From Bacteriovorax sp. (lineage in GTDB: Bacteria; Bdellovibrionota; Bacteriovoracia; Bacteriovoracales; Bacteriovoracaceae), in assembly GCA_014377485.1 (NCBI GenBank), contig JACMPM010000028.1, positions 1 through 35,069 of the forward strand: a stretch of 35,069 bases of DNA, given 5' to 3'. Shown here piece by piece: positions 1 to 35,069 of this stretch. Position 1 is the first letter of the stretch. Each line of letters begins with the position of its first letter. A program made the position numbers and the translations under genes. The notes under the pieces were generated by a model. It made no database searches, was not told where the DNA came from, and saw only the letters and a program-made list of their open reading frames with translations.

Positions 1-350
1 TTAATTTCTCAAGCTTCGCTACTACATCATCAGGAATTGGCGAGGATTTTTGAAGAGGATAATCAAAGTGAACCAAAAAAGATTTGGCCTTACAAATAAT
101 TTGATTTTCCTGAATCGCATCTTGCAATAAAACAAAAGATGAATTGCCAGTTTTTTCTACACTTGTTTTTATTAAAACTTATTTTTGATACTGGCGGTGG
201 GGCAGGTAATGGGCAATAATTAGATTTCAATTTTTAGGATCGAAACCAGGATTAAATATTTCAAAAATCGGACGACGAGCTTCTTCAAACCATTTCGAGT
301 AGCTGGCGTTATTGATTTTTTATGAAGGCGTCTGTGTCGTTGAAGCGAGG
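1..350 (-). pseudogene. Decayed acyl-CoA thioesterase (hotdog fold), 3' end outside window
   Basis: Read on the minus strand, three frames together spell a 4-hydroxybenzoyl-CoA thioesterase/YbgC-type hotdog protein. RFNDTDAF lies at about 347-324. INNASYSKWFEEARRP follows in another frame, then FNPGFDPKN and an in-frame TGA. After a further frame change come KTSVEKTGNSSFVLLQDA and AKSFLVHFDYP, which run off the left edge. The DTDAF...NNASY block corresponds to the family's usual D-x-x-G-H-V-N-N active-site region, but the GH is lost at the first frameshift. At least two frameshifts and one stop are visible, so no functional protein is expected. Family assignment rests on motif memory. The intact ancestor presumably hydrolysed a short acyl-CoA. 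Confidence 0.7.
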
Positions 351-469
351 AGTGCGTAGTTATTCGTTCATAACTGTTCTTCGGACCTTTTCTCGGATGC
401 TTTTTCTTCTTTCTTGCAAAGTCTTACAATGAATTTTTTCATAGGAAATTACACGTTTGCGATATTAAA

Positions 470-488
470 AGTCTCCTGGAACCTTTTA
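470..488 (-). repeat. 19-base repeat containing a Shine-Dalgarno-like core (copy A)
   Basis: Minus-strand TAAAAGGTTCCAGGAGACT, 18 of 19 identical to 21629-21647. It sits upstream, on the minus strand, of the decayed thioesterase. Confidence 0.45.
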
Positions 489-536
489 TGAAAAAACTAT
501 ACTCTTTTCGTCGGGAATTAGAATCCTAACACATAA

Positions 537-566
537 TTGACAGAGACGTTTTTATCAACTTAAATT
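537..566 (+). promoter_or_regulatory. Candidate sigma-70 promoter of the gliding operon
   Basis: A perfect TTGACA lies at 537-542. About 17-18 bases later there is a TTAAAT/TAAATT -10-like hexamer (560-566, 4 of 6 matches). It would start transcription near 573, giving a leader of about 105 bases before the ATG at 678. This is the only good -35 seen upstream of the operon. Assignment is by eye. Confidence 0.4.
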
Positions 567-597
567 TTAATTTGAATAATAGAAAGTAGTTTTTTTT

Positions 598-635
598 GAG
601 AGGAAAAAGTACCGCGAGGTACTGATTAAACTCTC
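598..635 (+). promoter_or_regulatory. Hairpin with GNRA-like loop in the gliding-operon leader
   Basis: AGTACC-GCGA-GGTACT (608-623) is a perfect 6-bp stem closed by a GCGA tetraloop, which is a GNRA-class loop. It is flanked by GAGAG (598-602) and CTCTC (631-635), which can pair as an outer stem with internal loops. The structure sits inside the predicted 5' leader, ahead of the unusually G-rich ribosome-binding site AAGGGGGG at about 662-669. It has no run of T, so it is not a terminator. Function is unknown; mRNA stabilisation or a protein- or ligand-binding leader are possibilities. Confidence 0.4.
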
Positions 636-677
636 TTTCAAAAATAATTAATCACCGTTCTTAAGGGGGGCGTTTCA

Positions 678-1388
678 ATGAGTCATATTGCAGATTTTTT
701 TCATCGTGGTGGATTTTTCATGTGGCCGATTTTGGCATTTGGAATTTTAATAGCGGGCTTTATTGTTGAACGTTACGTCGCTCTTTATATTAAACATAAA
801 GTAGCACCAGTTGATTTCCGCAATCATATTTTAGGATTTATTGCTAAGGGTGATTTTAAATCTGCACTTGCTTATATTGATATGAGTGCAAAAGAGACGA
901 GCATCGGGAAAATTACAACTGTTGCTTGTAAGTTAAGAAGTGTTGGCGCTGGAGACGAAGCTCTTCAAGCCAGAATGGATGAACAATTATCAAAAGAAAT
1001 TTCCTCATACGACAAACGCACAGGATTCCTGTCGATGTTTGGTAACGTTTCAACTCTATTTGGATTACTAGGAACGGTTACAGGGATGATTTCATCATTT
1101 GCCGGCGCCGGTGCTGCAACTCCGGTGGAGAGAGCGGTTCTTCTTTCTAACGGTATTTCTGAAGCTCTGAACGCTACTGCCTTCGGATTACTTTGCGCGA
1201 TTCCAGCTCTTGTTGCTTATGCCATTTATCAAAATAGAACAGAACATATTGTGAATGGTTTAACTGAAGAAGCTTCAGGAATTTATCACGACTTTTTATT
1301 CTATACAGAAAATCATAAGAATGAAGAAATTGACGGATCAGTTTTAGGATTTGGAAAAGAAACAGTAGCTAACGTAAAGAGAAACTAA
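678..1388 (+). CDS. MotA/TolQ/ExbB-family proton channel protein (AglR-like)
   Basis: Inner-membrane subunit of a proton-driven energy-transducing complex. The 236 residues give a first membrane helix at about 15-35, a cytoplasmic loop, and two C-terminal helices. The family hallmark GLLGTVTGM occurs in the second helix (about 128-136), and the third helix is NATAFGLLCAIPALVAY. Length and topology match TolQ/ExbB/AglR. It is followed, with a 1-base TAATG overlap, by two TolR/ExbD genes, the same TolQ-TolR-TolR composition as AglR-AglQ-AglS, the gliding motor of Myxococcus. The remaining operon genes (TPR, PglI-type, barrel, VWA lipoprotein) support Agl over Tol or Exb: there is no TolA, TolB, Pal or TonB nearby. 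The ribosome-binding site is an unusually G-rich AAGGGGGG. First gene of the operon. Confidence 0.9.
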   Translation: MSHIADFFHRGGFFMWPILAFGILIAGFIVERYVALYIKHKVAPVDFRNHILGFIAKGDFKSALAYIDMSAKETSIGKITTVACKLRSVGAGDEALQARMDEQLSKEISSYDKRTGFLSMFGNVSTLFGLLGTVTGMISSFAGAGAATPVERAVLLSNGISEALNATAFGLLCAIPALVAYAIYQNRTEHIVNGLTEEASGIYHDFLFYTENHKNEEIDGSVLGFGKETVANVKRN

Positions 1389-1876
1389 TGAGCAGAAGAG
1401 GCGGTCACGGTTCGAAAAAAGAGCTGGAATTTGAACTTAATTTAACTTCATTTATTGATTTACTTTCTACCTGTACGTGCTTTTTGTTGATCTCTGCTGT
1501 TTGGGTTCAAATCGGAACAGTGGAAATTAAGCAAAGTCATGGAACAGAAGCAGCAGCAACTAAAAAAAATTCTTTTGACTTGGACCTGGTTTTCAAAAAT
1601 CCAGAAGAACTTCGTCTTAATTTAAAAAAAGATGGCAAGCAAGTTAAGTCGATTGAAGTGAAGTCAGATACAAACGCTGGCATGTTGATAAAGTTAAATG
1701 AAGCCATCGGTTCTCAAATTTATAGTAAAGACAGCAAAGCCAAAAAAATTGAAATAGCCGTAGCTACAGTCACTCCAAAAAGTACTGTAAATTACGGACA
1801 ACTTATTTCAGCTCTTGATGTGCTTAGAAAAAATCAGATCGTCAATATTGGCGTGCTGACGGCTAGGGGGCAGTAA
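1388..1876 (+). CDS. ExbD/TolR-family protein, first copy (AglQ/AglS-like)
   Basis: Single-pass inner-membrane motor subunit of 162 residues. A short basic cytoplasmic start is followed by a membrane helix at about 20-42 (NLTSFIDLLSTCTCFLLISA). Asp24 sits in that helix at the place of the proton-carrying Asp of ExbD/TolR. The periplasmic part (about 45-162) has the usual ExbD ending, with a helix (YGQLISALDVLRKNQIVNIG) resembling the family's 'v..vmd.l+.aGi..igl' tail. The start codon overlaps the previous stop (TAATG), implying translational coupling. It differs clearly from the next gene, so the two are not a recent duplication. In Myxococcus both AglQ and AglS are needed for gliding; whether this copy is Q or S cannot be decided by eye. 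Confidence 0.88.
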   Translation: MSRRGGHGSKKELEFELNLTSFIDLLSTCTCFLLISAVWVQIGTVEIKQSHGTEAAATKKNSFDLDLVFKNPEELRLNLKKDGKQVKSIEVKSDTNAGMLIKLNEAIGSQIYSKDSKAKKIEIAVATVTPKSTVNYGQLISALDVLRKNQIVNIGVLTARGQ

Positions 1877-2388
1877 TGAGACTCAATCAAAGTATGGTTG
1901 CGGCCAATCCTTTTGAAAAACACTTAATCAATAGAAGAAGAAAAAAAAATAAGGGATTCAGATCATCTGGATTTACCCTCATGTTGACTTCGATGGTTGA
2001 TATGTTCTCCATGCTCGTCATTTTCTTATTGCAAACATTTTCAAATACTCCAGAAATTTCGATCGTGAGAGGAATGGAGTTACCAAGATCTATTTCAGCA
2101 AGTGTCGTCAGAGAAGCTCCGGTTTTAGCGATCTCTAAAGATGGAAATCTTTATCTTGATCAAAAACTTGTTGGTCGTACTGCAGACATTTCTAGAAAGC
2201 CAGACGAGTTGTTAAATAAACTTAACTTCATTAAAAAAGGCTGGGTCTCTTCTCACACAACTGCTTTTTCAGGAGATATCAATCTTCAAGCAGACCGTGA
2301 AATTGAAAGCACGACTGTTTCAATGGTCATGGCGATTTTAACTTCATCACAATTTCAATCGATTCAATTGGCGGTTATTGGAAAATGA
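1876..2388 (+). CDS. ExbD/TolR-family protein, second copy (AglS/AglQ-like)
   Basis: Second TolR/ExbD-like motor subunit, 170 residues. The cytoplasmic start is very basic (RRRKKNK at about 20-26). The membrane helix is FTLMLTSMVDMFSMLVIFLL, with Asp42 in the position of the conserved proton-pathway Asp. The periplasmic domain includes the pattern 'ELPRSISASV...PVLAISKDGNLYLD', the typical ExbD 'vdLP.a......i.v.i..dG.iyl.' strand pattern. TAATG overlap with the gene before, ATGA overlap with the TPR gene after. It probably forms a heteromeric motor with the two genes upstream. Confidence 0.88.
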   Translation: MRLNQSMVAANPFEKHLINRRRKKNKGFRSSGFTLMLTSMVDMFSMLVIFLLQTFSNTPEISIVRGMELPRSISASVVREAPVLAISKDGNLYLDQKLVGRTADISRKPDELLNKLNFIKKGWVSSHTTAFSGDINLQADREIESTTVSMVMAILTSSQFQSIQLAVIGK

Positions 2389-5180
2389 ACATAAAGGCAT
2401 TAACTCTTACATTTTTGTTAATTCTCTCTACCCAGGCCAGCGCCAACGATTCCCAATACCTGATAAAGGAAATGGAAGCTCTGAGAGACTCGCTGGAAAT
2501 ACAAGATCCTGCCAGAGTTGACCTGACTCTGCGCTTAGCCGATCTTTATTTCGACGTTTCTATTCAAGAAGGACTTGGCTCAGACCTAGAAGTGCAAAAA
2601 AAGAATCGCCTTAAAGCTCTCGATTTATACAAAAGTTCTCTACTGGGATCTGATCACCTAAAAAAAGCGACTGGCTTAAATAAAATAAAAATTCAGTTTC
2701 AAATGGGCCGACTTCTCTCTCGTTTAAACGAAGGGAAAATGGCGGAGCCTTATTACCTTGAAATTTTAGCAGACAGTGAAGCTCCTAAAAAAATGATGGA
2801 GCAATCGGCATTAGCTTTAGCTGAATTTTATGAAGAAGAAACTAAGTTTGATAACGCTAGAAAATATTACGATAAAGCGATTGCCAATTGTGCTGATAGA
2901 AATTCCTGCAATTATGCTAACTACCGGTTAGCTTGGCTTTATTATAAAGACACAAAATTAGATGCAGCAATTGCGGCCATGGAGAAATCTCTTTGGACTG
3001 ACGTTGGAGTTATTCGCGAGAATTCTCTGACTGACCTTATTCTTTTTATTTCTAATAAAGAGACTGATGGCCAAAAAGAACTTGTGATGATTAAAAAAAT
3101 TGCGATCACCGGGAAAAGACCGGAATTGACTCGTTTGTTAGTAGAAGCTTTTTACGTTGCCGGTAACCGTTTTGCTGGTTCTAACTTATTAGCTGATCTC
3201 AATAAGAGTGACCCCAATCTTTATTACGAAGTAAGACTTCTGGAGGAATTTTATGGATTCCGTAAATGGGATAAAGTTGAAAACTACCTGAGCATCGTCG
3301 AAAAAAGAAAGCCGTCTGATATTCCACTAAAAGCGGAAGAGGCTAAAGAAATAGTAACCATTCTTCGAAGGTTTATTGTTCAGGTCGATGCTGAAATGCA
3401 AGTGGTGCCTGAATTAAAAGTTTTTTTAAAACGCTCAATTGATACTTACCTTAATCTCTATCCCAATGATGAGTTAAGAAAAAAAATGCAAGCTGGCTGG
3501 TTGGCAGTTGAAGACGATAAAATAAAAAAACTATCTAAACTCAATACCTGGATCAAAGAAGATATCTCTTTTAAAGTGGCTCCGGCTGAACTGAGAAAAT
3601 TAAGACAGACAAGGCTTGCTCTGGCTCAAGAACACAAGATCTCGGCATTGGTAATTGAAGACTCCCTGGCCATTGCTGAAATCCTGAAAGGAAGTCGTGA
3701 TGCAGATGAATTTCTCTACGTTGCAGCAAGAGAGCAATACGCTCAGAAAAAATATGAGCTAGCATTGTCGAACTTCCAGGTCGTTGTGACCAATGCAAAA
3801 TCTAGATCTGAAATTGTTAATTGGACTATTCTTTCTCAAAATTTAATTTTGGATATTTATAATACTCAAAAAAATTATGATGGAATCATCTCTCAAGCAG
3901 GTCTCTGGAAGGGGATGGTTGGGGAAAATGCAACGGCCGAAATTAAAAAAGAAAGTAAGTCGATTGAGCAAATTCTCGTTCAAGCTCAATTTGAAAAAGC
4001 CTTTTTAATGAAAGAGTCCATTGTGGCGATGGAGTATTTTTATAATTTCTGTCTCGCTGATCAGTATGTAGAAAAATCTTGTCCCAATGCTAAAGTCTTA
4101 ACTCTTAAATTCAAGGAACAGGACAAATTAGTTAAGATCCTTGAAAAAATGAAAGATGAAAATGGATTAGTCGTAGAGTATGAACTGATGGGGCGTTATG
4201 CAGATGCTGCTCGCTTGCGTGAAAAACTTGAACTTAAAACTAAACCAAGCATTGAATCCTTCTTAAAAGTGGCTTTTCTTTTTGAACTTGATCAACAAAA
4301 TAGTGAACGTGACCGAATTCTAAACTTAATGGTTGAATCGAGTAAACGTGAAAAGAATTTGCCATCTGAATTAGAAAAAAATGTTTTTGCTGCACTAGAC
4401 GTTGCTGGACTTCTTGATGAACGGGCCTTGGCAATGCCTTGGTCGATTAGCATGAAGTTAAAAATGGCAAGCCGTCTGCAAATTCAAAAGCCTTCGGTAG
4501 AGGCGCAAAAAATTCTTTTGAGTAGTAATACTGAGGGAGGTGGTCCCGCTTGGTCAAAAGCCGTTCTTAGTGTCTTGGAAGCTGAATATATTAAGACCAA
4601 TAGAATTAAATTCTACGGCTCTCGCAGTAAAATTTTATTTAAACAAAGAACAGCATCAATCGATAAGTTTGCAGCAGTCGCAAAACCAATGCTTGATGGT
4701 GCCGATCTTGAAACCAGAACTTATATTCTTCATATGCTGAAGATGACTTATAAAAATATGGCCAACGAAATACTAAATACGCCAATCCCTGAAGGATTAG
4801 ATGAAAAAACGCTAGCTTCAGTGACTGGACAAATTTCTACTATGGCGGATCCGTTTGACCGGGTTAATGAAGATTACGATAAACTTTTAACTGAGCAATT
4901 GGCGGCCATGACTGATGTGCCCCTAAAAGAGAACGTAACAAAAAATCTTGCAGGCACTGTTGTTAATTATGCCAGCTTCATTAAGTTAAATCTTGCTGAT
5001 CATAAAACTCTAGCGGCAATCGATTATAATACTGCCAATCAAATGAGAAAAAAATTACTAACTGATCCTGAAGATAAGGTTACGTTAGTTGGATTAAAAG
5101 ATTTTTATACAAAAAATGAAAATGCTCGTTTAGCTGCTTATTATGCAGGACGGGTTGATAATTTAAAACAGGTAGAATGA
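2385..5180 (+). CDS. Large exported TPR-repeat protein (GltD/AgmU-like)
   Basis: Periplasmic helical-repeat protein of 931 residues with a signal peptide of about 20 residues (LTLTFLLILSTQASA, cleavage before NDS). Helical-hairpin repeats of TPR type are seen at about 40-210, for example 'AEPYYLEILADSEAPKKMMEQ', 'FDNARKYYDKAIANCADRNS' and 'ANYRLAWLYYKDTKLDAAIA'. A further block near 450-500 contains 'EQYAQKKYELALSNFQVVV'. No enzyme motif is seen. In M. xanthus the large periplasmic TPR protein GltD (AgmU) is a core Glt component that links the motor to the outer-membrane parts. Position directly after the three motor genes and before the PglI-type gene supports an equivalent role; orthology itself is an inference. 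ATGA overlaps on both sides. Confidence 0.75.
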   Translation: MNIKALTLTFLLILSTQASANDSQYLIKEMEALRDSLEIQDPARVDLTLRLADLYFDVSIQEGLGSDLEVQKKNRLKALDLYKSSLLGSDHLKKATGLNKIKIQFQMGRLLSRLNEGKMAEPYYLEILADSEAPKKMMEQSALALAEFYEEETKFDNARKYYDKAIANCADRNSCNYANYRLAWLYYKDTKLDAAIAAMEKSLWTDVGVIRENSLTDLILFISNKETDGQKELVMIKKIAITGKRPELTRLLVEAFYVAGNRFAGSNLLADLNKSDPNLYYEVRLLEEFYGFRKWDKVENYLSIVEKRKPSDIPLKAEEAKEIVTILRRFIVQVDAEMQVVPELKVFLKRSIDTYLNLYPNDELRKKMQAGWLAVEDDKIKKLSKLNTWIKEDISFKVAPAELRKLRQTRLALAQEHKISALVIEDSLAIAEILKGSRDADEFLYVAAREQYAQKKYELALSNFQVVVTNAKSRSEIVNWTILSQNLILDIYNTQKNYDGIISQAGLWKGMVGENATAEIKKESKSIEQILVQAQFEKAFLMKESIVAMEYFYNFCLADQYVEKSCPNAKVLTLKFKEQDKLVKILEKMKDENGLVVEYELMGRYADAARLREKLELKTKPSIESFLKVAFLFELDQQNSERDRILNLMVESSKREKNLPSELEKNVFAALDVAGLLDERALAMPWSISMKLKMASRLQIQKPSVEAQKILLSSNTEGGGPAWSKAVLSVLEAEYIKTNRIKFYGSRSKILFKQRTASIDKFAAVAKPMLDGADLETRTYILHMLKMTYKNMANEILNTPIPEGLDEKTLASVTGQISTMADPFDRVNEDYDKLLTEQLAAMTDVPLKENVTKNLAGTVVNYASFIKLNLADHKTLAAIDYNTANQMRKKLLTDPEDKVTLVGLKDFYTKNENARLAAYYAGRVDNLKQVE

Positions 5181-5461
5181 GCATGAAGCACATGATTATC
5201 TTAGGGGCTTTCTTGTTGTCGTCATTGGCGTTTGCCGAAGAAATAAAAGACGAAACTAAAGAAGTCACTAAAGCGGCAAAAGTAAAATACAAAGAGGCCG
5301 GTCGAATTGATTTTGAATCCCTTTTAATTGAAGGTGAGAGAAAGAAACCAGAATTTTCGGTTGTTACTGGAAATATTGGTGAGAAAGATAACGGACTAAT
5401 GATTTATAGAACAGATTTTGGCGACATGATGGCCAATGACTTTGGCGAGGTAATCGAATGA
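5177..5461 (+). CDS. Small exported protein of the gliding operon (possible GltF counterpart)
   Basis: A 94-residue protein with a clear signal peptide (MKHMIILGAFLLSSLAFA, cleavage before EEIKDE). The mature part is about 74 residues, charged, with two short motifs: 'AGRIDFESLLIEGERKKPEF' and 'TDFGDMMANDFGEVIE'. No cysteine and no further membrane helix. 'IDFE...IEGE..+P' is a pattern remembered from myxobacterial and Bdellovibrio gliding loci, but no family can be assigned with certainty. ATGA overlaps with both neighbours imply coupled translation. GltF of Myxococcus is also a small exported protein between TPR and PglI-type genes, hence the suggestion. The first ATG (5177) or the second (5183) could be used; the signal peptide is unaffected. 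Confidence 0.65.
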   Translation: MSMKHMIILGAFLLSSLAFAEEIKDETKEVTKAAKVKYKEAGRIDFESLLIEGERKKPEFSVVTGNIGEKDNGLMIYRTDFGDMMANDFGEVIE

Positions 5462-6660
5462 TTGCGATACAATCTGAAAATGGTGAGTTAGTTAAAGTTT
5501 TGAAAAATGTAATGGAAGGCGAATATGGATTCCATCGATCATTCGGTATAATCAGCAAAGAGCAGGCTGGAAAACGCATCGTTACACGAAAACGTCAGTA
5601 TTACGATTACACTCATGATGATTGGTTATGCTCTTTTAAAATCCAAAAAGCTGATAAATTATTAAATATTTCTGCCTTATCTGATTGTGAAGCTATAGCT
5701 TCTGGTGCCGGCTGGAATTTAAAAACTCCCATAGGTGTTTTTAATATTTCGGAAGCACTTGGTGCTCAAATTTCCCCATTGCTTCAAGAAGGAAACACTG
5801 CTGGAAATAAATGGCTGAGTTATATTATTCCACTGACCATTATTTTATTTCTTATTTTTCCAATCATGTACTACACCCAAAAAAAACCAGTAACACTTGC
5901 AGTGGTTGAAGAAATTCTTGAACCCATAACTGTAAAAATAGAGAAAGTTGTTCACACAGTTAAAATAGAACAAACCTTTAATCCTAATCTGACTCCAACT
6001 CTCACTGGAAAAGCAGCCGTTTCAAGAAGAGCTGTTCAAAGAGACCTAGGATTTTTAGGAATGGTTGGTTCTAAAGAAATTACCAACGCAATTGGTGGAG
6101 TTCCTCAACACTTAAAAGTGGCCACTGCCGGCGCAGGCCCTGGTGGAACTGGCGGATCTGGTGGTGAAGTTTTAACTGGATTAGGAAAAGGATTAAGAAG
6201 AACAACTGTTGGTAACACTGGAGTTCAAGGTCTCGGCGGAATCGGAACAAAAGGTGGAGCTGGAGGCGGTCTCGGTGGTTACGGAAATACTTTAGTAGCG
6301 TCAGGCGAAGGAAAGGGAATTTCGGCCATTGCCGTTTCAAATAATGACATGGTTTTAGAAGGTGGTCTTAGTCGTTATGTTATTAATGCGACCATTGCAA
6401 AATACTTAAGTCAGGTTCGTCGTTGTTATGAAGCTGAACTTAAAAATCATCCGGAACTTCAGGGCTTGGTTGAAATGAGTTTTGAAATTAATCCAACTGG
6501 AAGATTAAATTTTTCTAAGGTTAACAAATCGACTCTAAGCAGTCCTCCAGTTGAATCATGCATTAGCGCAAAAATGATGGATTGGCAGTTTCCGCAACCA
6601 AAAGGTGGAGTCAACGTCAGTGTTAAATATCCATTTATGTTACGACCGGTAGGTGTTTAA
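5458..6660 (+). CDS. Trans-envelope gliding protein with AgmX/PglI C-terminal domain (GltG/GltJ-like)
   Basis: A 400-residue bitopic inner-membrane protein. Residues 1-117 form a cytoplasmic domain without a signal peptide. A single membrane helix lies at about 119-139 (WLSYIIPLTIILFLIFPIMY). A periplasmic stalk follows, with a Gly-rich stretch at about 224-290. The C-terminal domain (about 305-397) matches the TonB-like AgmX/PglI tail: 'AKYLSQVRRCYEAELKNHPE', 'GLVEMSFEINPTGRL', then a second Cys and W-x-F-P-x-P. Cys323 and Cys368 are the conserved pair and may form a disulfide. In Myxococcus GltG (PglI) and GltJ (AgmX) share this plan and connect cytoplasm, motor and outer membrane during gliding. 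No GYF or zinc-ribbon motif of AgmX is visible at the N-terminus, so GltG is the closer match. Confidence 0.88.
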   Translation: MIAIQSENGELVKVLKNVMEGEYGFHRSFGIISKEQAGKRIVTRKRQYYDYTHDDWLCSFKIQKADKLLNISALSDCEAIASGAGWNLKTPIGVFNISEALGAQISPLLQEGNTAGNKWLSYIIPLTIILFLIFPIMYYTQKKPVTLAVVEEILEPITVKIEKVVHTVKIEQTFNPNLTPTLTGKAAVSRRAVQRDLGFLGMVGSKEITNAIGGVPQHLKVATAGAGPGGTGGSGGEVLTGLGKGLRRTTVGNTGVQGLGGIGTKGGAGGGLGGYGNTLVASGEGKGISAIAVSNNDMVLEGGLSRYVINATIAKYLSQVRRCYEAELKNHPELQGLVEMSFEINPTGRLNFSKVNKSTLSSPPVESCISAKMMDWQFPQPKGGVNVSVKYPFMLRPVGV

Positions 6661-8675
6661 TGAAAAAGAATTTATTATTACTTCTTCTAGCGACAAGTTT
6701 ATTTTCTTGTAAGCAAAATCCTTATCCTGCAGTAGGAAATTTGAATGTCGAGCAAAGACAAGAACAGCGTAAGGTTGAACCACCACTCGCTATTTCGGTT
6801 GATGATTTGATCGACTATCAAGAAGGCCGCTACCGCGAATACCCGATTCGAGTTTCAGTTAAAGATCCGGGCACACCTATCGTGAGTATTGATAATCTTC
6901 CAGCAGGGGCTGAGTTCGATGCGAAAACTTTTATCTTAAAATGGCGACCTAGTTTTTTTGATGGAAATGATCCAGTTGATCCAACCATCAAAAGCCGAAT
7001 CTATCCTATAACTATTTGGCTCAGAAACAGCGCAGACCCAATAAGAGCTTTAAGAAGAACGATCAATCTTGTTGTGAACGATTCACCTCAGGGGATTGAT
7101 GTTGTTCCAAATAGAGTTACATCAGTTGATGAAGGACAGAAGTTTAGTAATACTTTCACTATCGCGAATGCTGATTTTCCTAAAGGACCTTATCGTATAA
7201 TCACTACGGGCATGCCTCCCAATACTGACCTGATAAAGGTGGATGAGAATACTTATAAATTAGAATTCACACCGGACTATTATCATGTGAATCGTCGCAC
7301 TGAAGGTTCTAGTAAAGTTTATAAAGGTAAAATTATTGTTGCAAATCCTGCCAACCAAATGGTGACTAAGGATTTAGACATTACTGTTAATGATAAAAGA
7401 CTCGAAGCTAAACTAGTGACTCCTCCTAACTTAACTCAAGGCTTAGACGTGAGCTTTCAGGTAGTGGGTTATGATTTAAATAAAGAGATGGCACCCGTAG
7501 TGACCATGTCTTCTGCAAAACCTGCGTTTGGAAAGTTTGTATTTTCAGAAATTAAAAATGAAGAAAGCAACTCGACAGTACTCAATATTTCATGGACTGA
7601 TATTCCACCTGTTCATAACGGTGAAGAGTTTACGTTAACTTTTAAATCTTGCGTTTTAGGCAACTGGAGTTCAATCGATAACTGCAAGGAATCAAAAACT
7701 ATTGTGAAAATTTTAGTTCATGATAGAAAATCTCCAACTATCGCTCGCACTGACTGGCCAGCGGGAGAAATGATTTATCTAAGTTTTGCTGAAACCGTAA
7801 CTAAAAAAATTGTAGTGAAAGATGCTGAAGATCCAACCTTAAAACCTAAGGTGGAAATTTTTCCTGAAGAAATTCGTAAATATGTTACCTGGAACGGAGA
7901 CAAACTTAGTATGAATTTTACTGAGCCAGGTGTTTTTCAATTTAATGTGAAAGCGACTTCGGATTATAGTGTTTCTTCTGCGGAGAGTTTTTTAATTGAA
8001 GTTTTTCCTAAAGACAGAAATAAAACACTATTCTTTGCGGATTCAACACGCGATCCGGAAGTTATTTTTTATAAAACGACTTTTAAGAATGTAGACATCA
8101 TGAATCCTGCGATTCAGGACATTAATGTTAGAAATCTCTCTGGAAGAGAAACGCTGGTTATTGGTACGAGCTCTTTAATGGACGTTGATGTTCAGCCAAT
8201 GATTTTAAAGGCCATTGATAAAATTAAAAATATCGTAGTGGCTTCTCCTTTGATAGATCAGCTTCCCGATAAATTTTTGGCGAAACTCAGAAATGACTAC
8301 GGCCTGATTACGATAGGTCGTTACAGTCAATTGCCTAACCTGCCTCCATTGGAGACAATGCAATTCGCTAAAACCAGTCAATTTGCGAATCCATTAAATC
8401 CGATTTTCTTAAAAAGAATTTCTTCATCTGAATCTCACGATCCAATGCTTTTTAACGGCGGACTTTATGAGCCCAATAAAATTTGCAAGGGGGTCCTGGG
8501 ACTTTCTCTTGATGGCACCAATCCTTACGTAATTGGAGTTGTTTGTAATCGTGAAAATGGGGGAAGAATTTCTCTCCTTGGGACTGAATGGGCCGATCTG
8601 AAAGTGGGCGCTGGCGACGAGCAAATTCCGGTTCAGTGGTTTAATACAATGATTAAAGATAAATTTTTCAGATAG
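6660..8675 (+). CDS. Large lipoprotein with Ig/cadherin-like domains in the gliding operon
   Basis: A 671-residue lipoprotein: signal peptide MKKNLLLLLLATSLFSC with Cys17 as the lipidation site. Two or more beta-rich cadherin/Ig-like repeats follow. One includes 'VSIDNLPAGAEFDAKTFILK' with W-x-P about 22 residues on; a later one includes 'GMPPNTDLIKVDENTYKLEF'. The 'LP.ga.fd..t..l.W.P' pattern is that of putative-Ig (He_PIG) modules. The C-terminal third (about 450-671) is mixed alpha/beta and resembles no family known to me. No enzyme motif. TAATG overlap with the PglI-type gene puts it in the same transcript. In Myxococcus, lipoproteins GltE and GltK sit in the outer-membrane platform; this could fill one of those roles. 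Confidence 0.75.
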   Translation: MKKNLLLLLLATSLFSCKQNPYPAVGNLNVEQRQEQRKVEPPLAISVDDLIDYQEGRYREYPIRVSVKDPGTPIVSIDNLPAGAEFDAKTFILKWRPSFFDGNDPVDPTIKSRIYPITIWLRNSADPIRALRRTINLVVNDSPQGIDVVPNRVTSVDEGQKFSNTFTIANADFPKGPYRIITTGMPPNTDLIKVDENTYKLEFTPDYYHVNRRTEGSSKVYKGKIIVANPANQMVTKDLDITVNDKRLEAKLVTPPNLTQGLDVSFQVVGYDLNKEMAPVVTMSSAKPAFGKFVFSEIKNEESNSTVLNISWTDIPPVHNGEEFTLTFKSCVLGNWSSIDNCKESKTIVKILVHDRKSPTIARTDWPAGEMIYLSFAETVTKKIVVKDAEDPTLKPKVEIFPEEIRKYVTWNGDKLSMNFTEPGVFQFNVKATSDYSVSSAESFLIEVFPKDRNKTLFFADSTRDPEVIFYKTTFKNVDIMNPAIQDINVRNLSGRETLVIGTSSLMDVDVQPMILKAIDKIKNIVVASPLIDQLPDKFLAKLRNDYGLITIGRYSQLPNLPPLETMQFAKTSQFANPLNPIFLKRISSSESHDPMLFNGGLYEPNKICKGVLGLSLDGTNPYVIGVVCNRENGGRISLLGTEWADLKVGAGDEQIPVQWFNTMIKDKFFR

Positions 8676-8689
8676 TTTTGAGGTTCATG

Positions 8690-9382
8690 ATGAAACAATT
8701 AATTATAGCGTTTTCACTTTTTAGCAGTTCAGTTTTAATGGCCCAGCAAAATTCTGAGTTAGAAAAAAAACTTGATGCGCTCAATATTCCCGACGATAAA
8801 GTAACTACTGTCGTGAGTGAAGATAAACTTTATATTGTAAACACCCGCTATTCGAGCTTAGTGAATCGCCATGAAGTGACTTTGCAAGGTGGAAATAATT
8901 TTACGGCCGACAGCCATCTCTCAACTCAGCAAGCGGCGTTTGCTTATCGTTATCACTTAAATAGCAACTGGTCGGGTGGTTTACGCTACACTCGTTATTC
9001 AAATAAACTGACAGATGCAGGACAACGATTATTCGTTGACAAAAAAATGCTTCCAGACACTGACTTTGCATTCAATGGCCAGGAAGCTTTTATAAATTAT
9101 AACACTATCTATGGAAAGCTTCGCTGGACTGAAGATACAGTTGTTTATTTTGATCAATATGTGGCGCTTGGTGGAGGTAGAATTAAACTCGCTTCAGGCA
9201 GTAAAAATCTAGCCTTCGCCGATCTGGGATTATCTTTTTGGATTGGAAACCATATGAGTACTCGTATTGGTTTTAAAAATGAATTTTATCAACAAACTCA
9301 GCTAAGCGGATCCCGAAATATTCATAATGGTGTAGGCTATTTTGAATTTGGTTATCTCTTTGGCAATGGTGACCGTGGATGA
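8690..9382 (+). CDS. Outer-membrane beta-barrel protein (GltA/GltB/GltH-type candidate)
   Basis: About 230 residues from the ATG at 8690. TGAGG at 8679-8683 gives proper spacing to this ATG and overlaps the possible TTG at 8678. Signal peptide MKQLIIAFSLFSSSVLMA. The mature part has alternating polar and hydrophobic strands with aromatic ends, e.g. 'YSSLVNRHEVTLQGG', 'AAFAYRYHLNSNWSGGLRYTR' and 'GLSFWIGNHMSTRIGFKNEF', ending in 'GVGYFEFGYLFGNGDRG'. This is the look of a small outer-membrane barrel of 8-10 strands, similar to the myxobacterial 'outer membrane beta-barrel domain' group. In Myxococcus three such barrels (GltA, GltB, GltH) form the outer-membrane platform; here only one is visible. 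ATGA overlap with the next gene. Confidence 0.78.
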   Translation: MKQLIIAFSLFSSSVLMAQQNSELEKKLDALNIPDDKVTTVVSEDKLYIVNTRYSSLVNRHEVTLQGGNNFTADSHLSTQQAAFAYRYHLNSNWSGGLRYTRYSNKLTDAGQRLFVDKKMLPDTDFAFNGQEAFINYNTIYGKLRWTEDTVVYFDQYVALGGGRIKLASGSKNLAFADLGLSFWIGNHMSTRIGFKNEFYQQTQLSGSRNIHNGVGYFEFGYLFGNGDRG

Positions 9383-10866
9383 AAAAAATTGTTGCAAGTT
9401 TTATAATTTTTTCAAGCCTTAACGTTTTGGCCGATAGTAGTTCACTGCAAAATCAAGCAGGGAGTGATATTGACCTAAGTTCTAAGATCTTAGTGCAGAA
9501 ACAACTCAACCTCGACAATCCATTTGTCATTCAGCTTTATTCTGCCTGGAAAGTTTTGGGACCTGTTGAATTGATATCCAATCAATGGATAGAACTCATC
9601 TTAGACAAACAATATGAAAAAGCACTTGCGCTTCTTCCAACTATAAAAGAGCCAAAACTTATTGCTATTAAACAAGCGAGTGAGCTCTATTTAATGTATC
9701 AAGCAGGTCATGTTCAACCTTTTCTAAACGGCTGGATAGAACTATCAAGCAGTACAAATTTTCTTCAAACAGAATTGGGTTTAGCTTTGGACCAAATCGT
9801 AGGAACAAAGAGTACTCAGCTCTTGATGGAAAATGGTTTTTATATAACTCCAGATATCAGTGCAAAACTTGCAAAAATTGCAGCCGTTCCTTCAAAATTT
9901 AATTACTCACTTCAGGCCTTCAATGCACTAAGAACTAGAGAAAATGCACTAGTATGGATTGGTAAATTAGACGAGAGCGATCCTCTGCGTATGCAATTGG
10001 CCCAGACTGCATTACTTCATTTCGCGAAGGCCGGAAAACTAGGTGCTTCGGGAAAAATTATAAAAGGCATTGTTGAACCCATTCTCAATAAATCAAGCAA
10101 CGAAGAAGAATTGTCTCTTTATTTTATGACTCTCGGTCGCTTGCTTTATCAGGCAGGTGCCATGAGTGAATCTAAAAAGTATTATGATTTGATTCCTCAG
10201 AGTTCAAGTTATTTTTTAAAGGCCAGAACTGAAGCTCTTTGGGCACACTTAAAAGAGAAAGACTACGCACGGACCAAGGGCGAACTTGCAACTCTTGAAT
10301 TAAGTATTTTTGACGATAAATTTCACCCTGAAGCTTATCTGGTAAGTGCTATGACCAACGTAATGTTGTGTCAGTTCAATGAATCAAGAGCAGCTATTAA
10401 TCGCTTTATAGAAGTGAATAAGAAATGGGCAAGAGAGATTGATAAAAATCTTAAAGATCCAAAAGCCTTGGCCATAACCAATAATTTCTTTATCGCAAAT
10501 CAAGAAAGAGCAAAAGCTTCTATCAGAAAAGAGAAGTTAATTTCAGAAACTAAAAAACAAGAATTATTAGCAAGCATTGATGAATCTATTAAACGGGAAA
10601 TTTCATCTCAATGGCAAAATAGAAAGACCATGCTGGAATCCGCTCTTTATAAAATGAAATTTGTAAAAATAGAATTGATCTCCCGTATGCGCGCAGTAGA
10701 GATGCATATGAAAATTGCAGGCTCTGATGAAGTCACAAGACAAAATGCAGCTCCCGCTCGCAAAAACCAAATGAGTTTTCCTCGTAAAGGTGCTTTATGG
10801 GGAGATGAACTTTTTCAAATGAGTGCGACTATCGTTAACAAATGTATCCGAGGTGAATTAAAATGA
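9379..10866 (+). CDS. Exported alpha-helical repeat protein (GltC-like candidate)
   Basis: A 495-residue periplasmic protein with signal peptide MKKIVASFIIFSSLNVLA. Nearly the whole mature sequence is predicted helical, with TPR-like pairs such as 'LTLGRLLYQAGAMSESKKYYD'-type helices near 255-275 and 'FNESRAAINRFIEVNKKWAR' near 330-350. A strongly charged coiled-coil-like stretch (about 365-420) follows. No catalytic motif. It lies between the barrel and the VWA lipoprotein with 4-base ATGA overlaps at both ends. GltC of Myxococcus is a periplasmic TPR protein that works with the GltA/GltB barrels, so context and fold agree with a GltC role; sequence orthology is not shown. Confidence 0.72.
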   Translation: MKKIVASFIIFSSLNVLADSSSLQNQAGSDIDLSSKILVQKQLNLDNPFVIQLYSAWKVLGPVELISNQWIELILDKQYEKALALLPTIKEPKLIAIKQASELYLMYQAGHVQPFLNGWIELSSSTNFLQTELGLALDQIVGTKSTQLLMENGFYITPDISAKLAKIAAVPSKFNYSLQAFNALRTRENALVWIGKLDESDPLRMQLAQTALLHFAKAGKLGASGKIIKGIVEPILNKSSNEEELSLYFMTLGRLLYQAGAMSESKKYYDLIPQSSSYFLKARTEALWAHLKEKDYARTKGELATLELSIFDDKFHPEAYLVSAMTNVMLCQFNESRAAINRFIEVNKKWAREIDKNLKDPKALAITNNFFIANQERAKASIRKEKLISETKKQELLASIDESIKREISSQWQNRKTMLESALYKMKFVKIELISRMRAVEMHMKIAGSDEVTRQNAAPARKNQMSFPRKGALWGDELFQMSATIVNKCIRGELK

Positions 10867-11903
10867 AATACTTAGTTTTGATTATACTGCTGTTTACAAT
10901 ATCTTGTTCAAAAGCAACCAAATATGCCTACTACGAAAATATAGCTCCGATCGAAGTTGATAGACGTATTTATCCTCTGAGTTTACTTGAAAGTGATAAG
11001 GATATTGATGTTTTATTTGTGATTGATAATTCTGCAAGTATGCAAGGTATTCATCAGAACATTGTTCGAAATTCCAAAATATTTTTAGAGCAATTCGCAA
11101 AACAGCCTTACATCAATTGGAAAATCGGCGTAGTTTCTACAGATAGGCATGATGATCCCTATCTCGGTTTTGCCACACCATTTGACTATAAATTAATTGA
11201 TGCCCGCGATCCAACTTCGTTTGACCGCACAGTAGCTCAATTTCAGAATGCTGTCTCTGCTTTGGGTGTTGATGGCGATTCTTCAGAATATGAATTTTAT
11301 AATGTGAAGAGAGTAGTCGATTTATACAATGGTCAAAATGGAAAGCCATCTTTCTTGCGAGCAAATTCCCATTTAGTGGTGATCATGATTACTGATGCAA
11401 AAGAGCAGAGCATGTTAGATTTTGGTGCAGCTTATGATGTTCCGACTTTTGTGAAGACCATGGGCGGATATATACCAGCGAATAAGATCCTGCGTTTTTA
11501 CGGTGCTCTTAGCCGCATAGATCTAAAGGATTGCAATAATCCAGAAGACTATGAACCCTATGTTGGTAGCCCATTTGAAGCTATTATAAATCAGACAAAA
11601 GGTTTTAATATTTCGGCATGTATCAGCGACTTTGGAACTGATCTTGCGAAGATTGGAAAAGACATCGCTTCTATTGTTGGTCTTCCAAGTTTACTTTTAA
11701 AACAGCGGCCAGTAGCGAGCACTTTGAAAGTTTATTATAAAAACAAACTTCTTTCTCCGGGACGTAAAGAAGACGGCGGAATATGGTTTTATGAAGAAAG
11801 TACTAATACCATCAATTTTTATACAATGGATTTCGTTGAAGATGCTCGCAATGACTATTTTAAAATAGAGTTCGATATCGATGACGGAAATAACCGAAGC
11901 TAG
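10863..11903 (+). CDS. VWA-domain lipoprotein, candidate gliding adhesin (CglB-like)
   Basis: A 346-residue lipoprotein with signal MKYLVLIILLFTISC (Cys15). A von Willebrand A fold begins at about 48: 'DIDVLFVIDNSASMQG' contains the MIDAS metal-binding motif D-x-S-x-S at Asp55, Ser57 and Ser59. 'HLVVIMITDAKEQS' supplies the later MIDAS Asp. Cysteines in 'IDLKDCNNPEDYEP' and 'GFNISACISDFG' could form a disulfide. In Myxococcus CglB is an outer-membrane lipoprotein with an integrin-like VWA domain that acts as the substrate adhesin of the Agl-Glt machine. Being the last gene of an Agl-Glt type operon makes a CglB-like role attractive. VWA lipoproteins are common, so this is inference. It is followed by a strong terminator. 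Confidence 0.78.
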   Translation: MKYLVLIILLFTISCSKATKYAYYENIAPIEVDRRIYPLSLLESDKDIDVLFVIDNSASMQGIHQNIVRNSKIFLEQFAKQPYINWKIGVVSTDRHDDPYLGFATPFDYKLIDARDPTSFDRTVAQFQNAVSALGVDGDSSEYEFYNVKRVVDLYNGQNGKPSFLRANSHLVVIMITDAKEQSMLDFGAAYDVPTFVKTMGGYIPANKILRFYGALSRIDLKDCNNPEDYEPYVGSPFEAIINQTKGFNISACISDFGTDLAKIGKDIASIVGLPSLLLKQRPVASTLKVYYKNKLLSPGRKEDGGIWFYEESTNTINFYTMDFVEDARNDYFKIEFDIDDGNNRS

Positions 11904-11916
11904 GTTCCATCAGACT

Positions 11917-11943
11917 TCAGCCTCTTAATGATTAAGAGGCTGA
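11917..11943. terminator. Bidirectional terminator between gliding operon and S41 protease
   Basis: TCAGCCTCTTAAT and its exact reverse complement are separated by one base, forming a perfect 13-bp inverted repeat (the hairpin tip will open to 3-5 nt). It lies in the 51-base gap between two convergent genes. T-rich sequence follows on the plus side (GTTGAATTTAGTT) and the arrangement can serve both strands. Confidence 0.85.
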
Positions 11944-11954
11944 GTTGAATTTAG

Positions 11955-14399
11955 TTAAAGATTTTTCACCGGACTAACTGAAATATTTTTTATTGTAATC
12001 CCTTTATCAGTTTTCCCTTCATCACTCTCAAATACAAACCTTATCTCAACGGCTTTCCCATTGAACTGAGTTAAGTCAACTTTATAGCTAGTCATTGGAA
12101 TATCACCACTGAGTTTATCCACCAAGACAACTTCTGTACCGTTAAAGACAGCAATAACTTTCATCGTATCAAACGATGCTTCTGTTTTAACGCTGGCATC
12201 AAATTTCAATTCATAATTTGCATTTGGCATTGTGATAAAAAGAGAAGCTTCTGCATAAGTGAGGTTTGCGTACTGAGATCCATCTCCTAGAGATAAAGAG
12301 TCATCACTAATATTCCAACCGTTCTTTTTGAGTGTGTTGTGAGTATAAAGAGCTAGATCTCGATCATCTTTTAAATTGATATTTATATTCTGATTAAGTC
12401 CTATGATTTTGCTTGCGGGAATTACACGGTAGTTTAAAATTTTTCTCCAAACTCTTACGCCTGCCTTAGCTCCAAGAATCTCAAGTCTGCCTTGACCAAC
12501 TTTATTAGTAGCAACGGACTTTGGGAGACGAACACTTAAATTCGTACCGATTGATGGTATAGATCTTCTCTCAAGATTTTTCCCATCTTTTTTAAAATCT
12601 AGCGAAGTAGTATCATTCCAACTTGCAGAGAATTGAGCTTTTGAATTTATAATAAAATCGTGTCGTTCTTCGTTCGTAAGATAAATATTCGAAGTGTATT
12701 TTGGCGACTCTTCATTTAAAAATTTCTGAAGAACCAGGAGTTGATCATTTGTTGCATTAAATAGATCACTCATGCTTGGAGGTGATAAACGATCAGCCTT
12801 AACTCCTGCATCTTCAATATGGACATCTTTATTTATGCCTCCTCTAAACGACTCACGAAATGCAAAACTAATATTCTGGCCATGATAGAGTCGTTTAAAA
12901 GGACCAGTGTCCTTGTCTTCAAAGCCTCCTAGCATTTCATTTAAACTGTAGACATTCGCACCGCCACCACCAGTGCTCAGGTCTTCACCAAAAATTGTTC
13001 CGACTTTAAAATCCTGAACGAGAGAGGCGAAAGTTTCACAAGCTGAATAGCATGCAGAGTCCACGAAAACAGTTACAGGTTTGAAATAGACTTGTCCCAG
13101 GTCATTTATATGTTCAAAAGAATCGATTGGTAATTGTTCGGTATAGGGAAGTCCCAGACGATCAGCTTCGTTCAACGCTATTGTAAAAGGATCAAGGCTA
13201 TCTACATTGTTCATGTAAAATAAATTAGCCGGACTATTTTTTAAATAAAATGTTGAAGGTACTATTTCGCGCGGACTGATTAACTGAATAAGTCTCTCTG
13301 CTAAAGGGAGTTGACCGCCAGGATTTCCTCGTAAATCAAACATCAATCCGTCGGTATTTTTAAGTTCATTCCTAAGTAGATTTTTAATCGTTGTGACAAC
13401 TTCACCAGTTGTAAAAACATCTGGAGTAAAACTTGTCAGCTGAATATAGCCGAAATTTCCATAGATACTTTTATTTATTTGCCAATAAAGACTAGGTTCG
13501 TTGGTGTGTCCCTGAGTTGTTTCGCCACGAGTTTTACTTGGTTTTTGTATCCTTTTTGTTTTGGGTTTTAACTTGAGCGATTTTTGCTTGAGGCTAAAAG
13601 GATTATTGGTAATTAGATTATTCTGAACAGGAGTGTGCTCTTCAGCGATACAACTCCAGTTAGTAAGAGCAATCCACGGCAACTCTGTTTTATATTTTAC
13701 GCCTTGGCCATTAAGGAATTCTAACTTGATGCTGTCTTTTTCAGGCAAAAATTCGAGGTTGTGCTGAAAATATTTTAGCGCTTTAATACTATTTCTTCTG
13801 CTGGCACCAGGATTTGCTCCAAGAGACCTTGGCATTTTTGCATTAATGGCGTCTGTGATCGAGAGGCCATCGTAACTTGTAATGATGTCTCCAACTTTTA
13901 CATTAAAAGGCTTTGGTAACAATTTTAACATTTGTTCATCATCACCAACTTCTGATACTGCAATCACAAGTTTTCCATCAGCAGCACGCACTTCTTTCAA
14001 ATTAAATGGCAAAAAAGTTTCATAACAAGAAAATGGTCTTGGCAGGTAGTAAAGAGAGTGAAGATCGCGAAGACGAATAAATATATCACTAAGTTGTTTG
14101 TGAAAATCTAGATCGGTGATGGTATCAATTTGTTTTTCAATGATATTTAAAGCAGGAACTGGATTTGCATCTGGTCCAAAATCTTTGAGTTTTACTTCCA
14201 TATGAACATAAATTTCTTCTAGTATTATTCGGACCTGACCTAAAACAACTTTCTTTTGATCCACACTGTAGTGAGGAAGCTGTATATTTGATCTTGCATT
14301 TGAAAGCAAACTATAAACAGGTGGACCCGCGACTGCTGAGAGTGAAGTGAGCACGGCCAAAGTGATCAGCACAGTTTTGGTAAACCTCAAAGTTAGCAT
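11955..14399 (-). CDS. Exported S41-family (tricorn/IRBP-like) serine protease
   Basis: An 814-residue exported peptidase with signal peptide (TVLITLAVLTSLSAVA). 'RDLHSLYYLP' (about 111-120) carries the S41-type His114. A PDZ-like segment 'VKVGDIITSYDGLSITDAI' lies at 168-186. The S41 core has 'GLMFDLRGNPGGQLPLAERL' (350-369) and 'VDSACYSACETFASLVQDF' (446-464), where Ser452 in S-A-C-E takes the place of the nucleophile in S-A-S-E. No Lys is seen at the CtpA general-base position (the stretch is STGGGG), so a tricorn-type Ser-His arrangement is more likely than Ser-Lys. A basic low-complexity linker lies at about 270-297, and beta-rich C-terminal domains (about 590-814) may bind substrate. 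GGAG precedes the ATG. Monocistronic. Probable role: periplasmic or surface protein breakdown, useful to a predator; that is inference. Confidence 0.82.
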   Translation of the reverse strand: MLTLRFTKTVLITLAVLTSLSAVAGPPVYSLLSNARSNIQLPHYSVDQKKVVLGQVRIILEEIYVHMEVKLKDFGPDANPVPALNIIEKQIDTITDLDFHKQLSDIFIRLRDLHSLYYLPRPFSCYETFLPFNLKEVRAADGKLVIAVSEVGDDEQMLKLLPKPFNVKVGDIITSYDGLSITDAINAKMPRSLGANPGASRRNSIKALKYFQHNLEFLPEKDSIKLEFLNGQGVKYKTELPWIALTNWSCIAEEHTPVQNNLITNNPFSLKQKSLKLKPKTKRIQKPSKTRGETTQGHTNEPSLYWQINKSIYGNFGYIQLTSFTPDVFTTGEVVTTIKNLLRNELKNTDGLMFDLRGNPGGQLPLAERLIQLISPREIVPSTFYLKNSPANLFYMNNVDSLDPFTIALNEADRLGLPYTEQLPIDSFEHINDLGQVYFKPVTVFVDSACYSACETFASLVQDFKVGTIFGEDLSTGGGGANVYSLNEMLGGFEDKDTGPFKRLYHGQNISFAFRESFRGGINKDVHIEDAGVKADRLSPPSMSDLFNATNDQLLVLQKFLNEESPKYTSNIYLTNEERHDFIINSKAQFSASWNDTTSLDFKKDGKNLERRSIPSIGTNLSVRLPKSVATNKVGQGRLEILGAKAGVRVWRKILNYRVIPASKIIGLNQNININLKDDRDLALYTHNTLKKNGWNISDDSLSLGDGSQYANLTYAEASLFITMPNANYELKFDASVKTEASFDTMKVIAVFNGTEVVLVDKLSGDIPMTSYKVDLTQFNGKAVEIRFVFESDEGKTDKGITIKNISVSPVKNL

Positions 14400-14554
14400 T
14401 ACATTCTCCAGATAATATTTAGAATTATAATATATGAAGGACTAAGGCCTCGGTATGTTGTTGTAAACTTTACAGATTAATGTTCCAGGAGACCTGGCGG
14501 AAGTTCTTTGATTGTTTGGGATAATCTATTGAAAATACGATTATTCTGTAGCAA
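14400..14554. other. Short intergenic region, one copy of a repeated CCAGGAGAC motif
   Basis: 155 bases upstream of the S41 protease gene. It should hold that gene's promoter. GTTCCAGGAGAC at 14482-14493 matches, on the opposite strand, the motif at 471-482. No ORF with a recognisable product was seen. Confidence 0.4.
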
Positions 14555-15241
14555 CTACTTTTTAAACTCAAAATAAAATTCCATCTCTATTTTATTTTTT
14601 ATCCTATAAACCCTCATCGGAGTCACAAAAATTCTTCCTCCGTTAGATTCAAAAACAGGATCACTTTTATTAATCTTACTCGCAAGTATTTTGAGATTTG
14701 GCATTTTTGCTAAATTAAGTATTTTTTTAATGCCACTAAGATTTTCATGAGTAGAACTCATGGACCATTCTCCGTTGCTAGCTTTGGAGATAATATAAGT
14801 TTCTTCAGTTCGGAACCTGTCACGCTCATATCCGTTATCTAAAATTTCTGCACAGACATTTCCGTAACGGCTTAACTTGCTTTTAGTTTCAGTGGGAGCA
14901 TCGTTTATAATTATCGGATACTCAGTTCCTTTTTTAATTTTATAGACCAGACTCTCAGTAATAAAGATTCTTCCGCCTAACTTTTTGAATTCTAAATCGA
15001 GTTCATCAATTAAATTGGTTAATTTTAATAAAACCGGCATTTCTAATAAATTTAAAATACTTTTTGTTAAGTTCTCATGAAGCCCTGGTTTTGTATTCTT
15101 AAACCAACTTCCATCTGCTTGTTTCGAAATATTGTAACTTTCTTTCAAAGTACGTGGATCAATATCTAGCTTGAAGCCCAAAGCCTTAAATTCCTCGCAT
15201 ACTTCTTTGCATAGATTTGTTTTTTCTAATTCATTAGTCAT
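14555..15241 (-). CDS. Unknown protein made of two copies of a ~100-residue domain
   Basis: A 228-residue cytoplasmic protein (no signal peptide or membrane helix). I do not recognise the family. It consists of two homologous halves (about 8-112 and 120-225). Paired segments are 'LHENLTKSILNLLEMP' with 'THENLSGIKKILNLAKMP', 'LGGRIFITESLVYKIKKGTE' with 'NGGRIFVTPMRVYRIKNKIE', and 'SYNISKQADGSWF' with 'TYIISKASNGEWS'. Each half looks like helix-strand-helix ending in a strand pair. The ribosome-binding site is AGGGAAG next to the ATG. It stands alone. A 25-base element with TGTAGA/TCTACA arms lies about 70-93 bases upstream of the start (15310-15334). Function unknown. Confidence 0.7.
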   Translation of the reverse strand: MTNELEKTNLCKEVCEEFKALGFKLDIDPRTLKESYNISKQADGSWFKNTKPGLHENLTKSILNLLEMPVLLKLTNLIDELDLEFKKLGGRIFITESLVYKIKKGTEYPIIINDAPTETKSKLSRYGNVCAEILDNGYERDRFRTEETYIISKASNGEWSMSSTHENLSGIKKILNLAKMPNLKILASKINKSDPVFESNGGRIFVTPMRVYRIKNKIEMEFYFEFKK

Positions 15242-15599
15242 CTTCCCTATATATCCAATAAATATTCTATCTTCAACTTAAAAAAAAGCCCGATATCGTT
15301 CAACAAATATGTAGATTATTACACATCTTCTACAAGCGGGCTGGAAGGTTAAACCTCTATCTAGTATTAGCCTAGATTCAGATAACAAACTGCACTCTTT
15401 TAAATTGGCATATTCGATCTAAAATCATATTCATTATGAGCTTTTCCATTAGATCATCAGGATTTTCCTGTTCACAAATAATTTCAAAAAAAGTAGGCGA
15501 GAAGAATTTCTTCTCGCTATCGCTTAGTTTAGAATTTTTTTATTTTCTTGACGTGAAATTTATACTTTAATTATTGATATAATCACCAAGGATCTTTAG
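15242..15599. other. 358-base intergenic region with two inverted repeats and a possible ORF fragment
   Basis: It contains the operator-like element at 15310-15334 and a G/C inverted repeat AGCCCG (15288-15293) / CGGGCT around it. A perfect 21-base palindrome GCGAGAAGAA-T-TTCTTCTCGC lies at 15497-15517, with seven T about 20 bases later. On the minus strand an open stretch of about 45 codons (containing SPTFFEIICEQENPDDLMEK) crosses the palindrome but has no convincing start codon or ribosome-binding site; it may be the tail of a lost gene. Confidence 0.4.
15310..15334. promoter_or_regulatory. Operator-like element, copy 1
   Basis: TGTAGA-N13-TCTACA with an inner TGTAG-ATTA-TTACA half-palindrome. 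It agrees with the element at 17979-18003 at 20 of 25 positions. Both lie 70-100 bases ahead of a start codon (here the minus-strand gene starting at 15241). Probably a binding site for the same regulator; this is inference from the repeat alone. Confidence 0.4.
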
Positions 15600-16433
15600 A
15601 TGAAATATTTAGTATTAATTTCTCTTACGCTTTTAACTTCGTGCGCCAGATTTAAAACTGCAGAGTCAAAACCAATTGCTGCTCTAGTAGTCCTTAAAAT
15701 TCCTCAAACTATCGATGAAGCAGTTGTAAGCGATTATCGAACATCGACGTTTAAAGCTCGCGATATCTACCGCCACCCAGCTGAAACATTAAAATTTTTC
15801 GATCTAAAGCCAAATATGAAAGTCATCGAGATCAGCCCCGCAAATGGATGGTATATGGAAATCATTGCACCTTTCGTTAGTGAGCACGGTCTCTATATTA
15901 TGGGAGCGCCTGCTGCTAGCAACGATCTAATTAAAAAGCAAGAAAGTGCACTCATCACTTGGTCTAAAAAACACCCAGAGATTGCAGCTAAGATGGCCGT
16001 CGCAACTTTTAATCTTCCAGCCGATGCGAAACTCGCAGAGCCAAATTCGGTTGATATGGTAGTCACTTTTAGAAACGTTCATAATTGGATGGCAAAAAAT
16101 AATGAGAAGATTGCATTCAAATCTTTTTATAAAGTTTTAAAGAAAGGCGGAATTTTAGGACTAGTTGAGCATCGTGCGCCTGAAAAAAATAAAAAAGATC
16201 CTCTCGCAAAAAGTGGATACGTAAGAGAAAGCGATGTGATAAAAATGGCAAAGGCCGCAGGTTTTCGTTTAGTGGCGAAATCAGAAATCAATGCGAATCA
16301 AAAAGATAAAAAAGATTATCCGGACGGAGTGTGGACTCTTTCACCGACGTTGAAATTGAAAGAGAAAGATCGCGAGAAATATTTGGCGATCGGCGAGAGT
16401 GATAGGATGACATTAAAGTTTGTGAAGCCGTAG
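15600..16433 (+). CDS. Lipoprotein-type class I SAM-dependent methyltransferase (COG4798-like)
   Basis: 277 residues. The N-terminus MKYLVLISLTLLTSC is a lipoprotein signal with Cys15, so the enzyme is probably anchored on the periplasmic side. The Rossmann-type core starts near 65: 'FFDLKPNMKVIEISPANGWY' (motif I, normally E-x-S-P-G-G-G-W-Y in this family), 'NSVDMVVTFRNVHNWMA' (motif IV region) and 'FYKVLKKGGILGLVEHRAPE' (post-motif). These are the marks of the 'predicted methyltransferase' COG4798, whose members often carry signal peptides. The glycine-rich loop reads S-P-A-N-G-W-Y, so two glycines of the SAM loop are replaced (A, N). Substrate unknown. Ribosome-binding site AAGGATC. The stop codon overlaps the GTG of the broken esterase that follows. 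Confidence 0.78.
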   Translation: MKYLVLISLTLLTSCARFKTAESKPIAALVVLKIPQTIDEAVVSDYRTSTFKARDIYRHPAETLKFFDLKPNMKVIEISPANGWYMEIIAPFVSEHGLYIMGAPAASNDLIKKQESALITWSKKHPEIAAKMAVATFNLPADAKLAEPNSVDMVVTFRNVHNWMAKNNEKIAFKSFYKVLKKGGILGLVEHRAPEKNKKDPLAKSGYVRESDVIKMAKAAGFRLVAKSEINANQKDKKDYPDGVWTLSPTLKLKEKDREKYLAIGESDRMTLKFVKP

Positions 16434-16862
16434 TGAAAGCACCTCACTTTTTTAAGTTTGCAGTTTGTTTAATTATTCTACCAATCGTATTCTCGAATCA
16501 AACGACAATCGCCCAGGAAAATACGCTTAGAGAAAAAATTAGAGAGAGACTCAAAGAGCGTTTCGTCAAAAAACTGCAAGATAACCCACAATAATCTTAA
16601 ACGAATGTATCGTCTTCACGTTCCAATAAATTATACTCCAGCCAAGCCAGCTCCGCTTCTCGTGGCTTTACACGGTGGCGGTGGCGACATGAACTTTCAG
16701 GACGACGACAAAAAATATAAGCTGATAACCAAATCGGATAATGCAGGATTCATCGTAGTTTTTCACTCGTGGAATGGTTGTGAAAAAACTAGAGGCGGAG
16801 AGCCTGCTTCAAAAGCCATTTCAGCCAACGATGTCATGTGGGATTTTTTCAAGAGTAAGTAG
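16433..16862 (+). pseudogene. Broken PHB-depolymerase/LpqC-like esterase
   Basis: The GTG at 16433 opens a 53-codon frame with a signal-peptide-like start (KFAVCLIILPIVFS) and the charged linker LREKIRERLKERFVKKLQ, ending in TAA at 16594. The next frame (readable from about 16596, ATG at 16605) continues as the esterase N-terminus: LKRMYRLHVPINYTPAKPAP and LLVALHGGGGDMNFQDDDKK, with the family's oxyanion-type HGGGG. After 'NAGFIVVF' it jumps directly to 'HSWNGCEKTRGG...ISANDVMWDFFKSK', which is the family's C-terminal end (G-H-S-W-P-G ... S-A-N-D-x-x-W-x-F-F). The nucleophile-containing middle, probably 150 or more residues, is missing. So there is a frameshift or small deletion plus a large internal deletion. 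Non-functional. Family assignment from motifs. Confidence 0.8.
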
Positions 16863-16980
16863 GGAATAATGCCCTAGCATCTTTTCGTTTGTGAGTGTTT
16901 TCAAGCGTGTGGTAATTGGCATGCTCTCTGCTTTATTATTTTTAATTTAATTTTTTAAGAATAATTAAAATGGAATCACA

Positions 16981-17946
16981 ATGCACAATAATCACGAATG
17001 GCCTTCTTTAGATTACCTTGAATGGAAAAGTACTTACGAAACTCTTCACCGATGGGTTCAGATTGTTGGAAAGCTGAGGTTTTGCAAAACTCCTTGGATC
17101 AATCATTCTTGGCATAGCGCACTGTATATTTCATCTCGCGGCTTCACTACCACGGCCATTCCGGATGGCGATCGTAACTTCACCGTAGAGTTCGATTTTA
17201 TTGATCACAAATTAATTTTTATTACGAGTGACGGAAAAGAAGCATCTTTTGGTCTTCAAAATGAAAGTGTGAGCGCTTTCTATGAACGGTTTCAAAAATG
17301 CTTAAAAAAATTAAAAATTGAAGCCCATTACTACCCTTGTCCAAATGAAACTCTAAATGATACTCCTTTTGCTAAAGATTTCGTTCATTGTACTTACATT
17401 CCGATAAGAGCTCATCGTTGTTGGCAAGTCATGGTGAGAGTCAATAATGTCATGAATAATTTCAGATCAAACTTTATCGGGAAATCGAGCCCTGTTCATT
17501 TTTTTTGGGGAAGTTTCGATCTAGCAGTCACTAGATTCTCAGGGAGAGCTGCACCAGAACATCCTGGAGGTGTTCCCCACATTCCAGATCTTGTAGTCAA
17601 AGAAGCTTATTCACAAGAAGTAAGCAGTTGTGGTTTCTGGCCTGGAAACGAAATGTTTCCGCACGCTGCTTTTTATAGCTATGCTTATCCTGAGCCAAAA
17701 GGTTTTGTTAAAGCTTTAGTTGAACCTTTTGAAGCTTATTACAATGATACTTTGAAAGAATTTATTTTACCTTACGATGTTGTGGTTGATTCAACTGATC
17801 CTGAGAAAATGATTCTGTCATTTTTCGAATCGACCTATAGAGCTGCGGCTGACTTAGGGAATTGGGATAAGTCGACATTGGAAGAAAGTCGTTTTTTAAA
17901 ATTACTCAAAGAGCAAAACCATAATGAGGAACTCTATTTCGCTTAA
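16981..17946 (+). CDS. DUF5996-family protein
   Basis: 321 residues, soluble, no signal. Family features: N-terminal 'WPSLDYLEWKSTYETLHRWV' and 'QIVGKLRF', the strand block 'TTAIPDGDRNFTVEFDFIDH', then 'HFFWGSFDLAVTRFSGRAAP' followed by HPGGVPHIPDLV. Near the end comes 'SCGFWPGNEMFPHAAFYSYAYPEP'-type sequence (split here only for reading). Full length for DUF5996. The molecular function of the family is unknown to me. Many conserved His, Trp and Pro residues suggest an enzyme or ligand-binding protein. The ribosome-binding site is weak (GGAATCACA before the ATG). It stands alone between the broken esterase and the CsbD gene. Confidence 0.85.
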   Translation: MHNNHEWPSLDYLEWKSTYETLHRWVQIVGKLRFCKTPWINHSWHSALYISSRGFTTTAIPDGDRNFTVEFDFIDHKLIFITSDGKEASFGLQNESVSAFYERFQKCLKKLKIEAHYYPCPNETLNDTPFAKDFVHCTYIPIRAHRCWQVMVRVNNVMNNFRSNFIGKSSPVHFFWGSFDLAVTRFSGRAAPEHPGGVPHIPDLVVKEAYSQEVSSCGFWPGNEMFPHAAFYSYAYPEPKGFVKALVEPFEAYYNDTLKEFILPYDVVVDSTDPEKMILSFFESTYRAAADLGNWDKSTLEESRFLKLLKEQNHNEELYFA

Positions 17947-17978
17947 ATTCTACTGGAATCTGTTTACTTTTTTAAATG

Positions 17979-18003
17979 TGTAGATCACTACACACACTCT
18001 ACA
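17979..18003. promoter_or_regulatory. Operator-like element, copy 2, upstream of the CsbD-like gene
   Basis: TGTAGA-N13-TCTACA, including the 14-base spaced palindrome TGTAG-ATCA-CTACA. With one flanking base on each side the outer arms become GTGTAGA/TCTACAC. It lies 78-102 bases ahead of the ATG at 18081, a normal place for an operator or activator site. Shares 20 of 25 positions with the element at 15310-15334. Confidence 0.45.
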
Positions 18004-18080
18004 CGACGCCCTCAAGATAAACTTCGCGACGTGAACTAATCTATATTCAAGTAAAACATAACACTTTAAAGGAGCTTTTT

Positions 18081-18296
18081 ATGTCTACAGAACATCATGT
18101 TAGCTGGACTTCAGTTACAAGCAAGATCAAGCATAAATGGAAAAAAATTGAAGATAGCGATATTGAAAGCATGAATGAAAATTTGGATATGCTCTCCGAT
18201 AAACTTCAAAGCATTTATAGCTATCCCAAAACTAAAGCAGATAAGGAAGTGAAAGAATTTAGAACATCTCTAGAACAAAAACCGAAACATCACTAG
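18081..18296 (+). CDS. CsbD-like small stress protein
   Basis: 71 residues, very polar, predicted two or three helices. It fits the CsbD pattern: W-x-x-[IV] at the start (HVSWTSVTSKIKHKWKKIED, where the family has 'INWDQIKGKWKQLKGKIKEKWG'-like spacing), then 'DIESMNENLDMLSDKLQSIY' corresponding to 'DLDVIEGKRDQLVGKLQERYG', then 'KTKADKEVKEF'. CsbD proteins are abundant under general stress in many bacteria; their molecular job is unknown. Strong ribosome-binding site AAAGGAGC with good spacing. The next small gene follows 9 bases after the stop with its own AGGAG, so the two are probably co-transcribed and end at the hairpin at 18495-18530. Confidence 0.8.
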   Translation: MSTEHHVSWTSVTSKIKHKWKKIEDSDIESMNENLDMLSDKLQSIYSYPKTKADKEVKEFRTSLEQKPKHH

Positions 18297-18305
18297 GAGC
18301 TATTT

Positions 18306-18482
18306 ATGGAAAAAAAGACAGAAAAGAAAGCAGAATTTAAATCCCCTGCAAAACCTACAGCTGAAAAAGCAGCAATTAGCGAATTTGTGAATGAAGGAAA
18401 TCCTTCAACAGCAACTCCAAACGTAAAAGCCGTTTCAACAGAAAAAGTATTAAAACATTTATCTAACCCTCAAAAGAAATAA
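18306..18482 (+). CDS. Small Lys-rich protein downstream of CsbD-like gene
   Basis: 58 codons from ATG 18306 to TAA 18482. The ribosome-binding site AGGAG (18295-18299) overlaps the stop codon of the CsbD-like gene with correct spacing. The product is basic and disordered in its first half (MEKKTEKKAEFKSPAKPTAE), with a possible short helix at the end (STEKVLKHLSNPQKK). No family recognised. Codon use resembles its neighbour, and a strong terminator begins 12 bases after the stop; both support a real gene. Likely produced together with the CsbD-like protein under stress. Confidence 0.7.
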   Translation: MEKKTEKKAEFKSPAKPTAEKAAISEFVNEGNPSTATPNVKAVSTEKVLKHLSNPQKK

Positions 18483-18494
18483 ATAAATGTAATT

Positions 18495-18530
18495 AGTGAA
18501 AGGAAGAAAAAATTTCTTCCTTTCACTTTT
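18495..18530 (+). terminator. Terminator of the CsbD-like operon
   Basis: A perfect 15-bp stem (AGTGAAAGGAAGAAA with TTTCTTCCTTTCACT) and a 3-base loop at 18510-18512, followed by TTT. The A-rich left side could serve the opposite strand as well. Confidence 0.85.
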
Positions 18531-18565
18531 CAAAAAAATACAAAGTTCGACAATGAGATGATTTT

Positions 18566-18803
18566 TCAATTATTACCTGAATGAGATGAGGTATGATGCT
18601 CCATTCTCTCTAGTGCATGACGACCTTCTTCTAAAATATTATGAATGTATTCGTTTTTAATGAAACTAAAAAGCCAACACCGCAAGAACCCTTTTCTATA
18701 AAAATCTCTTTATAAAAGAAACTAGGAGATACAATATTTCGCTGGGAGTCGTTGGCAATGATATCTCAGGATTGACTTGTCTGTATTTAAAATAATTAGT
18801 CAT
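18566..18803 (-). pseudogene. 5' relic of a glutamate synthase large subunit gene (gltB-like)
   Basis: Minus strand: ribosome-binding site GGAAG and ATG at 18803 are kept, and the first frame reads MTNYFKYRQVNPEISLPTTP. A second frame supplies 'SFYKEIFIEKGSCGVGFLVS', and a third 'KNEYIHNILEEGRHALERME' followed by HH and a TGA at 18566. SCGVGF with the following 'iLe.gl.aL..meHR' is the start of the class II glutamine amidotransferase domain of glutamate synthase, where the Cys is the N-terminal nucleophile of the mature enzyme. The remaining >1400 residues are absent. Two frameshifts plus truncation make this a relic. A related N-terminal amidotransferase cannot be excluded. Confidence 0.7.
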
Positions 18804-18827
18804 TTTACTTCCTAAGACCCAATCGAG

Positions 18828-19304
18828 ATGCGATTCTTTAAGACTATGACAACCAATTTACCTACACGCTTTCAATTTAAAATTTTTGTTAATTTGATAC
18901 GTGCGATGTTCCCGAACTGGAATTTTTTTGACCGAATCGCTTATGGTTTTGAGTTAGAATTCAAAGTTAAAAACTCTTACAAATGGGAGCGCATTTCTTT
19001 CGATCAAAAACGGCTTCCTCTTGGTTTATTTATTAGTCCTAACTGCAGTATGGCCCTTGCTCAAGTCAATATTTTGGAGCATTTTGCAAGAGACATTCAA
19101 GAGTTACAGGCAATAAAAACCGAGATTCATTCTAAAGATCTGGAAGACCTGACAACTTTTAAAATGCTACGCTCAATTCTTCGGGTAAAACTCAATGAAT
19201 CTGGTTTTGAGGACAAGGTTATTCAATTTAAGATAGTCGCATGTGACCAAGTCGAAAAAATAGATGTTTATATTTCTGACTGGATAATTTTGGGCCCAAT
19301 ATGA
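18828..19304 (+). CDS. Unknown small protein coupled to an HTTM-like gene
   Basis: 158 residues (or 152 from ATG 18846), soluble, no signal peptide. I do not recognise the family. Visible features: an N-terminal helix 'FKIFVNLIRAMFPNWNFFDR', a beta segment 'YGFELEFKVKNSYKWERISF', then 'SPNCSMALAQVNILEHFARD' and a helical 'LTTFKMLRSILRVKLNESGF'. It ends in the ATGA overlap with the following membrane protein. Translational coupling suggests a stable partner of that protein, possibly a peripheral subunit. No good ribosome-binding site precedes either candidate start. Confidence 0.65.
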   Translation: MRFFKTMTTNLPTRFQFKIFVNLIRAMFPNWNFFDRIAYGFELEFKVKNSYKWERISFDQKRLPLGLFISPNCSMALAQVNILEHFARDIQELQAIKTEIHSKDLEDLTTFKMLRSILRVKLNESGFEDKVIQFKIVACDQVEKIDVYISDWIILGPI

Positions 19305-20092
19305 GTTTGTCATTGGCAATATCAATCACCGGCCGTCTTTTGGCATTTGCGATGTTCCTTCAAGGTCTGGAATTATTTTTGCTCACGAGAAAGAAATATT
19401 TTTTCGAAATTTGGAGTTTTACAAATTTAAAAGGTGATTTGGAAAAAGGACTTCCACTTTCGAATTCGTTAATAGCATTCTTATTTTCAGGAGTAATGTT
19501 TAAAACTATTATTGTTCTGCAAATGATTGCAGCGGTCATTGGACTTTTTTATCTTGATGCTTTTTCTTTTGGAATACTTTTTTTCACCCACTTGATGATT
19601 TGCATTCGTTTTCGCGGCACCTTTAATGGCGGTAGCGATATGATGACGTTTGTAGTGTTGACTGGTGTTTTAATTGCTTTTAATAGCTCACACGTAGAAA
19701 CACAAAAACTTGGTTTGAGCTATATTGCAATTCATATAATTTATTCATATTTTAAAGCAGGACTGTCAAAGATTATTCATGCAGACTGGAGATCTGGACT
19801 GGCCTTGCCGGTGTTACTTGAAAGAAGTTTGTTTTTAGATATACGCCTGATTACAAAAAAGTTTCATACTAAGAAACATCTTTATTTTATTTTTTGCTGG
19901 TGTGTTTTAATTTTTGAATTGATTGCTCTCGGTTTACCAATGTTTTCTCAATTCACGCTCTATTATTTTTTGGCTGCCGCCTTATTTCATTTCGTGATCT
20001 ATTACAGCTTGGGATTAAACCGCTTTTTTTGGATTTGGATGAGCGCCTGGCCTGCAATTTTTTATTCGGTATCATTGCTCCAAACAAAGTAG
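19301..20092 (+). CDS. HTTM-like integral membrane protein (gamma-carboxylase-like family)
   Basis: 263 residues with about six to seven membrane helices (9-25, 55-75, 80-100, 105-130, 140-155, 190-215, 220-250). 'RFRGTFNGGSDMMTFVVLTG' and 'YFKAGLSKIIHADWRSG' with the following 'ALPVLLERSLF' correspond to the N-G-x-D and 'K.....W..G.al' signatures of the HTTM domain, which is shared with vitamin K-dependent gamma-carboxylase. Whether it has enzymatic activity is unknown. ATGA overlap with the small gene before it; the lipoprotein gene begins 41 bases after. The three form a unit. DoxX-type assignment is the main alternative. Confidence 0.7.
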   Translation: MSLSLAISITGRLLAFAMFLQGLELFLLTRKKYFFEIWSFTNLKGDLEKGLPLSNSLIAFLFSGVMFKTIIVLQMIAAVIGLFYLDAFSFGILFFTHLMICIRFRGTFNGGSDMMTFVVLTGVLIAFNSSHVETQKLGLSYIAIHIIYSYFKAGLSKIIHADWRSGLALPVLLERSLFLDIRLITKKFHTKKHLYFIFCWCVLIFELIALGLPMFSQFTLYYFLAAALFHFVIYYSLGLNRFFWIWMSAWPAIFYSVSLLQTK

Positions 20093-20133
20093 GTATAGCT
20101 AAAGAGTTACTTCAAGAATCCGAAAAGCTATCA

Positions 20134-21492
20134 ATGCGTAACTTAAATAAACATCTTTTACTTTTATCACTACTTTTTCTGCTTTCTTGCCAGAGCATTC
20201 TCAAGAGAAATGTCGCTTCAAATTTTCACATTTCAAATAATACTAAGCAGTTGGTAACTTGGGAGACTAAGGCAAATGCCGTATCAAATAGATCAAATGA
20301 AGTTATCCGAGTAGAACACTACGAAATTCCATTAAGACTATTGGAACAAGATATCGATGAATCGCTCGATTCCGAAGTTAAAAAATCACTAATCTTTACC
20401 AAAAATGGTGAACAGTATTTACGTTGGTTAATCAATCCTGAAGATTCAAAATGGCATCTTGAAGTTAAGGCCTTTCTACAAAAAAATAACCTAGATAGTG
20501 AACCAAAAATATTTTTTGATGGATACTTAACCGCTTCGAGATCAATGATTATTGTTAACCCAACAAATGGTGCAAGCTTTTCACTTAAAGTATCTACTAA
20601 TAAAACTGGTGGAAAGTGGACTGATAAAAAGCAAACCTGGAAAGATGCTCAGCAAGTGCGAAAGATGAATAAATATCTTCAAGATATTCTTCCCAATATG
20701 GAAACAGAGTCGTTGGTGATTATGGATGAACCAGGTGCATGGGGAATTAAAGAGCTGGATCACGGAATGATCATGAGATCGTTAAATGATCTTCCAAGTG
20801 ATGGTCATTACTATTTGCCTGCTTTTTCAGTTTTACATGAAGAAGAAGGAGTAAGAATTGCAAAATTAAATGGTTCTACAGATGTTGCGAAATACTGGGA
20901 TAAACATTTTAACCAGCCTCTGGCGCAGGCCATGGCCGAATACTTTGCCATAACAGGTGCTTGGTATGATTCTCCCCATGCTCAAAATTTTTTGGTTGAA
21001 CTCGACCGGGATATGAAGCCAACAGGTAAAATAGTTCTAAGAGATCTCGGTGACTCTTATCTGCTGGATGATTTTGTGAAAAATACTAAGTTCGCAGCAA
21101 TGACAAAAAATTGGGAAGAAGGCAAAGTGCTGACGGGAAAAATGATTACGAGTATTGGGCTTTTACATGGAAATAGTCCACCTAGCTGGCTCACGGCAAT
21201 GGAGTATAAAGAATACGGTTGGAATTTTTATATAGAATTTGAAAAAAGATTTTCTAAAATCAGCAATATCCCAGTTCATGAATTAACTATGACAAACATG
21301 AAACAACTTCTTTTTGATTACTCAATAAAATCTTACAATACCACAACTGATTCCTGGCAAAAATTTCTTCACTTTGCCAACTGCATGAATGGTGAAGCAA
21401 AGACTTTAAAGGGCGAGAGTTGTCCTGAATTTTACCTGAAGAAGCAAAAAAAGATTCAGTGCTTTCAGGGAATTAATGCCATCATCAATTAA
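20134..21492 (+). CDS. Lipoprotein with IucA/IucC-like motifs
   Basis: 452 residues from ATG 20134. An upstream in-frame ATG at 20029 would lie inside the previous gene and would bury the signal. MRNLNKHLLLLSLLFLLSC is a lipoprotein signal (Cys19). Two blocks recall the aerobactin-type siderophore synthetase superfamily: 'RSMIIVNPTNGASFSLKVST' (about 130-150 of the mature form), like the '...FHLKLSL' strand, and 'SPHAQNFLVELDRDMKPTGK' plus 'IVLRDLGDSYLLDDF', like the kinase-fold H-x-Q-N ... R-D catalytic loop of IucA/IucC. The resemblance is remote. A synthetase domain outside the cytoplasm would lack ATP, so a binding or transfer role is more likely. The C-terminus has three Cys (CMNGEAK...CPE...CFQ). 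Confidence 0.65.
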   Translation: MRNLNKHLLLLSLLFLLSCQSILKRNVASNFHISNNTKQLVTWETKANAVSNRSNEVIRVEHYEIPLRLLEQDIDESLDSEVKKSLIFTKNGEQYLRWLINPEDSKWHLEVKAFLQKNNLDSEPKIFFDGYLTASRSMIIVNPTNGASFSLKVSTNKTGGKWTDKKQTWKDAQQVRKMNKYLQDILPNMETESLVIMDEPGAWGIKELDHGMIMRSLNDLPSDGHYYLPAFSVLHEEEGVRIAKLNGSTDVAKYWDKHFNQPLAQAMAEYFAITGAWYDSPHAQNFLVELDRDMKPTGKIVLRDLGDSYLLDDFVKNTKFAAMTKNWEEGKVLTGKMITSIGLLHGNSPPSWLTAMEYKEYGWNFYIEFEKRFSKISNIPVHELTMTNMKQLLFDYSIKSYNTTTDSWQKFLHFANCMNGEAKTLKGESCPEFYLKKQKKIQCFQGINAIIN

Positions 21493-21732
21493 AATATAAT
21501 AAAGAAACAATAAGAATTCGTTTGGCTTTTTTTACCGAAGCTAATCTCTTCTTTTCAGATTTGATTTTTTAAAGCGTGCTAATAAAAAAACGTCTAAATC
21601 GATCGCTTTGATTGTATTGCTCATCTTGAGTCTCCTGGAGCCTTTTACGGAAGCTTTTAAGGAAAACTTTCCGTGGATTATAACTTCACATCACCCATCT
21701 TTTTTGACAGCATAGATAGTGAGGTTTTTTGT
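21493..21732. other. Intergenic region with a repeated motif and a 27-codon minus-strand ORF
   Basis: On the minus strand, AGGAGA stands 7 bases before an ATG (about 21622) that opens MSNTIKAIDLDVFLLARFKK, ending after 27 codons; no family recognised. The sequence around this ribosome-binding site is a near copy (18 of 19) of the one at 470-488. The plus strand should hold the promoter of the following small exported protein. Nothing else supported. Confidence 0.35.
21629..21647 (-). repeat. 19-base repeat containing a Shine-Dalgarno-like core (copy B)
   Basis: Minus-strand TAAAAGGCTCCAGGAGACT. Copy A at 470-488 (minus) differs by one base (GGT for GGC). A shorter 12-base copy, plus strand, lies at 14482-14493. 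All three are intergenic. Confidence 0.45.
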
Positions 21733-22239
21733 ATGTTAAAATTTCTATTACTCCTTTTATTTTTCACTTTACCAGAATTATCATTTGCAAAAATGCATAA
21801 AAAAAAACATAAGGTAAATCTAGTAAACTCCACTGCAGTCTCAATTTGTAAGAGAGACTTAATAACTCAAAATGATAAAAGCTTTGTTGAAAATAAAAGT
21901 TTCGTTCAAGCTGTTTTGGTAGCAATCGAAACAACAAGTGAAAATAAGTGTAAAAAAACCGGTAAAAATCGGGCAGACCAATATGGCCAGCAAGGATGGA
22001 AATGTTTTGGACTCGATAATGAAGAATCCTATTCTTGTGTAAATAAAAGCTCTGGCTCATTTGCAGTTTATAAAGGCGTTGCATTGGAGCATCTCTCGTT
22101 TACAAAATTAGACAAACACAAAGCCTTGATTGCTTATCTCAATCCCAATAGCTATCAGAATTGCCTTCAGGATAAAAAAGATCTTGAATCAGGCGGTGTA
22201 ACAGATGCCAAGTGCTACAGAAGACCAAAAGGTCATTAG
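21733..22239 (+). CDS. Small exported protein of unknown function
   Basis: 168 residues from ATG 21733, chosen because TGAGG (21720-21724) is well spaced and because MLKFLLLLLFFTLPELSFA is then a clean signal peptide. The upstream ATG at 21673 would add 20 residues with no ribosome-binding site. The mature part starts KMHKKKHK and has six cysteines ('ICKRDL', 'NKCKKTG', 'WKCFGLDNEESYSCVN', 'NCLQDK', 'AKCYRRPKG'), suggesting disulfides in the periplasm or outside the cell. No family recognised. It stands alone, with a decayed gene on the opposite strand immediately downstream. Confidence 0.65.
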   Translation: MLKFLLLLLFFTLPELSFAKMHKKKHKVNLVNSTAVSICKRDLITQNDKSFVENKSFVQAVLVAIETTSENKCKKTGKNRADQYGQQGWKCFGLDNEESYSCVNKSSGSFAVYKGVALEHLSFTKLDKHKALIAYLNPNSYQNCLQDKKDLESGGVTDAKCYRRPKGH

Positions 22240-22480
22240 CTTCAACACAATAACGACATTCAGCTAAAAGAAGTGCCACCGATTTTCCTGCCATCGCAAT
22301 TCTTTGGCAAAGAGTAACTTCTGGTGCATTTTTATAAATCATATTGCATTTATTAGTGGCTTTTTCTTTCCCAATCATTAACCGTTAAAAAGGCGGCACC
22401 CTTTGATTTAACGATAGGCGAGTAATTTTCAAAGACACGATTATAGCTTTGCAGACACCATTAAAAATATGACTTAAGAG
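22240..22480 (-). pseudogene. Decayed gene of unrecognised family
   Basis: Minus strand. One frame reads WCLQSYNRVFENYSPIVKSK then GAAFLTVNDWERK and then stops. The next frame resumes as KATNKCNMIYKNAPEVTLCQ and RIAMAGKSVALLLAECRY. The composition is protein-like (Trp, Cys, balanced charge) and the join at 'ERK/KAT' (about 22365-22372) looks like a one-base frameshift. No start codon with a ribosome-binding site is visible upstream, and the 3' end appears lost at the neighbouring gene. No family recognised. It could be a genuine short gene only if the frameshift were a sequencing error. Confidence 0.5.
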
Positions 22481-22532
22481 CGAATGGGTGAAAAAAAAGG
22501 ATTTGAGTATGCATTAAGCATATTGTTCTTAT

Positions 22533-23420
22533 ATGGAGAAAATTCAAGATCAATATTGGTTGCGACAAGTTTTATTTCGTGAAACTATATATTTTAATAA
22601 AGTGGTAAATTTGAAAATAATTAAATTAAATTCCCTAAAACTAGGCTTGGCAGAAATTAATTCTGCCAGTTCGTTGCTCAATCTATTTGGTAGGATTTTT
22701 GTCTGTTGTGATGATCAATACAATCTTTATGAATTACAAAATGACCAAAGTTGGATTCAACACAATTGGGCCAATTCTCCAGACTTACCAAAAGATCCAC
22801 ATGAACGAAAAAAACTAAAACCAGATTTTGAATCCTTATTAGGACCAATCGAAGACAATAAAACAATAATACTTATTCCTTCCGGCTCCAAAAGCAATCG
22901 TACTCTTGCTCTGATATTTGATTTGGAAAGCAATCATTTTACACCATTCGATATGTCTGGTTTTTTTAATAAGCTTGGAAAACTTGTGGCGTTAATTAAT
23001 CTCGAAGGCTCGGCCATTTATGGAGATAATTATTTATTCATGAATCGGGGAGTCCAAGCTGACCCTAGTTCAATCATAAGTGTAAATCCAAAATCTTTTA
23101 ATATAAATTCCATTACCAAAATGGATTTTGGCTCCATCGATGGCACCCCTTTGCATGGTTCTGAATTATGTATTTTTGAAGACAATCTTTATGCACTTGC
23201 TGTCGCCGAAGCTTCATCAAATAGCTATGATGACGGACAAATATTGGGAAGTTCAATTTTTAAAATCTCTCTAGATACTTTCCAAATTCTAGACCAATGG
23301 AAATTTGACAAGCCTATTAAAACTGAAGGTCTTTGTCGTTGGCAAAACAATTGGCTTGTCACAACTGATCCTGATGGTATTGGACAAAGTGAATTTTTCA
23401 GCTTCGAGGATGATAGATGA
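22533..23420 (+). CDS. Beta-propeller-like protein (DUF6929-like) coupled to proBA
   Basis: 295 residues, or about 269 if translation starts at TTG 22611 (GTG 22602 is another choice). The first 26 residues look unlike the rest, and the ATG has no good ribosome-binding site. The body is beta-rich with recurring blade-like strands: 'KTIILIPSGSKSNRTLALIF', 'NLEGSAIYGDNYLFMNRGVQ', 'GTPLHGSELCIFEDNLYALA' and 'KPIKTEGLCRWQNNWLVTTD'. The 'SGS...R..LV.fdl', 'nieGaa..g..l.ll.RG' and 'eGl' patterns resemble DUF6929. No signal peptide, so cytoplasmic. The stop overlaps the proB start (ATGA), so it is translated with the proline genes. Function unknown. Confidence 0.6.
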   Translation: MEKIQDQYWLRQVLFRETIYFNKVVNLKIIKLNSLKLGLAEINSASSLLNLFGRIFVCCDDQYNLYELQNDQSWIQHNWANSPDLPKDPHERKKLKPDFESLLGPIEDNKTIILIPSGSKSNRTLALIFDLESNHFTPFDMSGFFNKLGKLVALINLEGSAIYGDNYLFMNRGVQADPSSIISVNPKSFNINSITKMDFGSIDGTPLHGSELCIFEDNLYALAVAEASSNSYDDGQILGSSIFKISLDTFQILDQWKFDKPIKTEGLCRWQNNWLVTTDPDGIGQSEFFSFEDDR

Positions 23421-24523
23421 AACATCGGATTGTAGTCAAAGTAGGCTCGCTTGCTGTCACTGATGAAAAAGGTGGTGTGAGCCCCTCGAAAATTAAAAGC
23501 ATAATTAGTGATCTTTATGATTTAAGAACGCACGGATTTCTTCCAATCCTGATTTCTTCAGGTGCTATTAATTCCGCTCGTGGGGCAATCAAAAAGCCTG
23601 ATGAAAAAAAAATGATGATCTCTTATCAACAAGCTTCGGCAGCTGTTGGACAACCAATTCTTATGAAGGCATACATCGATGCTCTTTTGGAATTTAACTG
23701 GCCTTGCGCTCAAATACTTGTTACTCACGAGGATTTTAAAGAAAGAAAAAGATTTTTAAATATCAGAAATACAATTAATCAGCTTCTAGAAAATGGTATT
23801 CTGCCTATAGTAAATGAAAACGATACTGTTTCATTTGAAGAGATCACTGTAGGGGATAACGATCAACTTGCAGTCATGATGACTGAAGCTTCTGATGCCG
23901 AAAAACTCATTCTTTTATCGGAAGCTGATGGACTCTTCAATAAAAATCCAAAAGAATTGGGAGCAGTTCGATTTGATGAAGTTGATTTCAGAGATGATTT
24001 TTTGAACGTAAAAATCGCAGCAAAAACCAGCGTTGGTCGCGGCGGAATGGATACAAAACTTAAAGCAGTCAGAAAACTTACTCCGCTTGGGGTAGATGTT
24101 ATTTTGGGCAGCTATTTACACGATAAACCTGTTTCTCGTTTGCTTCTTCATAAAGGCGGAACAAACTTTAAAGGGAACCCTGTTCGCGAAAAATCTCGAC
24201 GAAAATCCTGGCTTTCAACTCTCGTAAAAAATGATTGTTATGTGATCGTGGATGATGGAGCCTCCATTGCGCTCTTAGACAGTAATACTTCACTTCTCCC
24301 GGTTGGAATCAAAAAAGTGCAAGGCAAATTCAAACGTGGTGAAGTGATTCAAATCCGGCATAAAAGAAAGGTGCTCGCTGTTGGATTAACAGAGTATAAT
24401 TCCTTCGAGCTGGATTTAATCAAAGGTAAAAAGTCCGAAGAAATAAATAATATTTTAGAATATATTCATTCAAAGGTTGCCATACACAAAGACAATCTTC
24501 TGTTAAAAAAGGACGAGCTGTGA
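23417..24523 (+). CDS. proB: Glutamate 5-kinase
   Basis: 368 residues, the normal length. It phosphorylates glutamate to gamma-glutamyl phosphate, the first step of proline synthesis. Amino-acid kinase domain: 'IVVKVGSLAVTDE' at the N-terminus, 'LISSGAINSARGAIKKP', 'PIVNENDTVSFEEITVGDND' (the N-E-N-D-T-V signature), 'EADGLFNKNPKE' and 'GRGGMDTKLKAVRKLTPLGV' (G-x-G-G-M-x-T-K). C-terminal PUA domain from about 275: 'CYVIVDDGASIALLD', 'SLLPVGIKKVQGKFKRGEVI'. The 'A' that usually follows the SG-A-I motif region differs slightly (NSAR for A-x-G), within family variation. It overlaps the gene before by ATGA and proA by GTGA. proC is not in the window. Confidence 0.97.
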   Translation: MKHRIVVKVGSLAVTDEKGGVSPSKIKSIISDLYDLRTHGFLPILISSGAINSARGAIKKPDEKKMMISYQQASAAVGQPILMKAYIDALLEFNWPCAQILVTHEDFKERKRFLNIRNTINQLLENGILPIVNENDTVSFEEITVGDNDQLAVMMTEASDAEKLILLSEADGLFNKNPKELGAVRFDEVDFRDDFLNVKIAAKTSVGRGGMDTKLKAVRKLTPLGVDVILGSYLHDKPVSRLLLHKGGTNFKGNPVREKSRRKSWLSTLVKNDCYVIVDDGASIALLDSNTSLLPVGIKKVQGKFKRGEVIQIRHKRKVLAVGLTEYNSFELDLIKGKKSEEINNILEYIHSKVAIHKDNLLLKKDEL

Positions 24524-25710
24524 GTATTTTAAACCTTGCAATAAAGGCCCGTGAAGCAAGTCTTAAACTTCAAGCTTTGTCAGAAGAGACTCGCTTGACT
24601 GCGCTCGATGCCATATCAAAAGACCTTTTGAAATATTCAGATGAAATCTTGAGTGAAAATAAAAAAGATCTCGAAGATGCGCGGATGAGTAATTTATCCA
24701 ATTCGATGCTTGATCGTCTGACATTAACAAAAAAAAGTATTCTTGATCTGTCCCGCATGTGTTCAGAAGTCGCCAACCAAAAACAAGTCGTAGGTATGAT
24801 TGTTGAATCTCATACCCGGCACGACGGTCTTATAGTGCAAAAACAAAGAATTCCACTTGGTGTAATTGGGATGATTTTTGAATCGCGACCGAATGTGGTG
24901 GTTGACGGTGCTGCTCTTGCTATAAAATCAGGGAATGCCATTATTTTAAAAGGTGGAAAAGAAGCTCAGCATTCTAATCGTAAACTATTTGAGATTATCC
25001 ATAATGCCACAGCGAAAGTATTGCCTGCGGGATCAGTTAGTTTAATTGAAACCCGAGAGGACGTTGCTGAAATTTTAAAACTTAATAAATATATTGACCT
25101 AATGGTTCCTCGAGGAGGAAGTGCTCTTATTAATTATGTAAAGGCGAATGCATCAATGCCAGTAGTGGCCCATGATAAAGGTCTCTGTCATTTATATGTT
25201 CATTTTGATTGTAATGTTGATGCGAAGTCGATTATTTTAAATGCTAAAACTCAACGCCCCGGAGTTTGCAACGCTTTAGAGACTCTCATTTTAAATGAGA
25301 ATTATCCGAAAAACGATGAAATTATAAATGCACTAACAGTTGCAGGCGTAGAACTCAATTATCCTGCCACAGATAAAGATTTTGCAACCGAGTGGCTGGA
25401 TAAAAAAATTTCAATCAAAATAGTTAAAAATTATTCAGAAGCAATAGAGCATATTAAAAAATATTCTTCTCACCATACTGAAGCTATCCTGGCCCAAGAT
25501 CCAAATGTGATTGAGGATTTTATGAATTCACTAGATGCTTCTTGTATTGTCATCAACGCTTCAACCAGATTTAATGATGGTGGAGAGTTAGGGCTTGGAG
25601 CAGAACTCGGAATATCAACATCAAAACTTCATGTTTATGGGCCAATGGGTGCCGCAGAGATGACTGCAACCAGATTTATCGTGACTGGAGCTGGTCACAT
25701 CAGAACTTAG
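24520..25710 (+). CDS. proA: Gamma-glutamyl phosphate reductase
   Basis: 396 residues. It reduces gamma-glutamyl phosphate to glutamate semialdehyde with NADPH, step two of proline synthesis. GTG start overlapping the proB stop (GTGA), with AAGGACGAG upstream. Aldehyde-dehydrogenase-fold features: 'RIPLGVIGMIFESRPNVVVD', 'KSGNAIILKGGKEAQHSNRK' and the catalytic Cys in 'TQRPGVCNALETLI'. Then 'YSSHHTEAILAQD', 'SCIVINASTRFNDGGELGLG' and 'GISTSKLHVYGPMGAAEMT', closing with 'TGAGHIR'. Complete and typical. The stop codon overlaps, in a shared TTAG, the stop of the convergent gene on the other strand, so no spacer remains for a conventional terminator. Confidence 0.97.
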   Translation: MSILNLAIKAREASLKLQALSEETRLTALDAISKDLLKYSDEILSENKKDLEDARMSNLSNSMLDRLTLTKKSILDLSRMCSEVANQKQVVGMIVESHTRHDGLIVQKQRIPLGVIGMIFESRPNVVVDGAALAIKSGNAIILKGGKEAQHSNRKLFEIIHNATAKVLPAGSVSLIETREDVAEILKLNKYIDLMVPRGGSALINYVKANASMPVVAHDKGLCHLYVHFDCNVDAKSIILNAKTQRPGVCNALETLILNENYPKNDEIINALTVAGVELNYPATDKDFATEWLDKKISIKIVKNYSEAIEHIKKYSSHHTEAILAQDPNVIEDFMNSLDASCIVINASTRFNDGGELGLGAELGISTSKLHVYGPMGAAEMTATRFIVTGAGHIRT

Positions 25711-26270
25711 TGCTGTGAAAGCACATCGTCGTGTAGGGCTTTGAGCAGTGGATTGACTTGGGCTTCAATAATGTCTTTTGCAAAAGGACCAATGATATTT
25801 GAAAAGTTGTTACTTTTAATTAGTTTTGCTTTCAGATTGCCCGAAATAAGATTATTAGTTATTTCTTTTACACAGAGCTTTACTTCAATACGATCAATGT
25901 TTTCAACAACAAGAGAATCAGATCCTTCAAATTTAAAATTAATTTCGTAACCAATTTCATTCTTGGCACAAATTGCATTATTTTCTTTTGAGTCCAAAGT
26001 GCCGGTTACATAAACGGTTTGAGAAATGAAAAGGTAGGATTTTGTCGCATTAAAGGAAACATTATTATTTGTAACTTTTTTCCTAGTAATTTTTGCTCCC
26101 TCCGGCGCAAATCTTTTAAGTAAACCTTCCGGATATTTCAAAGTCATTTCCAATTTCTCTAACGGATGAGACGTTGCAATTTGAAAATTAATAAGAGGTA
26201 CAGTGAAAAAATCTTCTGCAAAAGAATTAACAGTAAAAAGTGCAATAAAGATCAATAGTATTTTTTTCAT
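25707..26270 (-). CDS. Exported protein of unknown function
   Basis: 187 residues from the ATG at 26270. An ATG three codons earlier (26279) is possible, but the later one gives the clean signal peptide MKKILLIFIALFTVNSFA. The mature part is mostly beta: 'FFTVPLINFQIATSHPLEKL', 'FNATKSYLFISQTVYVTGTL', 'ENIDRIEVKLCVKEITNNLI', with a C-terminal helical 'AKDIIEAQVNPLLKALHDDV'. Two cysteines. This resembles a BPI/SMP-like or lipid-binding half-fold only in a general way; no family recognised. It follows the di-haem cytochrome gene by 10 bases, so both are probably one transcript. The end overlaps proA's stop by 4 bases. Confidence 0.7.
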   Translation of the reverse strand: MKKILLIFIALFTVNSFAEDFFTVPLINFQIATSHPLEKLEMTLKYPEGLLKRFAPEGAKITRKKVTNNNVSFNATKSYLFISQTVYVTGTLDSKENNAICAKNEIGYEINFKFEGSDSLVVENIDRIEVKLCVKEITNNLISGNLKAKLIKSNNFSNIIGPFAKDIIEAQVNPLLKALHDDVLSQH

Positions 26271-26280
26271 GATAGTCATC

Positions 26281-27147
26281 TCACTTTTGTTCCTGTTTCG
26301 CAGCTTTTTTTGACTCTAATTCTAACCAATCTCGAACGGTATTCATTTCATCATTCTCGAGAGCTTCAAGCTTACTAGGAGGCATTTTTCCTTGAATGAT
26401 GTATGTATAGAGCTTGGATTTATCCGGCATTTCCAAATCTACATATTTTCCTTTAAGAAGATTTTGGGTGTTTTCCATACTTCCAAAAGTTCCTTTATTA
26501 TTGCCATTGGCATGACAGCGAAAACATTTTAATTCTAAAATTTTATTTGCTTGTGTCGTCACATTCGCATCAGAGGGATTGTACCTTTGATCGTAGTCTT
26601 GTAGTTTTTCTATAACAGGGTCAATCCAATCAACAATTTTTTTTTCATCTTCGTCATTAATTTTTTTAGAAGGGTAGACCAAAGTAAATACTTTGAGTGG
26701 CATTGTCCTCTCAGTCATAGCGTTTCTAATAGATTTTAAGATAGCTATTTGTGGAGGATTGCCTTGGGCCGTAAATGGAAATCCATTTGCAAAATCAACA
26801 GACTTTAATCCTTCAATTTGATGGTGATTAACAGGATTTATAGTCTTAAAGATACGTCCATAGAAAGGTAAGCCTGACTTTGAATCATGGCAGCTGGAGC
26901 ACTTGTTTTGAACTATGCCTTGTATGTTTTTATAGGATTCTTTAGCATCAGTATTAATCTCATTCCAAACTCTATTTTTTTCTAACAAGAAATTTTTCCG
27001 TTCGATTTCGCGGGCCTCTAATTTTTGAGCTGTTTCAACCTTATCTTGAAGTGGATCATGAAAGCGTAGTGTGCTTTTATCCTGCTTTTCAACACATGAA
27101 GTGAGGAAGGAAGAGAGTAAGATAAGTGAAAAAAATAAAGTCTTCAT
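26281..27147 (-). CDS. Di-haem c-type cytochrome lipoprotein
   Basis: 288 residues. Signal MKTLFFSLILLSSFLTSC with lipidated Cys18. Two C-x-x-C-H haem-binding motifs: CSSCH (83-87) and CFRCH (208-212). Likely axial Met ligands are in 'TERTMPLKVF' (Met149) and 'IIQGKMPPSKL' (Met255), each the usual distance after its haem motif. Two similar cytochrome domains of about 100 residues are joined by a helical linker, and a charged coiled-coil-like segment lies at about 35-75. Probably a membrane-anchored periplasmic electron carrier, or part of an oxidoreductase whose other subunit is not here. The 'P.....i..Wi' segments are typical of haem-binding domains of this kind. First gene of a two-gene minus-strand unit. 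Confidence 0.85.
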   Translation of the reverse strand: MKTLFFSLILLSSFLTSCVEKQDKSTLRFHDPLQDKVETAQKLEAREIERKNFLLEKNRVWNEINTDAKESYKNIQGIVQNKCSSCHDSKSGLPFYGRIFKTINPVNHHQIEGLKSVDFANGFPFTAQGNPPQIAILKSIRNAMTERTMPLKVFTLVYPSKKINDEDEKKIVDWIDPVIEKLQDYDQRYNPSDANVTTQANKILELKCFRCHANGNNKGTFGSMENTQNLLKGKYVDLEMPDKSKLYTYIIQGKMPPSKLEALENDEMNTVRDWLELESKKAAKQEQK

Positions 27148-27361
27148 GCCGCTTTTGTCCGCTCTGGTTGTTAATTTAAGTAATGTTAACAGGGAACGAA
27201 GGACGGATTTTAGAATTCCACCTTGTGTGTATAAATTACAAACATTTAACTAATCACTCCGGATGACCCATCCCCCCTGTGTCAACAACAATAACCTTTA
27301 AAGATGGCATGAGATGTGCCATGATGGCTCAACTTTTTAATACTATTTCATTGGGAATTTT
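27148..27361. promoter_or_regulatory. Divergent promoter region with an inverted repeat
   Basis: 214 bases between divergent genes. ATGGCA-N7-TGCCAT (27304-27322) is a 6-bp inverted repeat about 40-58 bases ahead of the plus-strand ATG and could be an operator. TGTTAA-N11-TTAACA lies at about 27170-27192, close to the minus-strand gene. No coding sequence seen. Confidence 0.35.
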
Positions 27362-28378
27362 ATGAATAAAATGATTTTTATTATCACTTTGTTTACGACT
27401 TTTATGCATGTGGCATTCGCCGAAATTAACCTCGCCGAACTAGAAGCAAAGCTTAAGGGCGATGGCCTGGAAGGTGAAATTCACGGAGCAAGTGCAGACT
27501 CCAAGATTTTTGTTTTAAGTTACAGAAACCCTAAAGACTTTTTTGATAATATTCAGTTACCACTTACTTCTGAATCGCCAGAAGTACTCACGACTCTTGC
27601 CCATATTAAACGCCACCAGTTCTTCATTGTTAAAGGTGAGTTTATTACTAACAGAGCACCTATCAAGCATATTAATATAACCTCTTTAAAACTCTCAAAA
27701 GATTACGTTTCTGAACTTGATCATTTGCCTTATCAATATAAAGGTGACGTTATTGAGTTAAATAGTAAGACAGAATTCATTGGGCGTGTACATGCAATGG
27801 GTGAACAAGGCAAAATGTTAGTGATGGAATACAAAGACCGCATCGTTCCGGTTTTCGTCAATGAACCCGCTTCTCAAGCATTGGTGAGCACACTTTTTCG
27901 CGGCGATTTAGTTAGAGTAAAATATGCTGTTCGTACTGAACCCGAAGCTCCGACTCATTTAAATTTAGCGAAAAATCAATCGTTACCAGCAAACGTAAAA
28001 CCAATTGAACTTTTAGAATCCTTGGTTAAATCTCATGGGAGTCCAATCGAAAAAGTGGGTAACCTGGTTAAGTTTTCAAAAAGCCCGCAAATCAATACTA
28101 ATATTTATGCTTTATTAGTGGAAGATGCTGGCGGAACATCTATTCAATACACTCTCACCAATTTTAATTCACCGGAACTTTTCGTAAAAATTCGTGAGAA
28201 ATTAGAAAAAGTCTGGGACGAAAATTCAGTTGGTGCAGAAAATGATCGTAATAAATTAGTAAATAGAAAACTTGTGGTACATGCCAAGGGTATTTCTAAT
28301 ATGGTAGATGCTGGACAGGCCAACCCACAAATTCTTATCAACTCATTGGATGATGTTTTTGTAGAAGTTTTAAAATAG
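27362..28378 (+). CDS. Exported protein of unknown function
   Basis: 338 residues with signal peptide (FIITLFTTFMHVAFA, cleavage before EINLAEL). The mature protein looks like two or three OB-fold-like beta units: 'IHGASADSKIFVLSYRNPKD' with 'HQFFIVKGEFITNRAPIKHI', then 'EFIGRVHAMGEQGKMLVMEY' with 'VPVFVNEPASQALVSTLFRG' and 'DLVRVKYAVRTEPEAPTHLN'. It also has a C-terminal unit with 'KLVVHAKGISNMVDAGQANP'. No cysteine pair, no enzyme motif, no family recognised. Ribosome-binding site GGGAA. The stop is directly followed by the TTG start of the EamA transporter, so both are probably co-transcribed. Confidence 0.7.
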   Translation: MNKMIFIITLFTTFMHVAFAEINLAELEAKLKGDGLEGEIHGASADSKIFVLSYRNPKDFFDNIQLPLTSESPEVLTTLAHIKRHQFFIVKGEFITNRAPIKHINITSLKLSKDYVSELDHLPYQYKGDVIELNSKTEFIGRVHAMGEQGKMLVMEYKDRIVPVFVNEPASQALVSTLFRGDLVRVKYAVRTEPEAPTHLNLAKNQSLPANVKPIELLESLVKSHGSPIEKVGNLVKFSKSPQINTNIYALLVEDAGGTSIQYTLTNFNSPELFVKIREKLEKVWDENSVGAENDRNKLVNRKLVVHAKGISNMVDAGQANPQILINSLDDVFVEVLK

Positions 28379-29281
28379 TTGTCTGATCAATTAGCTCTTA
28401 TCAATCCGCTTTATTATGCTTTAAGTGCTACACTGTGCTTTTCTTACGCTAGTATTATTTTTGCGGAGTTTGCTCGAAAAGTTTCTCCCTTTTGGATGAA
28501 TACTTTTAAGGCCTTTGTAGCTCTTGCCGCTTTTATCATAACTATTATTTGTTTTAATATTTGGATGACTCCCACTGCCTCTACAGTGGGAGCACTTCTG
28601 CTTTCCGGCTGTCTAGGGCTAATGATTGGCGACATTTTCATGTTGAAGGCCATGGCAACGTTAGGTGCCTCTCGTATGCTGATGATCTTTGGATTGCAGC
28701 CTTTTTTTTTAGGAATCGGCGGCTACTTTTTTTTTCATCAACACTTTTCTCTCTACAATCTGCTAGGTCTGGTTTTTATGACCTTATGCCTATTCACCAT
28801 AAGCCTGGAGTACTTTAAAAAAAGTGGAACTTGGCAACTAGACGGTTTGATCGCTGGTCTCATAGCCATTCTCTTTGATGGAGTCGGCATATTTTTAACT
28901 AGATTTGGCTTTGAGGATTCAAAAGGAATTTCTGCCATTGAAGTCAATGCCATTCGATGCGTTGGGGCGATTATTGGATTCATCCTCATTTATTTTTTGA
29001 AAGAAAAAATTACTTTTAAACCAATCTGGAAAAGTTTCACCAGAGATGAAAAAATAAGAATTGTTATCGGCTCGCTTTTGGGTACTTTTGTTTCACTCAT
29101 TCTTTATCTGACGGCGATTTCTAGAGGAAAACTTTCTATCGTTTCTGCTGTCACCGTAACAGGGCCAATGTTTGCAAGTGTATTTGAAAGTGTTCGTTAC
29201 AAAAAATGGCCAAGTTCATACACCGTTATTGCCTTTATTTTTTTCTTAACTGGTTTTTTTATTTTTTATAAAATTTCATAA
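28379..29281 (+). CDS. EamA/DMT-family membrane transporter
   Basis: 300 residues, about ten membrane helices in two EamA repeats (about 8-135 and 150-297). Typical signatures: 'YYALSATLCFSYASIIFAEF', 'LLLSGCLGLMIGDIFMLKAM' with 'GASRMLMIFGLQPFF', and in the second half 'GSLLGTFVSLILYLTAISRG' plus 'VSAVTVTGPMFASVFESVRY'. These drug/metabolite exporters move small metabolites; the substrate cannot be told. The TTG start (28379) directly after the previous stop is chosen because the first helix needs the residues that follow; no ATG lies upstream of that helix. Ends before a weak hairpin with seven T at 29351-29372. Confidence 0.85.
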   Translation: MSDQLALINPLYYALSATLCFSYASIIFAEFARKVSPFWMNTFKAFVALAAFIITIICFNIWMTPTASTVGALLLSGCLGLMIGDIFMLKAMATLGASRMLMIFGLQPFFLGIGGYFFFHQHFSLYNLLGLVFMTLCLFTISLEYFKKSGTWQLDGLIAGLIAILFDGVGIFLTRFGFEDSKGISAIEVNAIRCVGAIIGFILIYFLKEKITFKPIWKSFTRDEKIRIVIGSLLGTFVSLILYLTAISRGKLSIVSAVTVTGPMFASVFESVRYKKWPSSYTVIAFIFFLTGFFIFYKIS

Positions 29282-29350
29282 ATAATAGATTTGGTCGTCT
29301 CTAAACGATGCACTGAAAATTATGAATTGTGATTACAATGAAGCGACTCT

Positions 29351-29372
29351 TGCCGGCTACTGGCATTTTTTT
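29351..29372 (+). terminator. Probable terminator downstream of the EamA gene
   Basis: TGCC-GGCTACT-GGCA followed by TTTTTTT. The stem is only 4 bp, so it is weak. It sits between convergent genes (EamA plus, J-domain stub minus). Confidence 0.45.
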
Positions 29373-29378
29373 GGACAT

Positions 29379-29555
29379 TCAAAATAATATTTTAAAATCA
29401 GGTGCCACAAATATCAGCTTAAATTTTTCTTCAGCTTTTTTATTTCCTGGATTTAAATCAGGATGATTTTTTTTTGCCAAATTACGATAAGCTTTTTTAA
29501 TTTCATCTTGAGTTGCTGTTTTAGAGACACCAAGAATTTCGTACGGTTTGATCAT
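29379..29555 (-). pseudogene. Truncated J-domain (DnaJ-like) gene
   Basis: 58 codons on the minus strand, ATG at 29555, one base after the stop of the CBS gene. It reads [20 protein letters not shown], then [20 protein letters not shown] and AEEKFKLI: a classic J-domain, helices I-III with the HPD motif that stimulates DnaK. Where the family continues '(N/S)xAYEVL', the sequence turns into [10 protein letters not shown] and stops, so helix III is cut and helix IV and all downstream domains are missing. Probably the 5' stub of a DnaJ/CbpA-type gene that lost its 3' part. A mini-J protein is possible but unlikely without the complete helix III/IV. Confidence 0.75.
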
Positions 29556-29556
29556 A

Positions 29557-30024
29557 TTATATATGTCCCCAATGTAATTTACTTATTGTCATCGCTCTAG
29601 TGGCTTCAGATGTATTAAGAAGTTCGAGTAAGTATTTTAATAAATCTTCCGTCGTAATAATCCCTTTAATGTACTGATTTGAGCCATTGACTACGAAGGC
29701 AGAAATTTTTAATTCAATCATCATTTTAGTCAAATCTTCGATAGAAGTTTTTTCGTCTATAGTTTGAACCGGCCAGCTCATAAAATTTTCAACTGTATCA
29801 TGCGGATTAAAAGTCATCTCTTGTTCAATTTCATTTATCATTTTAACATTAACTGCTTTTTGAACATCACGATCGGATAATATACCCACTAACTTACCTG
29901 TTTGGTCAGTAACAGGGAGATGTCTGATACCATGTTTCTTCATTTCTTCATAAGCGATCTGAATTGGCATTTCAGGTTTAATTTTGATAATATTTTTAGT
30001 CATTAAACTTCTAGCTTCAGTCAT
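29557..30024 (-). CDS. CBS-domain pair protein
   Basis: 155 residues from ATG 30024 (AAGGTGG upstream at good distance). An in-frame ATG at 30090 would add 22 residues without similarity. Two CBS motifs: the first '[20 protein letters not shown]' with '[20 protein letters not shown]' (about 6-60), the second '[20 protein letters not shown]' with '[20 protein letters not shown]' (about 80-140). Each has the typical 'vGiis/l.d' ending ('GILSDRDV', 'GIITTEDLL'). CBS pairs (Bateman modules) bind adenine nucleotides and often regulate partner proteins; this one stands without another domain. Directly followed by the J-domain stub, with which it was probably an operon. Confidence 0.88.
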
Positions 30025-30164
30025 ATAATCCACCTTGTTGATTAAGATGATTTTACAACGATGAACTGAAATAAAAATGATTTGAATCATGTTCGATGGA
30101 AATAGGCTATTATATAAGAATATATAACAGAGTTGAGCAATAACTCATTTTTATGAGTGGATAA

Positions 30165-30512
30165 GTGAGCAAAATAAAGCCTCAAAAAAAGGATACCAAA
30201 GCTATTTCAACACGAATGGACTCATTTTATTTTTGGGACGGTGATGTTTTAGTTCTTAATGTTTTAGGAACACCAAGTGCAAAACAGGATGCCATTGGAA
30301 AAGTTAAAGGTAAACAATTAAAAATAAGTGTAACTGAAGCACCTAAGCGCGGAAAAGCTACAGATCATATGGTTCTTTTTTTGGCAAAAATATTTGAAGT
30401 TTCTGTATCAGATATCGAAGTTGTTTTTGGACGAATGAGTATTCATAAACAACTTCGGATTAAAGCTCCAAAAAATTTGCCATCAGTTTTTACACCTATC
30501 GAACCTACATAG
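30165..30512 (+). CDS. DUF167/YggU-family protein
   Basis: 115 residues, GTG start at 30165 with GAGTGG upstream. The DUF167 (UPF0235) core is complete: 'VLVLNVLGTPSAKQDAIGKV' (family 'l.v.V.P.ask..i'), 'LKISVTEAPKRGKATDHMVL' (family 'lkvrv.ApP..GkAN..l...la'), then 'VSVSDIEVVFGRMSIHKQLRI' of the family's 'V....v.l.sG..sr.K.l.i'. The usual N in G-K-A-N is T here, and the P before G is K. The function of the family is unknown. A 20-residue Lys-rich N-terminal extension precedes the core. ACTCAT-TTTT-ATGAGT just upstream forms a small hairpin near the start. Confidence 0.85.
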   Translation: MSKIKPQKKDTKAISTRMDSFYFWDGDVLVLNVLGTPSAKQDAIGKVKGKQLKISVTEAPKRGKATDHMVLFLAKIFEVSVSDIEVVFGRMSIHKQLRIKAPKNLPSVFTPIEPT

Positions 30513-30663
30513 TATGCCACCCAAATTATAGGCACAATCGGCATAAATAATAATTTAAGATAGCCAATTTCAATAATGTAATTCTAATTGCTTATATTTA
30601 CGTTTCGTTTATAGGCACTTTTGAATTAGACTTTAGGTATCTTTATTCGATCAAGGAGGATTT
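30513..30663 (+). promoter_or_regulatory. Promoter region of the MFS transporter with a repeated 10-mer
   Basis: TTATAGGCAC occurs twice (30526-30535 and 30609-30618), 83 bases apart, which may be paired sites for a regulator. TATGCC ... GGCATA flanks the first copy. A strong ribosome-binding site AAGGAGG ends about 4 bases before the GTG at 30664. Confidence 0.35.
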
Positions 30664-32328
30664 GTGAGTACAGTTGCAACAACAGTGAGAAGAGGCATTA
30701 CCAAAGAAGAACGGAGTGTAATTTTTGCTTCTTCTTTAGGTACAGTATTTGAATGGTATGACTTTTATCTGTATGGTTCTCTAGCGGCCATCATCTCCAA
30801 ACAATTTTTTTCGGGTGTAAATGATACGACTGCTTTTATTTTTGCCTTAATGGCTTTTGCCGCTGGGTTTGCAGTTAGACCATTTGGAGCAATATTTTTT
30901 GGTCGAATTGGAGATATGGTCGGCCGTAAATACACTTTCCTGGTAACCATCATTCTCATGGGAATATCTACTGCAGTTGTAGGGATGCTTCCGAATTATC
31001 ACAGCATTGGCTTAGCTGCCCCTATCATTCTAGTTTGCATGAGATTGTTGCAAGGACTTGCTTTAGGAGGCGAATATGGAGGGGCGGCAACTTATGTAGC
31101 CGAGCATTCTCCCATGGGAAAAAGAGGTTTGTATACAGCATGGATTCAGACTACTGCAACTCTTGGACTCTTTTTATCTTTAGTGGTTATTTTAATATGT
31201 AGAAAACTTACAGGACCAAATTTTGAAGTATGGGGTTGGAGAATTCCTTTTCTTTTGTCTTTAGTTCTTTTGGCCATTTCTGTTTACATTAGAACTCAAC
31301 TTAATGAATCACCTGTATTTAAGAAAATGAAAGAAGAAGGAACAACATCTAAAGCACCTTTAACTGAAGCTTTCGGAAGATGGAAAAATTTAAAAATAGT
31401 TATTTTTGCTCTTTTTGGAGCAACTGCTGGGCAGGCAGTTGTTTGGTACACTGGACAGTTTTATGCTCTTTTCTTTATGACCAAAATGCTTATGGTTGAT
31501 GATCAAGCGGCCAATTTATTAATTGCAGCGGGACTGGCAATTGGAACTCCTTTCTTTTTAATTTTTGGAGCTCTCTCAGATAAAATAGGAAGAAAAGGAA
31601 TTATACTTACAGGTTGCGTTTTAGCTGCCCTTACTTACATGCCTCTTTTTAAGGCTCTTACTCATTACGCAAACCCTGCGATTTTTGAAGCTCAAAAAAA
31701 TAATCCAGTTAGAGTCATTGCTGATCCGGCCCAGTGTCACTTTCAATTTGATCCAATTGGAAAATCTAAATTTGTGAGTTCTTGTGATATTGCTAAGTCA
31801 ACTTTGGCGAAAAAAGGAGTTGGTTATATTAATGAAGCGGCACCAACAGGAACTCCAACCATTATTTCAGTGGGAACTTTAGGTAATATTGATTCATTTG
31901 ATGGGACTGTGCTTTCAAGTGATGATTTCAAATTAAAACAAAAAGATTTTGAAACGAAACTTTTTGGACAGCTAAAAAATGCAGGTTATCCTTCCAAAGC
32001 AGATCCAGCACAAATCAATTATCCAATGGTCATCGGCATATTAACTATTTTAGTCATCTATGTAACGATGGTTTATGGACCGATCGCTGCATACTTAGTT
32101 GAAATGTTTCCTTCAAGAATTAGGTACACATCGATGTCACTTCCTTATCATATCGGAAATGGTTGGTTTGGTGGATTCTTGCCGACCGTTGCATTTGCAA
32201 TGGTTGCAATGACCGGTGATATTTATTATGGCCTTTGGTATCCGATAGTGATTGCCCTTGCGACGGCCGTTATCGGCTTCTTTGCATTACCTGAAACTAA
32301 AGATTGGGATTTAGATCACCACGATTAA
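30664..32328 (+). CDS. MFS transporter of the metabolite:H+ symporter (MHS) type
   Basis: 554 residues, 12 membrane helices. GTG start behind an AAGGAGG site. MHS signatures: 'LGTVFEWYDFYLYGSLAAII' (helix 1), 'FGRIGDMVGRKYTFLVTIIL' (loop 2-3, the D-x-x-G-R-[KR] motif), 'RLLQGLALGGEYGGAATYVA' (helix 4) and 'GALSDKIGRKGIILTG' in the second half (loop 8-9). Relatives include ProP, KgtP and ShiA, which bring in osmolytes, dicarboxylates or shikimate with protons. It is about 120 residues longer than those because of a soluble insert (about 340-450) with 'ADPAQCHFQFDPIGKSKFVS' and a Cys pair (QCHF, SSCD) between helices 9 and 10, a subgroup feature. Substrate unknown. Ends at a strong terminator. 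Confidence 0.88.
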   Translation: MSTVATTVRRGITKEERSVIFASSLGTVFEWYDFYLYGSLAAIISKQFFSGVNDTTAFIFALMAFAAGFAVRPFGAIFFGRIGDMVGRKYTFLVTIILMGISTAVVGMLPNYHSIGLAAPIILVCMRLLQGLALGGEYGGAATYVAEHSPMGKRGLYTAWIQTTATLGLFLSLVVILICRKLTGPNFEVWGWRIPFLLSLVLLAISVYIRTQLNESPVFKKMKEEGTTSKAPLTEAFGRWKNLKIVIFALFGATAGQAVVWYTGQFYALFFMTKMLMVDDQAANLLIAAGLAIGTPFFLIFGALSDKIGRKGIILTGCVLAALTYMPLFKALTHYANPAIFEAQKNNPVRVIADPAQCHFQFDPIGKSKFVSSCDIAKSTLAKKGVGYINEAAPTGTPTIISVGTLGNIDSFDGTVLSSDDFKLKQKDFETKLFGQLKNAGYPSKADPAQINYPMVIGILTILVIYVTMVYGPIAAYLVEMFPSRIRYTSMSLPYHIGNGWFGGFLPTVAFAMVAMTGDIYYGLWYPIVIALATAVIGFFALPETKDWDLDHHD

Positions 32329-32337
32329 TTATTTGAA

Positions 32338-32377
32338 AAGTTGAATTGAGGCCAAGGCTTTTGCCTCAATTCAACTT
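32338..32377. terminator. Bidirectional terminator between MFS and MgtA genes
   Basis: A perfect 15-bp inverted repeat: AAGTTGAATTGAGGC (32338-32352) with GCCTCAATTCAACTT (32363-32377) and a 10-base loop. It lies between convergent genes. The flanks are A/T-rich, so it can act on both strands. Confidence 0.85.
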
Positions 32378-32380
32378 CAT

Positions 32381-34912
32381 CTATAAAGTTCTAAAAATTT
32401 TATTTTTATAAAACCATACTTTCAAAACGTCGGCGCTTAAAACGTACGCAGCAACAATAATTAACATTGTAATAATATTTATCAAAGGCAATGGAACCAA
32501 TCCAATTTTGGAAGCCCAGGAAACGTAGGGGAGTGCTAGTGTAATGACGGCGCCGGCAAGACTGATAAAGATTAGATATTTGCTAGGTTTACTTTTAAAA
32601 AAGTTTTTTCTAGTTCGAATAATAAATAAAATAAATAATTCAGTAAGTATCGATTCGATAAACCAAGCCGTTTGAAAGCGCGACTCAGGTGCTTTTAAAA
32701 CATATAATAAAATCAAAAAAGTAATGAGATCGAATAATGAACTGTGAATTCCAAAAATGATCATATAGTTCCGAATAAGTTTTAAGTCCCACTTACCTGG
32801 CATAACAATTTGTTCTTCGTCTACATTATCTGAAGCAATACTAAGATAAGGAAAATCTGTAATAAAGTTTGTAAGCAGGATTTGTTTCGGGAGCATAGGT
32901 AAATAAGACAAAATTAATGAAGCAATGGCCACACTAAACATGTTTCCGAAAGTAGATCCAGTATTGATTAGAATATATTTCAAGGTATTGGTAAATGTTT
33001 TTCTACCTTCCCTGATGCCTTCAGCTAAAACCATAAGGTTTTTTTCAAGCAATACTATATCGGCAGCAGAGCGGGCTATATCAACTGCATTTTCTACTGA
33101 TATACCGACATCAGCTGCATTAATGGCAGAAACATCATTAATACCATCTCCCATATAGGCCACTGTAAATGATTTTCTAAGGGACTGAATAACATGTTCT
33201 TTTTGTTGTGGTTCAATTTCGGCAAAGATATGTGTTTCTTTTACTTTAATGTCTAAGGCTTCAGTGCTCATCAGTAAAAGATTTTGTCCTGTTAATATAA
33301 CAGGATTATTAATTCCAATTTTTTTGGCAATAGATCTCGCTACGTTTTGATTATCTCCTGTGATGATTTTTAATTGGACCTGCAATTCATGAAGTTCATT
33401 AATAGCTTCAGTAATTCCAGCTTTAACAGGATCATTTAATAAAATAAAACCCACAAAAACCATTTGGGTTTCTTGATCTTTGGAAATACTTGTTTCTGCA
33501 ATAATCTTTTCACAAACACCTATTACACGATAACCATTTTCCCCATATTGCAAGAATTGTTGTTCCAGTGATCCTTTGTGTTGAAGAATATCTTCAATTT
33601 GCCCATCACTTATTCTGATACTTGTACAGATGTTTCTTATTTGTTCAAAGGCGCCTTTGCTTATTAATATATTCTCTTGACCGGTATTGACTAAAATACT
33701 TAATCTCTTGCGAATAAAATCGAAAGGGAGCTCACCAAGTTTTTTGGGCATCGGGGATGACTCTATTTTTAAATTTCTTAAAGCGACATCGATGGGGTTT
33801 ATATAACCAGTTTCGAAAGTGGCGTTCCAGAAGGCCAACGTTTTTACATAATCACTTTCTTTGCCACTACTATCGACTACTCCAAAAACACTGATTATGC
33901 CCTCGGTAATTGTTCCTGTTTTATCGGTACATAATAAATTGACCTCACCCAGGTTTTGTATTGACGATAATTTTTTTACAATAACTTTTTTCTTTAATAA
34001 ACGATCTGCTCCTGCACTCATTGCAATGGTGGTTATGGCCGGAAGTAATTCAGGTGCCATTCCTACGGCCAGAGCGAGTGCAAATAGTGCAGACTCAATG
34101 ACTCCTTTATGTTGCAATATGTTTACTATCAAAATAAATATCGACAGGATTAATGTTATTTTCATTAGAAAATAACCAAAATCGTTAATGTTTTTCTCAA
34201 ATTCAGTTTGAACGTCTACGGAAGCGCTTTCTGCAATATTGCCAAATATGGTGTCATCACCAATTGCAATAACCAATGCTTTACCGCTTCCACTGATAAC
34301 GCTTGAACCTTCCCAGAGACAATTTGTTCTTTTTGCCAATTCTGTTTGCTCATCCAACACTCCAGAGTTCTTTCTTACCGGAAATGATTCTCCAGTAAGA
34401 CTTGCTTCATTGGCATGAAGTTCATTGGATTCTAGAATCAGGCAATCAGCAGGGATCATATCACCTGCTTGAAAAATTAAAATATCTCCGGGCACAATGA
34501 GTGACGATTCGATTTCTCGAGCTTGTCCGTCTCTCATCACCATACTTTTTATGGCAATCATCGATTGCAATTTTTCAACAACTCTTCCAGCATTTCTTTC
34601 TTGGATGAAACTTAGAGTACCTGAAGATAAAACGATAAATAAAATAATGATCCCATCTGTTTCATCTCCAAGAAAGGCAGATAGAAAAACCGCACCAATC
34701 AGCAATAACATTAAAGGACTTTTATATTGTCTAATAAAAAGAATTAAATCTTTTTGTAGAGGCGATTTTCCACGCCGGTGTTCTGGAGAGAAATGATAAA
34801 GTTTGTCGACTTCTGCCTGAGACAAGCCATTATCTGAACTATGGAGTTGTTGATACCAATAATTTTTATCAAAGTTCCAAAATTTAGTTTTAAGATTTTG
34901 TTCTGCTTCCAT
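32381..34912 (-). CDS. mgtA: Mg2+-importing P-type ATPase (P3B, MgtA/MgtB-like)
   Basis: 843 residues, slightly shorter than enterobacterial MgtA. Domain order: N-terminal cation-ATPase segment (about 15-60), helices 1-2 (about 68-105), actuator domain with 'SLTGESFPV' (TGES at about 173-176) and helices 3-4 with 'AVGMAPELLPAITTIAMSAG' (Met-x-Pro-Glu, the P3B pattern). The phosphorylation site is 'LLCTDKTGTITEG' (Asp330), followed by the nucleotide-binding domain and the hinge 'YMGDGINDVSAINAADVGIS'. Six C-terminal helices include 'LLTNFITDFPYLSIASDNVD', a stretch specific to MgtA-type pumps. It uses ATP to bring Mg2+ into the cytoplasm. No clear Shine-Dalgarno sequence precedes the ATG and the upstream leader is very A/T-rich; no long regulatory leader is visible before the window ends. 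Confidence 0.93.
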   Translation of the reverse strand: MEAEQNLKTKFWNFDKNYWYQQLHSSDNGLSQAEVDKLYHFSPEHRRGKSPLQKDLILFIRQYKSPLMLLLIGAVFLSAFLGDETDGIIILFIVLSSGTLSFIQERNAGRVVEKLQSMIAIKSMVMRDGQAREIESSLIVPGDILIFQAGDMIPADCLILESNELHANEASLTGESFPVRKNSGVLDEQTELAKRTNCLWEGSSVISGSGKALVIAIGDDTIFGNIAESASVDVQTEFEKNINDFGYFLMKITLILSIFILIVNILQHKGVIESALFALALAVGMAPELLPAITTIAMSAGADRLLKKKVIVKKLSSIQNLGEVNLLCTDKTGTITEGIISVFGVVDSSGKESDYVKTLAFWNATFETGYINPIDVALRNLKIESSPMPKKLGELPFDFIRKRLSILVNTGQENILISKGAFEQIRNICTSIRISDGQIEDILQHKGSLEQQFLQYGENGYRVIGVCEKIIAETSISKDQETQMVFVGFILLNDPVKAGITEAINELHELQVQLKIITGDNQNVARSIAKKIGINNPVILTGQNLLLMSTEALDIKVKETHIFAEIEPQQKEHVIQSLRKSFTVAYMGDGINDVSAINAADVGISVENAVDIARSAADIVLLEKNLMVLAEGIREGRKTFTNTLKYILINTGSTFGNMFSVAIASLILSYLPMLPKQILLTNFITDFPYLSIASDNVDEEQIVMPGKWDLKLIRNYMIIFGIHSSLFDLITFLILLYVLKAPESRFQTAWFIESILTELFILFIIRTRKNFFKSKPSKYLIFISLAGAVITLALPYVSWASKIGLVPLPLINIITMLIIVAAYVLSADVLKVWFYKNKIFRTL

Positions 34913-35069
34913 AAAAATATTTTAAAATTATTTATTAATGATGACGAGGTATAAAAAACTATGGGTCATATTGATCTGAAGATTTTTATTAGAATTGCGT
35001 TAATTAATTTCTAGAACTTGACGTACTTGCCCAAAAGTTAAAAAATTAATTATTAATTTAATCTTAAAA
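34913..35069 (-). promoter_or_regulatory. A/T-rich upstream region of mgtA
   Basis: 157 bases with no coding sequence. It should carry the mgtA promoter. An A/T palindrome AATTAAT-T-ATTAATT lies at about 35046-35060. No riboswitch (M-box) pattern was recognised, but the window ends here. Confidence 0.3.

Follow-up and report, generated by a model that had tools for sequence, protein, structure and literature searches.

The window analysed here, a stretch of 35,069 nucleotides from a Bacteriovorax sp., carries ten open reading frames on the + strand between positions 678 and 11903. They encode proteins of 236, 162, 170, 931, 94, 400, 671, 234, 495 and 346 amino acids. Eight of the nine junctions are 1- or 4-base overlaps. 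At the ninth (8675/8678), a TTG start leaves a 2-base gap, and an ATG at 8687 is the alternative. A terminator-like hairpin of 13 pairs, with a weak T tract, lies 3′ of the block at 11916–11944 (+), and the gene that follows it (11955–14399) is on the opposite strand. The ten-gene unit, the overlap of starts and stops at almost every junction and the closing terminator had all been described in an earlier note on this DNA, and all are there. A promoter-like site (TTGACA-18-TAAATT, 537–566, +), 112 bases upstream of the first gene, is a weak candidate; such sites are not enriched over shuffles (24 in the region versus 33 expected).

Could this arrangement have come about by chance? The whole ten-gene order recurs in 13 other genomes of the Bdellovibrionota, and twice in Bdellovibrio bacteriovorus HD100. 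We conclude that it did not. The operon is accessory. It is present in three of seven same-genus genomes and missing from the other four, and is therefore not generally required.

The first three genes encode a motor. The AglR-like subunit (236 residues, 678–1388, +) belongs to the MotA/TolQ/ExbB family (MotA_ExbB, 2e-25). It is followed by two subunits of the TolR/ExbD family, both in conserved positions, one AglQ-like (162 residues, 1388–1876, +; ExbD, 2e-12) and one AglS-like (170 residues, 1876–2388, +; ExbD, 4e-14). The TolQ–TolR–TolR motor of the earlier note is thus confirmed as a two-TolR motor of the Agl clade, like AglRQS of Myxococcus. In the tree, a fully supported split separates Agl from Tol/Exb proteins, and the window AglR is found among the former. 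There it falls within branch II, together with Bd2368–2377 and Bd0412–0420 of HD100 (support 99/96 and 98/97 in the AglR trees, which does not extend to the sequence in which the three Agl branches arose), and outside branch I, which holds Myxococcus M1 and Bd0828–0838. The first AglR tree contained long branches; rebuilding it without them returned the same groups.

Four further proteins make up a putative periplasmic relay. The exported TPR protein (931 residues, 2385–5180, +; TPR, 1e-6) is GltD-like: an iterated profile unites it in one family with the HD100 proteins in the GltD position and with GltD of the Myxococcus Nfs set, and a quick tree groups it with Bd2368–2377 and Bd0412–0420 (97 SH-aLRT). 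The small exported protein (94 residues, 5177–5461, +) matches the NCBIfam model CglF(GltF) at 7e-7, under its cut-off, and its profile also matches the Myxococcus GltF that adjoins gltG. The GltG-like transducer (400 residues, 5458–6660, +) consists of an N-terminal domain, one membrane helix, a Gly-rich linker and a TonB-like C-terminal domain. Its tail matches the AgmX/PglI model at 99 bits (cut-off 40), as the earlier note's assignment of this tail and of the TPR protein would have it. In a fold search with a model of GltG, the best structural matches of the tail were the C-terminal domains of TonB and TolA, and no credible match was returned for the N-terminal domain. An FHA domain is found on GltG of Myxococcus, on NfsG and on GltG of Bd0828–0838; the window GltG has no Pfam FHA match. 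The exported helical-repeat protein (495 residues, 9379–10866, +) is GltC-like (NCBIfam GltC, 5e-15, under cut-off). The GltC tree places it with Bd2368–2377 and Bd0412–0420 (support 100/98); here, as in the GltD tree, this group stands apart from the Myxococcus gliding set and Bd0828–0838. A PDB sequence search with the protein gave no match. How close are these proteins to their Myxococcus namesakes? A search against the Glt families does find the GltC, GltF and GltG models, but at scores far below the equivalog cut-offs: 55 bits against 450, 29 against 90 and 123 against 650, respectively (the last with an E-value of 1e-35). Judged by sequence, the window GltC, GltF and GltG are relatives, not equivalogs, of the Myxococcus proteins.

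A TolQ/TolR-family motor coupled to a TonB-like tail might suggest an envelope or uptake system of the Tol-Pal or Exb/TonB type. This we regard as extremely improbable. In addition to its position on the Agl side of the split, the motor scores just 75 bits with the TolQ model (cut-off 221) and 61 bits with the ExbB model (cut-off 206), and on these two grounds a Tol-Pal or Exb function was rejected. Moreover, the genome has a separate TolQ/TolR pair of Tol type (on C145), and neither TolA, TolB, Pal nor a TonB-dependent receptor is linked to the operon.

The products of the remaining three genes probably act at the outer membrane or the cell surface. The lipoprotein (671 residues, 6660–8675, +) is predicted by AlphaFold (pLDDT 87) and fold search to comprise four Ig/cadherin-like domains in tandem, followed by an alpha/beta domain at the C-terminus; its lipobox cysteine, C17, is invariant. 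Among the sets compared, such an Ig-rod lipoprotein was seen in branch II only. The single outer-membrane beta-barrel of the operon is of the GltA/GltB type (234 residues, 8678–9382, +). It exceeds the cut-off of the myxobacterial-type model TIGR04565 (62.9 bits versus 60), in agreement with the earlier note, and its profile matches the Myxococcus barrels that adjoin gltC.

The tail gene encodes, as had been noted, a VWA lipoprotein (346 residues, 10863–11903, +; VWA, 1e-4) with a MIDAS motif, D55-x-S57-x-S59, E142 and D178. These five residues and the lipobox cysteine C15 are invariant in 24 homologues. The protein forms one family with Bd1483 and Bd0875, and its gene is conserved and in some genomes tandemly amplified. 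The gliding system of M. xanthus includes a VWA adhesin, CglB. No CglB model was among the NCBIfam matches of the window protein; its VWA region weakly resembles CglD and the Bdellovibrio MIDAS models, the search for relatives found a Myxococcus VWA lipoprotein of 404 residues, and a PDB sequence search gave no match. We consider the protein a candidate adhesin, presumably exposed at the cell surface.

Together the ten genes specify an Agl/Glt-type trans-envelope machine, as proposed: an Agl-clade motor, a TonB-like transducer, parts resembling GltC, GltD and GltF, one barrel and a MIDAS lipoprotein. The Agl-Glt and Nfs systems of M. xanthus likewise have an AglRQS-type motor, relatives of GltC, GltD, GltF and GltG, and a GltA/B-type barrel. 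However, the M. xanthus machinery is spread over several loci, whereas that of the window is one block, and it includes an FHA domain on GltG, GltE, two barrels and GltH–K. None of the ten genes is GltE-like; no second barrel, GltH, GltI, GltJ or GltK is found in the operon, and no gene is left over to fill these places. The description 'complete-looking' therefore does not hold. Nor is the window set the closest relative of the Myxococcus gliding set, a possibility that was rejected; in the AglR tree this is Bd0828–0838. Might the operon instead preserve the core composition of an ancestral, minimal apparatus, as the earlier note suggested? We rejected this also, because GltE, which belongs to the published Glt core, is lost here and the Ig-rod lipoprotein is confined to branch II among the sets compared.

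The nearest counterparts are in HD100. Bd2368–2377 and Bd0412–0420 have the same order, AglR–TolR–TolR–GltD–GltF–GltG–lipoprotein–barrel–GltC–VWA, ending likewise in a VWA lipoprotein with a MIDAS. On sequence and tree evidence the window operon is co-orthologous to both, although the proteins are just 24–41% identical, the lipoproteins at the Ig-rod position are shorter (386 and 356 residues versus 671) and the N-terminus of their GltG aligns poorly with that of the window. Bd0828–0838 shares the two-TolR motor, GltD, GltF, the GltG tail, GltC and a barrel; on the other hand it has GltE and an FHA-bearing GltG, a different gene order and an AglR that groups with that of Myxococcus, and neither a VWA protein nor an Ig-rod lipoprotein was found within the cluster. 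Bd2368–2377 and Bd0412–0420 have been in the literature since 2010 as tonB/agl or gliding operons ('gliding clusters'). The packaging as one unit is accordingly not new, and the window operon, which is well preserved, is related to a system already known.

What might such a machine do? Probably it is a branch-II Agl-Glt-type machine that moves a MIDAS adhesin and so gives slow surface or prey-associated movement. The parts would assemble into one complex, set in motion by the AglR/AglQ/AglS-like motor with the energy of proton flow. From its anchor in the inner membrane, GltG would transmit the force through the periplasm by way of its Gly-rich linker and TonB-like tail. Two solenoid proteins, GltD and GltC, together with the small GltF, would pass it on to the outer membrane. 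There the barrel and the Ig-rod lipoprotein would form a station, with the MIDAS/VWA lipoprotein as the surface contact. Movement of the adhesin against the cell body could then appear as slow gliding, or as movement against prey remnants. The genome of the window also encodes MglA (69% identity), the gliding switch of Myxococcus, which favours this reading.

The output need not be movement of the whole cell. Glt-like machines do specialize: the Nfs machine assembles the spore coat on Myxococcus spores (PMC3858216). A related machine in the window might move or anchor a surface polymer or other cargo; its set differs from the gliding branch in having lost GltE and the FHA domain, and some same-genus genomes manage without it. 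We think this unlikely, since the conserved, sometimes amplified MIDAS/VWA lipoprotein at the tail points to adhesion and none of the ten genes is one for polysaccharide export.

Evidence from predation bears on movement of the adhesin and also on a further reading, in which the motor pulls the adhesin as a force-coupled receptor for prey or surfaces, serving attachment, entry or exit without gliding. Bd0875, the relative of the VWA protein, is required for productive prey invasion, and an AglS insertion (Bd0838, in the paralogous cluster) blocks prey attachment. Proteins of Bd2368–2377 rise as progeny exit the prey, which is a correlation only, and those of Bd0411–0421 rise at 45–60 min. Bdellovibrio makes use of gliding in prey exit (PMC9140294), which favours the movement reading. 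The HD100 data, however, do not separate attachment from gliding, and the likely Halobacteriovorax genomes are without the operon, although these organisms are predators. This receptor function thus seems quite improbable, and movement of a MIDAS adhesin remains the reading we prefer. Insertions in Bd1481 (AglR) and Bd1483 (VWA), paralogous to the window genes, reduce predation on biofilms, which is in its favour; the literature searched contained no branch-II operon mutant.

A 2026 review still calls the gliding machinery of the Bdellovibrionota unidentified, although HD100 has four known candidate operons. A compact block kept outside the Bdellovibrionaceae makes visible the parts that always travel together, namely the motor, GltD, GltF, GltG and GltC, one barrel, the Ig-rod lipoprotein and the MIDAS adhesin, and so singles out two of them, the Ig-rod lipoprotein and the VWA protein, as prime candidates for the machine's outer station. 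The ten-gene block is also suited to deletion or transfer experiments.

Is this the only such set in the genome? There are two further Glt-like sets (C83 and C6), both with a GltE-like gene and both on single-TolR motors of the Tol/Exb-like kind; the genome has just three AgmX-type tails, all on GltG-like proteins. The C83 set resembles that of the window in having a VWA protein, a barrel, GltC, a GltF-like protein, GltD and GltG in one operon. It differs in its GltE and in its single-TolR motor, which the tree groups with Tol/Exb proteins, and its GltC is nearer the Myxococcus model (94 bits versus 55). The earlier note had counted against itself a second complete set elsewhere, with this operon then serving Tol-Pal or Exb-type functions. 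C83 does hold another Glt-like set that includes a VWA protein, but the window operon is not of the Tol-Pal or Exb type. Same-genus genomes keep the single-TolR kind of motor and can be without the two-TolR kind. It is conceivable, with the odds slightly against it, that Glt-type envelope modules have been re-wired to different motors, that of the window to an Agl two-TolR motor and that of C83 to a single-TolR motor of Tol/Exb affinity. If so, gliding-type machines would consist of an envelope module tipped with an adhesin and of an exchangeable motor, and the genus would be a natural experiment on which of the motors is enough for movement.

The ten genes running from the AglR-like motor protein to the VWA lipoprotein form ten open reading frames on one strand, at 678–11903 of the window. 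Neighbouring genes share 1 or 4 bases at eight of the nine junctions; the ninth is a 2-base gap. A hairpin of 13 pairs lies 3' of the last gene (11916–11944), and the gene beyond it is on the opposite strand. The ten-gene operon first noticed from the sequence alone is confirmed. The earlier reading of its domains also holds: a domain search returned one MotA/TolQ/ExbB protein, two TolR/ExbD proteins, one TPR protein and one VWA protein, and curated models added a small GltF-like protein, a GltG-like protein with an AgmX/PglI tail, a myxobacterial-type outer-membrane barrel and a GltC-like protein. The tail and barrel matches exceed their cut-offs; the GltC, GltF and GltG matches fall under the curated equivalog cut-offs. 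By eye, the convergent neighbour (11955–14399, minus strand) shows a DLRGNPGG motif and resembles an S41-type C-terminal processing peptidase; it is not kept beside the operon of the nearest relative, G043.

Is such packaging new? It was already known, in published clusters. Bdellovibrio bacteriovorus HD100 carries the same gene order twice, at 2,272–2,283 kb (fitting Bd2368–2377) and at 388–399 kb (fitting Bd0412–0420, its small GltF-like gene detected weakly), and in the genome treated here as HD100 the AgmX-tail loci sit where the published operons are expected. Across Bdellovibrionota the order recurs, identical for all ten genes, at 13 of the 15 other window-type loci fetched; the exceptions are interrupted by a contig end (G112) or have no VWA match (G158). 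Since all ten genes are 71–83% identical to those of G043, the block evolves as a unit. In one of the 13 (G024, L075:10510–12561) the Ig-rod lipoprotein gene lies in two frames, possibly a frameshift or a sequencing error.

Does the operon then correspond to the gliding genes of Myxococcus? We built an AglR tree of 75 rows, and rebuilt it with 68 after long branches were taken out. The rebuild separates two-TolR Agl motors from Tol/Exb-type motors at 100/100. Branch I (98/96, rebuild 80/96) joins the M1-type AglR of Myxococcus, Hyalangium and Sorangium to HD100 Bd0828–0838, in agreement with Luciano et al., who named that cluster the HD100 counterpart of the gliding genes. Branch II (99/96, rebuild 98/97) holds the window type with Bd2377 and Bd0420; the Myxococcus M2 motor and Bd1481, among others, fall in branch III. 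The tree separates the three branches but does not order them. Branch II is recovered too in the GltC tree and in a quick GltD tree. The window operon is thus co-orthologous to both Bd2368–2377 and Bd0412–0420, and its placement in branch II rules it out as the Myxococcus counterpart.

Nor is the machine complete by the Myxococcus standard. GltE, one of seven core genes according to Luciano et al., is absent from the operon, as are GltH, I, J and K. A domain search found no FHA domain on the window GltG, whereas Myxococcus GltG, NfsG and the GltG of Bd0828–0838 bear one; the window operon has one barrel, against two in the G2 and Nfs sets of Myxococcus. There is also an addition, a 671-aa lipoprotein with four tandem Ig/cadherin-like domains and an alpha/beta domain in its predicted structure (mean pLDDT 87), whose homologues were found in branch-II loci only. 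With these parts missing and this one extra, the operon is a derived branch, and the suggestion that it preserves an ancestral core is unsupported. The earlier interpretation is right in kind yet overstated.

The window's own genome (a 3.95-Mb draft in 147 contigs, of which the window is contig C113) encodes other Glt-like sets. Contig C83 carries a tight operon, VWA–barrel–GltC–GltF-like–GltD–GltE–TolQ–TolR–GltG (L013:7736–17526, minus strand). A third set is divided between contig C6 (barrel–GltC–GltD–GltE–GltF, lacking a motor) and contig C71 (the matching TolQ–TolR–GltG, lacking other Glt genes), at L015:10158–16424 and L012:9743–12004. The C83 and C71 motors have a single TolR each, score 127–132 bits as TolQ against 75 for the window AglR, and lie with the Tol/Exb-type motors in the AglR tree; the C83 operon could possibly reflect a motor swap. 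Separate Tol-type genes lie on contig C145. Two same-genus genomes (G005, G023) keep a single-TolR, Tol/Exb-side motor and have no window operon. The window operon is accessory: three of seven same-genus genomes carry it, as do 20 of the 57 genomes sampled in the family, two of these on a short, weak match. C83 also has genes resembling a flagellar MotA/MotB pair (L016:4136–5787; one MotA_ExbB match), so the organism probably also swims.

How might force reach the cell exterior? The model of the window GltG runs from a folded N-terminal domain through one membrane helix and a disordered Gly-rich stretch to a C-terminal domain, for which TonB and TolA C-terminal domains are the best structural matches (weak E-values, ~0.01); the family profile also matched TonB weakly in the PDB. 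This modelled architecture, with those matches, fits a TonB-like force transducer. In the VWA lipoprotein the lipobox cysteine and D55, S57, S59, E142 and D178 are invariant across 24 homologues, the pattern expected of a MIDAS site; we infer that the protein is exposed on the surface. Its family profile matches the VWA genes of Bd2368–2377, Bd0412–0420 and Bd1473–1483, and the protein that passes the Bd0875-type model; the curated model for MIDAS adhesins is passed by the MIDAS protein that HD100 encodes at 827 kb. Productive prey invasion requires Bd0875 (PMC11003981), and insertion in Bd1483 lowered biofilm predation (PMC2277423). Two of the 13 loci carry the tail VWA gene in tandem, G103 with four copies and G084 with two (L087:877–5280; L084:13407–15594), a pattern that would suit a diversifying adhesin.

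Most likely, the window operon serves to transmit force to an adhesin at its tip, whether for gliding or for movement against prey remnants. MglA is encoded in the same genome. We found no mutant of any branch-II operon in the literature searched. The HD100 clusters have already been treated as gliding or tonB/agl clusters (PMC12546842, PMC2797640); a 2026 review calls the machinery unidentified (PMC13104615). In HD100, Bd2368–2377 proteins increase at prey exit and Bd0411–0421 proteins at 45–60 minutes of predation (PMC12546842); Bd0412–0420 transcripts are up at 30 minutes, while in host-independent growth it is the other three clusters whose transcripts rise (PMC2797640).
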